In this document: positions 1-64,000 of the stretch, in pieces
How positions within the stretch are numbered: the first letter of the stretch is position 1
Layout of the letters: every line of letters begins with the position of its first letter
Source: Megasphaera vaginalis (ex Bordigoni et al. 2020)
GTDB taxonomy: Bacteria; Bacillota; Negativicutes; Veillonellales; Megasphaeraceae
Reading direction: 5' to 3'
Assembly: GCF_900240295.1 (NCBI RefSeq)
Contig: NZ_OEQB01000003.1
Location: 62,001 to 126,000, forward strand
Length of the DNA: 64,000 nucleotides
Position numbers and translations under genes: made by a program
Notes under the pieces: generated by a model
The model's database searches: none
What the model saw: only the letters and a program-made list of their open reading frames with translations
Told to the model about the DNA's origin: nothing

Positions 1-329
1 AGTATGCGCGGCACAATACAAATAATCGCGTCATAGGCGATATTATACTGTACGGCAAAGAGGAGCAACAGACTGGGCGCCTGCAATGTCCTGATAAAAG
101 AAAAAAGCCCGAAAATAAATCCAACGACGATACCCACTTTCCTGCCTCCTGCAATGCTGCCGATAATCGTCGGGATATGCAGGATCGTCGCATTCATGAC
201 AATAAGAGGGATAAACCCGTAGCCGGTCAATCCGAGAAAAATGGTGATTGCCGCAAGGAATCCTGTCACTGTCAATTGACGCACATTCATAAAGCCGCTG
301 TGTGCCGGTACTTGATTGATCTTTTCCAT
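1..329 (-). CDS. ECF transporter S component, membrane subunit (3' end cut off by window edge)
   Basis: Reading the minus strand from an ATG at 327-329 gives a hydrophobic protein beginning MEKINQVPAHSGF, with helices and the stretch MNATILHIPTIIGSIAGG followed by a short loop and VGFIFGLFSF. This resembles the energy-coupling-factor S components of the COG4684 type, whose members are suggested to import pantothenate or a related vitamin. The ribosome site GGAGG lies 5 bases before the ATG. About 109 codons are visible and the gene runs off the window. It would capture a small vitamin-like substrate and work with a shared EcfAA'T module encoded elsewhere. The substrate is a guess; the S-component family call is fairly firm. 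Confidence 0.7.
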   Translation of the reverse strand, partial: MEKINQVPAHSGFMNVRQLTVTGFLAAITIFLGLTGYGFIPLIVMNATILHIPTIIGSIAGGRKVGIVVGFIFGLFSFIRTLQAPSLLLLFAVQYNIAYDAIICIVPRI

Positions 330-460
330 CGTAGCCTCCGTTCTTGTTCCTGTACAGATACAAGTCGCAATAAATTGGTGTTTTCAGAAAAGCATTCCAG
401 TTCATCTCCCTGCGGATAACGACTGAAACGGGTCTATTCCTTTTCTGCATTTAATACATC
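330..460 (-). promoter_or_regulatory. structured 5' leader of the ECF S-component gene
   Basis: About 130 nt separate the predicted start of transcription from the start codon. The leader can pair CAGAAAAG with CTTTTCTG around an inner 7-bp helix UUUCAGU/ACUGGAA. A third hairpin, CUUGU/ACAAG, sits just before the ribosome site. I could not match it to a riboswitch consensus I know (TPP, FMN, THF, preQ1, cobalamin). Confidence 0.35.
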
Positions 461-463
461 GTG

Positions 464-492
464 AGTATATCATATATAAAAGGGATTGCCAA
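464..492 (-). promoter_or_regulatory. sigma-70-type promoter for the ECF S-component gene
   Basis: Minus-strand TTGGCA (487-492) and TATACT (464-469) are separated by 17 bp. Confidence 0.75.
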
Positions 493-557
493 TAGATTGC
501 CTGATACTTTAAGCATGGCATTGCGGTATGAATATCAATTCTCTTTCAGCATAATAC

Positions 558-582
558 GCTGTGCCTCCCTATACGGCACAGC
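558..582. repeat. inverted repeat between the HAD gene and the ECF promoter
   Basis: GCTGTGCC (558-565) pairs perfectly with GGCACAGC (575-582) around a 9-base loop just after the HAD stop codon. No U-tract follows on either strand, so it is at best a weak terminator or an RNA 3'-end stabiliser. Confidence 0.4.
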
Positions 583-597
583 AAGCCATTCTTTCGG

Positions 598-1344
598 CTA
601 CTGTCCGCCGCAAATCGTCAGGGCTTCAGAAACGGAACCGACAATATGCGACGCCGCCAACCGCACCTGCAACGGCGAATCAAAAAAGGTAAAGCTCTTC
701 GCTGCAGCCTGCAGCATGGGAATATCATTATAAGAATCACCGATCGCCGCCGTTTCCGCTACGCCGTAATGAGCTTTGACGCATTGCAAGGCAGCGCCTT
801 TGGAAACGCCGTCAGCTACGATATCGACATTAGCTACATTTTGGAATGCCCTTATTTCTCCGCCGCACCACGCATTGATCTGTTCAGCCATAGCGGCGGC
901 CGCTTCCGGTGTCCACACATGGAAAGACATACCGTAAACGGCCATGCCAGAAAGACTGTCAAAGGTGTCGATATGCTCTTGCATCGCATTTCCGGCGGCA
1001 AAGGTATAAACACCTCCGGCGGCATGAATGACACTGAGTGTATCCGCTTTATACCGTTCATAGATCTGCCGCAATCGTTCCGTACTTACCTCGCTGGCGG
1101 CGATAAGCTGACAGTCTCCGTCGAGAACCAAAGCGCCGCTCGTCAAAATATAGAAATCAAAAGGAATATCTCCGGCGGCATGGCGTATCTCCCGCAAGGA
1201 CCGCCCCGTACTGATTCCGAAAAGATTTCCTGCCGATTGAAAGCGGCGAATTTCTTCTCTATCCTCGATACGGCAACCGCTTTTTTCCGCCCCGAAATAC
1301 AGGGTATTATCAAAGTCGCTGGCAAAGGCAATGGCGTGCTTCAT
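598..1344 (-). CDS. HAD-superfamily phosphatase, Cof-type
   Basis: A 248-residue protein with the HAD nucleophile motif DFDNT (about residues 10-14), a mid-protein TSGALV motif II region, SKGAAL and the C-terminal acidic motif GDSYNDIPML. This is the layout of Cof/YidA-type phosphatases, which dephosphorylate sugar phosphates and other small phosphorylated metabolites in the cytoplasm. The substrate cannot be read from sequence. The chosen ATG (1342-1344) begins the family-typical N-terminus. It has only a weak ribosome site of its own, and overlaps the stop of a five-codon mini-ORF that does have a strong one. The gene lies downstream of the rpmA terminator and has no clear promoter of its own. 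Confidence 0.85.
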   Translation of the reverse strand: MKHAIAFASDFDNTLYFGAEKSGCRIEDREEIRRFQSAGNLFGISTGRSLREIRHAAGDIPFDFYILTSGALVLDGDCQLIAASEVSTERLRQIYERYKADTLSVIHAAGGVYTFAAGNAMQEHIDTFDSLSGMAVYGMSFHVWTPEAAAAMAEQINAWCGGEIRAFQNVANVDIVADGVSKGAALQCVKAHYGVAETAAIGDSYNDIPMLQAAAKSFTFFDSPLQVRLAASHIVGSVSEALTICGGQ

Positions 1345-1358
1345 CCGTTTCGATTCAT
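1341..1358 (-). CDS. possible five-codon leader mini-ORF coupled to the HAD gene
   Basis: ATG AAT CGA AAC GGA TGA lies 8 bases after a perfect GGAGG, and its TGA overlaps the ATG of the HAD gene. The strong ribosome site is correctly spaced for the mini-ORF and too far (about 23 bases) from the HAD start. Translational coupling is therefore plausible but unproven. Confidence 0.3.
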   Translation of the reverse strand: MNRNG

Positions 1359-1399
1359 CCTTTCTTCCTCCGCCCCTCTTGCAGAGGAAAAGGGGAAAT

Positions 1400-1430
1400 A
1401 AAAAAATCCTGCAGAAGAACTGCAGGATTT
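1400..1430 (-). terminator. Rho-independent terminator after rpmA
   Basis: Minus strand: 10-bp stem AATCCTGCAG/CTGCAGGATT, loop of 5, then a run of seven T. Confidence 0.85.
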
Positions 1431-1441
1431 CGTTCAGTTTT

Positions 1442-1726
1442 TTATGCTTCCACGGGATAAACGCTAACCTTACGATTAACGCGGCCAGCACGTTCAAAAG
1501 CAACCTTTCCGGGAACCAAGGCGAACAACGTATCATCTTTGCCGATGCCTACGTTAGTGCCGGGATGGAAATGAGTGCCGCGCTGGCGAACGATGATGTT
1601 GCCCGCTTTGACAACGACGCCGTCATGGCATTTGACGCCAAGACGCTTTGCTTCGCTGTCGCGGCCGTTACGCGTGCTGCCGACGCCTTTTTTATGAGCG
1701 AAGAGCTGCAAATCAAAATTGAACAT
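1442..1726 (-). CDS. rpmA: 50S ribosomal protein L27 with cleavable N-terminal leader
   Basis: A 94-residue L27. After a nine-residue extension MFNFDLQLF comes the mature start [15 protein letters not shown], which is strongly conserved and reaches the peptidyl-transferase centre. In Firmicutes this extension is removed by the cysteine protease Prp, encoded immediately upstream. The ribosome site AGGAGGTGAA is 4 bases before the ATG, and the first 14 bases overlap the end of prp, pointing to coupled translation. The order rplU-prp-rpmA is the classical one. A strong terminator follows the stop codon. Confidence 0.97.
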
Positions 1727-2054
1727 TTCGTTCACCTCCTGCCTCTGATGAATATACTGCGACATACTTTTCGTATTGTCGTGAAATTTCCTGTAAACCT
1801 AATTGCAATGTTTCCATAATAACTTCGGTCTCATCTGTCACTGCTTGCAGACGAACGGATACAAAACCGTCCTTTACAGAATAGGACAGCCGGCCGCCGG
1901 CATACTTCAGCAGACCTAAAAGAGCCGTTTGCGTCAATGCGGAAACAGCTGCGCAGACAATGTCGGCGCCTGCCTCGCCGTAATCGGCATGACCGGAAGC
2001 TTCGAATCCGGAAAACCTATGTTCTCCATTACGAAATAAGGAAACCGTAATCAT
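1713..2054 (-). CDS. prp: ribosomal-processing cysteine protease Prp
   Basis: 113 residues of the Prp (YsxB) family. The catalytic pair is visible as His in SGHADYG (about residue 22) and Cys in [10 protein letters not shown] (about residue 34). Family knowledge: it cleaves the N-terminal leader of L27, an essential step in Firmicutes ribosome assembly. The start codon overlaps or abuts the rplU stop at 2054, and the end overlaps rpmA by 14 bases, so the three genes form one tight operon with enzyme and substrate side by side. Confidence 0.93.
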
Positions 2055-2365
2055 TAGCCCTCAATCTTTTCAATGGCAACCTTGGTAAACGGCTGACGAT
2101 GACCCTGACGGCGGCGATAGTTTGATTTTGCTTTATATTTAAAAACAAGAATCTTCTTTTCTTTGCCCTGAGCCAAAACCTTCGCCGTAACCTTGGCGCC
2201 TGCAACAACAGGAGATCCGATCTTGATATCTCCGTCATTACCGACTGCCAATACCTGATCAAATACGACTTCGGAATCAACATCGCCGGCCAGTTTTTCA
2301 ACAAAAATATTGTCGCCTTCCTGAACACGATACTGCTTTCCGCCGGTTTCAATAATAGCGTACAT
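2054..2365 (-). CDS. rplU: 50S ribosomal protein L21
   Basis: 103 residues, the normal L21 length, starting [14 protein letters not shown] and ending with the basic [13 protein letters not shown] segment that binds 23S rRNA. The ATG at 2363-2365 is preceded by GGGAGGTG at good spacing; a longer reading frame upstream is ignored because it runs through the leader RNA. First gene of the rplU-prp-rpmA operon, driven by a consensus promoter about 110 bp upstream. Confidence 0.97.
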
Positions 2366-2467
2366 GAGTGACACCTCCCTCACAATATACTCGCTGAATA
2401 CGGCGCCTTGCGGACTTAAATGCCTCTCCATGCGGCTTACCTTCACAGCCACTAAGTATGCTATGAC
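2366..2467 (-). promoter_or_regulatory. leader RNA of rplU (L21 leader candidate)
   Basis: About 100 nt between the predicted transcript start and the L21 ATG contain several short pairing blocks and a conserved-looking tail before the ribosome site. Firmicutes rplU transcripts often carry an autoregulatory L21 leader. The assignment rests on position and general look; a covariance-model search would decide. Confidence 0.45.
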
Positions 2468-2473
2468 TTTTCT

Positions 2474-2502
2474 ATTTTATATGACTTTTTCATATTTGTC
2501 AA
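2474..2502 (-). promoter_or_regulatory. promoter of the rplU-prp-rpmA operon
   Basis: Minus strand TTGACA (2497-2502), 17-bp spacer, TAAAAT (2474-2479). It starts right at the end of the amidase gene. Confidence 0.85.
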
Positions 2503-2503
2503 C

Positions 2504-3643
2504 TTACTTGCCGTTGTTGTCAAAATAATCAGCCAAGCCCTTGACGATGCTTTCTGCAAAATTCTGCTGCTGTTCATCGGTATTCAATGTCCGTTCTTCA
2601 CCGGCATTGGAAATAAAGCCCAATTCCAACAGTGTAGCCGGCATCTGCGTATGCAACAACACGTAATAGTTGGCAACACGAATACCGCGATCATCAAAGG
2701 AAGTCGCCTTCATGTTCTGCGCGTGGATACGAGTGGCCAAAGCGGAATCATACGCCGTTTTGCCGTTATAATATGCCGTCACTCCGCCGGCGTCGGCGGC
2801 AGACGAAGAATCAATGTGAATGCTGACAAACGCGTCGGCACCGGCAGCATTGGCTATGTTGCAACGGGCTTGCAGTTCTTCGACGGCACCGGCATTCGGC
2901 GCATAAACGTCAACATCACCGGTACGCGTCATGACGACATTGGCGCCGGCGTCATGCAAAAGCGTCTGGACTCTTTTGGCAATGCCGAGGGTAATATTTT
3001 TTTCAAAGGAATAGGAACCGACAGCTCCGGAATCCGTACCGCCGTGACCGGGATCAATGCAGATCGTCTTCCCTTTCAGTCCTTTGGTCAAACTGTAATT
3101 GCGGCTGCCGCTATACGTCGGCACAGGCAGGGCGGCGCCGCCGCTCTTTCCGTCCGTCGTATGGGTTCGCAAATTAAGCTCATTCCAATGGTTCCACTGC
3201 TTAATCTTCCCCGACTTGTCATTGACGTCAATGACGACACGAGCCGGTTTGTTATTTTTAGCATCTGCCGGCAAGGTGAAAACGTGCAGATCATCTTTGC
3301 CGACCGCCTGCGGAACCTTGATATCGACATAAGTCGCCGATGAACGCTGCGACAACGACACTTTCGTAATAACGCGGGGATCTGCCGTATACGTCTTGTC
3401 GACATCTTTTTGAAGCACCGTGTTAGGTAAAGAAACAGTAATGTATTCACCGCTTTTATCAATATACAGTTTTGGCGTAACCTTCTTGGTCACGTCCAGA
3501 ACAGTTCGGACAAAGGGTGTATTGGAATCGTTGCGCGTAGCAATACGGACACTGCTGATTTCCGCTTTGGAAGCAGCCTGAGCCGGCAGCAGCGGACATA
3601 AACAAAGGAACAACAACAGCGGTAACAGTAACAGTTTTTTCAT
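2504..3643 (-). CDS. N-acetylmuramoyl-L-alanine amidase with AMIN domain
   Basis: A 379-residue secreted enzyme. Residues 1-24 form a signal peptide (MKKLLLLPLLLFLCLCPLL then AQA). An AMIN-like beta domain follows (about 28-130), then a linker, then an Amidase_3 catalytic domain (about 195-375). Zinc ligands and the catalytic Glu are visible in DPGHGGTDSGAVG, FEKN, SIHIDSS and LLELGFISN. It cuts the amide bond between muramic acid and the stem peptide in the periplasm, probably in cell separation or cell-wall turnover. The internal ATG at 3641-3643 is chosen because it opens the signal peptide and has GAGAGGT upstream. Confidence 0.93.
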   Translation of the reverse strand: MKKLLLLPLLLFLCLCPLLPAQAASKAEISSVRIATRNDSNTPFVRTVLDVTKKVTPKLYIDKSGEYITVSLPNTVLQKDVDKTYTADPRVITKVSLSQRSSATYVDIKVPQAVGKDDLHVFTLPADAKNNKPARVVIDVNDKSGKIKQWNHWNELNLRTHTTDGKSGGAALPVPTYSGSRNYSLTKGLKGKTICIDPGHGGTDSGAVGSYSFEKNITLGIAKRVQTLLHDAGANVVMTRTGDVDVYAPNAGAVEELQARCNIANAAGADAFVSIHIDSSSAADAGGVTAYYNGKTAYDSALATRIHAQNMKATSFDDRGIRVANYYVLLHTQMPATLLELGFISNAGEERTLNTDEQQQNFAESIVKGLADYFDNNGK

Positions 3644-3679
3644 TGCACATACCTCTCTAGTTAAAATGCTGACGGACTC

Positions 3680-3685
3680 ATTATA
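3680..3685 (-). promoter_or_regulatory. -10 element upstream of the amidase gene
   Basis: A perfect TATAAT on the minus strand about 40 bases before the amidase start; the -35 is poor. A separate TTGACA at 3743-3748 lies too far upstream to pair with it. Confidence 0.45.
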
Positions 3686-3767
3686 GCACAATCTGCTTCC
3701 AATAGTAAGAAAAGTCGTTATTGTTCACAAAGCTGACATATTTGTCAACTTTATCACAATCGCCGCG

Positions 3768-5417
3768 TCAGCCTTCTATAAGCGGCCGCCGCAATACAGG
3801 CAAACGGCGCCCTTCATCCAACTCGGCCAAAACCCGCGGTATCGCAGCGGCGACCTCGAGTGGAGAGTATCCGTAGGGACCGTACGCCTGTCGGCAGACA
3901 TCTCCTGCGGCACCATGGAGATAAACGGCGGCACAGGCCGCTTCCGTCAGCCCCAAATCGCGATGCGCCGCCAGAGCGGCCACCATACCGGTCAAAACGT
4001 CGCCCATACCGCCGCAAGCCATGCCGGCATTCCCGGTCGGATTCAAATACGCGTTACCGGTTTTCCGGGAAACGATTATCGTCGGCGCACCTTTTAAAAC
4101 GAGCGTGACATTCCAGCGTTTCACGAAGTTTTTCGCGGCACGAATGCAGTCCTCTTTGATCGTCGCGACGGAAAGACCGCTGAGCCGGCCGAATTCGGCC
4201 AAGTGCGGCGTCATAATGATACGTTCACCGTGGGCCGCAATAAATCCCCGTTCTTCGGTAAGCGCGTTCAGCGCATCCGCGTCAAGAACGATAGGACAAG
4301 ACGTTTCCTCGATCAGCTTTTTTAAAAATGACGTCAGACCGCTGTCTTTACCCATACCGGGCCCCATAGCCAGCGCGGACCAGCCATGCGCCGCCGCAAC
4401 CAAAACGTCTGCATCGCCGGGGGCAAAGGAAGAACCGGCCCCGACGCCGCGCACCATCACTTCCGGTACTCTGCCGATACAGTACGGAGCCGTTGCCGCC
4501 GGCACCTGCAAAAATATCTTGCCGGCGCCGGCGCGCATGGCGCCTTGCGCCGTCATCAAAGCGGCGCCGGCCATATCGTTCGACCCGGCGACCACGGCAA
4601 TTGTGCCATGCGTTCCCTTATGGCTGTCAGGCTGACGGGGCGGCAGCAGTTCCGCAACATCAGCCGATTCCAAAACGTAAGCGCCATCCGTCTCCTGTTG
4701 CCGCAGTAACGGCGCCGGCATGCCGATCGGATCGAAACGAAGCTCACCGACGCTGGTCTTACCGGGATAAAAAAGCTGTCCCCGTTTCAGCGCGCCAAAA
4801 GTCACCGTCAAATCGGCAAACAGAGGTCCCCCCGCGCCGTCAGCGCCGTCAGTGACGCTGACGGCGCCCGTGTCGGCATCAACGCCGCTGGGCATATCGA
4901 CAGCAATGACCTTGATCCGTCCCATAGCCGCCGCCTCATTTATTTTACCGACAATATTCCGCACCGGCTGCCGCAATTCACCATGGAAACCCGTACCGAT
5001 CATGGCGTCAATAACGACTTGGCTGGCAAACAGGCGATGACACAGAAGGTGCCATGCTTCAAAGGACTCGCCATAGTCGACGACAATACAGTCAGCCCCG
5101 TCCAATTGACGCAGCGAATGCAAATGGCACTGCGCTTCCGGGCTATACGCCGCCGCTTGCCCCAAAACATACACGTATACGCGGGCGTCGGCAGCTAAAA
5201 GATGCCTGGCGATGACAAATCCGTCACCGCCGTTATTCCCTTGCCCGCAAAAAATGATGACATCCTTATTCGCCCATCCGTCAAGGTAAGCCGCACCGGC
5301 CGTCACAACGGCATGACCGGCATTTTCCATCAGTACCGCCGGCGGCATACGGTAAATCCCGGTCATGGCCGCCGCATCCATCGCCTTCATTTGCGCCGTT
5401 TGATTTACTTTTTTCAC
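3768..5417 (-). CDS. nnrD: bifunctional NAD(P)H-hydrate epimerase / ADP-dependent dehydratase
   Basis: 549 residues with the usual fusion. The N-terminal YjeF_N epimerase (about 1-215) carries GQGNNGGDGFVIARHL. The C-terminal carbohydrate-kinase-like dehydratase (about 230-545) carries LDADALNAL and the nucleotide motif GGMGDVLTG. It repairs damaged hydrated NADH and NADPH. The GTG at 5415-5417 is chosen because it is 2 bases after the acpS stop and has GGGAGG seven bases upstream; an upstream ATG inside acpS would delete no domain but has no ribosome site. It follows acpS, a common Firmicutes pairing. Confidence 0.95.
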   Translation of the reverse strand: MKKVNQTAQMKAMDAAAMTGIYRMPPAVLMENAGHAVVTAGAAYLDGWANKDVIIFCGQGNNGGDGFVIARHLLAADARVYVYVLGQAAAYSPEAQCHLHSLRQLDGADCIVVDYGESFEAWHLLCHRLFASQVVIDAMIGTGFHGELRQPVRNIVGKINEAAAMGRIKVIAVDMPSGVDADTGAVSVTDGADGAGGPLFADLTVTFGALKRGQLFYPGKTSVGELRFDPIGMPAPLLRQQETDGAYVLESADVAELLPPRQPDSHKGTHGTIAVVAGSNDMAGAALMTAQGAMRAGAGKIFLQVPAATAPYCIGRVPEVMVRGVGAGSSFAPGDADVLVAAAHGWSALAMGPGMGKDSGLTSFLKKLIEETSCPIVLDADALNALTEERGFIAAHGERIIMTPHLAEFGRLSGLSVATIKEDCIRAAKNFVKRWNVTLVLKGAPTIIVSRKTGNAYLNPTGNAGMACGGMGDVLTGMVAALAAHRDLGLTEAACAAVYLHGAAGDVCRQAYGPYGYSPLEVAAAIPRVLAELDEGRRLPVLRRPLIEG

Positions 5418-5419
5418 GT

Positions 5420-5800
5420 TCAGGCCTCCCTGTCTTCTTCCCAAATCACCTGCGCGACGGCATAATCGCCATCATGACTGATCGATACTGCCGGCGGCCG
5501 CGTCGACCTTGCCGCTGCCGCAAGGGCATGAACGCCGCTGAGCCGCAAAAACGGCGCACCCAGACGATCATGATCCACTTCGACGTCATGCCACGTTCCT
5601 TGTCGAAACCCTGTGCCCAAGGCCTTGAAAAAAGCCTCTTTAGCTGCAAAAATACCGGCCAGCGAATGATACCGGCTTTTTTCACGCCGATTGCAGTAGG
5701 CAATTTCGGCAGGCGTAAAAAAACGCTGTAATGCTTTTTCATGGCGCTTTGCCATGGCTTCTATCCGTCCGATTTCGACGATATCAATTCCTATGAACAT
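5420..5800 (-). CDS. acpS: holo-[acyl-carrier-protein] synthase
   Basis: 126 residues, typical for AcpS. It starts MFIGIDIVEIGRI, with the Mg2+-binding Asp in GIDIVEI, and has the conserved RYHSLAGIFAAKEAFFKALGTG block containing the catalytic FAAKE motif, ending in VSISHDGDYAVA. It transfers the 4'-phosphopantetheine arm from CoA to apo-ACP, turning on fatty-acid synthesis. The ATG has GGAGG at 6 bases. A strong terminator hairpin sits only about 17 bases before that ATG and no promoter is visible between, so expression depends on read-through or on a promoter further up. Confidence 0.96.
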   Translation of the reverse strand: MFIGIDIVEIGRIEAMAKRHEKALQRFFTPAEIAYCNRREKSRYHSLAGIFAAKEAFFKALGTGFRQGTWHDVEVDHDRLGAPFLRLSGVHALAAAARSTRPPAVSISHDGDYAVAQVIWEEDREA

Positions 5801-5806
5801 GAAACC

Positions 5807-5845
5807 TCCAAAAAAAGTACCGCAATTCCCTCGGGAACTGCGGTA
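5807..5845 (-). terminator. terminator or attenuator directly before acpS
   Basis: Minus strand: 13-bp stem from TACCGCAGTTCCC and GGGAATTGCGGTA with a 2-base loop, then CTTTTTTT running straight into the acpS GGAGG. Confidence 0.8.
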
Positions 5846-5849
5846 TAAA

Positions 5850-6167
5850 TTACCATTTCTGCATGCGGATGCAAAGGGAAAGTCCTTCCAACAGAACGCG
5901 AAACGTTCCAAACGACACGATTACATCGGGATAAACGGCGCTGGCAACCTTATAAGAGAGCGTTACTTCCCGCTTTTGGTAATCATAGCTCAGACCATGC
6001 AAATTACTTTCAAATGTATACTTCGGCAACGGTACCTTGAACTGCGGCGGCCTTTCTTTTTCCAACCCGCGCAACAAGCGACCGAGAAAAGCCTGTTTTG
6101 ACCCCTTTGACTGCAACAACCCTTCAGCATGCAGTATCTCTTCTACAAAGTTATCCAAAACGGACAT
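5850..6167 (-). CDS. hypothetical protein, 105 residues, in the lysC operon
   Basis: Not recognised. The ATG at 6165-6167 is one base after the lysC stop, so the two are probably translated together. The sequence begins MSVLDNFVEEILHAEG and is mixed alpha/beta-looking, with many aromatic and basic residues (FKVPLPKYTFESN) and no signal peptide, membrane helix or cysteine pair that would suggest a role. Codon use looks like its neighbours. The gene ends 5 bases before the terminator stem ahead of acpS. Linkage to aspartokinase is the only functional hint. Confidence 0.65.
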   Translation of the reverse strand: MSVLDNFVEEILHAEGLLQSKGSKQAFLGRLLRGLEKERPPQFKVPLPKYTFESNLHGLSYDYQKREVTLSYKVASAVYPDVIVSFGTFRVLLEGLSLCIRMQKW

Positions 6168-6168
6168 T

Positions 6169-7398
6169 TTATGCTTCACTTTCAGCAAAGAAATGGTCGT
6201 GTATCTTTTGCACGGCCTTATCGACGCTCTCTTCGGCGATCAGGCAAGTAATGCTGATTTCTGAAGTCGAAATGATTTCGATATTGATATCATTATCACC
6301 GAGAATGCCGAACATGCTGGCTGCAATGCCGGGATGCCCCGCCATACCGGCGCCGACGACAGAAACCTTGGCCATCTTATCGTCGATCAAAATATCTTCA
6401 GCCCCGATTTCGCCGCGTATTTTAGCGAATACATCGCGTACGGCCGGCAATTCGGAACGGGAAACGGTAAACGTAATATCCGTCGTCCCTTCTTTGGCAA
6501 CACGCACGCTCTGCACGATCATATCGACATCGATATTCTGATCCGCCAATTCGGAGAATATTTTATACGCATGTCCGGGCTGATTGAGCACGCCCAGAAC
6601 CGTTACTTTGGCCACATTCTTGTCTTCGGCAACGCCGCGAATCAAATACTGCTTAATTTCCATCGAGTAATCCTCCTGTATCATTGTCCCCTGCACATCG
6701 GAAAAAGTTGAACGAACGTGGATCGGCACGTTGAAACGGCTGCCCATTTCCACGGCGCGCGGCTGCATAACACCGGCGCCCAGCTTCGCCATCTCCAACA
6801 TTTCTCCATAGGTGATTTCGCCCATTTTCTGCGCATTGGTAACAACGCGGGGATCGGATGTGTAAATACCGTCAACGTCAGTATATATTTCGCAGGCATC
6901 GGCATGAATGGCGCCGGCAATGGCGACGGCCGTCGTATCGGATCCGCCGCGGCCCAAAGTCGTAATATCGCCATGCTCCGTAATCCCTTGAAAACCGGCG
7001 ATGATAACGATATTGCCGTCCTTTAATTCGTCGATAACGCGCTGCGCCTGAATATCAAGAATCCGTCCCTTATTAAAGGCGTCGCTCGTCGTGATGCCCG
7101 CCTGCTGACCTGTCAGCGAAATCGCTTTATGCCCCGCTTCCCGGAAAGCCATGGCCATGAGCGCAATCGATACTTGCTCACCTGTCGAAAGGAGCATATC
7201 CATTTCGCGCCCGTAGGGCTTGGAGGTTATTTCCTTGGCAAGAGCAACTAAATCATCCGTCGTATCTCCCATTGCGGAGACGACGATAACGATTTGGTCG
7301 CCAGGTTGTTTTCCTGCCAAAACACGCTGTACGATTGCTCTCATCTTATCCGGCGTAGCAACGGAACTGCCGCCGAATTTTTTAACGATCAGTGCCAA
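6169..7398 (-). CDS. lysC: aspartate kinase
   Basis: 409 residues. The kinase domain (about 1-240) starts LIVKKFGGSSVA and carries TLGRGGSDTTAVAIA. Two ACT regulatory domains follow (about 260-400), with ISTSEISITCLI near the end. It makes aspartyl phosphate, the first step toward lysine, threonine, methionine and diaminopimelate; the ACT pair suggests feedback inhibition by end products. The start is a TTG codon with GAGGG 8 bases upstream; no nearby ATG has both a ribosome site and the conserved N-terminus. A promoter at 7468-7496 leaves a leader of about 65 nt. Confidence 0.96.
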   Translation of the reverse strand: MALIVKKFGGSSVATPDKMRAIVQRVLAGKQPGDQIVIVVSAMGDTTDDLVALAKEITSKPYGREMDMLLSTGEQVSIALMAMAFREAGHKAISLTGQQAGITTSDAFNKGRILDIQAQRVIDELKDGNIVIIAGFQGITEHGDITTLGRGGSDTTAVAIAGAIHADACEIYTDVDGIYTSDPRVVTNAQKMGEITYGEMLEMAKLGAGVMQPRAVEMGSRFNVPIHVRSTFSDVQGTMIQEDYSMEIKQYLIRGVAEDKNVAKVTVLGVLNQPGHAYKIFSELADQNIDVDMIVQSVRVAKEGTTDITFTVSRSELPAVRDVFAKIRGEIGAEDILIDDKMAKVSVVGAGMAGHPGIAASMFGILGDNDINIEIISTSEISITCLIAEESVDKAVQKIHDHFFAESEA

Positions 7399-7467
7399 CT
7401 TGAATCCCTCACTTTTATGTTGATAGAGACAACAGGAACCATTTTCCCGCTATTTCACTTATTGTTT

Positions 7468-7496
7468 ATGATATCATGCCCCTATGTAATTGTAAA
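7468..7496 (-). promoter_or_regulatory. lysC promoter
   Basis: Minus strand TTTACA (7491-7496), 17 bp, TATCAT (7468-7473). Confidence 0.75.
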
Positions 7497-7523
7497 GAAA
7501 TTATCACTTTCTCTGCAAGCAAA

Positions 7524-7558
7524 TGCAAAACAAGCTGTCCGCAGATGCGGACAGCTTG
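7524..7558 (-). terminator. terminator after RNase P RNA
   Basis: 13-bp perfect stem CAAGCTGTCCGCA/TGCGGACAGCTTG with a 2-base loop, followed by TTTT on the minus strand. It separates rnpB from the lysC promoter. Confidence 0.8.
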
Positions 7559-7566
7559 GTATCTGC

Positions 7567-7921
7567 AAGCTGATGAGTAATCAATAAGCCGAGTTTTGTT
7601 CTGCCTGCGCAGCGGTAATCATCTATCTAGACAGACCATTACTGGCCTGTTCAAGCGACACAACCCGGAAGATCAGCGGGCCGCTTCATCCCTCCCCTAT
7701 TCGGTCTTGCTCCAGATGGGGTTTGCCTAGCCAGTAAGTTACCTTACTGCTGGTGCGCTCTTACCGCACCGTTCCACCCTTGCCACAAACGTGGCGGTAC
7801 ACATTTCTGTGGCACTTTCCCTAAAGTCGCCTTCGCCGGACGTTATCCGGCATCCTGCCCTGTGGAGCTCGGACTTTCCTCCAGTACAGCGTACTGGCGA
7901 TTACCTTTCATACTCATCAGT
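7567..7921 (-). ncRNA. rnpB: RNase P RNA, bacterial type A
   Basis: The minus strand carries the conserved 5' core GAGGAAAGUCCGAGCUCC, the internal GAGCAAGACCGAAUAGGGG-like region and the 3' core ending ACUCGGCUUA. The ends close on each other: CTGATGAGTA at 7911-7920 is exactly complementary to TACTCATCAG near 7570-7579, forming P1. The length of about 350 nt is normal. It is the catalytic subunit that trims tRNA 5' leaders. Exact ends are estimated from P1. Confidence 0.95.
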
Positions 7922-7955
7922 ATTATATGCTATCTCATATCGCCCTGTTCGTCAA
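7922..7955 (-). promoter_or_regulatory. rnpB promoter
   Basis: TATAAT at 7922-7927 sits directly before P1. A TTGACG (7950-7955) is 17 bp from an overlapping TAGCAT and 22 bp from TATAAT, so the exact -10 is uncertain. Confidence 0.55.
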
Positions 7956-7966
7956 GACAACGACGC

Positions 7967-8611
7967 TCATCGTGCCAAAATACGGCGCAATTCGCCGACG
8001 GCGGCAGCAATATCGGCCTGAGACACGAGCGCGCTGATCATGGCGAAGGAGCGAAAGCCTTGCTCGTAAACGGCGCGAATATTATCACGGCCGATACCGC
8101 CGATCGTCACGACAGGCAACGGCAGCCGGAGTGCAAAGTCAATGCTGTCGGCCGTAACGACTTCATTGGCATCGGCTTTCGATCGCGTCGGAAACATCGG
8201 CCCGAAACCGACATAATCGGCGCCGGCGGCAACGGCGCCCTTCAATTCTTCAACCGTATTCGTCGAAAGCCCGATAAAGACGTCGGGGCCGGCCAGAGAG
8301 CGGACAATCTCGACGGGCGCGTCGTCCTGACCTACATGAATGCCGTCAACACCGCAGGCAATGGCCAAATCGACGGAATCATTCATGATAAACGTGGCGT
8401 TTCGTTCATGACATAAGGCGGCGATCGCCTTTCCTTCGGCATATTTCTCACGCCAAGTCTTATGTTTTTCGCGGTATTGAATGATTTTCACGCCGCTGTC
8501 AAGCAGCGCCTTGGCGACTTCGACATTTTTTCGTCCTAGCGATAAGGCTTCGCCCATGATAGCGTAAATGGGATCTTCCTGCAACCGTTTGATGTGATCT
8601 GCTTTATTCAT
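7967..8611 (-). CDS. thiE: thiamine-phosphate synthase
   Basis: 214 residues of the ThiE TIM barrel. Visible motifs are IIQYREKHK (pyrimidine/phosphate contacts), FIMNDSVDLA, GIHVGQDD and GPMFPTRSKAD, then VVTIGGIGRDN near the C-terminus. It joins the HMP pyrophosphate and thiazole phosphate halves of thiamine. No other thi gene is next to it; it sits between nif3 and rnpB, with the rnpB promoter overlapping its end region. ATG with GAGGAG upstream, 18 bases after nif3. TenI-like proteins are the main alternative, but the intact YREK and ND motifs favour ThiE. Confidence 0.88.
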   Translation of the reverse strand: MNKADHIKRLQEDPIYAIMGEALSLGRKNVEVAKALLDSGVKIIQYREKHKTWREKYAEGKAIAALCHERNATFIMNDSVDLAIACGVDGIHVGQDDAPVEIVRSLAGPDVFIGLSTNTVEELKGAVAAGADYVGFGPMFPTRSKADANEVVTADSIDFALRLPLPVVTIGGIGRDNIRAVYEQGFRSFAMISALVSQADIAAAVGELRRILAR

Positions 8612-8629
8612 GACTTGTCACTCCTCTTA

Positions 8630-9424
8630 TCAGTAATACGAGAAAAAGCTTTTGCTCGTCGGATCAACGATGCACTCCGCTCCCCATCCTTTTTCCCTGC
8701 CGATCTGTTGCAATCGCTTCGCCAAATCGTAAACGACGGGAATTTCCGAGCCGTAATGACCTGCATCGGCAATAAGGATCCCCTGCTTTACCGCGTTCTG
8801 CGCATCGTGGTATTTGACGTCTCCAGTCACATAAAGATCGGCGCCGGCAGCGGCGGCGTCTCCCAAAAAAGATGCCGCCGCCCCGCCGCAAAGGGCTACG
8901 CGGAAAATTTCCTTCGTCGCATCGCCGGCATACGGCAAAACCGGCAGCGCTAATTCTTTTTTCATAAATTCCAAAAATTCACAGGCCCGCGTCTTTTGCG
9001 GCAAAGAACCGATGCGCCCCATGACCTCCGTATCCGTCGTTTTCAACGGTGTCACATCACGCAGACGCAACCGCGCAGCAAGGACGTCATTGACGCCGCC
9101 AAAGGCGCTGTCCAAATTCGTATGAGCGCTGTAAACGGCCGTTTTATGCGTTAACAGGCTGCTGAACAAGGCACCGTCATACGTATCCGTTCGAATCGAC
9201 TTGATACCGCCAAAAATCACGGGATGGTGACTGATGATCAGGTCGATCCCGTTTTCTGCGGCATAAGCCGCATTCTCCAAGGTAACGTCCAGGGTAACCA
9301 TGATCTTTGCCGCACTTGCACGAGGATCGCCGATCAAAAGTCCCGGATTGTCCCATGCTTCCTGAAGCCGCAAAGGCGCCAATTCATTCATTACTTTCAT
9401 GACTTCCGCTATTTGCACTGCCAT
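8630..9424 (-). CDS. Nif3-like dinuclear metal centre protein (GTP cyclohydrolase I type 2 family)
   Basis: 264 residues of the NIF3/YbgI family, short form without the PII-like insert. Metal-binding His/Asp motifs are visible as LIISHHPVIFGG, SAHTNLD and, near the C-terminus, DAGHYGSE. The family is universal and its biochemical role is unsettled. It overlaps the trmK end by 16 bases, the same neighbour order as in Bacillus (rpoD-trmK-nif3). The ATG at 9422-9424 has GGGAGG 7 bases upstream; a second ATG 15 bases earlier is less well placed. Confidence 0.9.
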   Translation of the reverse strand: MAVQIAEVMKVMNELAPLRLQEAWDNPGLLIGDPRASAAKIMVTLDVTLENAAYAAENGIDLIISHHPVIFGGIKSIRTDTYDGALFSSLLTHKTAVYSAHTNLDSAFGGVNDVLAARLRLRDVTPLKTTDTEVMGRIGSLPQKTRACEFLEFMKKELALPVLPYAGDATKEIFRVALCGGAAASFLGDAAAAGADLYVTGDVKYHDAQNAVKQGILIADAGHYGSEIPVVYDLAKRLQQIGREKGWGAECIVDPTSKSFFSYY

Positions 9425-10098
9425 CTCCGTTCCTCCCATTCCGCTATTTCCCGACGCAAAAGCAGCAGCTCTTCAGCGTGAATCGCGCGGCTTTTTCTCA
9501 TGCCCTGCAGGATTTTTTTCTTTTTGTCAATGATCTCGTCCAACAACGCCCCCAATAAAGGCGTCCTTTCGCGCCAATTTTCCGCGCCGATCTCCAGCTG
9601 CCACTGCGGCGGTGTTTTCCGCCGCCCCTGTCGCGCCCGCAAAAGCTGATAGATTCTGCCGCCGTCGGCAATCAACGTCTCCCTGTCCGGATACCAACCG
9701 ATCCGATAAAGATATGACCGCAATGCCGCCGCATCGCTCATGGGCTGCAACACCAAGAAAGAAAGACGGTCGCGGACGGCGGCGCTCTCCGTCAGAATAC
9801 GAATCATCAGCGAACCGCCCATGCCGCAGATAAGAGCACCGTCAACCTCTCCGAGACGAACGCCTTTGAGTCCGTCTGCCAGGCGGCAGTCAATCCGTTC
9901 CGTCAACGACGCTTGCCGCACGTGAGCCGCAGCGGCAGATAAGGGCCCCCGTACAATGTCGGAAGCGACGGCACGCGGACAGACGCCGCGTTGACAGAGA
10001 TCGATCGGTATATAGCCGTGATCCGTCCCGACATCGACAATCACGCTGCCGCGGGGAACGAAGGCGGCTGCAGCGGCTAATCTTGCCGTCAATTTCAT
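9409..10098 (-). CDS. trmK: tRNA (adenine(22)-N(1))-methyltransferase
   Basis: 229 residues. A Rossmann SAM-binding motif VIVDVGTDHGYIPIDL stands near the N-terminus, then ICGMGGSLMIRIL, followed by a C-terminal helical, charged tail (KKKKILQGMRKSRAIHAEEL) that probably forms a coiled coil contacting tRNA. It methylates A22 of tRNA. The ATG is preceded by AGGAG, and upstream in-frame codons would run into the terminator. It follows rpoD and the tRNA gene with a strong terminator right before its ribosome site. Confidence 0.92.
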   Translation of the reverse strand: MKLTARLAAAAAFVPRGSVIVDVGTDHGYIPIDLCQRGVCPRAVASDIVRGPLSAAAAHVRQASLTERIDCRLADGLKGVRLGEVDGALICGMGGSLMIRILTESAAVRDRLSFLVLQPMSDAAALRSYLYRIGWYPDRETLIADGGRIYQLLRARQGRRKTPPQWQLEIGAENWRERTPLLGALLDEIIDKKKKILQGMRKSRAIHAEELLLLRREIAEWEERRWQCK

Positions 10099-10114
10099 AA
10101 AAAAAACTCCTATC

Positions 10115-10150
10115 GAAAAAAAGCTATCCCACAATGCTGCGGAATAGCTT
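10115..10150 (-). terminator. terminator between the tRNA and trmK
   Basis: Minus strand: 10-bp stem AAGCTATTCC/GGGATAGCTT with a 10-base loop, followed by TTTTT. It ends about 8 bases before the trmK AGGAG. Confidence 0.8.
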
Positions 10151-10160
10151 GTTCATGATT

Positions 10161-10235
10161 TGGTGGGCCTACTTGGGTTCGAACCAAGGACCAACCGGTT
10201 ATGAGCCGGTGGCTCTACCGCTGAGCTATAGGCCC
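10161..10235 (-). tRNA. tRNA with CAU anticodon (tRNA-Ile2 likely; elongator Met possible)
   Basis: A full cloverleaf of 75 bases including encoded CCA: acceptor GGGCCTA/TAGGCCC, D stem GCTC/GAGC, anticodon stem ACCGG/CCGGT with loop CTCATAA, 5-base variable loop, T stem CTTGG/CCAAG with TTCGAAC. The anticodon is CAU. The G-C-rich GGGCC acceptor and the overall pattern look more like the lysidine-modified Ile2 tRNA than elongator Met, but sequence alone leaves this open. It has its own promoter and terminator. Confidence 0.95.
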
Positions 10236-10269
10236 GGCAGATAAAGGTTGCGGAGAACCTTGCCTATGT

Positions 10270-10298
10270 ATTATACGCTAATCAATATAGACCGTCAA
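10270..10298 (-). promoter_or_regulatory. tRNA promoter
   Basis: Minus strand TTGACG (10293-10298), 17 bp, TATAAT (10270-10275), starting just past the rpoD stop codon. Confidence 0.85.
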
Positions 10299-10308
10299 GC
10301 TGTCTGCA

Positions 10309-11598
10309 TCAAAGAAAATCTTTGATTTTTTCCCGTTTCCCCCAGTTGCGCAGCTTGCTCAACGCCTTTCCTTCAATCTGGCGAATGCGCTCGCGCGTAA
10401 CGTTGAAATGTTGTCCCACCTCTTCCAGCGTTCTCGGCCTGCCGTCTTTCAATCCGAAGCGAAGGTACAACACCTTGCGTTCCCGGTCGGTAAGACAGGA
10501 GAACACATCTTCAATCTGCTCCTTCAACAAAATGAAGGAAGCGGCGTCATCAGGAGCGACAGCTTCCTGATCTTCAATGAAGTCTCCCAAATGGGAGTCC
10601 TCTTCTTCCCCGATCGGGGTTTCCAGAGAAACCGGTTCCTGCGCAATTTTCATGATCTCCCGCACCCGTTCAATGGGCACTTCCATTTTTTCGGCAATTT
10701 CCTCTGGCAACGGTTCCCGTCCTTTGTCCTGCAAAAGCTGGCGAGAAATCCGAATCAATTTATTGATCGTTTCCACCATGTGGACGGGAATGCGAATCGT
10801 CCGCGCCTGATCGGCAATCGCGCGGGTAATCGCCTGACGAATCCACCACGTCGCATAGGTGCTGAATTTATAGCCCTTGCTGTAATCAAATTTATCGACG
10901 GCTTTGAGCAGGCCCAGGTTCCCTTCCTGAATTAAATCCAAAAAGAGCATGCCGCGGCCGACATAACGCTTGGCAATGCTGACGACGAGGCGAAGATTGG
11001 CATCGGTGAGTTTCTTTTTGGCCGCCACGCCGGCCTGTATGTCTTCCGGCGCGGCATCTTCCGCACAACCCCGTTCAATCGTTTTCGCCAAAGTAATCTC
11101 TTCTTCCGCCGTAAGCAGCGGCACCCGCCCGATTTCCTTCAAATACATGCGTACGGGATCATCGATATTGACACCTTCGGGAACACTTAAATTGATGGCA
11201 TGTTCATCAACCTTTTCGTTTTCTTCGTCATCAAGATCTTCATTTTCATTGACCTGATCCGACTCGCCGACAATATCAATCCCCTTTTCGGCAAACACTT
11301 CATACATCTTGTCAATTTGATCAGGCGTCAGATCATCTTCTTCCATGACATTCATGATTTCCGTGTAAGAAAGACACCCTTTTTGCTGGCCCTCTTGTAT
11401 GAGTTGCGTAATGTGGGACAATGCCAGTTCCTGCCGTTCCTTCTCTGTCAGTCCCTTTACTTCCTCCGTTTTTTTTGCCGCCTTTTTTTTGCCTTTTACC
11501 GGCTTCGCCTTCGCCGCTTTCGCCATCTTCTTTTCCGTCACTGCGTTCTCCTTCTCCTCTATCGTCATTGTTTCCTCTTGTTTTTCATCTATACGCAT
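10309..11598 (-). CDS. rpoD: RNA polymerase primary sigma factor (sigma-70)
   Basis: 429 residues with all primary-sigma regions: a Lys/Ala-rich N-terminus (about 20-48), region 1.1, region 1.2 with [11 protein letters not shown], region 2 with [18 protein letters not shown] and [14 protein letters not shown], region 3, and region 4 with [20 protein letters not shown]. It directs polymerase to the TTGACA/TATAAT promoters seen throughout this window. It follows dnaG by 22 bases, the conserved macromolecular-synthesis pairing. ATG at 11598 has GGGAG upstream; an ATG 30 bases inside, with GAGGAAACA before it, is an equally good start. Confidence 0.97.
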
Positions 11599-11620
11599 AC
11601 GATACCGCTCCCTTCTGCCG

Positions 11621-13414
11621 TCAAGACCATCTTTTCATTTCATCGCTGATTTTCTTACATGCCTCTAATTCTTCAAGGAGCCGTATGTCATTGGTACGGC
11701 TGTAGGCGGCGGCTTGCCGACTGTGCAGACGATAAGCCTGCTGCAGCTCTGCAAAGCGGAACCGCTTCACATAATCCAATACTACTTTTTCATCGAGCGG
11801 CACGTCTTGCAGTACCATAATGCGGGACAGTTCTGCCCATTCCTCCGGCGCAAGCTGTTCCTGCACATCGCCTTGCGTATAGTTGCCGCCCCTATCATGC
11901 AGTCTCAACAGGGTTTCATAAATACCCCGCCGTTTTTCATCTTTAAAGAAATCACGCTCAATCATCTTGCCGATACGCGCACAGGCATCCGGCTTTTCCA
12001 TGAGAAATCGCAGGATATTCTCTTCGGCCACAGCCATTGCATGCGGGCCGCGCGCCGTCTTATTGGCGGCCGCAATATTGCCCGATATGACCACCTTCTG
12101 CCGACCGGCTTCAGGATGTTTCGTCAAGTAAGCGTTATATTCCGTGCGAACTGCTGTTTCCGATATCTGCAGTCGTTCGGATAGGCGTTTCAAAAACGCT
12201 TCGATGACGATTTGACTATCTGCCTGTATCAACGCCGGAAATACCATGGCCGTAATCGCCGACTTTCCTTCCAACGTCGCACCGTCGTGTTCCTGCATCG
12301 CCGTTTGCAGCATATATTCCAGCGCATTCGGCGCCGCCGCGACAGCCGCTTCAAAAGCGGCGGCGCCGGCGGTATTGATATACTCGTCAGGATCCTTTCC
12401 CTGCGGCAACGATACGACACGCACGGTCAGCCCCAACCCGCGCACGACTTCCATAGCGCGCAGCGTCGCCTGCCGACCGGCGCCGTCCATATCATAGGAC
12501 AGAACCAGTTCCTTGCTCTGCCGCTGCAGGAGCCTCGCCTGTTCTCCCGTAAAAGCGGTTCCCAAGGAAGCGACAACATTAGTAATGCCGCGGTTATGAG
12601 CCGAAATGACATCCATATATCCTTCTACCAGGACAGCCCTGCCCTTTTCATAAATTCCTTTATGCGCCACATCCATAGCAAAGAGAAGACTGCGCTTATC
12701 AAAAACCGGCGTTTCCGGAGAATTCAGATACTTCGGTTTGCTGTCATCCAAAACACGGCCGCCGAAGGCAACGGTTTTGCCTCGCCCGTCCCGTATGGGA
12801 AAAATGACGCGATTGCGAAATGCGTCGTAAACCTTATGATTGCTCTCCTTTGCCAACCCCAACAACAGCAGTTCCTCTTTGGCGATCCCCTTTTTCTGAA
12901 AGGCCTCGGTCAACTTATCCCAGCTGTCAGGTGCGAACCCGAGTCGAAAAGTCCGGATCGTCTCATCCGATACATGGCGCTGCCGGAAATAGGCAAGCCC
13001 TTTTTCACCGTAATGTGTCTTCACCAGGCAATTATGGAAAAAAGTACAGGCCATTTCATTGATTTCATATAACCGGCTGCGCTGTCGCTCCCTGGCCTGC
13101 TCCGCCGGCGTCTGCTCGAAGGCGGGCAGCGCAATATGAGCTCTGGCAGCCAATATTTCCACGGCTTCGGAAAAAGAAATATTCTCTTTCTTCATGATAA
13201 AGGTAAAAACATCTCCCGATGCATGACAGCCGAAACAATGAAAAAAGCCTTTATCGGGCGCTACGCTGAAAGAAGCGGTTTTTTCGTTGTGAAAGGGGCA
13301 ACAGGCCCAAAAATTCCGTCCGCTTCGCTTCAGCACCAAATAGTCGGAAACGACGCTGACAATATCATTAGCCTGGCGGACTTGTTCGATAAATTCACTG
13401 GAAAACTTCTTCAC
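11621..13414 (-). CDS. dnaG: DNA primase
   Basis: 597 residues. A zinc-binding CHC2 domain comes first, with [12 protein letters not shown] and [11 protein letters not shown] (about 37-65). The catalytic core contains the TOPRIM segment [14 protein letters not shown] (about residue 265) and [13 protein letters not shown]-terminal helicase-binding region completes it. It makes RNA primers at the replication fork with DnaB. The GTG at 13412-13414 is chosen for its AGGTGA ribosome site and because the protein then begins [16 protein letters not shown] like other DnaG; the upstream in-frame ATG has no ribosome site. Confidence 0.96.
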
Positions 13415-13656
13415 TCGTATCACCTGATCATCATTTAAGTAACACTGCTGCAACTACTATAATTCTATGCAACCCTCGCAAATCCTTCCCGTCATAATAA
13501 AATTGAGGTTACGAAAACAGCAATCAACGTATACGAACCCGACATACTAACTTATTCCATGTGAGCCGACTGTTTTCCTGCTTTTTATGAATAGGTTTTC
13601 CTATGTATAAAGAAAATATAAATTTAATAATTAATTGTTAAATCTCTTTTTCTTAA
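13415..13656. other. divergent intergenic region dnaG / RluA-type gene
   Basis: About 240 AT-rich bases with no supportable ORF. The minus strand has possible -10 boxes (TAGAAT, TATAGT) near 13455-13470 for dnaG but no convincing -35. Nothing else stands out. Confidence 0.5.
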
Positions 13657-13686
13657 TTGGCTTTCTGCATTTCTCTCCTGTATACT
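13657..13686 (+). promoter_or_regulatory. promoter of the RluA-type synthase gene
   Basis: TTGGCT (13657-13662), 18 bp, TATACT (13681-13686), 27 bases before the start codon. Confidence 0.65.
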
Positions 13687-13712
13687 ATACATAGCGATAG
13701 GAAGGGGATATC

Positions 13713-14627
13713 ATGCAGGAAACAATGATACCGATGCTTCAATTTACAGTAGGGCCTCTGGAAAAGCCGACGTCGCTGGCAGGGGCGCTGCGTCACTTCG
13801 GCATTTCGGCCACCTTGCGGCGCCGCTTGAAACACAACGGCAGTTGTGCCGTAAACGGCGCGCCGGCATTACTCAAAGATCTGGTGCGCGAAGGGGACCG
13901 GATCACAGTCAATCTGAGCATTAATCAACACATTTCGCCTTGCCCCATTCCCCTGGATATAGCTTACGAGGATGCCTACCTTTTGGTTGTCAACAAGCCG
14001 GCCGGTCTGCTGATGCATCCAACGGCAGCAGTGCGGCAAAACACGCTGGCCAATGCCGTCGCTTTTCATTATCACGAAAGCGGCCAACAGTCTTCTTATC
14101 ATCCCATGCACAGGTTGGATAAAAACACGTCCGGCCTTTGTCTGATCGCCAAAGCACCGCATATACAATATGCTTTTGACAGAAAAAAGTCTTTTTATCA
14201 CCGCACCTATCTGGCTATTTCCGAAGGCCGCTTTCCGGCAAAAACAGCGCATATTTCCTGTCCCATCGGACGTTGCAGCGACAGTATAATAAAACGCCGC
14301 ACGTGCGATAACGGCAAAGAGGCGGTCTCTGATTTTACCCGTCTTGCAGCCGCCGATAACTGCAGTCTCCTCAGCATCACCTTGCATACGGGACGGACAC
14401 ACCAGATTCGCGTGCACAGCGCTTACCTCGGCTGCCCCTTGGCAGGAGACGACTTGTATGGCGGTCACCGCACTTTATTGACACGTCAGGCGTTACACGC
14501 CGGAAAAATCGAATTTATTCATCCCGTGACGGGAAACCGACTCACCGTTAATTCCCCATTGCCGACGGATATGAAACATATCATCGACAAATTTGGCTGG
14601 AATGATATAGTGCACGATTATATTTAG
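13713..14627 (+). CDS. RluA-family pseudouridine synthase
   Basis: 304 residues. An S4-like N-terminal part (LRRRLKHNGSCAVNG) precedes the catalytic domain with the RluA signature MHRLDKNTSGL, whose Asp is the nucleophile, then YHRTYLAI and the late GRTHQIRVHSAYLG motif. It isomerises uridines in rRNA or tRNA; RluD-like 23S rRNA specificity is likely but not readable. ATG has GGAAGGGG upstream. It stands 12 bases before fba and so probably shares its transcript. Confidence 0.92.
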   Translation: MQETMIPMLQFTVGPLEKPTSLAGALRHFGISATLRRRLKHNGSCAVNGAPALLKDLVREGDRITVNLSINQHISPCPIPLDIAYEDAYLLVVNKPAGLLMHPTAAVRQNTLANAVAFHYHESGQQSSYHPMHRLDKNTSGLCLIAKAPHIQYAFDRKKSFYHRTYLAISEGRFPAKTAHISCPIGRCSDSIIKRRTCDNGKEAVSDFTRLAAADNCSLLSITLHTGRTHQIRVHSAYLGCPLAGDDLYGGHRTLLTRQALHAGKIEFIHPVTGNRLTVNSPLPTDMKHIIDKFGWNDIVHDYI

Positions 14628-14639
14628 GAGGAATGTCTC

Positions 14640-15605
14640 ATGCCATTAGTAACGACAACGGAAATGTTTAAAAAAGCGTATGAAGGCCATTATGCAATCG
14701 GCGCTTTCAACATCAACAATATGGAATTAGTACAGGCAATCACGGATGCAGCGGCAGCGCTGCATTCTCCGGTCATTCTGCAGGCCTCCGCGGGAGCGCG
14801 AAATTACGCCAAACCGCCGTATCTGAAACACCTCGTGGAAGCCGCCTTGGAAGACCATGATCTGCCCGTAGCGCTTCACCTGGATCACGGCGCCGACTTT
14901 GAAACCTGCAAAGATTGCATTGATAACGGCTTTACGTCGGTCATGATCGACGGCTCGCAGTATGCGTTCGATGAAAATGTCGCCTTGGCGAAACGCGTCG
15001 TCGAATACGCGCATGCCCACGGTGTCGTCGTCGAAGCGGAACTCGGACAACTGGCCGGCATTGAAGATGATGTCCATGTCGATGCGGCAGACGCTTCTTA
15101 TACGCGCCCGGAAGAAGTGGAAGAATTTGTTTCCAGAACCGGCGTCGACTCTCTGGCCATTGCGATCGGTACCAGCCACGGCGCCTATAAATTCAAGCCG
15201 GAACAATGCACGCGTAACGAACAAGGCGTTTTAGTGCCGCCTACGCTCCGCTTCGATATTCTCGAAGAAGTTTCAAGACGCCTGCCCGGCTTCCCCATCG
15301 TTCTCCACGGCGCTTCTTCCGTCGTTCCTGCTTACGTAAAAATCATCAATGACAACGGCGGCAAATTGAAAGATGCCGTCGGTATTCCTGAAGAACAACT
15401 GCGCAAAGCCGCCTCCCTTTCGGTCTGCAAGATCAATGTCGACTCCGATCTGCGCCTGGCCCTGACTGCCGGCATTCGCCAACATATGGCAGAACATCCC
15501 GATCACTTCGATCCCCGTCAATATTTGAAAGACGGTCGCCAAAATGTACAGGAACTTGTTGCTCATAAGATTAAAGCCGTTTTCGGCTCTGAAAACAAGG
15601 CGTAA
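14640..15605 (+). CDS. fba: class II fructose-bisphosphate aldolase
   Basis: 321 residues. Class II zinc-aldolase features are ALHLDHGADF (catalytic Asp and zinc His), GSQYAFDENV, VVEAELGQLAG, AIGTSHGAYKF, VLHGASS and CKINVDSDLRLA. It splits fructose 1,6-bisphosphate in glycolysis and works with the PfkA encoded at 22-23 kb. The ribosome site GGAGGA precedes the ATG by 7 bases. Tagatose-bisphosphate aldolase is a close relative, but the sequence pattern and a stand-alone position favour Fba. Confidence 0.94.
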   Translation: MPLVTTTEMFKKAYEGHYAIGAFNINNMELVQAITDAAAALHSPVILQASAGARNYAKPPYLKHLVEAALEDHDLPVALHLDHGADFETCKDCIDNGFTSVMIDGSQYAFDENVALAKRVVEYAHAHGVVVEAELGQLAGIEDDVHVDAADASYTRPEEVEEFVSRTGVDSLAIAIGTSHGAYKFKPEQCTRNEQGVLVPPTLRFDILEEVSRRLPGFPIVLHGASSVVPAYVKIINDNGGKLKDAVGIPEEQLRKAASLSVCKINVDSDLRLALTAGIRQHMAEHPDHFDPRQYLKDGRQNVQELVAHKIKAVFGSENKA

Positions 15606-15609
15606 ACGC

Positions 15610-15638
15610 TTGCTTTTTGCAGTATACTATGATAAAAT
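15610..15638 (+). promoter_or_regulatory. rpsT promoter
   Basis: TTGCTT (15610-15615), 17 bp, TAAAAT (15633-15638), immediately after the fba stop. Confidence 0.7.
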
Positions 15639-15676
15639 TCTTTCTAGTGTTCTTGTAATGTAGGGAGGTGAATCAA

Positions 15677-15943
15677 TTGCCGCAAATCAAATCCAACATC
15701 AAAACAATGGAAAAAGACGCAGCCCGTCACGCAGCCAACTCTCGGGTAAAATCTTCGGTACACACAGCTATCCGCCATACGACCGAAGCCGTTGCCGCAG
15801 GAGATGCAGAAGCCGCTAAAACAGCGTTTAATAAAGCCAGCAGTGTTATTGACAGCGCCGCTCAAAAGGGTGTCATTCACAAAAATACAGCAGCCCGTAA
15901 AAAATCTCGCTTAGCTGTTAAAGTAAACGGCTTGGAAAAATAA
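15677..15943 (+). CDS. rpsT: 30S ribosomal protein S20
   Basis: 88 residues, normal for S20, highly basic, beginning (M)PQIKSNIKTMEKDAARHAAN and containing VIHKNTAARKKSRLA. It binds 16S rRNA helices 9 and 44. The start is a TTG at 15677-15679, 8 bases after GGAGG, so that the protein begins MPQIKS as in other S20 proteins; the upstream GTG at 15668 overlaps the ribosome site. Own promoter and a terminator just after. Confidence 0.95.
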   Translation: MPQIKSNIKTMEKDAARHAANSRVKSSVHTAIRHTTEAVAAGDAEAAKTAFNKASSVIDSAAQKGVIHKNTAARKKSRLAVKVNGLEK

Positions 15944-15954
15944 TTTGAATGCCT

Positions 15955-15984
15955 GCAGGCCCCGTGCAAACGGGGCTTGTTTTA
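15955..15984 (+). terminator. rpsT terminator
   Basis: 7-bp GC-rich stem GCCCCGT/ACGGGGC, 4-base loop, then TTGTTTT. Confidence 0.8.
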
Positions 15985-16009
15985 GTATGTATTTCTTATA
16001 GGAGGGATT

Positions 16010-17347
16010 ATGACCTTTCCCGCACGAAATCAACTCAACTATTTTTTCATGTTATTCTTCCCCTTGCTTTTGACGCAAATGGCGCAAGTCGGCACCAATG
16101 TCTTCAGCAGCGTCTTCAGCGGCCGGGCCGGTACGGTCGATTTGGCAGGCGTCGCTGTCGCCGTTAACATCTGGTATCCCGTCTTTGCCGGAGTCTGCGG
16201 CATTTTTTTCGGCATTTCACCAATTCTTTCGCAGCTGCGCGGCGCCAACAAAACGGATGATATCCCTTCCTACATTATGCAAAGCATTTATCTTTCTCTT
16301 TTCTTCACCATCTTTATTATCCTTTTCGGAATCATTTTTACGGATCCGTTTCTTCGTCTCATGTCCCTGGACCCGGCTGTCCACTACATCGCAAAAGAAT
16401 ATCTCTTTGCCCTGTCTCTCGGGATTCTTCCTACCTTCATACAGGCCACCTTACGCTACGTTGTTGATGCACACGGCATGACGCACCTTTCCATGGCCGT
16501 ACTGCTGACCAACATGGTGCTGACCATTTTCCTGTTCTACGGACTAATCTTCGGAGCGGCCGGGCTGCCGGCCCTGGGCGGCGCCGGCGCCGGCTACGCT
16601 ATCACGATTGCCGCTTGGCTCACGCTCTTTCTCTTTATCCTCATCTTTCGCTTCAAAGAACCTTTCCGCTCATACCGGCTGTGGCGCGTCTTTCGGCCTT
16701 TCGACTGGTTTCTGTGCCGCGAACAACTGCGACTGGGCATTCCTATCTTCATTGCCGTTTTTTGCGAAACGAGCCTATTCAGCATAGTCGGCCTCCTCAT
16801 GAGTGAATTCGGCACCGTTTTTTTGGCCGCCAATCAGGCGGCGATCAGTTATTCCGAGTTTATATACACGATTCCCTGGAGCATCAGTCTGACGGCAACG
16901 ATCGTCATCGGCTATGAAGTCGGCGCCAAAAATCCTGCAGGCGCACGGCAATACGCCGTGATCTGCCAAGGCGTATCGCTGTTTATTGCCTGCCTTACGG
17001 TAATGTTGACCTACATCGGTCTAGACACTATCAGCGGCGCCTTCACCAGTGATTATGAAACCTTTACTCACATCCGCACCTTCATCATTTACGCCATGCT
17101 GTTTGCCTTCTTTGATGCCCTCGGCACACCGGTACAAGGGATCTTGCGCGGCTATAAAGATGTCAAGGTCATCACTTTCGTCTCTTTCATCACGTATTGG
17201 CTCATTTCCATCCCTTTGGGCATCGCGCTGGCCCATGCAACGGACTGGGGCGCCTATGGGTACTGGTTGAGTCTGATCATCGGCCTGGCCATAAACGCGT
17301 TTTCATTGAACGCCCGTCTCTGGCACCATACGGCCTGGCGCGCTTAA
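16010..17347 (+). CDS. MATE-family efflux transporter
   Basis: 445 residues with about 12 predicted membrane helices. The N-terminal half starts with FFPLLLTQMAQVGTNVFSS and contains a GTVDLAGVAVA-type repeat region; the second half has FLAANQAAISYSEFIY and a cation-site-like helix. MATE proteins export cationic drugs and metabolites using Na+ or H+. GGAGGG precedes the ATG. The 16-base gap to pepS suggests co-transcription. Substrate not readable. Confidence 0.9.
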   Translation: MTFPARNQLNYFFMLFFPLLLTQMAQVGTNVFSSVFSGRAGTVDLAGVAVAVNIWYPVFAGVCGIFFGISPILSQLRGANKTDDIPSYIMQSIYLSLFFTIFIILFGIIFTDPFLRLMSLDPAVHYIAKEYLFALSLGILPTFIQATLRYVVDAHGMTHLSMAVLLTNMVLTIFLFYGLIFGAAGLPALGGAGAGYAITIAAWLTLFLFILIFRFKEPFRSYRLWRVFRPFDWFLCREQLRLGIPIFIAVFCETSLFSIVGLLMSEFGTVFLAANQAAISYSEFIYTIPWSISLTATIVIGYEVGAKNPAGARQYAVICQGVSLFIACLTVMLTYIGLDTISGAFTSDYETFTHIRTFIIYAMLFAFFDALGTPVQGILRGYKDVKVITFVSFITYWLISIPLGIALAHATDWGAYGYWLSLIIGLAINAFSLNARLWHHTAWRA

Positions 17348-17363
17348 TGCAAAGGAGGATCTC

Positions 17364-18590
17364 ATGGAACGAGCAAAATTACTAAACTATACCGATGTCT
17401 TGCTGCAAAAAGGCCTTTTTCTGCGAAAAGGGCAGATTCTTGTCGTCAATGCACCTGTCGACGCGTCCGATTTCGTCACGCTGCTGACCAAGAGGGCCTA
17501 TGACCTGGGCGCATCCCAAGTCGTTGTCAATTGGCGATCTGACGCTGTCACACGCCTTCGCTATGAATACGAAGAGCTGAAAAACTTCAAAATACTGCCC
17601 GACTGGCGCCGTGATTTCAGTCTCCATTACTATCGACAGGGCGCCGCCTTCTGCAATCTGATTTCAGCCAATCCTTATTTAATGGACCGTATCGACAGTA
17701 AAAAGATTTTTGCGGCGCAGCGAGCGCAAAACGAGGCGCTGAAAGAATATATAGACGGCATGATGGCATCAAAGGTCAGTTGGCTTGTCGCCGCCGTGCC
17801 CGGCCCGGCCTGGGCACGGCTGTTGTATCCCGACCTGCCGGAAAAGGAAGCGATCGATGCCTTGTGGCGTGAAATTCTGAAAGCGTCCCGCGCCGACGGA
17901 GATGATCCCCTTGAAGATTGGAACCGTCATCTGAGTCACTTAAAAAGCAGACGTCAATGGATGACGGCGCAGGCATTTACGGCGCTCCGATACACAAGCG
18001 CAAACGGAACCAACCTGACTGTCGGCCTGCCGGAAACGCATATCTGGCAAGGCGGGGTCGAAGAGACAACTGCCCACCACCCTTTCAACGCCAATATTCC
18101 TACGGAAGAAATCTACACGGCGCCGCATAAAGACGCCGTCGACGGTATTGTTTTCAGCACGAAACCGCTGGTTTATCAGGGAAAGGTCATCCGTGATTTC
18201 TCCTTGACCTTTTCCAACGGTAAAGTGACGGAAGTACACGCCGCTGCGGGAGAAACGGTGCTGAAAGAATTACTGCAAATGGATGCCGGCGCCTGCCGCT
18301 TGGGAGAGGTCGCTCTAATCCCCTATACATCACCGATTTCTCTCTCCGGTAAATTGTTTTATGAAACCCTTTTTGATGAAAACGCTTCCTGCCACTTGGC
18401 TCTCGGCAAAGCATACCCTACTTGTCTGAAAGGCGGTCCCGATCAATCTGCCGAAGCGTTGGCTAAAGCCGGATTAAATGATTCCATGCTTCACATTGAC
18501 TTTATGATCGGTTCAGCAGATCTGAACATAACGGGAATCAAAAAGGACGGTTCGGAAGTCCCTGTTTTCAGTCACGGAAATTGGACGTAA
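17364..18590 (+). CDS. M29-family aminopeptidase (AmpS/PepS type)
   Basis: 408 residues of the thermophilic-aminopeptidase family. Likely metal ligands are the Glu in LGEVALIPYTSPIS, the Glu and His in YETLFDENASCHLALGKAYP, and His/Asp in MLHIDFMIGS near the C-terminus. It trims N-terminal residues from peptides in the cytoplasm. GGAGG before the ATG. The strand partner downstream is the convergent etfA, and the two share a bidirectional terminator. Confidence 0.92.
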   Translation: MERAKLLNYTDVLLQKGLFLRKGQILVVNAPVDASDFVTLLTKRAYDLGASQVVVNWRSDAVTRLRYEYEELKNFKILPDWRRDFSLHYYRQGAAFCNLISANPYLMDRIDSKKIFAAQRAQNEALKEYIDGMMASKVSWLVAAVPGPAWARLLYPDLPEKEAIDALWREILKASRADGDDPLEDWNRHLSHLKSRRQWMTAQAFTALRYTSANGTNLTVGLPETHIWQGGVEETTAHHPFNANIPTEEIYTAPHKDAVDGIVFSTKPLVYQGKVIRDFSLTFSNGKVTEVHAAAGETVLKELLQMDAGACRLGEVALIPYTSPISLSGKLFYETLFDENASCHLALGKAYPTCLKGGPDQSAEALAKAGLNDSMLHIDFMIGSADLNITGIKKDGSEVPVFSHGNWT

Positions 18591-18625
18591 AAAAGATGCG
18601 GATCATAAGATCCGCATCTTTTTTA
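18590..18625. terminator. bidirectional terminator between pepS and etfA
   Basis: Perfect stem GATGCGGATC/GATCCGCATC flanked by A-run and T-run, so it can act on both strands. Confidence 0.85.
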
Positions 18626-18644
18626 CGTCTAAGTTTTATTCATC

Positions 18645-19643
18645 TTATTTTATCTTTTTAATTTCCTCTTCCAGCACCGGCAGTGCATCGAAGAGATCGC
18701 CGACGATACCGTAATGGGCAAATTCAAAAATTGGCGCATCAGGATCGGAATTGACGGCGATAATCAGCTCTGCGTCCTGCAAACCGAGCTTATGTTGAAT
18801 CGCGCCGGAAATACCGAGAGCGATATAGATCTTCGGCGCAATTTTCGAACCTGTTATGCCGACCTGTTTTTCATGGGGAGCCCAGCCGCTGTCAACGAGC
18901 GGCTTGGAAACACCAAGTGCGGCGCCGATAGAAGCGGCAAAATCAGCGACTTTCTGCAAGCCTTCAGGACTGCCTACGCCGCGGCCTGCGCCGACGACGA
19001 TTTCCGCATTCGTAATCGTCAGTTCCTGTTCTTCAGCCGATAACGGTTCGAAACCGACAACCTGCTGCAACGGCTTTGCCCCATTTAACGAAACCGTTTC
19101 ATGAATGATCTCACCTGTACGCCCCGCATCGAAAACATTGCCGCGGAATATTTTATCACTGATCGTAGCCAACTGCGGGCGTGTCGTCGTCAATATTTTC
19201 ACGAACAATTTACCGGTAAAGGCGGGACGAATCCAGGTAATGGAATCATCGTCGCCTTCGTAGCCGCAATTGATGCAATCGGCAACGAGCCCCAGATTCA
19301 TAGCCGCTGACAGGCGCCCGCCCAAATCACGACCGTTATGCGAAGCGCCGATGAGGACAACATTCGGTTCATATTTATTTAAAACTTCTTCGGCCGCCTT
19401 CGTATACAGCGACGATTCGAAAGAAGCTAATTCCGGATTATCAACAACGACAACGGCATCAGCGCCATATCCGATGACCTGTTCGGCTGCCGCAGCAGCA
19501 CCTTCACCCATAATCCAGCCGACAAGTCCGTTCTTTTTACTGTCAGCCAATTCACGGCCTTTACCGAGAAGTTCCAAGCTCAGCGGACTGATCGTGCCGT
19601 TTACCAATTCAATATATACCCAGACATTTTGTTTTAATTCCAT
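18645..19643 (-). CDS. etfA: electron transfer flavoprotein alpha subunit (second ETF)
   Basis: 332 residues. N-terminal domain I (about 1-195) and the C-terminal FAD-binding domain with VGAGRGVGSPEGLQK, VGITGSKIAPKIYIALGISG and AVNSDPDAPIFEFAHYGIVGD. It forms the alpha half of an ETF heterodimer with the EtfB encoded 15 bases upstream. It is clearly diverged from the alpha subunit at 60.5-61.5 kb (for example LVDSGWAPHEKQ versus AVDAGWIDALHQ), so it should serve a different dehydrogenase, none of which is encoded beside it. Confidence 0.93.
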   Translation of the reverse strand: MELKQNVWVYIELVNGTISPLSLELLGKGRELADSKKNGLVGWIMGEGAAAAAEQVIGYGADAVVVVDNPELASFESSLYTKAAEEVLNKYEPNVVLIGASHNGRDLGGRLSAAMNLGLVADCINCGYEGDDDSITWIRPAFTGKLFVKILTTTRPQLATISDKIFRGNVFDAGRTGEIIHETVSLNGAKPLQQVVGFEPLSAEEQELTITNAEIVVGAGRGVGSPEGLQKVADFAASIGAALGVSKPLVDSGWAPHEKQVGITGSKIAPKIYIALGISGAIQHKLGLQDAELIIAVNSDPDAPIFEFAHYGIVGDLFDALPVLEEEIKKIK

Positions 19644-19658
19644 CGCTTTTCCCTCCCC

Positions 19659-20444
19659 TTACAGTATTTTTTCGGAAGCTAATGTATCTACCAGTTTTTT
19701 AACGGCATCCTTCGTGTCACTGCCTTCTATCATCATGCCGACTGCATGTTTTTCCGGAGCAAAGGTCGTTGTAACCGTTGTCGCCGATCCGCTCTTCCCT
19801 GCTTCAGCGGGATCCAACTGGATATCTTCCAAACGCCATACATCGAAGATCGCTTTTTTGGCATTCATCTTACCCTTGATCTTGGGCGAACGCGGCGTGT
19901 TGATCAATTCCGTAACCGAGCATACAGCCGGAAGCTGGGCTTCTACCGTTTCAATACCGCCGTGATTATGGCGGGTTGCCTTCACCGTCGTACCGTCTAC
20001 AACAACGGAATCTGCATAAGAAACCAGCGACATGCCTAAATGCTGCGCAACTGCCGGCGGAATCTGCCCCGTATCACCGTCAGCCGATTGTTTTCCCGTA
20101 AAGACGAGATCAACATCACCGATAGCGGCAATAGCTTTGGCCAGTATCTTTCCGGTAGCCAGCGTATCCGAACCGCCCATTCGTTCGTCGGAGACAAGAA
20201 TCCCCTTATCGGCGCCGATAGCAATGCCGTCGCGCATCGCTTCCCCGGCCAATGCGGTTCCCATGGTGATCAGCGTAACCGTACCGCCAACCGCCTCTTT
20301 TACTTGTAAAGCCGCTTCGACAGCATTGAAATCAACGGGATTCAGCATTGAAGGCGCGCCGATACGAACCAGATTATTGGTTTTCGGATCTATTTCAATA
20401 TCGGAAACGGCAGGTACTTGTTTTACTAATACAACAATATTCAT
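19659..20444 (-). CDS. etfB: electron transfer flavoprotein beta subunit (second ETF)
   Basis: 261 residues: MNIVVLVKQVPAVSD, PVDFNAVEAALQVKE, the nucleotide-binding FTGKQSADGDTGQIPPAVA and a C-terminal arm. Together with the downstream etfA it forms an FAD-carrying electron carrier. Compared with the Bcd-linked EtfB at 61.5-62.3 kb it has DGDTGQIPP where the other has DGDTAQVGP, next to the flavin. GGAGGATTGAAG precedes the ATG and a good promoter lies about 55 bases upstream. Electron donor unknown. Confidence 0.93.
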   Translation of the reverse strand: MNIVVLVKQVPAVSDIEIDPKTNNLVRIGAPSMLNPVDFNAVEAALQVKEAVGGTVTLITMGTALAGEAMRDGIAIGADKGILVSDERMGGSDTLATGKILAKAIAAIGDVDLVFTGKQSADGDTGQIPPAVAQHLGMSLVSYADSVVVDGTTVKATRHNHGGIETVEAQLPAVCSVTELINTPRSPKIKGKMNAKKAIFDVWRLEDIQLDPAEAGKSGSATTVTTTFAPEKHAVGMMIEGSDTKDAVKKLVDTLASEKIL

Positions 20445-20498
20445 CTTCCAATCCTCCCTTATATATTTTCTTAGAGCAAATCTATCCTTTATGAGTAT

Positions 20499-20527
20499 AT
20501 AATATCATATTATTTTATATATATCAA
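20499..20527 (-). promoter_or_regulatory. promoter of the second etfBA pair
   Basis: Minus strand TTGATA (20522-20527), 17 bp, TATTAT (20499-20504), in a very AT-rich stretch. Confidence 0.65.
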
Positions 20528-20631
20528 CTAATAATAATTATTTTTTATATTAATTGAAAAATTTTTTCAATTGTTCTTTTGCTACTGCCGTGTTCTCTCC
20601 GGAGAATCAGCAAAAACACCTCGCCGATACA

Positions 20632-20657
20632 AAAAAACAGCCTTTACGGCTGTTTTT
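20632..20657 (-). terminator. terminator after the amino acid ABC ATPase gene
   Basis: Minus strand AAAACAGCC/GGCTGTTTT stem with loop GTAAA followed by TTTT, directly after the stop codon. Confidence 0.8.
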
Positions 20658-20658
20658 C

Positions 20659-21378
20659 TCAAAGTATTTTAGACAGAAATTCTTGCGTTCGCCCTTCTTT
20701 TGGATGAGAAAAAATATCATCCGGTTTTCCTTCTTCAAGAATCAATCCTTCGTCAATGAAGAGAACCCTGTCGGCAACTTCACGGGCAAAACCCATTTCA
20801 TGCGTAACGATAGCCATTGCCATACCGTCTTTTGCCAAGGCCTTGATGACATCGAGAACCTCCCGCACCATCTCGGGATCCAACGCCGACGTAGGTTCAT
20901 CAAAAAGCATGAATTTCGGTTTCATCGCCAAAGCCCGCGCAATGGCGACACGCTGCTGCTGCCCGCCGGACAAGGTATCGGGATACGCATCTTTTTTGTC
21001 TTCAAGTCCCACTTTTTCCAGCAGGCGCATCGCGGTCTCAGCTGCTTCCTTTTTATCAATATGCCGAGTCTTGATCGGAGAAAGCATGATATTTTCCAGA
21101 ACCGTCATATGGGGAAACAGATTGAAACGCTGAAAAACCATGCCAACTTCCATGCGAATAGCATTAATGCTTTTCGCATCGCTCATGCTGATGCCGTCTA
21201 CGGAAATCTCGCCGGAACTCGGCGCTTCCAAATAATTGATGCAGCGCAGGATCGTACTCTTACCGGACCCGGAAGGCCCGATAATAACGACGACCTCCTG
21301 ATCATGGATCGTGAGATCAATCCCGTTCAGAACGTTATGGCTGCCGAAACTTTTTTTCAACCCTTTAATTTCTATCAT
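20659..21378 (-). CDS. polar amino acid ABC transporter ATP-binding protein
   Basis: 239 residues of the GlnQ/HisP type: Walker [11 protein letters not shown]-loop [13 protein letters not shown], signature [15 protein letters not shown], Walker [14 protein letters not shown] and switch His in VTHEMGF. It powers uptake through the permease whose gene overlaps by 14 bases. The ATG at 21376-21378 is preceded by GGAGG. No solute-binding protein gene is adjacent, so that part must be elsewhere. Confidence 0.95.
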
Positions 21379-22030
21379 CCGTCGCAAACCTCCGTTCTAA
21401 ATAACTTACCAACTGCGCGATGCCCAACGTCATAATTAAATACAGGCAGGCTACGGTCATCCAAATCTCAAAAGATCCGTAGGTCTTGGCAATGATCAGC
21501 TGACCGCGCCGCGTCAATTCCTCAAAGCCGATGACGGAAACCATGGAGGTCTCTTTCGTCATGGAAATGAATTCATTGCCGAGGGGGGGAATCATATTTT
21601 TGAAGGCCTGCGGCAAAATAACGTACCGCATCGTCTGTCCCCAGGAAAGACCGAGAGACCGGCCTGCTTCCATCTGTCCTTTATTGACCGATTGAATGCC
21701 GGCGCGGAAAATTTCGGAAACATAGGCGCCGCTGTTAATGGAGCAGGCGGCAACAGCCGCCACCAAAGGATTGATACGCATGCCGAGTATCTGAGGTAAT
21801 GCGAAATAAATGAGGAATATCTGCACCAGCATAGGCGTACCGCGAATAACGTTCACATAGCAGACGGCAAGAACCTTCAACAGTTTTATGTTGGATAAGC
21901 GGCAAACGCTGGTGATCAAACCCAAAATAAAGCCGATGCCGACGGCAATGGCCGTAATTTCGATCGTAACAGCCGCCCCTTGCAGCAGCAAGGGCAAAGA
22001 GTCCCAGATTAGAGAAAAATCAAAATGCAT
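21365..22030 (-). CDS. polar amino acid ABC transporter permease
   Basis: 221 residues, HisM/GlnP family, about five membrane helices, with the EAA loop [23 protein letters not shown] that docks on the ATPase and [14 protein letters not shown] near the middle. It forms a homodimer or pairs with another permease. ATG with GGAGT about 10 bases upstream; the in-frame GTG just before overlaps that ribosome site. It follows pfkA with a 23-base gap, so pfkA transcripts may continue into it. Confidence 0.93.
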
Positions 22031-22053
22031 ACTCGTAAACACTCCTTACATGA

Positions 22054-23016
22054 TTATCGTCCCAGATCCAAAATCAACTCATACATGCGTTCATCAATGG
22101 CAAAATGGAGTTTTTCCGCCTCTTTATACGGCATTGCCACAATACGGCCGTCGATCGTTCCGACAACGCAGTCATACAAACCGGCCAGCAGACTTTCTAC
22201 GGCTACCTGCGCATAACGGCTGGCCATGATCGCGTCGTGCGCCGTCGGAGAGCCGCCGCGTTGCACATATCCCAAAACGGTCAGATTCGGCTCCAAATAC
22301 GAATGTTTTTTAATATATTCAACGACATCGGAGCCTTTGGCCGCTCCTTCGGCAACGATAACGATACTGCTCATTTTCTTCATGCTGTGCGATTCATAAA
22401 GATGTCGGCACAACGCTTCCAGATCGACAGGATGTTCAGGAATCAAAACCGCCTCCGCTCCTGCCGCCATCCCGGCGTAAAGAGCGATAAAACCGGCGTG
22501 CCTGCCCATCACCTCAACAACGGCTACGCGTTCGTGAGAAAAAGCCGTATCGCGAATCTTATTGACCGACTGCAACACCGTATTGACCGCCGTGTCAAAG
22601 CCGAGCGTATATTCGGTCCCCATCATATCACAGTCAATCGTACCGGGAATGACGACCGTATGAATGCCGAGGCGGCTCAGTGCCTGTGCCCCGCGCAAAG
22701 AACCGTCGCCGCCGATGACGACAAGCGCATCAACTCCCTGTTCGCGCAAATACGCCGCCGCTTCCTCCTGTACCTCTTCCCGCAGAAATTCCAGACATCT
22801 TGCCGTACGCAGCATCGTACCGCCGCGATGAATGATTTCTCCCACATCACGTCTGCCCAACGGCTTCAACTGACGGCTCAGCAACCCTTCGTAGCCCCGA
22901 ATCACGCCTTCGACGCTCAGCCCCTTGTGAATCGCATAACGCGTTACGCCGCGAATAGCCGCATTCATCCCCGGCGCATCGCCGCCACTCGTCAGCACAG
23001 CAATTTTACTAATCAT
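22054..23016 (-). CDS. pfkA: ATP-dependent 6-phosphofructokinase
   Basis: 320 residues, exactly the bacterial PfkA size. Motifs are AVLTSGGDAPGMNAAIRG (ATP), VVIGGDGSLRGA, PGTIDCDMMGTEYTLGFDTA (catalytic TIDND-like loop, here TIDCD), EVMGRHAG, ILGYVQRGGSPTAHD-type (here VLGYVQRGGSPTAHD) and the C-terminal part. It commits fructose 6-phosphate to glycolysis. The ATG at 23014-23016 leaves a 1-base gap from aroK. The TIDCD variant (Cys for Asn) keeps both catalytic Asp residues. Confidence 0.95.
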   Translation of the reverse strand: MISKIAVLTSGGDAPGMNAAIRGVTRYAIHKGLSVEGVIRGYEGLLSRQLKPLGRRDVGEIIHRGGTMLRTARCLEFLREEVQEEAAAYLREQGVDALVVIGGDGSLRGAQALSRLGIHTVVIPGTIDCDMMGTEYTLGFDTAVNTVLQSVNKIRDTAFSHERVAVVEVMGRHAGFIALYAGMAAGAEAVLIPEHPVDLEALCRHLYESHSMKKMSSIVIVAEGAAKGSDVVEYIKKHSYLEPNLTVLGYVQRGGSPTAHDAIMASRYAQVAVESLLAGLYDCVVGTIDGRIVAMPYKEAEKLHFAIDERMYELILDLGR

Positions 23017-23017
23017 C

Positions 23018-23569
23018 TTACTCATACTCCTTTTGCTTACGTTCAGCAAAGCTGACACCTTGCCGGTCAATTTCTTCAACAATGGTCTCTACAAGCTGCG
23101 ACGCACCGCCCCGTGTCGTATCGACCACATAATCACAATACGAATAAATGTCTTCCCAAGACCGTATCATTTTTATGACAAATTCATGAAGATTGCCGTA
23201 ATCCACGGTAGGGCGCTTGCCAATATGCCGTCCTACGCGTTCCTCCACACGATGCGGATCCGACTGCAGCGCAATAATATATCCATATCGGTGTAAAACT
23301 CTATAAGCTTCAATATTCATCGGGAAATTGCCGCCAAAAGAGATGATCGCTTCATGATACCGGCTGACTTGCTGCAGTATATTGAATTCTTTTTCCCGAA
23401 ATGCTTTTTCTCCCTCATGCCGGTAAAAGTCGGAAATACTCATGCCTACGGACCGTTCTATTTTGCGATCCGTATCGACAAACTGCCAATTCAACCGTTG
23501 CGCCAGTTTACGTCCGATATGACTTTTTCCGCTTCCCATCATGCCGACAAGAACAATATTACGTTTCAT
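23018..23569 (-). CDS. aroK: shikimate kinase
   Basis: 183 residues. P-loop GMMGSGKSHIG, shikimate-binding DTDRKIE, the FREKE motif and lid Arg in IGKRPTVDYG are present. The normally invariant GGG of the shikimate site reads FGGNF, so one Gly is replaced by Asn; activity is likely but should be tested. It phosphorylates shikimate on the route to chorismate and aromatic amino acids. It stands one base before pfkA and shares the transcript. No other aro gene is near. Confidence 0.85.
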   Translation of the reverse strand: MKRNIVLVGMMGSGKSHIGRKLAQRLNWQFVDTDRKIERSVGMSISDFYRHEGEKAFREKEFNILQQVSRYHEAIISFGGNFPMNIEAYRVLHRYGYIIALQSDPHRVEERVGRHIGKRPTVDYGNLHEFVIKMIRSWEDIYSYCDYVVDTTRGGASQLVETIVEEIDRQGVSFAERKQKEYE

Positions 23570-23598
23570 TCTGTCCCCCCTTGCGTACGTGCCAAATG

Positions 23599-23630
23599 AT
23601 TATACGCAATATGTGCATATCATTATACCA
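23599..23630 (-). promoter_or_regulatory. promoter region of aroK-pfkA
   Basis: Two TATAAT boxes on the minus strand at 23622-23627 and 23599-23604. The upstream one has an extended -10 (TGG directly before it). No strong -35 is seen for either. Confidence 0.55.
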
Positions 23631-23649
23631 AAAAAACGTTTAAATTAAC

Positions 23650-23699
23650 ATAAAAAAACAGTACTTTTTACACAATAAATTTATGTATAAACGTACTGT
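23650..23699 (-). terminator. terminator of the pilus operon
   Basis: Long imperfect stem joining ACAGTAC...TTTATACA with TGTGTAAA...GTACTGT, followed by seven T on the minus strand, just downstream of the last pilus gene. Confidence 0.75.
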
Positions 23700-23727
23700 C
23701 CATTTTATTACATATGAAATTGACCGC

Positions 23728-24171
23728 CTATCGGCTCTCCACCTCCATGAGTGTATAAATAGTCCCTTCTCTTCTTTCCATCTTCTTTACGCGACACCGT
23801 ATAAGAGGTGATGCCCCTTCCATGCGGTTCAAAAAACAGATCGCATCGCCATATGCCCCTGTGAATTCCACCTCAACGCTTCTGTTTTGATCCGGCAGGG
23901 ATTGCATGGAAAGAAGAAGCAGATGACAAGCCTTGCCGTTCATATCGATTACCGTTTCCAGATCTGGCGGATCCTCTGCCGGACGGAACCGGTTATGCGG
24001 GTTACCGGGCGCCTGTTCCGACGCCGCCTGGTAACGCGCCGCGTTCTGCAGCGCCTCGTCCCAGGCGGCGCTCTTTGCATACAACTGACGGCAAACGACA
24101 ATGAGTCCTGCCGTTATTAAAAACACGATAATTAGAACAATCAGGTGCCGTTTGGCCGAATCAGTTTTCAT
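23728..24171 (-). CDS. PilO-like inner-membrane pilus alignment protein
   Basis: 147 residues: a short basic N-terminus (MKTDSAKRHL), one membrane helix (about 10-30) and a periplasmic domain. Weak sequence similarity can be judged by eye, so the call rests on size, topology and position as last gene after PilM- and PilN-like genes. It overlaps the PilN-like gene by 11 bases, and GGAGGGG precedes its ATG. PilO proteins pair with PilN to link the cytoplasmic motor to the pilus. Confidence 0.55.
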   Translation of the reverse strand: MKTDSAKRHLIVLIIVFLITAGLIVVCRQLYAKSAAWDEALQNAARYQAASEQAPGNPHNRFRPAEDPPDLETVIDMNGKACHLLLLSMQSLPDQNRSVEVEFTGAYGDAICFLNRMEGASPLIRCRVKKMERREGTIYTLMEVESR

Positions 24172-24739
24172 TTTTCCCCTCCGAAAACGTTTCTCCTTCC
24201 ATAGAAAAGGAAATGTTGCCGTTCTTATCATTTGCCGTTTTGCGTAAGGCGATATTCGTCATTGCTTTCAACTGCCTGAGTTTCCCCTGCCATTCCGTCA
24301 ACGCCTTCCGGTCCGGCGTCCGTCCTTCGATGAAAAGCTTTCCTTTATCCGCTTGTAACGACGTCACCGTTACGGAACTCGGCCTGGTCTCCGCCAAAGA
24401 GACCAGCAGTGCACTCCAATGAACGCCTCGGTCTGCATTTACTTTCCGGCTGTAGTCCAGCACCGTTTGAAGCGCCGCGTTCTGCTCCTCAATTTTTTGC
24501 TGACTTGGCCAAAAATACGCCTCATACACCTGTTTCTGTTTGCAAATTCTGCAATATAATACGCCATTCGCTGTCGCCAGCAGCAGCAAAGCGATGATCA
24601 ACCCGTATAGGGAAAAGCTGTACAGATACCGTACCGCCTTTTTTTCCCATAAGCCGTTTTCCCGTTCCGTCAAATCGAAACGCATGGACGAATCTAAAGC
24701 TTTTCGAATAAGAAAGCGCCAAGATACGGAATTTCCCAC
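24161..24739 (-). CDS. PilN-like inner-membrane pilus alignment protein
   Basis: 192 residues with a cytoplasmic N-terminus (MRFDLTERENGLWEKK region), one membrane helix (about 42-62, LYGLIIALLLLATANG), a heptad-like stretch and a small alpha/beta domain with VTVTSLQADKGKLFIEGRTP, the ferredoxin-like fold style typical of PilN. The GTG start at 24737-24739 has AGGTGA 7 bases upstream and overlaps the PilM-like gene by 46 bases. It is expected to bind PilM through its N-terminus. Confidence 0.65.
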   Translation of the reverse strand: MGNSVSWRFLIRKALDSSMRFDLTERENGLWEKKAVRYLYSFSLYGLIIALLLLATANGVLYCRICKQKQVYEAYFWPSQQKIEEQNAALQTVLDYSRKVNADRGVHWSALLVSLAETRPSSVTVTSLQADKGKLFIEGRTPDRKALTEWQGKLRQLKAMTNIALRKTANDKNGNISFSMEGETFSEGKNEN

Positions 24740-25443
24740 TGCTTCATCACCTTTCCCACCGTCGTCTTTACTACGGCCTCCTGCCAGCGGCCATCCTTCT
24801 TCAGGACGGCTGTCGCCGACGGCATGTCATCTGTCGGCAGCAACGGCCTTTCTCCCTGCCATTCATACGCCTCGACAGCGCCGCTGTTAACGGCGAAGAC
24901 ATGACAACCATTGCCTTCCGGCAAATATACGGTCCCCTCGCAAGCGGAAAATATACGCGCCGCCAGTGTCGGCAAAATATCGATTTCTTCAAGTCCCGCC
25001 GTATACGCATTGGCACCTTCCGCAAGCATGCGAATTTCCGACAGCGGGTAGGCGCCGATAATCCAGCGGTAAGCGTCCTGACCCGATACCTTGCCGGCCC
25101 TGTAAATGTCGATTGCCAAATCTTCGCTCTGATCCAAAAGCGTATTATCCCAAAAAACGGACTCTTTCGCCTTTTTCTTGGACGCTGTCGGCAATATCGT
25201 TTGTTTATAAATCAGCTTGCCCCCGCCGACAACAATGCTGACCCTGTACTGTTGAAGACCGTATATTTCACTTAGTTCCCGGAACCCTTTTTCTCGTATG
25301 CCCGACGCCTGTCCTGTCCCGGCTCTGATCCGATGGGCGTCAAACAGGCAGGAGACGACGGAAAAACGCCAGTTCCTGATTCCCTTCAAAATATATACCG
25401 TGTCCTTCGAAAACCAAAGAATCGCTCTTCTATACAGTAACAT
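24694..25443 (-). CDS. PilM-like actin-fold pilus protein
   Basis: 249 residues, no signal peptide or helix, so cytoplasmic. The order before PilN- and PilO-like genes, and the alternating beta/alpha pattern with VSIVVGGGKLIYKQ and RWIIGAYPLSEIRML, fit PilM, but it is about 100 residues shorter than usual and the classical ATP-site motifs are not clear. GGAGG precedes the ATG. It probably anchors the PilN/O pair to the motor. Confidence 0.5.
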   Translation of the reverse strand: MLLYRRAILWFSKDTVYILKGIRNWRFSVVSCLFDAHRIRAGTGQASGIREKGFRELSEIYGLQQYRVSIVVGGGKLIYKQTILPTASKKKAKESVFWDNTLLDQSEDLAIDIYRAGKVSGQDAYRWIIGAYPLSEIRMLAEGANAYTAGLEEIDILPTLAARIFSACEGTVYLPEGNGCHVFAVNSGAVEAYEWQGERPLLPTDDMPSATAVLKKDGRWQEAVVKTTVGKVMKQWEIPYLGAFLFEKL

Positions 25444-25454
25444 AACCTGCCTCC

Positions 25455-25904
25455 TCAATAAGAGATGCGTGTAATCACTATCTGATCTCCTGCATCACCC
25501 TCACCGGGTCGGACCTGAAACCGAATCGAACAAGTTCTGGTCATACCGCTCAGCTTCATCGTACAGCTTGCCTGTGCAGTGCCTTCAAAAGTTGAATTGT
25601 GCACGCCCGTAACACAATGAACTTCCAAGTCGGCTGCCGTCGGAGCTGACGGATAAAACTTCCGGCCGTCTTTTTTCTCGCTGAGCGGCATAGCCCGACA
25701 CGGCTGCGCCGACATTTCGTCCCAATACAAATGCAGAAGGTTCTCCGCATAATACGCCGCCGTCACCGTATCACAATAAGCCTCGGCCTCCTTCAGCTGA
25801 TCCTGCGCCAATCTGGCGCTGCCCATGGCTATCATCAATACAGTCAGCCCCAAGGCCAAGACAAAGCAGGAGACAAAGCCGTTATTTTTCTTTTGCAGAT
25901 CCAT
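25455..25904 (-). CDS. minor pilin-like protein (PilX/GspK position)
   Basis: 149 residues with a prepilin-type start: KKNNG then FVSCFVLALGLTVLMIA, a hydrophobic helix after the Gly-Phe cut site. Position +5 is Phe rather than the usual Glu. The rest is a globular domain with four Cys, which could form disulphides. The gene overlaps its upstream neighbour by 23 bases. Probably part of the pilus tip or priming complex. Confidence 0.6.
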   Translation of the reverse strand: MDLQKKNNGFVSCFVLALGLTVLMIAMGSARLAQDQLKEAEAYCDTVTAAYYAENLLHLYWDEMSAQPCRAMPLSEKKDGRKFYPSAPTAADLEVHCVTGVHNSTFEGTAQASCTMKLSGMTRTCSIRFQVRPGEGDAGDQIVITRISY

Positions 25905-26439
25905 CAAACATCAACTCCGTAAGCGGCCGGACCGCAAGACGGCAAGGCCACGCCAGCCCGGTACTGCTTTCTTCAAGGATAAAGGAAATGTGAAGAAAGC
26001 CGCCTTCGTCCTTAAAAAAAGGCGCGTTGCCGAATGTTTTGACAGCGTATCGCCCCTGTTTCGAAATACCTGTATCACGACCGCTCAACGGCTGTTCTCC
26101 ACCATTGCTGAGGAGTCGATAGACCGTGCCGTTATGCACGGAAAAACCGGATCGCTTGCCGGCGCCGTCAAGGAAGCGAATGCTTGCGTCCTGCGTTTCG
26201 ATTTGTGAAGCAAAACGCAATTCCGTATATAAAGTCTCATCAATCAGAATTCCCTGCCGCATCAGGTCTTCCCTCACTTCATTGTCCTTATAGATCTTTA
26301 CGACTGTTGTTCCCAGAAAAAGAAATGACGTGAACATCATGAAAAAAACAAGACACGAGAGCAGCATATTCAGTAAAACAAAACCATTTTGCTTCCTATC
26401 TTTCATTAATGAAACGTTCAAATTTTTTTGTCCTGCCAT
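25882..26439 (-). CDS. minor pilin-like protein (GspJ/PilW position)
   Basis: 185 residues. The N-terminal leader MAGQKNLNVSLMKDRKQNG is followed by FVLLNMLLSCLVFFMMFTS, the pilin helix; +5 is Asn instead of Glu. The soluble domain (RFASQIETQDASIRFLDG) looks like GspJ/PilW-type minor pilins. The ATG at 26437-26439 is preferred because GGAG stands 7 bases before it. It overlaps the upstream gene by 44 bases. Confidence 0.65.
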   Translation of the reverse strand: MAGQKNLNVSLMKDRKQNGFVLLNMLLSCLVFFMMFTSFLFLGTTVVKIYKDNEVREDLMRQGILIDETLYTELRFASQIETQDASIRFLDGAGKRSGFSVHNGTVYRLLSNGGEQPLSGRDTGISKQGRYAVKTFGNAPFFKDEGGFLHISFILEESSTGLAWPCRLAVRPLTELMFDGSAKEK

Positions 26440-26767
26440 CAGGCATCTCCACCGTAAGACGATGACAACTGTACCGATGAGATACAACTGTTTTTTCCAT
26501 CGTAAGAAGATATCTGTCGCCGCCGGCGTCATACATGGCCGGTATATGTTGACCGTTCTCTTCCAAATACAACCGCCCCAGCATGGCCGCTGTACGGATC
26601 CACTTCGCCTTGGTGACCATGTCAAGCGATGAATGAAGCAAAACGGCTGACGACAGAAAGATAAAGGCCCCAAATACGGCCGCCAGGAGAACGTCGCTTA
26701 AGATGAAACCGTTTTTATTCAATCCGTATTCTGCCTGTCTGCGCGGCGATGATAATTTTGCGTTCAT
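26396..26767 (-). CDS. minor pilin-like protein (GspI/PilV position)
   Basis: 123 residues. After a 21-residue leader ending GLNKNG comes FILSDVLLAAVFGAFIFLS; +5 is Asp, a conservative change from Glu. A short soluble domain follows (RYLLTMEKTVVSHRYS). ATG at 26765-26767 with AGGAAA upstream; overlaps the upstream gene by 53 bases. One of four consecutive minor pilins. Confidence 0.65.
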   Translation of the reverse strand: MNAKLSSPRRQAEYGLNKNGFILSDVLLAAVFGAFIFLSSAVLLHSSLDMVTKAKWIRTAAMLGRLYLEENGQHIPAMYDAGGDRYLLTMEKTVVSHRYSCHRLTVEMPDGRTKKFERFINER

Positions 26768-27173
26768 AGGCAGCATTTTCCTGACGCAAAATAATCTGCA
26801 TATGCTTTCCCAACGGCTTTCCTTTATCATCAAATTCAAAATAACATTGCCTCCCTCCGTAACTGGCGACACACACGTTTTTCGGATATGACCGCTCCCT
26901 AACGGCCGCACCGTTATGAAGTACCGTATATCCGCCGCTGCGAAGGGAAATGATCCATCGGTCTCCGTAGCGCTTGCCGTTTCCCAAGGCATGTTCACGA
27001 ATATGCTGCAACTCCATCACCGTTTCACGAGCCGCCAAATCGACTGCATGAGCCGCTCCGTATCTGCCGGCACGAGGAAGGGCAGAGGAAAGAAGCAGGA
27101 GCAGCACAGCGACGGCAACTAGCAACTCTGTCAACATGAATCCTCCGTTTTTCGTTCTTATATGCCTGTCCAT
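26715..27173 (-). CDS. minor pilin, GspH/FimT-like
   Basis: 152 residues. Leader MDRHIRTKNGG then FMLTELLVAVAVLLLLLSS: the canonical cut site with Glu at +5. The C-terminal domain has SYPKNVCVASYGG and QCYFEFDDKGKP, the beta-rich pattern of GspH/FimT proteins. The ATG at 27171-27173 overlaps the prepilin peptidase gene by 16 bases with AAGGA upstream. Confidence 0.75.
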   Translation of the reverse strand: MDRHIRTKNGGFMLTELLVAVAVLLLLLSSALPRAGRYGAAHAVDLAARETVMELQHIREHALGNGKRYGDRWIISLRSGGYTVLHNGAAVRERSYPKNVCVASYGGRQCYFEFDDKGKPLGKHMQIILRQENAAYERKIIIAAQTGRIRIE

Positions 27174-27619
27174 TGCAGCCATTCCTTTCCCCAGAATAGG
27201 GAAAACCACCAGCCGACAATTAAAAAAGGCGCGAAGGGCAACATCTTCTTCCTGCACAACCAATACTGCGCCAACGCCGCCGGAAAAGCCGTCCAAAAAG
27301 CACAGAGAACGAGCACGCAGACGCCGCAACAGATGCAGCCCGGCAGGAGGGCCAAAAACAACTTCAGGTCGCCGCTGCCCATACCGCCGGGAAAGAAGAC
27401 ATACAACAACGTGAAGAACAACGCGGCGGCCAAGGATACGAGAGGATCCGGGCGAAACAAACCACCGGCCAAAGCGGCGACGTTGGCGGCGCCTAAAAGC
27501 AGTACCGGTAAATCGGGTATCCAAAAACAGGCGAGATCGGTACAAACAATGACCAGCGAAGCGGCAACTGCCGTCACAAACCAGACGGATACCGGCCATA
27601 CCAGCATATTTTTTATCAT
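27158..27619 (-). CDS. prepilin peptidase (A24 family, short form)
   Basis: 153 residues with about five membrane helices. The two catalytic Asp are visible: TDLACFWIPD in the first half and the GxGD motif GMGSGDLKLF. It lacks the N-terminal cysteine-rich and methyltransferase region of full-length PilD/ComC (about 250 residues), so it can probably cut the leaders but not methylate the new N-terminus. The pilin substrates are its direct neighbours. ATG at 27617-27619 has GGAG upstream. Confidence 0.88.
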   Translation of the reverse strand: MIKNMLVWPVSVWFVTAVAASLVIVCTDLACFWIPDLPVLLLGAANVAALAGGLFRPDPLVSLAAALFFTLLYVFFPGGMGSGDLKLFLALLPGCICCGVCVLVLCAFWTAFPAALAQYWLCRKKMLPFAPFLIVGWWFSLFWGKEWLQWTGI

Positions 27620-27635
27620 CAAACTCTCCATTTAT

Positions 27636-28034
27636 TTACTGCTTTATCTGTTCGCGTCGTGAATTATAGGTCACACCGTCAAAAGTACCGGAAACGGTAC
27701 CGTCGGCGGCAATCGTATATTTCGAATTATCGGGAAGAACCGGTTCGAACTGCAAATAACTTTTGCCGTTGGCGTCCCTTTCGACCAACACGCTAATCGT
27801 CTTCGGATAGGTACCCTTTTCAAGTTCATAAAGAGCAGCGGCGTTATCAATCGTCCTGATATCGGCTTCTATTTTCGCCACTTTTGCCGTTTTGCCGGCT
27901 GTCGTAAACTTCGGCACCGCAATTGTTGCTAAAATCAAAATAATGCTGACGACAATAAGCATTTCCAATAAGGAAAAGCCGTTCCGTACCCGATACTGCC
28001 GAAAGGCAATTAAGTTCATCTTCTTATTCATCAT
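27636..28034 (-). CDS. major type IV pilin / GspG-like pseudopilin
   Basis: 132 residues. A 17-residue basic leader ends RVRNG and is followed by FSLLEMLIVVSIILILATI, with Glu at +5. The soluble part has the GspG/ComGC look: KIEADIRTIDNAAALYELEKGTYP and a C-terminal TVSGTFDGVTYNSR. It is the most canonical pilin in the cluster and probably the fibre subunit. GAGGAG precedes the ATG. Confidence 0.88.
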   Translation of the reverse strand: MMNKKMNLIAFRQYRVRNGFSLLEMLIVVSIILILATIAVPKFTTAGKTAKVAKIEADIRTIDNAAALYELEKGTYPKTISVLVERDANGKSYLQFEPVLPDNSKYTIAADGTVSGTFDGVTYNSRREQIKQ

Positions 28035-28048
28035 TTCTACTCCTCTCC

Positions 28049-29254
28049 TTATTGCGAAAGTTCCGTCGTCATAGCCAACAACGGCAAAAGCAGACAAAGA
28101 ACAACTATGCCGACAATAGTGCCGATAATAAGCAGCATGAGCGGCTCAAGCGCTTTCCCCGCCTTTACCGACAACGACTCCAGCCGCCAGGAATAATATG
28201 CGGCAATAGACTGCAAGACCGCTTCGTAATTCCCCGTCGATTCGGCAACACGCAGCATTACACCTACATACGGCGTGTCAAAGGCGCAGATACGGACAGC
28301 TTCATTCAGGGAAAGGCCTCCTTCCAAATACTGGAGAGACCGATAAACGCGCTGCCGAAACCATGGGGCATCTACCGTATCTGCAGCCAGACGCATAGCC
28401 TCTGTAAGCGGAACCGTACCGCCCAGCTGCATAGCCAGTACCAAGGAAAAGCGCTGCCAGCACCAACTCAAATACAATTCTCGGGCTTTTTCACACTGAC
28501 ACAACGCCCCTTCTATTTTCCCTCGTCGGATTTCATTCCCGAAGCCGTACCAGATAGAAGCTGTGGCGGCAACCAAAAAAAGGACAAGGCCAATGCTGTT
28601 TTCTCTGATCAGCTCGCCGCCGCTTAACAAAAGACGCGTTACCGCCGGCAACGGCGTCTGCATGTGAGAAAAAAGCGCTGCAAAAACAGGCAGAATATAC
28701 AGGACGGCGCCGACAGATACGAAGCTCGTAACAACCAGCAAAAACAGCGGATAGATAAGGGCCTGTACTATCTTTTGCCGCGTTTTCCCGACTCTTTCAT
28801 AATACGCACCTAGAAGCTGCAACGTTCCTTCCAATGTGCCGGCATATTCCCCGGCAGCCAGGATGCGGCACGCAGACGCCGGAAACAAGCCGGTCCCCTC
28901 CATCGCCGCTGAAAGCGTCATTCCCCGTTCCATTTTACTTACTCCCTCTTCCAACAAGGCCGCCGCCTTGTCCTTCCGCATCTCCCGACAAATAAGGCGC
29001 CAGCTTTCCGCTACGGGGAGCCCGGCCTGCAGCAACATCGCCAATTGTGAAAAAAAGAAGGCTAATCTTGCCGTGCTGAATTTGGGTACTGAAGCGAAGC
29101 AAAAGAAAAAATATGCTCCTTCCCCTTCAATAGTTCGAATCTGCCATCCCCGTTTCGCCACAGCACTGTCGACATCTTCTTCGGACGGCGCGCTGATATG
29201 CATATGACGAAGCTTTCCTTCTCTGTCGACGACTTCAATCCGAAAGCGTCTCAC
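28049..29254 (-). CDS. type II secretion/type IV pilus platform protein (PilC/GspF)
   Basis: 401 residues with two GspF repeats (about 65-190 and 270-395), each with a helical bundle and membrane helices (LVVTSFVSVGAVLYILPVF and LMLLIIGTIVGIVVLCLLLPLL). It is the inner-membrane platform the ATPases act on. The GTG start overlaps the PilT-like stop codon (GTGA), with GGGAGG before it. Confidence 0.92.
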   Translation of the reverse strand: MRRFRIEVVDREGKLRHMHISAPSEEDVDSAVAKRGWQIRTIEGEGAYFFFCFASVPKFSTARLAFFFSQLAMLLQAGLPVAESWRLICREMRKDKAAALLEEGVSKMERGMTLSAAMEGTGLFPASACRILAAGEYAGTLEGTLQLLGAYYERVGKTRQKIVQALIYPLFLLVVTSFVSVGAVLYILPVFAALFSHMQTPLPAVTRLLLSGGELIRENSIGLVLFLVAATASIWYGFGNEIRRGKIEGALCQCEKARELYLSWCWQRFSLVLAMQLGGTVPLTEAMRLAADTVDAPWFRQRVYRSLQYLEGGLSLNEAVRICAFDTPYVGVMLRVAESTGNYEAVLQSIAAYYSWRLESLSVKAGKALEPLMLLIIGTIVGIVVLCLLLPLLAMTTELSQ

Positions 29255-30252
29255 AGCCGCCTCCCGCGTTGCAGCGCCTGCGCCATCGTCCGCATGCCGA
29301 ATTGAGCGCCTGTCTGCATGACAGCCGGAAGCTGATACTCCTTGCCGCTGCGGATCAGCTGACTTACAGCCGGCGTGACCACAAGAATTTCGCGAAAAAT
29401 GCGATATCCTTCCTCCTCTTGTTTTCCCTGTTGCGCCAATACGGCCTGTAAGATTAAGGCAAGACGGCAGCGAATATCCGCCTGACGCCCGGCCGGGCTC
29501 ATGCCGACGACACGGCTGATAGCTTGCGGCGCCGACCGCGTATGAAGCGTGGAAAGGACAAGGTGTCCCGTCTCGGCGGCATGCAAAGCAGCCTCCATAG
29601 TTAAAAAATCACGAATTTCTCCGATCAGGATAATATCCGGATCCTGACGCAGCGATTGCTTGAGACCGTCTTCATAGGAAGAAAAATGCCGTCCGAATTC
29701 CCGTTGCGAAATGAGCGTTTCCTTACTTTGCAGTACATACTCAATCGGTTCTTCCAAGGTGATGATATGGCATTTTCTCGCCTCATTGACAGCGGAAAGA
29801 ATGCGCCAAATCGCCGTCGTCTTGCCGCTCCCCGTAGGACCGCATAATAAAATCAGTCCGTCTTTCAACCTTCCCAGATCGTTCAGGAACGGCTGATCCT
29901 CATCAGGAGGCAAGTCCGCCAACGGATAGAGCAAACGAATGACAGCGTGTATGCCGGCCAGTTCACGGGAAATGTGTACGCGACAGCGAATCCCCCGATC
30001 CCAAGTGTAAGCTGCAGACGCAAACCCGGTTTCTTCCGCTTTCGGCCCCAGCGTATCGAGCCACGTTTGCAGCAAAGACGCTTCCACGGTAACGCCGCCT
30101 GCGTCTTCCAGAAGGTCGCCGCAACGAAACAACGGATCACGGCCTTCCTGCAAATGAATATCCGAAGCCTTCCGCGAAACGGCTTTCTCTATAATCCCGT
30201 TCAACTGTCTTCCCAGGTCATTCTGTACAGACCCGATCAATTTCGTCCGCAT
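29251..30252 (-). CDS. PilT-like retraction ATPase
   Basis: 333 residues. The N-terminal PAS-like region begins KAVSRKASDIHLQEG; then come Walker A GPTGSGKTTAIW, the Asp box ITLEEPIEYV, Walker B ILIGEIRD and the His box GHLVLSTLHTRSAP. These mark it as a PilT-family secretion ATPase that would depolymerise the pilus. It overlaps the PilB-like gene by 35 bases, so extension and retraction motors are translationally linked. Confidence 0.9.
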   Translation of the reverse strand: MRTKLIGSVQNDLGRQLNGIIEKAVSRKASDIHLQEGRDPLFRCGDLLEDAGGVTVEASLLQTWLDTLGPKAEETGFASAAYTWDRGIRCRVHISRELAGIHAVIRLLYPLADLPPDEDQPFLNDLGRLKDGLILLCGPTGSGKTTAIWRILSAVNEARKCHIITLEEPIEYVLQSKETLISQREFGRHFSSYEDGLKQSLRQDPDIILIGEIRDFLTMEAALHAAETGHLVLSTLHTRSAPQAISRVVGMSPAGRQADIRCRLALILQAVLAQQGKQEEEGYRIFREILVVTPAVSQLIRSGKEYQLPAVMQTGAQFGMRTMAQALQRGRRL

Positions 30253-31336
30253 CGGTTAATCCTTCCTGCAATGCAGCTGCAGCCGCGTCATGAAAAAACA
30301 GCGCGCCGTCCTTTATTGCCGCCGCCGACAGGAGATCTTTACCGGCACCGTTCCGCACGGCGGCTCTGACATGATATCGTACAGGCACGATTTCACAGAG
30401 GCAAAAGCGGCCGTAATAGCCGCACTGATGACAATGCGCACAGCCGGGGCCGCGGCTGCCGCCGCTGCGGCACTGCGGACAAAGACGGCGTGCCAACCGC
30501 TGCGCGGCAATGCCGCTGAGGGCATCTGCAACGAGATAAGCCTCAATCCCCATGTCCAACAGGCGCGTCACCGCGTCCAACGCGGAAGAAGCATGCAGCG
30601 TCGTTAACACTAAATGACCGGTCAACGATGCGCGAACGGCAATTTCCGCCGTTTCTCTGTCACGAATCTCGCCGATCACGAGAATATCCGGATCCTGACG
30701 CAGCAGCGCCCGCAGTCCATTATGAAACTCCACGCCGCCTTTGGCGTGAACTTGACTTTGACAGAAACCGTCCACCTTGTATTCCACAGGGTCTTCCAAC
30801 GTTGCAATGCTTACAGTAGCCGCATCCAGCTCGTGCAGAATCGCATACAACGTAGTAGATTTGCCGCTTCCCGTCGGACCGCTGACGATGAACAAGCCGT
30901 GCTGAAGGCGAATGACCGATCTGATTTCTTTGATGACGCATTCCGTCAACCCGAGCTGGGTCAGCGTCAGGCTTGCCGAAACGGCGTCCAATATACGCAA
31001 GACCGCTTTTTCCCCACGTATCGTCGGCATCGTGCTGAGGCGCAAATCAAAACGCCTGCCGCAGTCTTCCCAGAAGAAGCGCCCGTCTTGAGGCAACCGC
31101 TTCATGGCAATATCCAAAGAAGCCAACACCTTCAGGCGTACTAACATGGCCTCCAGTTTATCACGCTGAATATAGCCCAGCGTCATCAGTACGCCGTCAA
31201 TGCGCAAACGTATTCGCACCATATTGTCCATAGGCTCAATGTGAACGTCACTGGCCCGGAAAGACACTGCTTTTTCAAGCAAGGCGTCAATCAACTCCCG
31301 CGCCGTTCCTTTTAAGTGCGGCAGCCTCTTATCCAT
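30218..31336 (-). CDS. PilB/ComGA-like pilus extension ATPase, short form
   Basis: 372 residues. Begins near the RASDVHIEP motif without the N-terminal MshEN domain of long PilB, as in ComGA. Walker A GPTGSGKST, Walker B ILVIGEIRD, His box GHLVLTTLHASSA and a zinc-type CPQCRS...CAHC HQCGYYG stretch are clear. It drives pilin polymerisation. The ATG at 31334-31336 lies 13 bases after GGAGG; a TTG two codons upstream has ideal spacing and may be the true start. First gene of the 12-gene pilus operon. Confidence 0.92.
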   Translation of the reverse strand: MDKRLPHLKGTARELIDALLEKAVSFRASDVHIEPMDNMVRIRLRIDGVLMTLGYIQRDKLEAMLVRLKVLASLDIAMKRLPQDGRFFWEDCGRRFDLRLSTMPTIRGEKAVLRILDAVSASLTLTQLGLTECVIKEIRSVIRLQHGLFIVSGPTGSGKSTTLYAILHELDAATVSIATLEDPVEYKVDGFCQSQVHAKGGVEFHNGLRALLRQDPDILVIGEIRDRETAEIAVRASLTGHLVLTTLHASSALDAVTRLLDMGIEAYLVADALSGIAAQRLARRLCPQCRSGGSRGPGCAHCHQCGYYGRFCLCEIVPVRYHVRAAVRNGAGKDLLSAAAIKDGALFFHDAAAAALQEGLTDADEIDRVCTE

Positions 31337-31433
31337 ATCCAAAACACGGCCTCCTTTCCTTTTTAAGGCAAGAATACCATGTAATTTCTGTTCAGCAGAA
31401 ATTCTAATCAAATTTTAATCATCGGCGAAGCAA

Positions 31434-31477
31434 TTTTCATTTAGTTTTAATGGAATTTTAATTTACCTTTAATTTAC
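31434..31477. repeat. four tandem 11-bp repeats, OmpR/PhoB-type box candidate
   Basis: Four contiguous 11-mers on the plus strand: TTTTCATTTAG, TTTTAATGGAA, TTTTAATTTAC, CTTTAATTTAC. One helical turn of spacing and a TTTAAT core are what winged-helix response regulators such as PhoB/PhoP recognise. They lie about 100 bases before the pilus operon start. Confidence 0.55.
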
Positions 31478-31567
31478 GCCCTTTTTCTGTCGTTGAAACT
31501 ATGCCGAAATATTTACCCCCTCTCATAATCTGATCACTTTTATTGTAAACTTTTTATTTTTATATAA

Positions 31568-31598
31568 TTGTTAACATTGACACGGAATAAGTTACGTT
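31568..31598 (+). promoter_or_regulatory. BirA (biotin repressor) operator candidate
   Basis: TTGTTAAC (31568-31575), 15-bp spacer, GTTACGTT (31591-31598). The left half matches the BirA consensus exactly; the right half matches only partly. It spans the -35 and spacer of the bioY promoter. Confidence 0.5.
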
Positions 31599-31605
31599 CT
31601 ATACT
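31577..31605 (+). promoter_or_regulatory. bioY-bioD-bioA promoter
   Basis: TTGACA (31577-31582), 17 bp, TATACT (31600-31605). Confidence 0.85.
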
Positions 31606-31654
31606 GTGAACATGTTTTTCGGCCGAACGATACTTTATTCAGCGAGGTGTTTTC

Positions 31655-32233
31655 ATGCGTTGTTTTCATTCACTACAAACGGCAAGAGTTTCCGTTCTCT
31701 GCGCTCTCTTTACGGCGTTAATCGCCATCGGCGCCTTCATTCGGGTACCGCTGCCATATTGCCCTTTCACGCTGCAATTTTTCTTTACAACCTTAGCCGG
31801 CATGGTTCTCGGCAAACGCGGCGCAATTGCTACCGGAACATACGTTCTTCTCGGGCTCATCGGCTTACCGATCTTTACTGCCGGCGGTGGCCCCGCCTAT
31901 GTGCTGCAACCTACTTTCGGCTATCTGCTCGGCTTTATCGGCGGCACGTGGCTGACAGGTTATCTGGTCGAAAAAGGCGTCAACTTGACCGGCACGTATC
32001 TGCTGGTTGCAGCGCTGTCCGGTCTGGCCGTCGTTTACAGTTGCGGCATTGCCTACGTATACTTCATCAATACCGTCTACCTGCAATCGCCGATTGGGCT
32101 CTGGCCGCTTTTTTTGTATTGTTTTCTCCTCGCCGTACCGGGCGATATTTGTCTCTCCCTGTTGGCGGCATTCTTTTATAAGCGCATCCGGCCCTTTGTC
32201 TCACTGCCGGCGAGAAGGGAGGGGGAAAAATGA
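31655..32233 (+). CDS. bioY: BioY-type biotin transporter S component
   Basis: 192 residues, six membrane helices, with BioY hallmarks RVPLPYCPFTLQFFF, TYVLLGLIGLPIF and GPAYVLQPTFGYLLGFI. It binds biotin at the outer face of the membrane and works with EcfAA'T or alone. AGGTG precedes the ATG. It overlaps bioD by four bases and its promoter carries a BirA-like operator, consistent with biotin repression. Confidence 0.95.
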   Translation: MRCFHSLQTARVSVLCALFTALIAIGAFIRVPLPYCPFTLQFFFTTLAGMVLGKRGAIATGTYVLLGLIGLPIFTAGGGPAYVLQPTFGYLLGFIGGTWLTGYLVEKGVNLTGTYLLVAALSGLAVVYSCGIAYVYFINTVYLQSPIGLWPLFLYCFLLAVPGDICLSLLAAFFYKRIRPFVSLPARREGEK

Positions 32234-32898
32234 CAAAAGGCCTTTTTGTAACGGCAACAGGCACGGATGTCGGCAAGACCTATATAGCGGCACTCCTCAG
32301 TAAAACGCTGCGCCGCGGCGGCTACGCATGCGGCTACTACAAAGCGGCTGTCAGCGGTGCTCCGCAAAACGAAGACTGTGACGCCGACTACGTAAATAAG
32401 ATGGCAAAAATCAATGATCCACCCGAATTCTTGCTGTCCTATCGCTATACACACGCCGTCTCGCCGCATCTGGCAGCCCGCTGGGAAGGAAACCAGCCGG
32501 AAAAAGAAGTGATCTGCCATGATTATGAAACGGCGAAACAGCGTCATGCATACCTTACCGTAGAAGGAAGCGGCGGAATCGTCTGCCCGATCCGCCATGA
32601 CGGCAGTGCCGTCTATTACCTGACCGATATCATTTCCTGGTTTCGGCTGCCCTCCGTCATTGTCAGTTCATCCGGCTTAGGCAGCATCAACAGCGCCGTT
32701 TTAACGGCACATTATATGCGGGCCCTCCGGCTGCCCGTGAAAGGTTTTATCCTTAATCGTTACACCGATACCGCCATGGAAAGGGACAATGCCGAGATGA
32801 TTGAAGAGCTGACGGCACTGCCCGTTTTGGCCACCGTCGCACCTGATGAAAAAACGCTGCCCCGCAGTGCCGGATTTTGGGCCGGCCTGTATGAATAG
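32230..32898 (+). CDS. bioD: dethiobiotin synthetase
   Basis: 222 residues. P-loop TATGTDVGKTYIAA, substrate Lys in YYKAAVSGA, VEGSGGIVCPI and a late GFILNRY motif are all BioD features. It closes the ureido ring of dethiobiotin using ATP and CO2. Starts within the bioY stop (ATGA), so translation is coupled. Confidence 0.94.
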   Translation: MTKGLFVTATGTDVGKTYIAALLSKTLRRGGYACGYYKAAVSGAPQNEDCDADYVNKMAKINDPPEFLLSYRYTHAVSPHLAARWEGNQPEKEVICHDYETAKQRHAYLTVEGSGGIVCPIRHDGSAVYYLTDIISWFRLPSVIVSSSGLGSINSAVLTAHYMRALRLPVKGFILNRYTDTAMERDNAEMIEELTALPVLATVAPDEKTLPRSAGFWAGLYE

Positions 32899-32907
32899 AG
32901 GTGCAAA

Positions 32908-34263
32908 ATGAATACCGATATCTGGCAAGAAGACGATAAAAAATACATCTGGCATCCGGCAACACAGATGAAGGATGCGGAAAGTTTCGCCTTTCCCGTT
33001 ATTGAGCGCGGCAAAGGCCCCTATCTGTACGACAGGGCCGGAAAAGAATATATTGATATTATCAGCTCATGGTGGTGCAATCTCCTCGGCCATTGCAATG
33101 CAGAAATCAACGCTGCCGTAAAAAAGCAGCTCGACACACTGGAGCACGTGATCTTCGCTTCTTTTACCCATCGTCCGGCCATTTCTCTTTGCCGCGAATT
33201 GACGCCGTTATTGCCGCCGGGATTGCAGCGCTACAATTTCTGCGACAACGGCTCGTCCGCCGTTGAATGCGCCCTAAAAATGGCTTTTCAATATCACTGC
33301 CAAACGGGGCATCCCGAACGGCAACGATTCATGTGCCTTGCCGGGTCGTATCACGGCGAAACCATCGGCGCACTGGCCGTCGGCAGCATGGATCTCTACG
33401 CCCGATTATACCGACCGTTGCTGACCGAAGCGATTCACATCGACGGTCTCGATTGTTATCGCTGCCCTTACGGAGAACAACGTGACAGCTGTAACTGTGC
33501 CTGCATCGAACATGCCGAAGCGGCCTTCGCCCGTTACGGAAACGTAACGGCAGCACTGATCATTGAACCGCTACTGCAAGGCGCCGCCGGTATGCGCATA
33601 TATCCACCGGCCTACATAACGAAGCTCCGCCGTTTGTGCGATGCTTACGGCGTACTCCTCATTGATGACGAAATCGCCGCCGGCTTCGGCCGTACAGGCA
33701 CATACTTCGCCATCGAACAGAGCCGGGTCAGTCCGGACATCCTCTGTACCTCAAAAGGCTTGACAGGCGGTTATCTGCCCATGTCGCTGACGATTACGAC
33801 AGAAGCCGTTTACCGCGCCTTTTACGACGATTACGAAACGCATAAGGCTTTTGTCCACAGTCACACCTATGCCGGCAATCCGCTGGGCTGCACGGCGGCA
33901 ACGACAGTTTTGCGCATCCTGCAGCGAGATGCCGTTCTGGAAACGGCCAGCGCAACGGGAACGTATTTGCACGCGCAACTGCAAGCGTCACTGGGAAATC
34001 ACAGTCACATCGGCGAAATCCGCCATATCGCGCTGATCAACGCCTTGGAAATTGTCGCTTCCAAAGACGAAAAGAAACCGTATCCCCCATCACGGCGAAT
34101 CGGTTTTCAAATTGCCCGGCAGGCCATGAAAAGAGGCCTGCTCCTTCGTCCCATTGGCGACGTGATCTATTTCAACCCGCCCTTGAATATCGACCGGACC
34201 ACGCTGGACCAGGCCGTTGCCATCTGTACGGACGCGGTTCACGCCGTTTTGGGATATCGCTGA
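32908..34263 (+). CDS. bioA: adenosylmethionine-8-amino-7-oxononanoate aminotransferase
   Basis: 451 residues of class III PLP aminotransferase: IWHPATQMKD near the start, SSWWCNLLGH, GSYHGETIGALAVG, LIDDEIAAGFGRTG and the PLP lysine in LCTSKGLTGGYLPM. It makes 7,8-diaminononanoate, the substrate of BioD. Only the BioD/BioA steps are here; bioB and bioF are not in the window. GAGGTG precedes the ATG. Confidence 0.95.
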   Translation: MNTDIWQEDDKKYIWHPATQMKDAESFAFPVIERGKGPYLYDRAGKEYIDIISSWWCNLLGHCNAEINAAVKKQLDTLEHVIFASFTHRPAISLCRELTPLLPPGLQRYNFCDNGSSAVECALKMAFQYHCQTGHPERQRFMCLAGSYHGETIGALAVGSMDLYARLYRPLLTEAIHIDGLDCYRCPYGEQRDSCNCACIEHAEAAFARYGNVTAALIIEPLLQGAAGMRIYPPAYITKLRRLCDAYGVLLIDDEIAAGFGRTGTYFAIEQSRVSPDILCTSKGLTGGYLPMSLTITTEAVYRAFYDDYETHKAFVHSHTYAGNPLGCTAATTVLRILQRDAVLETASATGTYLHAQLQASLGNHSHIGEIRHIALINALEIVASKDEKKPYPPSRRIGFQIARQAMKRGLLLRPIGDVIYFNPPLNIDRTTLDQAVAICTDAVHAVLGYR

Positions 34264-34321
34264 CCGACAGAATCTGCACCTGTCTTCACCATGGATTCGC
34301 AGCGGCAACGGCACGCAATTG

Positions 34322-34376
34322 AAAAAAGTCCTGCACGTAACGATGTATACAATCGCATGTGCAGGACTTTTTTTTC
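34322..34376. terminator. bidirectional terminator between bioA and the ABC operon
   Basis: Stem AAGTCCTGCAC/GTGCAGGACTT with a further partly paired interior, A-run on one side and eight T on the other, usable by both convergent transcripts. Confidence 0.85.
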
Positions 34377-34384
34377 GATTATTA

Positions 34385-35698
34385 TTATAAACTGTTGTCA
34401 AACGACACCTGCTCAGATACATCATCGTACGTAATCAATTCCGCATAACGCATCCAGCCGATGATCAGATCCATTTGTTTTTCCGCATTTTCATCGCCGA
34501 TGGATGCGGCCAATTGTTCCTGAAAATAATCAATATCCATCTTCTGATCCGTATCATTTTCTATTTTTTGAGCCATTTCGTGAATAAAGGCGACATTGTC
34601 CAGAATATGCTGTTTAAATAATGCTTTGCGCTCCAACACGCTGGCTTCGGCAAAAATTTTGCCGTCTTCAGTCAAGGCGATATCCCCTTCCGTAACGGCA
34701 GAAAAGCGTAATAAATTGGAAAACTCCACCAACGGAAAAAAGTCCTTAATATCCATAATAAACCGATCAGCCAACTTATAGAGATCGGTTTTTTCTCCCG
34801 AATCGGCCAATAATTCCAAAAATCCGGTCAAAGCACTAGCCGTCACATTCGGCAATAACACCGGTTCGCGGCGCTGTTGCCTGCCGCTGTCGGCAGCGCC
34901 GAAGACGCCGCTCGCCGCATCTCCGTTTCCGACAGTTTCCGGATTTGTCATAAGTGAATAGATTTTATCAACATATGTCAAAAATTCCGTTGACTTTCGT
35001 TCACGCCACCGCGGTAGCAAAATCGGTAAATTCGTCCGCACCGTAGCCGGCCGAGTAGAAAGGATAACGGCTCTGTCCGCCATGTATACGGCTTCTTCAA
35101 TGCCATGCGTAACCAGGATAATCGCCTTTGTAGGAATCTTTTTTTCCAGCCACAGATCCAACAAGTCACGACGCAGGTTCTCGGCCGTAAGAATATCCAA
35201 GGCCGAAAACGCTTCATCCATCAACAGGATATCCGGCTCGCTGACCAGGGCCCGCCCAATGCCGACACGCTGTCGCATACCGCCGGACAGCTCTTTCGGA
35301 AACGCGCTTTCAAAACCGTCTAAGCCGACAACGTCCAAAATATTCATCGAACGTTCTAATTTCTCTTTTTCCGACATCTCCTTGCCTTCCAGCCCCAGCA
35401 TGACATTATCCAAAATAGTCAGCCAGGGGAATAAGGCAAACGATTGGAACACCATGGCAATCCCCGGATTGACGCCGATAATCGGCTTCCCCAAATAGGA
35501 TACCGTCCCCTGCGAAGGCGTGATCAGGCCGGCAATAATCCGCAGCAAAGTCGACTTACCTGCTCCTGACGGCCCCAAAATCGCTACAAACTCCCCTTCG
35601 TTGACGGAAAGGTTGATATCTTTCAAAATCGTTACCGCTTCTCTTCCTTTGATTCGGAACGATTGATTCACTTTCTCTAAGCTAAGGAGCTGTTTCAT
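34385..35698 (-). CDS. ABC transporter ATPase, nitrate/sulfonate/taurine type, with C-terminal AAA-associated domain
   Basis: 437 residues. The ABC domain (about 1-255) has GPSGAGKST, VFQSFALFPWLTI, LSGGMRQRVGIGRAL and LMDEAFSALD. A C-terminal extension (about 285-437) resembles the AAA-associated domain found on some ATPases of this group. It pairs with the duplicated permease upstream. Substrate unknown; the family handles nitrate, sulfonates, bicarbonate or thiamine precursors. No binding protein is adjacent. Confidence 0.88.
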   Translation of the reverse strand: MKQLLSLEKVNQSFRIKGREAVTILKDINLSVNEGEFVAILGPSGAGKSTLLRIIAGLITPSQGTVSYLGKPIIGVNPGIAMVFQSFALFPWLTILDNVMLGLEGKEMSEKEKLERSMNILDVVGLDGFESAFPKELSGGMRQRVGIGRALVSEPDILLMDEAFSALDILTAENLRRDLLDLWLEKKIPTKAIILVTHGIEEAVYMADRAVILSTRPATVRTNLPILLPRWRERKSTEFLTYVDKIYSLMTNPETVGNGDAASGVFGAADSGRQQRREPVLLPNVTASALTGFLELLADSGEKTDLYKLADRFIMDIKDFFPLVEFSNLLRFSAVTEGDIALTEDGKIFAEASVLERKALFKQHILDNVAFIHEMAQKIENDTDQKMDIDYFQEQLAASIGDENAEKQMDLIIGWMRYAELITYDDVSEQVSFDNSL

Positions 35699-35711
35699 CG
35701 TAAGTAACCTC

Positions 35712-37448
35712 TTATTCTATGTGGAATTGACTTTCGGCAAGATCATATAATTTCTGCCAAATCAGCCTGTTGGCCATAATGACGAACAGACACATAATCA
35801 TGATGCCGATAATGATCTGCGGCCAATTACCGGCTGTCGTCGCCTGACTTACATAGGCTCCCAGGCCCTGCGCAATCAGCGGCTGATCTTTCCAGATGAC
35901 GATTTCGGAAATGATACTGGCATTCCAAGCTCCGCCGGAAGCGGTAATCAGCCCGGTAAGCAAATGCGGAAAAATACTCGGTAAAATCACATAGCGCCAT
36001 CTCCGCCATCCCGTTATATGAAAAACGGCGGCCGCTTCCAGTAAATCGTTAGGAATACTCATGGCTCCTGCAATAACATTAAAAAGGATATACCATTGCG
36101 TCCCCAGCATCATCAAAAAAACGGAGCCGAACTCGAAATCCAGATGATACTTCAAGAAAATAATTGTCACAAAGGGAAAAATCATGTTTGCCGGAAAAGC
36201 GGAAATGATCTGAATCACAGGTTGCATTTTTTCCGACAGATTAGGTCTCAAGCCGATGGCAACGCCCAGAGGAAGTGTCCAAAGCAAGCCGATGGTCAAG
36301 GCCGCCAACACTCGCAGCAGCGTATATAGACCCAAAACAACCGCGTTTTCTATATCTCCCACTTTGATCTCACTGATATTCGACAAGGTGCTCTGCAAGA
36401 GGGGAAACAGAAAATAGACGGCAGCCAAAAGGAGAACTCCTTTTATAACCCCATCGACGACATGCTTTTTTTTATCTCTTGCCAAACGCTGCTGAAAAGA
36501 AGCGACGGCGTCGGCAAAAAAGTTGATTGCCTTATTGACCGCACGGCAGGGAAAAAGGATGATGTTCTTCACCAGACAGTTCATCAGCCAAGAACGCTGC
36601 AGCGCTTCATAAAGCCAGGAAGAAGGCTGCTGTCCGCTCTCGGACAGTTCAATCTTAAACTTCCGGCTCCAGACGACAAGGGGCCGCCAAAACAGCTGAT
36701 CAATGAGAACGATCAGTATGAACATCGTAATAACGGCGTAAAACATAGCCGTAAAATCGCCTTCCGTCGTGGCAACGGCCAAATAGGCACCGACGCCGGG
36801 AAGCTGAATATTTTGACCCATGACACTGATCGCTTCACTGGCAGCTAAAAAAAACCAGGCACCGCCGAAGGACATCATTCCGTTCCAAACGAGGCCGATG
36901 GCGGAGACCGGCGCATCGAGATGTAAAAACCGCTGCCAGCCGTTCATGTGCAGCACGTCCGCCGCTTCCTGCAAATCGCCCGGTTCCGCAAGAATCGATT
37001 GGTAGACGCTGAAAGTCATATTCCAAGCCATGCTCGTGAAAATAGCGAAAATGGAAGCAATTTCGACGCCGGTCAACCGATGCGGAAAAAGATTGATAAA
37101 CATGAGTATTGTCGCCGACAAAAAGCCCAGGACAGGAATGGACTGCAAAATATCCAGCAGCGGAATCATGATCCGGCGCGCCGTAGGATTTTTTGCGGCG
37201 ATATATCCGTACAGCAAGGAAAAGAGCAGGGAAAAAAAGAAGGCAATAAAAATGCGCAGCGCAGACCGTCCGGCATAATAGGGTAAATAGAGCGGATCCA
37301 ACGTGATCCGCGGTTCATCTGTCAGCGAAAAAGGCACCGTCATTCCCCTGCTCAGATAGTATACGCCGTAAAAGAGCAGAAACGTTGCCAGAAACAAAAA
37401 AACGTCAATAATCACTGTATATTTTTCTTTATCTGAAAAAACAGCCAT
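35712..37448 (-). CDS. ABC transporter permease with two fused permease domains
   Basis: 578 residues containing two copies of the binding-protein-dependent permease domain: the first about 20-280 with EAA loop DLQEAADVLHMNGWQRF, the second about 330-575 with NDLLEAAAVFHITGWRRW. The two halves can form the whole channel alone. ATG at 37446-37448 with GAGGG and AAGGA upstream, 13 bases upstream of the ATPase gene. Substrate not readable. Confidence 0.88.
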   Translation of the reverse strand: MAVFSDKEKYTVIIDVFLFLATFLLFYGVYYLSRGMTVPFSLTDEPRITLDPLYLPYYAGRSALRIFIAFFFSLLFSLLYGYIAAKNPTARRIMIPLLDILQSIPVLGFLSATILMFINLFPHRLTGVEIASIFAIFTSMAWNMTFSVYQSILAEPGDLQEAADVLHMNGWQRFLHLDAPVSAIGLVWNGMMSFGGAWFFLAASEAISVMGQNIQLPGVGAYLAVATTEGDFTAMFYAVITMFILIVLIDQLFWRPLVVWSRKFKIELSESGQQPSSWLYEALQRSWLMNCLVKNIILFPCRAVNKAINFFADAVASFQQRLARDKKKHVVDGVIKGVLLLAAVYFLFPLLQSTLSNISEIKVGDIENAVVLGLYTLLRVLAALTIGLLWTLPLGVAIGLRPNLSEKMQPVIQIISAFPANMIFPFVTIIFLKYHLDFEFGSVFLMMLGTQWYILFNVIAGAMSIPNDLLEAAAVFHITGWRRWRYVILPSIFPHLLTGLITASGGAWNASIISEIVIWKDQPLIAQGLGAYVSQATTAGNWPQIIIGIMIMCLFVIMANRLIWQKLYDLAESQFHIE

Positions 37449-37497
37449 ATCCTTACCCTCAGTCAAAACTATCGTCAAAGTTCGTATTCACTTGTAT

Positions 37498-37527
37498 TGT
37501 ATATCATAAAAGGATTACAAAGGTCAA
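37498..37527 (-). promoter_or_regulatory. promoter of the ABC permease-ATPase operon
   Basis: Minus strand TTGACC (37522-37527), 18 bp, TATACA (37498-37503). Confidence 0.7.
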
Positions 37528-37577
37528 GCTGTCGCCGACAATCGTTCTGTAAAAAAATGTAAATTTATTTTTCCCCA

Positions 37578-37606
37578 TTGTCTTTTGTTGAAAAGAGTGG
37601 CATAAT
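37578..37606 (+). promoter_or_regulatory. promoter of the kimA-like gene
   Basis: TTGTCT (37578-37583), 17 bp, CATAAT (37601-37606) preceded by TGG (extended -10). Confidence 0.55.
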
Positions 37607-37658
37607 CAATCAGCATCAATTGAAAACATTTTTCTCATGATTCAGGAAAGGATCCTAT

Positions 37659-39496
37659 ATGCTCAAAAATCTTCACCGCATCTTAATCGGTCGCCCCTTA
37701 TCATCAGCTGATTTAAAAGGCGAAGCGTTGCCTAAATGGAAGGCACTGCCCATTTTCTCTTCCGACGCCCTTTCATCCGTCGGCTACGGGCCGGAACAGA
37801 TCGCTATCATTCTGGCCGCCGCCTCGCTGTACGCCTATTTCAGCTGGATCGTCATTGCCATAACGATCTTACTGGCCGTCGTGGCAACGTCGTACTCCCA
37901 GGTTATCAAAGTCCATCCCGAAGGAGGCGGCTCCTATGCCGTTGCCAAGGAATATTTAGGCCGGACACCGGCGCTCATAGCCGGCGCCGCCCTGTTGGCC
38001 GACTATACGCTGACGGTGGCCGTATCCGTTTCGTCGGGAACAGCCGCTTTCGTGAGCGCCTTCCCCGCTTTACTTCCCTATGCGATGGCCATCAATCTGT
38101 TTGTCCTCTTCTGTCTCCTCATGCTCATCAATTTGCGCGGCGTTCGGGAATCATCTACCGTCTTCGTCTGGCCCACCTACGCCTTCGTCTTCGGCATGCT
38201 GGTCCTGATCGGCTGCGGCCTGTATCAACTCTCCTCCGGTGCCGCCGTGCCGCCACTGTCGAATCGGTAACGCCGGCCATAAGCAACGTGACGATATTTT
38301 ATTTGCTCCATGCTTTTGCCAACGGCTGCAGTTCCATGACAGGCGTCGAAGCCATTTCCAACGGCGTCAGCGTTTTCAAAAAGCCGCAGGATACAAACGC
38401 CATAAAAACGACCGTATATATGGCCGTTTTACTGGGGATCATGCTTCTTGGCATATCGTATCTGACCCTTACCCACCATCTGCTGCCGATGGAAAATACT
38501 ACCTTGCTGTCCACGTTGGCTAAGAGCATTTTCGGACAAACTATCTTTTATTATTTCATCCAAATCGCCACCATGCTGATTCTCTACCTGGCTGCCAACA
38601 CCTCTTACAACGGACTCCCGCCACTTCTGTCGTTAATGGCCGATGACGGCTATGTTCCCCGTTATCTGCGCAACCGAGGCGACCGGCTCAGCTATGACAA
38701 CAGCATCATCTTCCTGACAATCGCCGCAACCGCACTGCTCTACCTGTTTCACGGTAACGTCGATCACTTGATTTCTTTATATGCGCTCGGCGTCTTCATC
38801 TCCTTCACAATCGCCCAGTTGGGGCTGGTAGTCCATCGCTTTAAAACGAGGACCAAAGGCTGGCAGCTAGGTGCATTGATTAACGCCTTCGGCGCTTCCA
38901 TCACCTTCACTGTTATTGTGATCATCATTTTGACCAAGTTTTTATACGGCGCCTGGATCATCATGGTTTTCATTCCTTTCGCCGTATACATTTTCACGAA
39001 AATCCGCAGTCATTATGACAACGTGAAAGCGCAACTATTGTTGACAGACGCCGAATACGCAGAAGTAAAAGAAAAGGAGCTGGGCAAAAACTATATCGTC
39101 ATCCCCCTGGACTCTCCGACACGAACGATCGTAAGAACATTGCGCTATGCCAAAATAATCGACAACGGCAACCACCATATCAGCGCCGTTCACATCAATA
39201 CGAATGAAGAATACGCGGCAAGAGTCAAACAAGTATGGCACGATCTGGAACCCGATCTGCCCCTGACGATCATTCATTCCCCTTATCGCCAGCTGACCGT
39301 ACCGTTGCTGACATATATTCGCCGGCTGCAAAGCAATATCGGCCCGAACGATGTTATTACCATCGTCATTCCCGAATTTGAAACCAAAAAAATGTGGCAT
39401 ATGCTTTTGCACAATCAAAGCGGCATGCTTTTGCGGCTGCGGCTGCTGCGGGAAAAAAACATCATTATTACGACGGTGCCGCTGATGCTGAAATAA
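37659..39496 (+). pseudogene. KimA (YdaO)-like potassium importer, APC family, frameshifted
   Basis: Two frames together give one full-length KimA-like protein of about 610 residues. The first (37659-38270) has IGRPLSSADLKGEALPKWKA, SSDALSSVGYGPEQI and ends after GLYQLSSGAA. The second (other frame, from about 38240 to 39496) resumes with TPAISNVTIFYLLHAFANG, GVEAISNGVSVFK and ends HNQSGMLLRLRLL...TTVPLMLK, as KimA does. One base is missing (or two added) near 38240-38255, in GCC/CCG-rich sequence without a long homopolymer. KimA imports K+ and is controlled by c-di-AMP in Bacillus. No c-di-AMP riboswitch fits the short leader. Confidence 0.85.
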
Positions 39497-39641
39497 GGTC
39501 ACGCCAAGCTGCACAACCTGCGACGCTCCCGGCATAAAGCGGCGCCGCCGGCAAGCCCGGCCCTGTCGGAATACGGCGTAGCCGAATTATGCCGCAGAAA
39601 CCGCGTCCTGTACGCTCTATCAACACCGTCCCTTCTGCCAA

Positions 39642-39690
39642 ACACGGCCCCGCCCGGGAAGACAAGATCATCTTCCGGGCGGAGCCGTGT
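39642..39690. repeat. very stable inverted repeat between kimA-like and ogt
   Basis: ACACGGC-CCCGCCCGGGAAGA pairs with TCTTCCGGGCGG-GCCGTGT, a near-perfect stem of about 20 bp with an 8-base loop. No proper U-tract follows on either strand, so it is not a classical terminator, though convergent genes flank it. Confidence 0.6.
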
Positions 39691-39706
39691 GTTACGGAAC
39701 AGCAGT

Positions 39707-40267
39707 TCAACGCTGCAACCGAATTTTATCGCTTCCGTCAATAGTGACACCTTCATGGGCAAGAAGCCATTTTTTCTTTTCCAGGCCGCCGGCGTAGCCG
39801 GTCAGAAACCCTGTCGTCCCGACAACGCGATGACACGGTATGATAATGGAAATCGGATTATGACCGATTGCATTGCCGACGGCCTGCGCCGCCATCCGTT
39901 CTTTCCCCAACAACTTCGCCGCCGTCAACGCCAACGACTGATACGTACGCACTTCCCCGTAAGGAATCGAACAAAGCAGCTTCCATACGGTTTTTCTGAA
40001 CAGACTTCCCTGCAAATGCAGCGGCAACCCGTCCAAAGACGGGTTCTCTCCGGCAAAATAAGCGTCCAGCCAACGCCTTGCCTGCAATAAAACAGCGTTG
40101 CTTTCATAACGGACCGCTTCCAGATCAACGGTGCCGCCTTCGTATTTCTGCCCGATAAACCAAAGTCCCGTTAAGGCCTCGGCATCGGCAACGAGCCGTA
40201 TATCTCCCAAGGGCGAAGAATAAATCGAACCGACGTGGGAAAAAGCATCAGTTTTTTTTGTCTTCAT
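39707..40267 (-). CDS. ogt: methylated-DNA--protein-cysteine methyltransferase
   Basis: 186 residues. The acceptor-cysteine motif IIIPCHRVVG and the upstream AAQAVGNAIGHNP, GEVRTYQSLA and the final GYAGGLEKKKWLL are diagnostic of the Ogt/AGT family. It removes methyl groups from O6-methylguanine in DNA in a one-shot reaction. ATG at 40265-40267 with AGGGG upstream, overlapping tatA by 20 bases. Confidence 0.95.
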   Translation of the reverse strand: MKTKKTDAFSHVGSIYSSPLGDIRLVADAEALTGLWFIGQKYEGGTVDLEAVRYESNAVLLQARRWLDAYFAGENPSLDGLPLHLQGSLFRKTVWKLLCSIPYGEVRTYQSLALTAAKLLGKERMAAQAVGNAIGHNPISIIIPCHRVVGTTGFLTGYAGGLEKKKWLLAHEGVTIDGSDKIRLQR

Positions 40268-40433
40268 CGTTGACCCCTTCCTTCTTTTCACCTTGTTCAT
40301 CTTTATGTACTTCTTCCTTAAATTCCCGCAGGCTTGTTCCCAACGCCTTACCTAAGCCGCTGACCTTCTTGCCGCCGAAGAGTACCAGGACAATGACTAA
40401 AATAACGACCAATTCCTGTAATCCCAAATGCAT
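40248..40433 (-). CDS. tatA: twin-arginine translocase subunit TatA/TatE
   Basis: 61 residues: one N-terminal membrane helix (LQELVVILVIVLVLFGGKKV) with the Phe-Gly hinge, an amphipathic helix LGKALGTSLREFKEEV and an acidic, disordered tail, exactly the TatA plan. It forms the protein-export pore with TatC, which is not in this window. GGAGGG before the ATG; ogt starts inside its end. Confidence 0.95.
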   Translation of the reverse strand: MHLGLQELVVILVIVLVLFGGKKVSGLGKALGTSLREFKEEVHKDEQGEKKEGVNDEDKKN

Positions 40434-40552
40434 CGTATCCCTCCTTCACTATTGATTTACCGTTAGTATACACCTGCAAGACCGGTCAACGTCAAGTATT
40501 CCCGTCCTTCCTTATCGTCTCTTTTCTATGCTTCCCCGATTATTTGTGATAG

Positions 40553-40558
40553 TATAAT
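40553..40558 (+). promoter_or_regulatory. -10 element of nadE
   Basis: TATAAT 33 bases before the nadE ATG; no clear -35 at 17 bp. Confidence 0.5.
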
Positions 40559-40591
40559 AGCATAACAAATCTCATGCGAGGAGTCCTGCCC

Positions 40592-42490
40592 ATGTTTACA
40601 ATCGGCCTTTCACAATTTGATATTAAAGCCGCAGACCCGCGCGCCAACACGGCACGTATGAAAGCGGACATCGGTAAGGCGAAAGCGGCAAACTGCGATA
40701 TATTGATTTTTCCCGAGTTGTCTATTCCCGGCTATTTTATCGGTGACATTTGGGACCAACCCGACTTCATCGACGAATGTGTCGCTTTCGGTAAAGAAAT
40801 CCAGTCATTATCCGAAGGAATCACGCTTATTTTCGGCAACGTCGCCAAAGAGGAAGGACGCGTCAATCTTGACGGACGCCTGCGTAAATACAATGCGATG
40901 TTCATTGCCAGAGACGGAAAATTGATTTCTCCCGGCCGCTCGCCATATCCTTTTTATATCAAGACGCTCTTGCCGAATTATCGTGAATTCAGCGATATCC
41001 GATATTTCACTTCGCTGATGGAAGTAGCCCAGGAGCGTCATGCTTTCCCGGAAGACTTCCTTTCGCCTGTACAGCTTTCTTTCGGCGACAAGGGTACACT
41101 CTGCATCGGTCCGCTCATTTGCGAAGCCAGTTGGGATGAAAATTACCCGTTCAAGCCGATGGCTTACTTGGGCGAAATGTATGATATTGATTTATTTGTC
41201 AATATTTCCAATTCGCCCTTCACCTTAGGCAAAACGGACCGTCGCCATCGCCTTTTCGGCAATGCCATCGGCAGCCTTCACCGTCCTGCAGTCTACGTCA
41301 ATTGTACGGGCATTCAAAACAACGGGAAAAATATTTATACCTTTGACGGCTCCTCCGGAGCCTACAACGGCGATGGCAGTCTTCATTACCAGTGCGACAG
41401 CTTTACGGAGGAGTTGGCTGTCGTGCAGTTTGACAAGGCGACGAGCCGATTCGCGTCTGCCGCCAAAACGGCGCCGCCAAAAGGCGAAACAGCTGAATTG
41501 TACGACAGTTTACACTTTGCCTTGTCTTCCTTTCTTCGCGATCTCGGTCTGAAAAAAGTCGTCATCGGCGTCTCCGGCGGTATCGATTCCGCTGTCAACG
41601 CCGCTTTATACGCTTCCGTCCTGCCGCCTGAAAACATCTTGCTGATTAATATGCCGAGCTGTTATAATTCGGCGACAACCAAGGGACTGGCTAAAGAATT
41701 GGCTGATAACATAGGCTGTCTTTACACGGTTATCCCCGTTCAGGAAAGCCTGGAATTGTCACGGCAACAATTTGCCGAAGCGGCTCTGTACCAAAGCGGT
41801 AAAAAACGGGGCCATCTGGAACTGACAAGTTTCATCGAAGAAAACATACAGGCTCGCGACCGCTCCAGTCGTATTCTTGCGGCTGCTGCTGCGGCCTTCG
41901 GCGGCGTTTTCACCTGCAATGCCAACAAAGCGGAATCTGCCGTCGGCTACGCTACACTTTACGGTGACAGCGCCGGTTTTCTCGCGGCCACAGCCGATTT
42001 GTGGAAGCACCAGGTATACGACTTGGCGCGCTATCTGAATCAAGCCGTCTTCAGACGTGAAGTGGTTCCGCAAGGCAGCATCGATATCATTCCCAGCGCC
42101 GAACTGTCTGCCAACCAGAATATTGACAAGGGACAAGGCGACCCGTTGATTTATCCCTACCACGATTATCTCTTCGCAGCCTTTATCGAACGCTGGCAGC
42201 GGGCTACACCGCAGTCTATTCTGGAATGGTATGCTGCCGGAACATTGGAAGACCATATCGGCTGCCCGCTTAAGGTTGCTGCTATTTTCCCCACTGCCGC
42301 TTCTTTTATTGCCGATCTGGAAAAATGGTGGAATCTGATTGCCGGCTTTGCCGTCGCCAAACGGATCCAGGCGCCGCCACTTCTCGCCGTCAGCCGCCGC
42401 TCCTTCGGCAACGATTTGCGCGAATCGCAGGTAAAGCCGTACTATTCGACAGCATATCTGGCGCTGAAAGAAAAACTGCTCCGACAGTAA
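40592..42490 (+). CDS. nadE: glutamine-dependent NAD+ synthetase
   Basis: 632 residues, the two-domain form. An N-terminal nitrilase-type glutaminase (about 1-290) has Glu in FPELSIPGYF, Lys in the YNAMFIARDG region and Cys in LICEASWDENYP. The C-terminal synthetase has the PP-motif VIGVSGGIDSAVNAAL. It converts nicotinate adenine dinucleotide to NAD. The ATG at 40592 has GGAG upstream and gives the standard start MFTIGLSQFD. Confidence 0.95.
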   Translation: MFTIGLSQFDIKAADPRANTARMKADIGKAKAANCDILIFPELSIPGYFIGDIWDQPDFIDECVAFGKEIQSLSEGITLIFGNVAKEEGRVNLDGRLRKYNAMFIARDGKLISPGRSPYPFYIKTLLPNYREFSDIRYFTSLMEVAQERHAFPEDFLSPVQLSFGDKGTLCIGPLICEASWDENYPFKPMAYLGEMYDIDLFVNISNSPFTLGKTDRRHRLFGNAIGSLHRPAVYVNCTGIQNNGKNIYTFDGSSGAYNGDGSLHYQCDSFTEELAVVQFDKATSRFASAAKTAPPKGETAELYDSLHFALSSFLRDLGLKKVVIGVSGGIDSAVNAALYASVLPPENILLINMPSCYNSATTKGLAKELADNIGCLYTVIPVQESLELSRQQFAEAALYQSGKKRGHLELTSFIEENIQARDRSSRILAAAAAAFGGVFTCNANKAESAVGYATLYGDSAGFLAATADLWKHQVYDLARYLNQAVFRREVVPQGSIDIIPSAELSANQNIDKGQGDPLIYPYHDYLFAAFIERWQRATPQSILEWYAAGTLEDHIGCPLKVAAIFPTAASFIADLEKWWNLIAGFAVAKRIQAPPLLAVSRRSFGNDLRESQVKPYYSTAYLALKEKLLRQ

Positions 42491-42507
42491 CCACACACGC
42501 TTTCGAC

Positions 42508-42545
42508 AAAAAAGGACACACAGCAAAAGCTGTGCGTCCTTTTCT
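42508..42545. terminator. bidirectional terminator between nadE and the RND pump gene
   Basis: AAAAGGAC-CACAGC pairs with GCTGTG-GTCCTTTT around an AAAA loop, with A-run and T-run flanks. Confidence 0.85.
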
Positions 42546-42560
42546 TATACAACTGCCGGC

Positions 42561-45500
42561 TTATTCGCGGAAGCGGCCAGTTGCCGTTTCTTTTCTCTTC
42601 GATCGGCGGCCGACCTGTTCAACAATAATGAACAGCATCGGTATCAAAAACAGTCCCAAAACAGTCGCCATCGACGTCCCGAAAACGACGGTAACCCCCA
42701 TTGTCGTTCGCGAGGCTGCGCCGGCTCCGGTGGCAAGAGCCAACGGAACACAACCGACAACAAAAGCCAAGGAAGTCATAATAATCGGACGAAGCCGTAT
42801 CTTCGCCGCTTCGATAGCTGCCGAAACGACATCCATACCGCGTTCGTCGACCCGCACTTTCGCGTATTCGACAATCAGTATTGCATTCTTCGCCGCCAAA
42901 CCGATGACGGCAAGCATACCGATCTGGAAGTAAATGTTATTCTGCTGGTTCAGCAAATACGTGAACAGCGTCGCGCCGAACAAGCCCGTAGGCACGCTGA
43001 AGAGTACGGCAAAGGGTACTTTCCAGCTTTCGTATAGCGCCGCCAACACCAGAAATACGAAGAGCAAGGCCAGGACAAAGACGTAGATAGTCTTATTTCC
43101 CGCTTCAATTTCTTCACGGCTCATACCGGACCATTCGTACGCATAGCCTTCGCCTAAAGTATCTTTGGCGACTTCCGCCAACGCGGTCAGCGCATCGCCG
43201 GAGCTGTATCCCGTTGCCGGCGAGCCTTGCACCTTGATGGACGGATAATCATTGAAACGCGTAATAATCGACGCGGACCCGATCAGCTTCGGCTGCACGA
43301 AATTGTCGACGGAAATCAGCTGATTATCGGAATTGCGTACGTACAAATAACGGTTGTCATTCAGGTTTTGCCGATACTCCGGCTTCGCCTGTACCATGAC
43401 CTTGAAGTTTCTCCCGAAAATCGTAAAATCATTGATCTGGTAAGATCCGTAATACGTTTGCAGTATTGTATACAAATCACTTAGCGACACCTTTTCGTGA
43501 GCCGCTTTGTCGCGGTCAATATCAAGCTGATAGCCCGGCGTATCATTAGTAAAAGCCGTATAAACGGAACCGATTTCCGGCCGTTTGCGGGCAGCGCCGA
43601 TAAATTTTTTCGTCACGTCCATCAATTCATTCGTCGAATGACCGCCACGATTCTCGATCTGTATCGTAAATCCGGAGGAAGTCCCCATGCCGTCAATCGG
43701 CGGCGGATTCATGGCAACAACCGTAGCCTGCGGCAACCGGTTGCCGAAACCCATAATCTTGCCGACCAGCGTATCGACGGAAAGAGCCGCGCCGGAACGC
43801 TGCGACCAGTCATCGAGCGTAATAAAGGTAACGCCGCCGTTCGTCTTAGTACTGCCCGCCAGCAGACTGAACCCGACAACCTGCATAACGTCCTTGACCC
43901 CCGGTTGTTGCTGCAGCCAGGCGCCGATCTGATTCATCGTCTTTTCCGTCTCAGCCTGCGTCGTTCCTTCCGGGAGCGTCGTATTTACCATAGCGAACCC
44001 GTTATCTTCAGAAGGCACGAAGCTCGTCGGAATAACGGTAAAAAGTCCTGCCGTAATCACACTGATGACAACCAGGAAGGCGATGCATCCTTTCAAATGG
44101 AGCTGCAAATGGGCCAAACGGATACCGTACCAGTTGACCAGGCTGTCAAATTTTTCATTAAAGATCTGAAAGAATCGGAAAAGGCCTTTCGCATTTTCCG
44201 TCGGTTTATGAACGCGAAGAACGGTCGCACAAAGAGCGGGTGTCAAGGTCAACGCGATAAAAGCGGAGATCATGACGGAAACGGCTATCGTCAAGGCGAA
44301 CTGCTTATATAGGACACCGCTCATACCGCTCAGGAAAGATACGGGAATGAAAACGGCTGAAAGAACGCAGGCAACGCCGATAACCGGATTTTGCACATTT
44401 TCCATCGCGATCAGCGTCGCCTCTTTCGGCGTCTTCTTGTTGTATTTGATCTCATATTCCACGGCTTCAATAACGACGATGGCGTCATCGACAAGTAGTC
44501 CGATGGACAGCACCATGGCAAATAAGGTCAAGGTGTTAATCGAAAACTCAAGCGCCTTGAACGCCGCAAAGGTACCCAACAGCGATACGGGAACGGCAAT
44601 CAGCGGAATCAGCGTCGATCTGCCGCTTTGGAGAAACAGGTATACGATAAGCGCAACCAAGAGCAGCGCTTCGACAAAAGTTTGAATAACTTCTTCAATG
44701 GAAGCTCGAACAAATTGCGTACTGTCATACACCACGAGATAATCCATATCCGTCGGAAAAGACTTTTTAGCCTTTTCCAGTACGGCGCGGACACCGCTGA
44801 CACTTTGCATGGCATTGGCGTCAGACGTCAAGCTGACCATAAAGGTCGCACTCGGATTCCCTTTATAGCTGCCGAAAACGTCGTAACTCTTTGAGCCCAG
44901 TTCAACATCGGCAACATCGCCGACACGGACCATACTGCCGTCGGAATTGGTGCGAATAATGACTTTCTTGAATTCGTCGGCACTTTCCAGGCGGCCGTCT
45001 GCACGCAGCGTATATTGGAAATTCTGATCGGACACGTACGGACGCGCGCCGATAGTACCGACGGCGGCCTGCGTATTTTGACTTTTAATGGCGCTGATAA
45101 CATCTGTCGGCGTCACTTTCAGGACTCTCATCTTTAACGGATCCATCCAGATACGCATGGCATAATCGGCGCCGAATTCCTGTACACTGCCGATGCCCGA
45201 AACAGATTTCATTTCGTCCATAAAGTACTGTGTCGCATAGTTCTTCATAAACGTCTGATCATAGGTCCCGTTAGGCGAGATCAGCGAAAAAACCATGGCC
45301 ATAGAACTTGATGACTTTTGCACCGTTACCCCCGTCGCCGTTACTTCAGACGGCAACGTCGAAGAAATCTGGCTGACGCGGTTCTGGGTGTTAACCGTGT
45401 CCATATCGTCATTTGAGCCGGTTTCAAACTGTGCCGTCATGGAATAGACGCCGCTGTCATTACTGCTGCTTTCCATGCTGACCAGATTATCGACGCCTGT

Positions 45501-45710
45501 CATCTGCCGTTCAATGACACTGGCAACCGTCGTGCCGACAACCTCCGCATTCGCTCCGACATAGGACGCCGATATCCGCACCTGCGGCGGCGTAACCTTC
45601 GGATATTTTGCAATAGGCAGCGTAAACATCGCCAAAAGTCCGATAACGGAGATCATCAAGGAAATGACGATGGCGAAGATCGGCCTGTTGATAAACAATT
45701 TAGATAACAC
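42561..45710 (-). CDS. RND efflux pump, AcrB/HAE1 type
   Basis: 1049 residues with 12 membrane helices and two large periplasmic loops. The proton-relay Asp pair is in LLVDDAIVVIE and the relay Lys in LAAKNAILIVEY. N-terminus MLSKLFINRPIFAIVISL is typical. It exports drugs, bile salts and other amphiphiles from the periplasm and inner leaflet in a tripartite complex, which fits a diderm cell. It follows the adaptor gene by 11 bases. No outer-membrane factor gene is in the cluster. Confidence 0.95.
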   Translation of the reverse strand: MLSKLFINRPIFAIVISLMISVIGLLAMFTLPIAKYPKVTPPQVRISASYVGANAEVVGTTVASVIERQMTGVDNLVSMESSSNDSGVYSMTAQFETGSNDDMDTVNTQNRVSQISSTLPSEVTATGVTVQKSSSSMAMVFSLISPNGTYDQTFMKNYATQYFMDEMKSVSGIGSVQEFGADYAMRIWMDPLKMRVLKVTPTDVISAIKSQNTQAAVGTIGARPYVSDQNFQYTLRADGRLESADEFKKVIIRTNSDGSMVRVGDVADVELGSKSYDVFGSYKGNPSATFMVSLTSDANAMQSVSGVRAVLEKAKKSFPTDMDYLVVYDSTQFVRASIEEVIQTFVEALLLVALIVYLFLQSGRSTLIPLIAVPVSLLGTFAAFKALEFSINTLTLFAMVLSIGLLVDDAIVVIEAVEYEIKYNKKTPKEATLIAMENVQNPVIGVACVLSAVFIPVSFLSGMSGVLYKQFALTIAVSVMISAFIALTLTPALCATVLRVHKPTENAKGLFRFFQIFNEKFDSLVNWYGIRLAHLQLHLKGCIAFLVVISVITAGLFTVIPTSFVPSEDNGFAMVNTTLPEGTTQAETEKTMNQIGAWLQQQPGVKDVMQVVGFSLLAGSTKTNGGVTFITLDDWSQRSGAALSVDTLVGKIMGFGNRLPQATVVAMNPPPIDGMGTSSGFTIQIENRGGHSTNELMDVTKKFIGAARKRPEIGSVYTAFTNDTPGYQLDIDRDKAAHEKVSLSDLYTILQTYYGSYQINDFTIFGRNFKVMVQAKPEYRQNLNDNRYLYVRNSDNQLISVDNFVQPKLIGSASIITRFNDYPSIKVQGSPATGYSSGDALTALAEVAKDTLGEGYAYEWSGMSREEIEAGNKTIYVFVLALLFVFLVLAALYESWKVPFAVLFSVPTGLFGATLFTYLLNQQNNIYFQIGMLAVIGLAAKNAILIVEYAKVRVDERGMDVVSAAIEAAKIRLRPIIMTSLAFVVGCVPLALATGAGAASRTTMGVTVVFGTSMATVLGLFLIPMLFIIVEQVGRRSKRKETATGRFRE

Positions 45711-45721
45711 TTTTTTGCCCC

Positions 45722-46876
45722 CTATTTAGACTGACTGTCCGTCGTTCCGTTTACGATATCCGCCTTTGTCAGCAAATGCTGCTCCAACGTTGCCCCGTTC
45801 GCCTTCTGGAACCCGTCGACAATGATCAGGTCGCCGTCCGAAAGCCCGGAGGTGACGATCCAGAACTTACCGACCTGCGCGCCTACTTTCACTTCCTTGT
45901 TCTGGGCTTCTCCGTTTTCATTAATAACGGAAACGAAGTATTTGCCCAGCGTTTGCTGCACAGCGCGCTGTGGCACGGAAATAGCTTTCTGCTGCACCTG
46001 CGTATCGGAAATAACAGTAGCATACATTCCCGGTAAAAGCAGATTTTCCGGATTATCAAAGACGGCCTTCACGACAATAGAACCGGAATTGCCGTCCATC
46101 CCGTGATTGACTTGCGTCACATGGCCTTCATAGGCATAAACGGAGCCGTCGCTGAGACGGAGCTTCAAATGATCGCCCCAGCTTCCCGACGCGGACGGCA
46201 TTTTTTTTACCATATCCAAATATTCGGCTTCGCTGATCGTAAATTCCACAAAGACGGGATTCGTCGTCGAAATGGTCACCAATGCCGTCGAGCCGGCAGT
46301 CGCAAAAGTTCCGACGGGAACATCGTCAACATTCAATTTACCGGAAAAAGGCGCATAAACAATCGTGTCGTCGACATTATCCTGCGCCGCCTGAACTTGT
46401 GCCGCCTGTGCTTCCACGGCTGCGGCCTGCTGATTAGTAGCCGCCTCCTGGTCTGTTACGGTCTGCGCCGAAACAGCATCCTGCGAAGCCAGCGTCTGAT
46501 ACCGTCTGAGATTCAGTTCCTGATTAGCCAGGTTGGCAGCCGCCTGTGCCTGACTTGCCTTAGCTGCCGCCAAAGCGGCGTCATACGTACGGCTGTCCAG
46601 ACGGAAAAGCGGCTGCCCCTGGCTGACATCCTGACCGCCTTGTACGAACTTTTCGACAACACGCCCCGATATTTTCGGCTGTACCGGCACCTTGTCCGTC
46701 GCCGCCACAATGCCGCTGTACTCGGCCTTCACCGGTGTATCTTCGGCAGCTACTTTATACGTATTGACGGCTACTGCCTGCTGCTGCACTCCCTTGGTAG
46801 CGCCGCAGCCGGCCAAAAGAGCCGCCACGGTGAATGCCGCCACGCCTGCCGTTACAATCCTATGCTTCTGTATCAT
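45722..46876 (-). CDS. RND efflux adaptor (periplasmic membrane-fusion lipoprotein)
   Basis: 384 residues. A lipoprotein signal with lipobox LLAGC ends at Cys 24. Then come lipoyl-like and coiled-coil hairpin segments (Ala/Gln-rich, about 85-160), a beta-barrel with AEYLDMVKKM and a C-terminal membrane-proximal domain with GLSDGDLIIVDGFQKA. It links the pump to an outer-membrane channel. ATG overlaps the tetR stop (ATGA). Confidence 0.95.
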   Translation of the reverse strand: MIQKHRIVTAGVAAFTVAALLAGCGATKGVQQQAVAVNTYKVAAEDTPVKAEYSGIVAATDKVPVQPKISGRVVEKFVQGGQDVSQGQPLFRLDSRTYDAALAAAKASQAQAAANLANQELNLRRYQTLASQDAVSAQTVTDQEAATNQQAAAVEAQAAQVQAAQDNVDDTIVYAPFSGKLNVDDVPVGTFATAGSTALVTISTTNPVFVEFTISEAEYLDMVKKMPSASGSWGDHLKLRLSDGSVYAYEGHVTQVNHGMDGNSGSIVVKAVFDNPENLLLPGMYATVISDTQVQQKAISVPQRAVQQTLGKYFVSVINENGEAQNKEVKVGAQVGKFWIVTSGLSDGDLIIVDGFQKANGATLEQHLLTKADIVNGTTDSQSK

Positions 46877-47455
46877 TTGTCATTTGCCCCCTGTCTCTTG
46901 ATCCCATATAAAATGATGCGGATGCATTCTTCCATATATTCGGGATACGAGTAATCTCTTTCTGTCGCATGGAGATGATCTAAAATGTCATTTACAGCTC
47001 CTTGCAGCATGTGCATCAGTAACGGCGTATGAAAATGACGGAACGCGTCGCTCTCCTGCGCCACTTCAAAAAAAACGCTGCAGCAGCTGCCAATCCCGCC
47101 GGGAACGGGCAAGCAGTTCGGAGCGGACATCCGGCATTTTAGCCAGCAAGGCGTTCATTTCACGGACAGTCATTACCGCCACCCGAGGCGATTTGACCTG
47201 AAAATAACCGATCAATTTCTCTTCGGCCGAGATATTCGGGTTCTCAAGAATTTGCAGATGCTGTTCATACAGTTCATCTTGCACCGATATAAAAGCGGCA
47301 CGAACGATTTCCTGTTTTGATGAAAAATGCTCATATAAAGTCCGTTTACTGATGTGGAGATTTTTTGCCAAATCGTCCATATGGAAATCGGCGCCGTATT
47401 TACTTATCTCATGCAAAGCTGCCTGCAAAATATCCTTGCTGATATCTTTCGCCAT
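46873..47455 (-). pseudogene. TetR/AcrR-type repressor of the RND pump, frameshifted in a run of eight T
   Basis: The first frame (47455 to 47066) has the TetR DNA-binding start MDDLAKNLHISKRTLYEHFSSK. It runs to WQLLQRFF, then hits a stop. The second frame continues with EVAQESDAFRHFHTP and ends 46873. The switch lies in TTTTTTTT (plus-strand A run 47068-47075); seven T would restore a protein of about 194 residues. The gene starts after AGGTGG, and overlaps the adaptor ATG by four bases. Loss would leave the pump unrepressed. Confidence 0.85.
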
Positions 47456-47489
47456 AATGCCACCTAACGTTATCCTTGTGCCGAGCGAA

Positions 47490-47509
47490 ACTGAAAAAGA
47501 AAACTCAGT
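47490..47509 (-). promoter_or_regulatory. possible TetR-type operator
   Basis: ACTGA and TCAGT as inverted arms 10 bases apart, just downstream of the tetR -10. Size and position would suit autoregulation, but the arms are short. Confidence 0.3.
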
Positions 47510-47519
47510 ACCATCTTTT

Positions 47520-47548
47520 AGTTTAATATGGATACGCCTATAAGTCAA
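47520..47548 (-). promoter_or_regulatory. promoter of the tetR-RND operon
   Basis: Minus strand TTGACT (47543-47548), 17 bp, TAAACT (47520-47525). Confidence 0.75.
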
Positions 47549-47641
47549 TAGCGCGGCCTGACTCTAACACCTCTTCATCTTCTGCGTTCGTCACTTGACG
47601 CAGCCGGACCGCCCCATTCCCATAAACGAGGACAAATCGAT

Positions 47642-48112
47642 TCATTCGGGTAAACGAACTTTCAAAATGGCCTTGCGAACCGTCGCACCGGTCCCGACAG
47701 GACTGCAAAGGCAACGATGCCCGTCTGTCGGGAAAAAGACGGCAATCGTTTTCTTCGGGACCATGGAAATGACCAGATCATCGGCAACAGGCGGTTCGTA
47801 AAACCGGGCGTCGGCACCGCTGCGCTCCTCCGTAACGGGCCCGGCATCGCTGATCGGCTGATACCCGATGTTTTCCGTACCCTCCAACAGCAACTGGATA
47901 TCGACATAGCGGCAATGGGCTTCCATCTTTCGCCGCACTGCCGGAGCCGTTTCCGCCTCGTCAATATTCAGATAATTGCCGTCAGGCAATTCATGGCGGC
48001 CTACAGGCAGCGCCAGGAGATCTTGCCCTGCCAAATACGTGATCCAAGGAACGATGAATGACGGCAATGTCCTGCATTCTTCCTGCCATTGCGCCAGATT
48101 TCCGATATACAT
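47642..48112 (-). CDS. YhcH/YjgK/YiaL family protein
   Basis: 156 residues of the DUF386 cupin-like family: Glu/His-rich metal-site motifs in MEAHCRYVDIQLLLEGTE and a late FFPTDGHRCLC segment. Members are tied to sialic-acid or sugar-acid metabolism (possible isomerase or anomerase), but no sugar genes are nearby here. GGAGAGGG precedes the ATG. Confidence 0.88.
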   Translation of the reverse strand: MYIGNLAQWQEECRTLPSFIVPWITYLAGQDLLALPVGRHELPDGNYLNIDEAETAPAVRRKMEAHCRYVDIQLLLEGTENIGYQPISDAGPVTEERSGADARFYEPPVADDLVISMVPKKTIAVFFPTDGHRCLCSPVGTGATVRKAILKVRLPE

Positions 48113-48415
48113 GATACCCTCTCCTTCTCATGCCGGCTTTATCCAACGGATACCGCAGCGGCTATACTGTAGCATTAAATTTCCAGAAACCCGCTTTCCC
48201 GCCGGCATGGGCGGCACCGGCATCTACCGGTTGCAATGTCGCGGCGCCTCCGGCAAACCGATTCATGAAAACCGGGAAGCAAGTGAACCGAAGTCTATAG
48301 GATAACCGGCATGAATATCCGCGGCTTTTCCGTTTGCTTGATCAAACAGAAGACCGATGATAGCCGTATTTTCCAAAAAGCGCCTTGTCAAATCGCTGCC
48401 GAAAAGCTTTTCTAT
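48113..48415 (-). other. intergenic stretch with a possible gene remnant after the ygiD-like gene
   Basis: No full gene. Directly after the ygiD-like stop, and in the same frame, about 50 codons stay open and read protein-like (KLFGSDLTRRFLENTAI, then DIHAGYPIDFGSLASRF) before a TGA near 48268. This could be the end of a decayed neighbour gene or chance. Nothing clear is seen between 48113 and 48260. Confidence 0.3.
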
Positions 48416-49197
48416 TTATATGACGCCGAACAGATACGAAGTCATCGCCATTGATCCGAGCTCACAATAATCGTTGAACACCGTCACGTTTTCATTGCCG
48501 TCCAGGGCTCCCAGAACAGTCAGAAGGGGATTAAAATGATCCGGAGTCGGTACGGCCAAGTGTTGCTGATCCAGCTTTTTGTAATTGATAACGGCAGTGT
48601 AATCGTGTTGCAAAACGGCCTGTTTGATCTGATCGTTAAAAGTCTCCGCCCACGTATACCCTCCTGTCATATCCCAATCCGTCATCATCAGGTTATGCAC
48701 GACATTACCGCTGCCCATAATCAGCACCCCTTCCCGACGCAGCGGCGCCAACCTTCTGCCCACTTCAAATTGAGCGGAACTGTCGGCCGAACCGTCGACG
48801 CTGACCATGACGACGGGTACGTCAGCTTGCGGATAAACATTGGCCAGAACGGACCATACGCCGTGATCAAGACCCCAATCATTGCCGGCGCGGCCGGCCG
48901 GTTCCAAAAGGCGCAGCACTTTTGCCGCTTCCTCCGGACAGGCCGGCGCCGCATAACGCAGCCGGTACAAGGCTTCCGGAAAGCCGTACATATCATCGAT
49001 CTTCGGATTGTTGTCGGCTGTCCGCACATAAAGGCCCTGCGTATACCAGTGCGCCGATATAGCGACAATGCATCGCGGTTTTTCAAGGATCCGGCTCATT
49101 TCCCCCACGTCGCCCTGGCTTTACTGTTCTCATCAATCGCATTCAGCGGTGACCCGTGACCGAAAAAAATAACGGGCATCATGTCTTTATTCATCAT
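48416..49197 (-). pseudogene. YgiD/LigB-type extradiol dioxygenase, frameshifted
   Basis: The 5' part from the ATG at 49195-49197 (GGGGG upstream) reads MMNKDMMPVIFFGHGSPL then NAIDENSKARATWGK and stops. The rest continues in another frame with EMSRILEKPRCIVAISAHWYT to the stop at 48416. Together they form a normal YgiD-like protein of about 259 residues with the metal-binding GHGSP His, AISAHW, and GSGNVVHNL. A single G is missing in a run that now has five (49102-49106 on the plus strand); six would restore the frame. YgiD proteins open catechol rings such as DOPA. Confidence 0.85.
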
Positions 49198-49442
49198 CTA
49201 TTCCCCCTCTATTCATCATTCTGCCGGTCAAAACGTAGGGCTGTCCTTCAGTCTCCACGGCCGGCGCTGCTACGACAGGCAAACACCAAAAAGGGTGGAC
49301 ACGCGCGCCGTTTTACCCGCTTCTGCCCAAAAGGAGGCCTTATCGGCCCGCAGCCGGTAACGAACCCGATAACTGTCCCGCGCTTTCCTGATTACACCGT
49401 TCCCTCGCTGCCTTTTGCGTTCTCCGCCGCCGGCTCCTTTGC
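49198..49442. other. intergenic region between the ygiD-like and YciI genes
   Basis: About 245 bases, GC-rich, with no supportable ORF, hairpin terminator or clear promoter. Confidence 0.4.
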
Positions 49443-49730
49443 CTATACCGTAAAGCGTTCAAAATCCTTCGCACAATTAGTCGGATAAAATTCGGTAACC
49501 GTATATGCTGCAATGCCGTGCACATGAAACGGGTCTTCTAAAATGATCGCCTTCATTTCCTTTTCATCAATGGCATTAAACAGAATTATGCCGCCTGTTC
49601 TCGGGTTCTTCCTCCCGGAGCAAATAAACTTGCCTGCACGGTAATATTTTTCCAAAAAAGCCCGATGTTCCGGTAAATATCTTTCCACCTCTGCCAACGG
49701 TTTGACATAGTTCAGATCTGCAATATACAC
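49443..49730 (-). CDS. YciI-family protein
   Basis: 95 residues of the YCII fold: MYIADLNYVKPLAEVERYLPEHR then FLEKYYRAGKFICSGRKNPRTGG, ILEDPFHVHGIAAYTV. The conserved His and Asp in the EHR and DPF motifs suggest a small enzyme or binding domain of unknown job. The GTG at 49728-49730 is chosen because GGGGAG is 8 bases before it and the protein then starts like its relatives; an ATG 48 bases upstream has a weaker site. Confidence 0.85.
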   Translation of the reverse strand: MYIADLNYVKPLAEVERYLPEHRAFLEKYYRAGKFICSGRKNPRTGGIILFNAIDEKEMKAIILEDPFHVHGIAAYTVTEFYPTNCAKDFERFTV

Positions 49731-49907
49731 TGGATCATCTCCCCTTTCCTCCAACGGCTCCACATACTTGTTCATCATGCGAATTTGTCCCCTTATACGG
49801 ATACTTCATTCGGCGTCGTCCTGAGTAAAATTTTACGGCCCCCGGCAACAATAGTCAATCACTTCCCCGCTTTTTGGTTATCCCGTTTTAGCTGCACTTG
49901 AAAACTA

Positions 49908-49940
49908 TATAAAAAACGATCTCTCATGGCGGAGAGATCG
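49908..49940 (-). terminator. terminator after ftsY
   Basis: 9-bp stem CGATCTCTC/GAGAGATCG with 6-base loop followed by TTTTTT on the minus strand, about 50 bases past the ftsY stop. Confidence 0.8.
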
Positions 49941-49987
49941 CCTGTATATCCGTGAGCCGGTTCGGCTTCGGCCTGCGGAGCGGAAGA

Positions 49988-50932
49988 TTAATCGCCGGCA
50001 GCCTCCCGTTCCGCTATATTTTTATCAAATAAGGCGTCGGCAAATTGCACGGGATCAAAGGGACGGAGATCATCAACACCCTCGCCGACACCGATCCAGC
50101 GGACAGGTACGCCCAATTCCCGCTTTACCGACAAAATCACGCCGCCTTTGGCCGTACCGTCAAGCTTCGTCAAGACGACGCCGGTCAACGGAACGACGTC
50201 ACCGAAAAGCTTCGCTTGGCTGACCGCGTTCTGCCCCGTCGTCGCATCAAGTACCAACAGCGTTTCCTGGGGCGCACCGTCAATGTTCTTACTGGCAACG
50301 CGCGCCATTTTTCGCAATTCTTCCATCAAATTCGACTTGGTATGCAGCCGCCCTGCCGTATCGACGAGCAGGACGTCGATCTTCCTGGCCTTGGCCGAAG
50401 CGGTCGCATCGAAAACGACGGCAGCCGCATCGGCTCCCTCCTGGTGCTTGATGATCGGCACGCCGGCACGCTGCGCCCAGATTGTCAACTGCTCCGAAGC
50501 AGCGGCGCGAAAGGTATCGCCGGCAGCAACCATGACGGATTTTCCTTGCTGCATGTAGTAGGACGCCAACTTGCCGATCGTCGTCGTTTTGCCGACGCCG
50601 TTGACTCCGACGATGAAAATAACATTCGTCGTTCCCGTCGTGTCGGGAAGGGGCGCTTCATTTTCCGCCAACAAGGCGACGATGGCCTTTTCCAAATAGG
50701 GCACGACATCTTTACCGTCCCTGATCTCCTTGCTCCTGACGCCTTCGCGTATTTTTCCGAGTAAATATTCCGTCGTTTCTACGCCGATATCACCGGTAAG
50801 CATGACGGCTTCCAAATCATCGTACATTTCCTCGTCTATTTTGGCATAGCCGCGAACGACTGTTTCGATATTGCTGATTAATGAATGCTTCGTTTTTTCC
50901 AGCCCTTGCCGCAATTTAGAAAAAAATCCCAT
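49988..50932 (-). CDS. ftsY: signal recognition particle receptor FtsY
   Basis: 314 residues, a short FtsY without the acidic A domain. NG domains: helical N (about 1-90), then GTPase G1 GVNGVGKTTTIGKLA, G2 region DTFRAAASEQL, G3 DTAGRLHT, G4 TKLDGTAKGG and the closing GVGEGVDDLRPF. It receives SRP-ribosome complexes at the membrane. ATG at 50930-50932 with AAGGA upstream overlaps nothing but stands 2 bases from smc. Confidence 0.96.
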   Translation of the reverse strand: MGFFSKLRQGLEKTKHSLISNIETVVRGYAKIDEEMYDDLEAVMLTGDIGVETTEYLLGKIREGVRSKEIRDGKDVVPYLEKAIVALLAENEAPLPDTTGTTNVIFIVGVNGVGKTTTIGKLASYYMQQGKSVMVAAGDTFRAAASEQLTIWAQRAGVPIIKHQEGADAAAVVFDATASAKARKIDVLLVDTAGRLHTKSNLMEELRKMARVASKNIDGAPQETLLVLDATTGQNAVSQAKLFGDVVPLTGVVLTKLDGTAKGGVILSVKRELGVPVRWIGVGEGVDDLRPFDPVQFADALFDKNIAEREAAGD

Positions 50933-50934
50933 GA

Positions 50935-53900
50935 TCATCTTCCTTTCTCCAGTAACGTATCCACTTCAACCGTCAGAAGGCGGGATATCCCTTTTTCTTC
51001 CATCGTCACGCCCTGCAATGTATTCGCCGCTTCCATCGTCTGCCGTCTGTGAGTAATGACGATAAACTGCGTATTGCCGCTGTAATTTTTCAAATACCGC
51101 GCCATGCGTTCGACATTCGCCTCATCCAAAGCGGCATCTACTTCATCGACCAGACAGAACGGCGCCGGATGATAAGCCAAAAAAGCCAGCAGCAACGCAA
51201 TGACGGTCAACGCCCGTTCGCCGCCGGAAAGCAGCGTCAGCGGCTGCTGTTTCTTCCCCGGCGGCTGAATCATAAATTCAATTCCCGCCGTTAACACTTG
51301 ATGACTGTCCGTTAACAGTATCTTTGCTTCACCGCCGCCGAAAAGACGGCTGAAGACATTCTGGAAATGACAGCTAATTTCCTTGAAAGCAGCGCTGAAC
51401 TGTTCAGCCATTGCCTTGTCGATCTCGGCCACCACGGCTGTCAGTTTGCGGCGCGCTTCCAGCAAATCGTCGCATTGTCGCTGATAAAAGGCATGCTTTT
51501 CAGCGGCACTTTCATATTCTCTGTCTGCATTCGGATTGATCTGCCCCAAGGCAGCAATTGATTGCTGCAAATCGCGCAGTGTCCGCTGAAGTTCTTGCAA
51601 AGATCCTTCACGTCGTTTTTCCATCGCCTCTGCCCGGGATAATCCTTGCAGCGCCAGACGCTCTTCACTGCGACGTATTTCTCCGCCGTACTTTTCTATC
51701 AGTATATTCTGCCCGTTAATGCGGTGATCCCAGTGTTCCAATGCATCCCGCAGCTGCTGCAGCGCTTCTTCCAATTCCTTGTTCTTGCGGAAATTATCTT
51801 CTTTCGATCGGTAAAATGCGTCCTTATCCCGTTCCTTCTGCATCAGCTCCTCTTCCTTCTTCTGCAGATGGGCCTGAACTTCGCCATAAAGCCGCGTCAG
51901 TTCCTCTTCTTTAGCGGCAAGATCTTGCCGTCTTTTGACGTTTCCTTCGGTTTCCTCCATCAGCTGTTGCAGCCAGTCTCCATTCTGAGCCAGTTGTATC
52001 TCCGCATGGCGGACTTGTTCCTGCAATGCCGCAACCGCTACCTGACGTTCTGTCACCGTTTCCCGACAACGTTCCGCTTCGGCCAAGGCGGCCGCATGCA
52101 TTTCACGCAACGCCTCGTTTCCTTCTTCCGGTTCGTTCTGCCAGCGCGTCAACGTTTCATTGGCTGCGACCAGTTCGGCTTGAATATCGGAACGAAGTTC
52201 TGTCAGTGCCTCCAGCTTCCGAATTGCTTCCTGCAAGGAGACCGACAACCTGTCCGCCTCTCGCCGTGTCGTCTCAGCCTGCCAGCGAACCTGCTGCAAA
52301 TCTTGTTCACGCTGACGAAGCGTTTTTTCCTGCGCCGCGACAGCAGCCGACGCAGCCGTCTCTTCCCGCTGACAAACGGCGGCCTTATGACGCAATTGAA
52401 GCAGTTCCTCTTCACAACGGTCATACTGACTGCGCAGTTCGTGCAGAAGAACCCGCCTGCCGATCAGCGACCCCTCCCGCTTCTGATTGCTGCCGCCGGT
52501 CAGCGATCCACCGACATGGAACTGCGTGCCATCAAGGCAGACGATCCTCAACCTGTACCCGTATTTCCGGGCGACGGCCGAGCCGGTATCCGCCGAATCG
52601 GCAATCAACGTCTTTCCCAAAAGAGAAGAAAAAACACCGGCATATTTACCATCATACCGGATTAATGCATCGGCAAAACCGGCGATTCCCTTTTCTTCGG
52701 CAGCGGCGGTCTCTTCGGCCGTCCGCTTCCTCGACTTGACCGTATTGAGCGGCAAAAACGTCGTCCTGCCGCCGTGCTGCTGTTTCAAATACCGGATCGC
52801 CGCACGGGCGGCTTCTTCATGTTCGACGATAACATGGCGCGCCGCCCCGCCAAGAGCGACATCGACGGCGACGGCATACGCCGCCGGTATCGCGCAGAGC
52901 TCCCCGACAATGCCGCATACATGATTGCGCCACGGCTGGTTAGCCGCCAAGACCGCCTGCGCGGCCTGCCCCGCTCCTTCATGGGCTTCTTCCATTCCGG
53001 CTAAAACACGAATGCGCTGCTGCAATCGTTCCGCCTCATTATGCCGTTGCCGTTCTTTGCGGATTGCGTCTTCAACGGCAGCAACTGCTTGTTGCCGTAC
53101 CGTTGCGGCCTCGGCCATGGTCTCGCGGCAACGTACGGCGAGCTTTTCACTTTCGATCAGCGCGGACGCGGCAGCAGTATGTCCCTGACGGGCCTGCTGC
53201 AACAACGCTTCCTGCTCCTGCCGGTCGGCTTTAAGCTGCCCGACGGTCGCCGCGTTTTCTTCCAAACGCCGTTGCAAATCGGCTATATCACGCTGAATCA
53301 TGAACAGCTTTTGCTGTCGTGACGCAGCAGCGGCAACGGCCTTATCCAAATCGGCGGCGGCCTGCCGGGCGCCCCTCTCGGCCTCCCCCAGCAGCGACGC
53401 AGCCAAATGCTGTCCCTGCCTGGCGGCGGTAAGCGCCTTTTTCTTGCTTTCCAATTCTCCGGCAAGCTCCTGCTGCCGTACCTCAGCTTTCTTTCTTTTT
53501 TCTGTCGCGACGACACCTTCTGCAGCCAGGTCTTTTGCATTTTCCGTCAGAGATTGCCGTCGTTGTTCAAAGGCTTCGGCCCGGCTCTTCAAACTTTCCC
53601 ACTCATTCCGAGCGGCTGCGGCAGCTTCATCAAGACGGCGCATCGCCACGCTTTCGCTCTCCATGGCGGCCATCAGCCGCTGCCGTTCTCCTTCGCTGCA
53701 GGCTACGCCCTTCGCCGCCGCTTCCCGTTCCTGAAGTGCCATATTGCGATTATTTTCAGCTTTACTCAGGAGACGCTCGTAGTTACGCAGTTCCTGTAGA
53801 ACCAGCGTCCCTTCATAAGCCTGCCTTTCGCCGTCAAGATGACGAAAACGCTGCAGCTTGTCGGACGCTTGCCGCATCGGTTCCAGCCGCTCTTCAAGAA

Positions 53901-54489
53901 TCGTCATCATATCGTGAATACGTTCCAAATTACGCTCTGTTTCACTTATCTTGCGCAGCCCTTCTTCTTTACGCCCCTTAAAGCGACTGATGCCGGCTAC
54001 TTCTTCAAAAATAATCCGCCGTTCTTCAGGCTTGCTGTTCAAGATACGATCCACGCGATTCTGCCCGATAACCGCCATTGAATCCTGTCCGATTCCGGTA
54101 TCGGCAAAAAGATGATGAATATCCTTCAGTCTGCACGGCCGCTTATTGATATAAAATTCACTGTCTCCGGAGCGAAAATAACGTCTTGTAACGGCGACTT
54201 CCGTAAAATCAATATCCAGCGCATGATCGCTGTTGTCAAAATAAAGGGATACTTCGGCAACACCGTGCGGTTTGCGCTTTTCCGTTCCCGAAAAAATGAT
54301 ATCTTCCGATTTTTGACCTCGCAGCTGCCGAATATTCTGTTCTCCCATAACCCAACGTACGGCATCGGAAATATTGCTTTTGCCGCTGCCGTTAGGCCCG
54401 ACAATGGCCGTAATGCCTTTATCAAAAGTCAATACCGTTTTATCGGCGAAGGACTTAAATCCCCGCAGTTCCATTCGTAATAATTGCAA
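50935..54489 (-). CDS. smc: chromosome segregation protein SMC
   Basis: 1184 residues: N-terminal Walker [21 protein letters not shown], long coiled coil (about 170-500), hinge (about 515-640, with [15 protein letters not shown] and [10 protein letters not shown]), second coiled coil and the C-terminal signature [17 protein letters not shown] with Walker [15 protein letters not shown]. It condenses and organises the chromosome with ScpA and ScpB. Order smc-ftsY is conserved in Firmicutes. Confidence 0.97.
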
Positions 54490-54504
54490 CGTCCACTCCT
54501 CTTT

Positions 54505-55194
54505 CTACGACAGCCATGCCAATACAGTGAAATAAATGACGGGAATGAAAACAGCCGGCAGATAATCGGCGACTTTCAGCTTAACAATACCGAGTAAATT
54601 CAAGCCGATCGCCAAAATAAGCAAATTGCCTACGGCATTTAATTCCCGTACCACATCGGGAGTCATCAACGGTGACAAAACGGATGCAAAAAAATAAAAC
54701 AGCAGCTCATAAACGATAACGACAAGCCCGACCGGTAAAATACCGACACCGTAAACGGAAGCAAAAAGGAAGGCCGACACAAAATCCAGCACCGATTTTA
54801 AATACAGGAGCGACGGATCGTTAACCAGCGCCGCCTGTATCGGCCCCAAGATCGCCATGGCGCCGACAATTTGTAAAACGGATAAAGTAACGAAGCCGTC
54901 AACGAATCTGGCATCATTGCCGGCATGCAATTTTTCTTTCAACACCTCGCCGACATGCTGCATCTTATCTTCCAGCGAAACGATCGTACCAATCAAGGCG
55001 CCGAGACTCATGCTGACCAGTACCAGCAGCCAATTCTCCGTTTTGATGGCTCCTTGTATGCCGATACCGATGTTGACCAGAGCAATGGCGGAAAATAATG
55101 CTTTTTCCCATTTTTCCTCAAACCATTTCCCTAAAAAAATTCCCAGTAACGCCCCGGCCGCCGTACTGAGACCGTTAATAAAAATTGCCAGCAA
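54505..55194 (-). CDS. DUF554 family membrane protein
   Basis: 229 residues with about seven membrane helices, beginning [20 protein letters not shown], with [14 protein letters not shown] and a late [15 protein letters not shown]. The family (YqgA/YdfK) is of unknown function, possibly a transporter or channel. It is 15 bases upstream of smc and probably on the same transcript. Confidence 0.9.
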
Positions 55195-55249
55195 AACCTG
55201 TTCCTCCTCTTATCCGCATGGTGTGGACCTAATAAATATATGCGTTCTT

Positions 55250-55258
55250 ATTATAACA
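55250..55258 (-). promoter_or_regulatory. extended -10 promoter before the DUF554-smc-ftsY operon
   Basis: Minus strand TGTTATAAT with no good -35. Confidence 0.5.
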
Positions 55259-55355
55259 AAAAAAGCCTTTCCTCTCCAGTATTCCGCTGCAATGCAACTG
55301 CCGGGCGGCAGTACGCCCGCACCGTGTAAAAACGAGGGAAATACTCCGTCTCCCC

Positions 55356-55384
55356 TTGACTTACATCACTGAATATGATTATAT
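55356..55384 (+). promoter_or_regulatory. corA promoter
   Basis: TTGACT (55356-55361), 17 bp, TTATAT (55379-55384). Confidence 0.7.
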
Positions 55385-55427
55385 TAAATTTGGAATTTTC
55401 GGAATAATCGAAAAAGGAGGCGACGCC

Positions 55428-56381
55428 ATGATTGACGTATACAAACATAATAACGGTCACCTGGAAGAAAACATTTCTTTGGCGGTCGCTGAAAAAGGCT
55501 CCTGGATCAATGTCGTCAATCCTGATTCCGATGATTTGCAATTGGTTTCGATGATTACGGAAATCCCGACGGATGTTTTAAAAACACCTCTCGATACGGA
55601 AGAACGTTCACACGTTGAACTGGAAGATAATTATATCTTCGTCGTCATCAACATTCCGATCATCTTGGAAACGGACAGCTACGATACGTTGCCTCTCGGC
55701 ATCTTCATTACGCCGGACTTTATCGTAACCCTCTGCATTCAGGAAACCGATGTTCTCCATTCTTTTACGGAAAACAAGTACCCCTTCTTTTACACGTTCA
55801 AAAAAACGCGCTTTCTCTTTCAAATACTTTACCGGACGGCAACCTTATTCTTAAAATATCTGCAGCAAATCAACCATCGCACAGATGACATCGAGAGCGT
55901 GCTGCGTCACTCCATGCGAAACAAAGAATTCTTCATGCTGCTGGAGTTGCAGAAATCCTTGACCTTCTTCACTTCGGCACTCCGCGGCAACGGCATCGTA
56001 ATGGAACGGCTCATGCGGCTGCGGCGTAATACGGCGTTGCACCATCTTCTGAAAATGTATGAAGAAGATGAAGATTTGTTGGAAGATGTCATCATTGAAA
56101 ACAAACAGGCGATTGAAATGGTCGAAATGTATTCCAACGTCCTTATCAGCATGTCCGATACGTTTGCTTCCATTATTTCCAACAACCTGAACATGGTCAT
56201 GAAGTTTTTGGCCTCCATTACGATTATTCTGGCTGTGCCGACAATCGTTTTCAGCCTCTGGGGCATGAATGTCAACGTCCCTTTTTCTTCCAACGAATTC
56301 GGATTTTATTACGTTATCGGCATTTCCCTGCTCGGTTCCATCTGCGCTTTCGCCATGTTATGGATGAAAAATCTGTTTTGA
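55428..56381 (+). CDS. corA: CorA-family magnesium/divalent cation transporter
   Basis: 317 residues. A large cytoplasmic alpha/beta funnel is followed by two C-terminal membrane helices with the signature GMN in WGMNVNVPF, which lines the pore mouth. The loop contains acidic residues common in CorA. It takes up Mg2+ (or Co2+, Ni2+). ATG at 55428 has AAAGGAGG upstream; the longer in-frame start precedes the promoter -10 and cannot be used. Confidence 0.93.
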   Translation: MIDVYKHNNGHLEENISLAVAEKGSWINVVNPDSDDLQLVSMITEIPTDVLKTPLDTEERSHVELEDNYIFVVINIPIILETDSYDTLPLGIFITPDFIVTLCIQETDVLHSFTENKYPFFYTFKKTRFLFQILYRTATLFLKYLQQINHRTDDIESVLRHSMRNKEFFMLLELQKSLTFFTSALRGNGIVMERLMRLRRNTALHHLLKMYEEDEDLLEDVIIENKQAIEMVEMYSNVLISMSDTFASIISNNLNMVMKFLASITIILAVPTIVFSLWGMNVNVPFSSNEFGFYYVIGISLLGSICAFAMLWMKNLF

Positions 56382-56392
56382 GACGAATACAA

Positions 56393-56425
56393 CCCTGCTG
56401 CAAGTAAGATGCAGCAGGGCTTTCT
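56393..56425. terminator. terminator between corA and rnhB
   Basis: 10-bp stem CCCTGCTGCA/TGCAGCAGGG, 7-base loop, then CTTTCTTT on the plus strand. Confidence 0.8.
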
Positions 56426-57205
56426 TTATTTAATCATGCTTTTGATCGGCTCAAAGCTGCGTCGATGAATCGGACAAGGGCCGAAAGCAAGCACGGCGTC
56501 GCGATGGCGCTGCGTCAGATACCCTTTATGCACGGCAAAGCCGTATGCCGGATATGCGCGGTCGTATTCCTGCATCAGCCGGTCACGCGTCACCTTGGCG
56601 ATGATTGAAGCGGCCGCAATGGAAGCGCTGAGAGCGTCACCGCCGATAATGGATCGATGCGGCACGGATAGCTGCGGCAAGGGCATGGCATCGCAAAGAA
56701 CAGCCTCTGCAGCCGTCGACAGCGTATTGACCGCTTCGTACATGCCCGCCTGTGTCGCATGGTAAATATCAAGCTCGTCAATTTCTTTCTCCGTCTTCGC
56801 GATACAGGAAACGGCGACGGCGTGTGTCATAATTTCGTCATAGAGACGGTCCCTCTTTTTCGGTGATACCTTTTTGCTGTCATTCAGCCCGGGACAAACC
56901 CACAGCGGCGGCAAAATGACGGCAGCAATCATGACCGGGCCGGCAATTGGGCCGCGACCGGCTTCATCAACACCGGCAACATGAAAGATCCCCCGGTCAT
57001 AATACGCCTTCTCCAACCGATACATCTCTTCCAATCGCTTCAGTTCCTCTGCCTGCCGCTGCATGCGTTTGAAAAAAGATGTTGCCAGATTCCGAACCGA
57101 CCGCCTCGCATCACCTCGCATGGCCGTCAATATCGCTGTCTTGTCCGCATCGGGTGACAGGAGCAGTTTCTGCAATTCCGCTACCGTAAAATCTCCGCTG
57201 TTCAT
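56426..57205 (-). CDS. rnhB: ribonuclease HII
   Basis: 259 residues. A helical N-terminal extension (about 1-65) precedes the catalytic domain with VAGVDEAGRGPIAGPV (Asp-Glu pair), LNDSKKVSPKKR and ASIIAKVTRDRLM, then HKGYLTQRHRDAV. It removes RNA from RNA/DNA hybrids using Mg2+ or Mn2+. Start ATG overlaps the rbgA stop by four bases. Confidence 0.95.
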   Translation of the reverse strand: MNSGDFTVAELQKLLLSPDADKTAILTAMRGDARRSVRNLATSFFKRMQRQAEELKRLEEMYRLEKAYYDRGIFHVAGVDEAGRGPIAGPVMIAAVILPPLWVCPGLNDSKKVSPKKRDRLYDEIMTHAVAVSCIAKTEKEIDELDIYHATQAGMYEAVNTLSTAAEAVLCDAMPLPQLSVPHRSIIGGDALSASIAAASIIAKVTRDRLMQEYDRAYPAYGFAVHKGYLTQRHRDAVLAFGPCPIHRRSFEPIKSMIK

Positions 57206-58074
57206 CGCACTTCACCGCCTTCGGCAAAATCTTCCGGAAAATCCAATGAAATTAAACCGATACGCCCTTCCCGGTAATCTTTCAAAATCAGCTTATACGT
57301 TTTTTCCAAGTCTACCGTACCGCCGCCGACAATGCATCCCCGCTTTCTGCCGATCGCCTCAATTGTTTGCGCCGCCGTCACCGGCAGTGCGTCAAGCTTA
57401 AATCGATTCCGCAACGCTTCCGGATATCGCGCCGTCAGTTCTGTAATCAACTGCCGAACTACGTCTTCCATATCAAAAACCGTATCGGAAATTGCTCCCG
57501 TAGCCGCTAAGCGATAAGCGCTCACCTGATTTTCCAGCTTCGGCCACAATACGCCGGGAGTATCCAGCAACTCCAACTTTTCCGCAAGGCTCACCCACTG
57601 CTTTCCTTTTGTCTCTCCGGGCTTGTCGGCAGTCTTTGCCGAACGCCTTCCGGCAAGGTGATTGATCAGCGTCGACTTGCCTACATTGGGAATCCCTAAA
57701 ATCATGGTTCGTACCGAGCGCGTTTTCAGCCCTCTCGCCTTCCAGTGCGCCAGCTTTGGAGCCGCTAACTGACGGATCAGGTGCAGCAAACCCTTAACAT
57801 CTTTGCCGTCCTTACTGTTCAGCGCGATGACAGGCCTTCCCCCTTGAGCATAGTATGCTGTCCACGCTTTCACCTTTTGCGGATCCGACAAATCAGCCTT
57901 ATTCAGTACAAGCACAGACGGTTTCTGACCGATCAGCCGCCCGATCATCGGATTCGCGCTGCTATAGGGAATACGGGCGTCGACCAGTTCGACAATAACA
58001 TCAATAACCTTTATATTTTCTTCAATCAATCGCTTTGCTTTGGCCATGTGGCCGGGATACCAATTTATCAACAT
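57202..58074 (-). CDS. rbgA: ribosome biogenesis GTPase A
   Basis: 290 residues of the circularly permuted GTPase family: the G4 motif LNKADL and the G5 region come before G1 GIPNVGKSTLIN and G3 DTPGVLWP, as expected. The N-terminus INWYPGHMAKAKR is diagnostic for YlqF/RbgA. It acts late in 50S subunit assembly. The ATG at 58072-58074 is 13 bases after GGAG, rather far. Operon rbgA-rnhB as in Bacillus. Confidence 0.95.
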   Translation of the reverse strand: MLINWYPGHMAKAKRLIEENIKVIDVIVELVDARIPYSSANPMIGRLIGQKPSVLVLNKADLSDPQKVKAWTAYYAQGGRPVIALNSKDGKDVKGLLHLIRQLAAPKLAHWKARGLKTRSVRTMILGIPNVGKSTLINHLAGRRSAKTADKPGETKGKQWVSLAEKLELLDTPGVLWPKLENQVSAYRLAATGAISDTVFDMEDVVRQLITELTARYPEALRNRFKLDALPVTAAQTIEAIGRKRGCIVGGGTVDLEKTYKLILKDYREGRIGLISLDFPEDFAEGGEVR

Positions 58075-58114
58075 AATAACTAAAAACGCTCCGTTCTTTT
58101 GATTTATCATATTT

Positions 58115-58142
58115 ATTGTAGATGAATCGTAACGGCAAGTAA
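58115..58142 (-). promoter_or_regulatory. rbgA-rnhB promoter
   Basis: Minus strand TTACTT (58137-58142), 16 bp, TACAAT (58115-58120). Confidence 0.5.
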
Positions 58143-58155
58143 AGACGGCCGGCAA

Positions 58156-58193
58156 AAAAAGATCTATGCCACATAAATGGCATAGATCTTTTA
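58156..58193 (-). terminator. thrS terminator
   Basis: Perfect stem AAGATCTATGCCA/TGGCATAGATCTT with 6-base loop and TTTTT after it on the minus strand. Confidence 0.85.
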
Positions 58194-58195
58194 TC

Positions 58196-60103
58196 TTATC
58201 CCTTGCGGGTTTCCGACAATTCGCACACATGTTCGATGAAATCGTCTATTTCCTTAGCGCCTAAGTCCCCTTTGACACGGTCGCGTATGGAAATAGTGTT
58301 ATCTTCCATTTCCTTGTCACCGATAATGCCCATATAGGGAACCTTTTCCATCTGCGCCTTTCGAATCTTATAACCGATCTTTTCATTGCTTTCATCAACT
58401 TCCGCACGAACACCGAGTTTTTTGAGCTGCCCCTGCAAGCGTTTGGCATAACTCAGGTGACGTTCCGAAATCGGCAAAAGTTTGATCTGTACCGGAGCCA
58501 GCCATACGGGAAACGCACCGGCATAGTTTTCGATCAAAATACCGATGAATCGTTCAATGCTGCCGAAACAGGTCCGGTGGATCATGACGGGACGATGCTT
58601 CTGCCCGTCTTCACCGATATAGGTCATGTCAAACCGTTCCGGCATCAGCATATCGAGTTGAATCGTGCCGCACTGCCAGGTACGGCCGATGGAGTCCTTG
58701 ACATGGAAATCCAGCTTCGGCCCGTAGAAGGCGCCATCTCCCTCATTGATCTGATAAGGAACGCCTTTTTCTTCAATAGCTTCACGTAAGGTCTGCGTTG
58801 CGAGTTCCCAAATTTCATCACTGCCCATGGAATCTTCCGGACGAGTTGACAGCTCTACATGATAATCCAAGCCGAACGCCTTATACGCTCTGTCAAAAAG
58901 ATCAAGGACACTGCCTATTTCCTGTTTAATCTGACTGGGAAGCATAAAAATATGCGCATCATCTTGCGTGAAGCTGCGGACACGGAAGAGGCCGTGCAAA
59001 GCGCCGTGAAGTTCATGACGATGTACCAAGCCCAGTTCAGCCGAACGGATCGGCAGATCACGGTAGCTGTGAACATTACTCTTATAAATCAAGATGCCTC
59101 CGGGACAGTTCATCGGCTTGATCGCGTACGGTTCATCATCAATCGTCGTAAAATACATATTATCGCGATAATGATCCCAATGTCCCGACTGCTCCCACAA
59201 TTTCCGATTCAAGATGATCGGCGTGCTGATTTGTTCATAGCCGAATTCTTCATGCAATTCATTCCAGAATTTCAAAAGCGTGTTACGAAGAACCATCCCT
59301 TTATTGTGGAAGAACGGGAACCCGGGCCCTTCTTCATGAAAACTGAACAGATCCATTTCCTTCCCGATTTTGCGATGATCCCGCTTTTCCGCCTCTGCGA
59401 GCATCGTCAAATATTCTTCCAGTTGATCTTGGTTTTCAAAAGCCGTTCCGTAAATTCGCTGCAACATTTTATTCTTTTCATCGCCGCGCCAATAGGCCCC
59501 GGCAACAGATTGCAATTTAAAGGCTTTTACCTGCCCCGTCCGTTCTACATGGGGACCGGCGCAAAGATCAACGTATTCGCCCTGCCGGTAAATGGAAATC
59601 GCAACATCGGCGGGCAGATCGTTAATCAATTCCACTTTATAGTCTTCATGCAAATCAGTGAAAAGTTTGATCGCTTCATCTCGGGAAAGCGTTTCTGCCG
59701 TTATCGGCAAATTTTCTTTAACGATTTTATTCATTTCCGCTTCAATATCGGCAAAATCATCTTGCGCGAAACGGTGCTCCGTATCCAGATCGTAATAAAA
59801 ACCGTTTTGAATAGCAGGACCAATCGCGAGCTTTACGTCACTGTAAAGGCGTTTAATAGCCTGCGCCATAATGTGAGCCGCCGAATGACGAAGCGTATCT
59901 TTTCCTTCTTGGCTGTCAAAAGTGCAAAACTCTACTTGAGATCCATTAACAATCGTGCGGCGTAAATCCGTCACCACTCCGTCTACCTTTGCGACCAACA
60001 CTTTTTTCGCCAAGCTGTTGCTCAATTGTTGAACAGCATCATACAGAGAAATCCCATCGGCAAATTCTTTTTTACTGCCGTCTTTTAAAATTATTTCTGC
60101 CAT
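58196..60103 (-). CDS. thrS: threonyl-tRNA synthetase
   Basis: 635 residues. TGS domain (about 1-60), editing/second domain with RHSAAHIMAQAIKRLY and the zinc-type VDLCAGPHVERTG, class II catalytic core with motif 2 GLVHRHELHGALHGLFRVRSF-type sequence (RxRE region), motif 3 CFGSIERFIGIL, then an anticodon-binding domain. It charges tRNA-Thr. An ATG with AAGGAGG precedes it. Expression is controlled by the T-box leader upstream. Confidence 0.97.
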   Translation of the reverse strand: MAEIILKDGSKKEFADGISLYDAVQQLSNSLAKKVLVAKVDGVVTDLRRTIVNGSQVEFCTFDSQEGKDTLRHSAAHIMAQAIKRLYSDVKLAIGPAIQNGFYYDLDTEHRFAQDDFADIEAEMNKIVKENLPITAETLSRDEAIKLFTDLHEDYKVELINDLPADVAISIYRQGEYVDLCAGPHVERTGQVKAFKLQSVAGAYWRGDEKNKMLQRIYGTAFENQDQLEEYLTMLAEAEKRDHRKIGKEMDLFSFHEEGPGFPFFHNKGMVLRNTLLKFWNELHEEFGYEQISTPIILNRKLWEQSGHWDHYRDNMYFTTIDDEPYAIKPMNCPGGILIYKSNVHSYRDLPIRSAELGLVHRHELHGALHGLFRVRSFTQDDAHIFMLPSQIKQEIGSVLDLFDRAYKAFGLDYHVELSTRPEDSMGSDEIWELATQTLREAIEEKGVPYQINEGDGAFYGPKLDFHVKDSIGRTWQCGTIQLDMLMPERFDMTYIGEDGQKHRPVMIHRTCFGSIERFIGILIENYAGAFPVWLAPVQIKLLPISERHLSYAKRLQGQLKKLGVRAEVDESNEKIGYKIRKAQMEKVPYMGIIGDKEMEDNTISIRDRVKGDLGAKEIDDFIEHVCELSETRKG

Positions 60104-60121
60104 GATTATACCTCCTTAAAT

Positions 60122-60368
60122 AAAAAAAGACCTCATCCCAAAGGGACGAGAGTCTTATTCACGCGGTTCCACCCTATTTACCGAAAGTATCCGGTATCTT
60201 GAGCGCTGTAACGTAGCGACCGCACAAACATACTGTTTTCAGTTTGTGAGCTCCGAGGTGGTGACAAGAGACATTTCACAGGATACTTTCAGCATACATA
60301 TCCTTCTCTGTAGAGAAATCGGCATCTTGCCTTGTCCTCATCTTTACTGATTACCTATTTATATGTTT
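60122..60368 (-). promoter_or_regulatory. T-box riboswitch controlling thrS
   Basis: The minus strand contains the T-box sequence AGGGTGGAACCGCG (60162-60175), which pairs with the tRNA acceptor end. Downstream, terminator stem GACTCTCGTCCC/GGGATGAGGTC is followed by TTTTTTT (60122-60156). A Stem I of matching style begins near 60340 and has threonine codon ACC (60257-60262 reads ACCACC) at the expected specifier position. Uncharged tRNA-Thr would favour antitermination. Confidence 0.93.
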
Positions 60369-60374
60369 GCATAA

Positions 60375-60403
60375 ATTATACGTCTGCACGATACATATGT
60401 CAA
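60375..60403 (-). promoter_or_regulatory. thrS promoter (perfect consensus)
   Basis: Minus strand TTGACA (60398-60403), 17 bp, TATAAT (60375-60380). Confidence 0.9.
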
Positions 60404-60440
60404 GTACGCCAAATAAAGTTTGCCTGCATTCTGCTGCGTA

Positions 60441-60473
60441 TAAAAAGAAGACTGTCGATTCAGACAGTCTTCT
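60441..60473 (-). terminator. terminator of bcd-etfB-etfA
   Basis: 11-bp stem AGAAGACTGTC/GACAGTCTTCT with a 6-base loop followed by TTTT on the minus strand. Confidence 0.8.
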
Positions 60474-60490
60474 CAGTCGTACAATGCTGC

Positions 60491-61498
60491 TTAACCTTTA
60501 ATCTTTTTAATAGCTTCCGTAATCATCGGAACGATCTGGAAAGCGTCGCCGACAATACCATAATCGCAAACTTTGAAAATCGGAGCATCTTCATCTTTAT
60601 TGATTGCAATGACGCAATCGGAGCCGCTCATACCGGCTAAATGCTGAATGGCGCCGGAAATACCGCAGGCAACATAGATCTTCGGGCCGACAGTTTTACC
60701 CGTCTGTCCGACCTGATGAAGGGCGTCAATCCAACCGGCGTCAACAGCAGCACGGGAAGCACCGACAGCACCGCCAAGAGCGTCAGCCAATTCTTTCAGC
60801 ATACCCGTAAACGGTTCGGAACCGTTCATGCCGCGGCCACCGGAAACGATGATATCGGCTTCTTCAATTTTAATACCGCCGCCGCCTAATTTAATGAGTT
60901 CAATGAATTTCGTCAAGAAATCAGCATCCGTCAATTCTACGGACATATCGATAACTTCACCCGTTGCATTGGCATCCGGTTCCGGTTTCTTGAATACGTT
61001 CGGACGAACTGTACCCATTTGCGGACGATTGTCACGGCAAATGATTTCAGCCATGATGTTACCGCCCAGTGCCGGACGGGTCCAGACGATAGTTTTGCCG
61101 TCTTCATCAACAGCCAGGCTCGTGCAGTCGGCAGTTAAACCCGTTTTCAGTTCATTGGCAACGCGGGGGCCGAGATCACGACCAATATTCGTAGCACCAA
61201 CGAGATATACATTCGGTTTAACTTTTTCAAAGAAATCCGTTAAAGCTTTTGTATAAGCCGTCGTGTTGTAATTTTCGAATTTAGGATCATCATACACATA
61301 CACTTTTTTTGCACCGCTGGCAATAAGTTCCTGTGCCAAGGGTTTTACGTTATGGCCAATCAGTACAGCGCCAACTTCGTCACCAATGGTGTCAGCCAGT
61401 ATTTTGCCCTGACCCAACAGTTCGAAAGCTACGTTACGTAATTTGCCTTCAAATTGTTCAGCGATTACATATACGCCTTTGTATTCTGCTACATCCAT
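60491..61498 (-). CDS. etfA: electron transfer flavoprotein alpha subunit (Bcd-linked)
   Basis: 335 residues beginning MDVAEYKGVYVIAEQFEGKL, with C-terminal FAD motif VSGGRGMNGSEPF, VGQTGKTVGPKIYVACGISG and AINKDEDAPIFKVCDYGIVGD. By recall this is very close to the M. elsdenii alpha subunit, whose ETF bifurcates electrons from NADH to crotonyl-CoA (through Bcd) and ferredoxin. The GTG/ATG ambiguity at 61498-61504 is settled in favour of MDVAEY, preceded by GGAGG. Confidence 0.95.
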   Translation of the reverse strand: MDVAEYKGVYVIAEQFEGKLRNVAFELLGQGKILADTIGDEVGAVLIGHNVKPLAQELIASGAKKVYVYDDPKFENYNTTAYTKALTDFFEKVKPNVYLVGATNIGRDLGPRVANELKTGLTADCTSLAVDEDGKTIVWTRPALGGNIMAEIICRDNRPQMGTVRPNVFKKPEPDANATGEVIDMSVELTDADFLTKFIELIKLGGGGIKIEEADIIVSGGRGMNGSEPFTGMLKELADALGGAVGASRAAVDAGWIDALHQVGQTGKTVGPKIYVACGISGAIQHLAGMSGSDCVIAINKDEDAPIFKVCDYGIVGDAFQIVPMITEAIKKIKG

Positions 61499-61518
61499 CT
61501 TCACTTATCCTCCTTAGA

Positions 61519-62322
61519 TTATATGATCTTTTGTGCAGTCAATTTTTCCATCAACGTTGCTACAGCTACACTCGGATCTTCTTCCTTAATGATGAGACCC
61601 TGTGTTCTCTGAGGCGGAGTGAAAATTTTGCGAACCTTTGTCGGAGACCCGGACAAGCCGATGAGCGATTCATCAACTTTAATATCTTCTGCAGAAAGCG
61701 TCGGGATTTCACGACGTTTTGCTTTCATTGTGCCGCGAATGGTCGGGAAACGAGGTTCATTCAATTCCTTAACTGCAGTGATCAAAACAGGGAAGTTAGC
61801 TTCCGTTACGATGTAGCCTTCTTCGTTCTGTTGTTTAACCGTAACTTTGGTGCCGTCAACGTCAATATGAGCAGCATAGGTAATCTGCGGAATGCCCAAT
61901 TCAGTAGCAACCTGCGGACCGACCTGAGCCGTATCGCCGTCAATGGCCTGCTTGCCGCAAAGAATGATATCAAACTGTTCGATACCTTTAATTTCAGCAA
62001 CTTTCTTAACAGCCTGTGCCAAGCAATAGCCTGTAGCCAACGTATCGGAACCGCCGACCTTTCTGTCTGTGAGGAGATAAGCATCGTCAGCACCCATTGC
62101 CAAGCCTTCGCGCAATACTTCGACAGCCTGGGGTGGCCCCATCGAAAGCAATGTTACCGTTGCTCCCTGGTTATCCTTTAACTGCAGAGCTGCTTCCAGA
62201 GCATTCTGGTCAAAGGGGTTGAAAATGTTAGGAACGCCGGCGCGAATGACCGTATGTTTTACGGGATCAATCTTTACTTCTGCCGTGTCCGGAACCTGTT
62301 TGACACATACCAATATTTCCAT
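61519..62322 (-). CDS. etfB: electron transfer flavoprotein beta subunit (Bcd-linked)
   Basis: 267 residues starting MEILVCVKQVPDTAEVKIDP, with NPFDQNALEAALQLKD, the AMP/FAD motif ILCGKQAIDGDTAQVGPQVA and the recognition loop ANFPVLITAVKELNEPRFP. Highly similar by recall to M. elsdenii EtfB. It binds the second (bifurcating) flavin together with alpha. GGAGGC before the ATG; 14 bases before etfA. Confidence 0.96.
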   Translation of the reverse strand: MEILVCVKQVPDTAEVKIDPVKHTVIRAGVPNIFNPFDQNALEAALQLKDNQGATVTLLSMGPPQAVEVLREGLAMGADDAYLLTDRKVGGSDTLATGYCLAQAVKKVAEIKGIEQFDIILCGKQAIDGDTAQVGPQVATELGIPQITYAAHIDVDGTKVTVKQQNEEGYIVTEANFPVLITAVKELNEPRFPTIRGTMKAKRREIPTLSAEDIKVDESLIGLSGSPTKVRKIFTPPQRTQGLIIKEEDPSVAVATLMEKLTAQKII

Positions 62323-62359
62323 ATTACATTTGCCTCCTAAAAAATTTTTATTTTATTCA

Positions 62360-62387
62360 ACAGGTCCGGTCATAAGGCCGGACCTGT
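62360..62387 (-). terminator. intercistronic hairpin between bcd and etfB
   Basis: Perfect 10-bp stem ACAGGTCCGG/CCGGACCTGT with an 8-base loop, without an immediate U-tract (TTGAATAAAAT follows). It may slow transcription or protect the upstream bcd mRNA from 3' decay and so set the bcd:etf ratio. Confidence 0.5.
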
Positions 62388-62400
62388 ATCCTAAACAATT

Positions 62401-63540
62401 TTACCGCAAGAGAGCGCCGGAAGTAACCATGCGCTGTACTTCGTTCGTTCCTTCATAAATCTGCGTGATCTTAGCATCGCGCATATGACGGGCAACAGGA
62501 TATTCTTCACTGTAGCCATAGCCGCCGAAGATCTGAACGGCATCAACGGTAACTTCCATAGCAATGTCGGAAGCATACATTTTAGCCATAGCAGCATCAA
62601 CGGAGAACGGTTTCCCTTCCTGTTTCTTCATAGCTGCTTTGTATACGAGAAGACGGGCTGCTTCAATTTTCGTTGCCATATCGGCAAGTTTGAAGGAAAT
62701 AGCCTGGAATTTGCAAAGCGGTTTGCCGAACTGTACACGTTCTTTAGAATATTTGATTGCATCTTCCAACGCTGCTTCAGCAATACCGAGAGCCTGCGCA
62801 GCAACGCCGATACGGCCGCCGTCCAAGGTCATCATGGCAATCTTAAAGCCTTTGCCTTCTTCGCCGAGAAGATTTTCAGCAGGAACTTTTACATCCTGGA
62901 ACACCAGTTCCATCGTTTGAGAAGTATGGATACCGAGTTTGTCTTCCTTCTTGCCGAATGTGAAGCCTTCCATGCCTTTTTCCAGAATGAAAGCGCTGAT
63001 GCCTTTATTGCCCTGAGTCTTGTCCGTCATAGCGAATACGACATAAATATCAGCGGCGCCGCCGTTGGTGATGAAGATCTTGGAGCCGTTCAATACATAG
63101 TGGTCGCCTTCTTTAACGGCAACAGTCTGCTGTCCGGAAGCATCCGTGCCGGCATTGGGTTCCGTCAAGCCGAATGCGCCCAATTTCGTACCTTCGCAAA
63201 GAGGCGTCAAATATTTTTTCTTTTGTTCTTCATTACCGAACTGCCAAATCGGATTAGCACAGAGAGAAACGTCTGCAGACAGTGTAATCGAAACACCGGC
63301 ATCATATTTTGCCAATTCTTCAACCGTCATGATGTAGCTCAAAACGTCGGCTCCGGCGCCGCCGAATTCTTCGGGGAAATAAGTGCCAGCAAGGCCCATG
63401 CCCAGCATTTCTTCAATTAAAGCTTCGTCATATTCATGCTTGTGATCACGTTCCGTAACTGTCGGCAACAATTTCTTAACGCCAAAATCTTTCGCCAATT
63501 TGACAAACATTTCCTGATCTTCTGTGTAATTAAAATCCAT
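62401..63540 (-). CDS. bcd: butyryl-CoA dehydrogenase (short-chain acyl-CoA dehydrogenase)
   Basis: 379 residues with N-terminal helices, the middle beta domain FGLTEPNAGTDASGQQT (flavin contacts), FITNGGAADIYVVFA and the C-terminal helices with the catalytic base Glu in QIYEGTNEVQR. By recall it closely resembles the M. elsdenii enzyme. It reduces crotonyl-CoA to butyryl-CoA in butyrate formation, taking electrons from the ETF encoded behind it. ATG has AGGAGAG upstream and a leader of about 150 nt from a strong promoter. Confidence 0.96.
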   Translation of the reverse strand: MDFNYTEDQEMFVKLAKDFGVKKLLPTVTERDHKHEYDEALIEEMLGMGLAGTYFPEEFGGAGADVLSYIMTVEELAKYDAGVSITLSADVSLCANPIWQFGNEEQKKKYLTPLCEGTKLGAFGLTEPNAGTDASGQQTVAVKEGDHYVLNGSKIFITNGGAADIYVVFAMTDKTQGNKGISAFILEKGMEGFTFGKKEDKLGIHTSQTMELVFQDVKVPAENLLGEEGKGFKIAMMTLDGGRIGVAAQALGIAEAALEDAIKYSKERVQFGKPLCKFQAISFKLADMATKIEAARLLVYKAAMKKQEGKPFSVDAAMAKMYASDIAMEVTVDAVQIFGGYGYSEEYPVARHMRDAKITQIYEGTNEVQRMVTSGALLR

Positions 63541-63694
63541 TCTCTTCCACTCTCCTTAAAATAATCATTAAAAATTTTAGTATGATATTACAGGCTTTAA
63601 ACTCCCTACAGAAATTTCTTCACAGGCCTGCAATCATAAGCATTAACCACCGGAACCCGATGCATCTACACCCTGCACCAGCTCTTCTTTGTAA

Positions 63695-63723
63695 ATTGTA
63701 CAACTTTTCACAATATAAATCAA
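63695..63723 (-). promoter_or_regulatory. promoter of bcd-etfB-etfA
   Basis: Minus strand TTGATT (63718-63723), 17 bp, TACAAT (63695-63700). Confidence 0.75.
63696..63713 (-). promoter_or_regulatory. Rex (redox-sensing repressor) operator candidate
   Basis: Minus strand TTGTGAAAAGTTGTACAA; against the consensus TTGTGAA-N4-TTCACAA the two arms match at 7/7 and 5/7. It fills the -10/-35 spacer of the bcd promoter, where a bound repressor would block polymerase. Confidence 0.55.
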
Positions 63724-64000
63724 TACCCCAACGATAGCTTTAAGCACTGTAATTATTCTATTTAGTCATAGTTATGGCAGTATTTATACCTATCAAGACT
63801 AGTCTTATTTATAAATATAACGAAAAAACGATTTCTTTTCTCACATACGTTAAGAAATTATCCGTAAATATACGTTACTTTATGCCATTAATTCTTCATC
63901 AAAACATTCAGTTATATTAATTAATTTCCATTTCAAATAATTGTTCCGTTCGGACGACTGCTTCAACAAGTTCTATTTAGAACATAAATGAACAGACACC

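Follow-up and report, generated by a model that had tools for sequence, protein, structure and literature searches.

In Clostridia, control of butyrate genes by Rex is known from C. acetobutylicum and C. kluyveri and has been predicted in Caproicibacterium lactatifermentans, with sites of the consensus TTGTTAAN4TTAACAA at thl-crt-hbd, cat and etf-bcd (PMC9600882). In S. aureus the Rex consensus is TTGTGAAW4TTCACAA, and the sites lie over or adjoin SigA promoter boxes (PMC2883068). The literature that we found on Rex in Megasphaera mentions only the presence of the gene, and a search covering mainly freely available papers returned no account of a regulon under Rex in either Megasphaera or Veillonella.

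The locus described here resembles both systems in part. As in Clostridia, Rex-type sites stand at butyrate genes, and the metabolic logic is alike. Unlike the clostridial sites, which are built from TTGTTAA half-sites, those reported here have TTGTGAA, are rich in A at the centre and have a weak arm that is merged with the -10 box; the genes also lie in scattered operons, and rex is unlinked, adjoining an O-antigen-ligase-like gene. The TTGTGAAW4TTCACAA-type sequence and its overlap with a promoter box recall the S. aureus regulon, whose targets differ, being lactate, alcohol, formate and nitrate/nitrite genes and not genes of butyrate synthesis (PMC2883068). The best reading of the sequence data is that a known kind of control, Rex at butyrate genes, would extend to the Megasphaera family through a mildly unusual, asymmetric operator.

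The bcd-etfB-etfA promoter

The window, which is the whole 64,000-nucleotide stretch of Megasphaera vaginalis DNA that was analysed, has as its last gene group bcd-etfB-etfA, on the minus strand from 63540 to 60491. The first gene of the operon, bcd (62401..63540), encodes a butyryl-CoA dehydrogenase of the acyl-CoA dehydrogenase family (PF00441, PF02770, PF02771); etfB (61519..62322; PF01012, and NF040731 at 325 bits, below cut-off) and etfA (60491..61504; PF01012 and PF00766) encode the beta and alpha subunits of electron transfer flavoprotein. These Pfam and NCBIfam domain matches show that the three genes had been named correctly in the initial annotation. The bcd product also matches an NCBIfam model for AcrC-like acryloyl-CoA reductase at 500 bits, below the model's cut-off, and its nearest named relatives are Colibacter massiliensis, Megasphaera micronuciformis and Anaeroglobus, at 88% identity. 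The interval separating etfA from the threonyl-tRNA synthetase gene contains a perfect sigma-70 promoter, TTGACA-17-TATAAT (60375-60403, minus strand), which apparently drives the latter gene.

The bcd promoter, also on the minus strand, consists of a -35 box TTGATT (63723-63718), a 17 bp spacer (63717-63701) and a -10 box TACAAT (63700-63695). The putative Rex operator is an 18-mer on the same strand, TTGTGAAAAGTTGTACAA (63713-63696), whose sequence and position both agreed on re-check. It had been placed exactly between the -35 and -10 boxes. The overlap with the spacer stands, since the operator takes in the last 13 spacer bases, but the right arm also includes five of the six -10 bases, so that the first five bases of the -10 box double as the end of the weak half-site. 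The agreement claimed earlier, 12 of 14 arm positions, is correct for TTGTGAAN4TTCACAA (left arm 7/7, right arm 5/7), whereas the clostridial TTGTTAAN4TTAACAA gives 11/14; the site is a degenerate member of the Rex operator class.

A scan of the window for matches with at most three mismatches to the Rex consensus yielded five, with 3.5 expected, and because this count is near chance the window alone proves little for a Rex site. The probability of a two-mismatch match within 350 bp before bcd is ~0.01, and it is the conservation in relatives, described below, that lifts the bcd-promoter site above chance. In pattern searches of the genome, TTGTGAAN4TTCACAA was found 118 times vs 60 for the reversed pattern; the majority of the two-mismatch matches lie inside genes and were set aside. 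The clostridial form TTGTTAAN4TTAACAA showed no excess (123 vs 132 reversed) and was rejected as the main form here.

Conservation in the family and the rex gene

The 17 family genomes yielded 16 bcd promoters, and every one of these retains the arrangement TATTG-N8-GTGAAAAG-N3-TACAAT, while their flanks diverge. By pattern search the motif occurs once in each of 16 of the 17 genomes, apart from a second copy in one of them; the sole genome without it is 82% complete. Among 12 non-redundant promoters, mean pairwise identity is 96% for TATTGATT at the -35 box, 98% for TGTGAAAAG within the operator and 100% for the -10 box, which is invariant in 12/12; in the same promoters it falls to 55% in the five bases that precede the motif, to 47% over 40 bp upstream and to 36% over 60 bp downstream. 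Nearly every family genome has TGTGAA at bcd; one has CGTGAA.

A pattern search selects for the motif that it reports, so loci fetched by Bcd protein serve as an unbiased check. The promoters obtained independently in this way agree on the conservation: the motif lies upstream of the Bcd orthologues of all eight named relatives (Colibacter, M. micronuciformis, Anaeroglobus, M. paucivorans, M. massiliensis and three Megasphaera MAGs). The motif is thus present at every Megasphaera-family bcd examined, as the earlier reading had required of related genomes. Upstream of three Bcd paralogues in M. vaginalis TGTGAA is absent, and in 23 members of the order from outside the family neither the bcd-promoter motif nor rex was detected.

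The genome contains one intact rex gene, the absence of which would have refuted the initial annotation. Its 212-residue product is the genome's single match to the CoA-binding domain family and combines an N-terminal winged helix (PF06971) with a Rossmann domain (PF02629), both above the gathering cut-off. The top NCBIfam matches are all Rex (up to 252 bits), as are the best PDB matches (E 7e-46), and the recognition-helix core QIRKDL and the GxGxxG motif are retained.

In 15/15 family genomes in which rex was found, its promoter contains TTGCGAAATAATTCACAA or a closely similar sequence, with one or two mismatches. The site lies about 100 bp before rex, overlaps a putative -35 box and is followed by TATAAT. 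Its invariant part, TTCACA, corresponds on the opposite strand to the TGTGAA kept at bcd, and the outermost half-site base varies at both promoters. This conservation points to TGTGAA as the half-site of the family's Rex, and we infer from the near-perfect promoter site that rex may be autoregulated. In M. vaginalis the final codons of the O-antigen-ligase-like gene ahead of rex lie within the rex operator. Strict near-perfect patterns found little in the relatives beyond rex.

Recurrence at other genes and outside the family

Recurrence of the motif at other butyrate genes, which the initial annotation had proposed as a check, proved strong at thl (thiolase) and weaker and inconsistent at hbd. 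A bcd-type site occupies the same promoter position at thl in 13/17 genomes, M. vaginalis included (G013 was counted on the basis of an identical site sequence), and the second motif copy noted above, in G011, is a thiolase promoter. At these promoters TTGTGAAAAAATRTACTA lies over the -10 box, in the same place as at bcd; in M. vaginalis the sequence over the thiolase -10 is TTGTGAAAAAATATACTA. A second thl site, TTGTGAAATTTAGAACTC (of the TTGTGAAA type), follows exactly 32 bp further on, downstream of the -10, and persists in altered form in genomes that do not have the first site. In the relatives inspected, TTGTGAAAAATATTACAA or TTGTGAAAATTATTACAA lies 63 bp upstream of cat (butyryl-CoA:acetate CoA-transferase).

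As a clear Rex target hbd was rejected as uncertain. In most genomes its promoter has a conserved TAGTGGATTTTTT and a -10 of the extended type (TGNTATACT) and lacks a clean Rex site; another regulator may act there. In several genomes TTGTGAAAAA is found near -283 of hbd.

The pattern WTGTGAAAAN5ACW occurs 92 times in the 17 family genomes vs 23 for its reverse; the binomial p of this excess is ~3e-11, a value that overstates independence because the genomes are related. When bcd and thl are left out, the counts are 63 vs 23. Some matches in coding regions are protein-conserved and were rejected (the gene before a purE-like gene; L276, L281, L299). Further sites in M. vaginalis precede the genes for glutamate dehydrogenase and shikimate dehydrogenase: two Rex-like sites lie upstream of the former (G000:C1:301601, 301698), and others lie between a LysR gene and the latter (TTGTTAAATAATTCACAA; G000:C10:1341, 1437), whose counterpart in one relative is also preceded by a Rex-like site. 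In the relatives, further sites precede other acyl-CoA dehydrogenases, flavodoxin and two genes named by eye from sequence, one flavin-reductase-like and one for an ECF transporter. The Rex-like sites at the ECF-transporter-like gene are 160-190 bp upstream in three relatives.

In several other Negativicutes a palindrome centred on A/T (ATGTGACATTTTTCACAA, ATGTGATTTTTTTCACAT) lies 38-68 bp ahead of the bcd start, and in a Megamonas-labelled genome two perfect or near-perfect Rex sites (TTGTGAACTTTTTAACAA, TTGTGATAAATTTCACAA) precede bcd-etfB-etfA-crt. Several of these outside-family cases come from one genus, so they amount to about four or five independent cases. The EtfA of the Megamonas-labelled genome has an N-terminal ferredoxin-like stretch (CVGCGACEPKCP) that is missing from the EtfA of the window, and its operon continues into crt.

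Competing readings and the proposed switch

The bcd-promoter site is probably an operator for the redox-sensing repressor Rex, with TTGTGAA as a strong half-site and TGTACAA as a weak one merged with the -10 box. The presence of rex and the retention of the motif at the family's bcd promoters support this reading, which was also that of the initial annotation. In S. aureus, imperfect sites are bound more weakly by Rex, and one with three mismatches is still bound, at reduced affinity (PMC2883068). Some observations count against it: three bases of the Rex spacer at bcd (AAG) are also invariant, beyond the need of Rex alone; the strong arm reads ATGTGAA or ACGTGAA in some relatives, giving three to four mismatches overall; and in S. 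aureus some sites with at most two mismatches to the older TGTGAN6TCACA consensus gave no shift (PMC2883068). The right arm (5/7) could be conserved merely as a -10 box.

The main rival to Rex is a regulator of the Crp/Fnr family, acting at a real operator of the TGTGA-N6-TCACA type. This palindrome and the Rex consensus overlap, which leaves room for such a regulator; the bcd site fits TGTGAN6TCACA at 8/10 positions, two genes of the genome (L186, L187) are clearly of Crp/Fnr type, and the upstream palindromes of other Negativicutes (ATGTGATTTTTTTCACAT) fit both families. We nonetheless consider this assignment unlikely. A site over the spacer and -10 is in the position of a repressor, not an activator, and in every family genome with rex the TGTGAA half-site recurs at the promoter of that gene. 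The DNA-reading motifs of CRP and FNR are RExxxR and ExxSR, respectively; neither is present in the two clear candidates inspected (two further domain matches were marginal), whose helices read ARPSLSR and DRSAMSS and whose best solved relative is Listeria Lmo0753. That promoter strength alone accounts for the conserved spacer, the likeness to a Rex site being fortuitous, is more improbable still. The -35, the -10 and the A-rich spacer are indeed conserved together, and the hbd promoter, too, conserves a stretch in which there is no clean Rex site. Promoter strength alone is insufficient, however, for copies of TTGTGAAA that no -35/-10 interval encloses, one located downstream of the -10 of thl and another 63 bp upstream of cat; the rex promoter has the full palindrome, and the motif is 4-fold enriched over the reversed pattern and mostly intergenic before genes, many of them for redox or fermentation functions. 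A chance match, of which a few per 64 kb are expected at three mismatches, is refuted by the conservation at all 16 family bcd loci found, and the motif recurs at thl; the probability left to it is negligible.

If Rex is the binder, the NAD+-bound dimer would bind TTGTGAA and TGTACAA, covering the spacer and the -10 box, so that RNA polymerase would be unable to start bcd-etfB-etfA. A rise in NADH would release Rex and allow Bcd/ETF to be made, and NADH would then be spent in butyrate formation. This block by NAD+-bound Rex is the most likely mechanism, given the established biology of Rex in S. aureus (PMC2883068) and the position of the site; that Rex binds here, that NADH acts in this direction and that the switch has this physiological role are all inferred. 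The weakness of the right arm is most readily explained as a compromise imposed by its double role as half-site and -10 box. Since thl, rex itself and, in some relatives, cat have this type of operator too, butyrate synthesis would be switched as a set.

In the rumen and the human gut, Megasphaera and its relatives convert lactate and sugars into butyrate and caproate. We tentatively suggest, at somewhat less than even confidence, that Megasphaera and its kin possess an asymmetric Rex operator in which a strong spacer half-site, TGTGAAAA, is paired with the -10 box as the second half-site, and that it may serve as a graded switch through which NADH controls thl and bcd-etfBA together, and cat as well in some species; the second thl site, 32 bp or three helical turns downstream, suggests cooperative repression. 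If this is true, a family-wide operator at thl and bcd-etfBA, and at cat in some genomes, would provide a handle on the butyrate output set by NADH, and a Rex regulon in Negativicutes would become directly testable.
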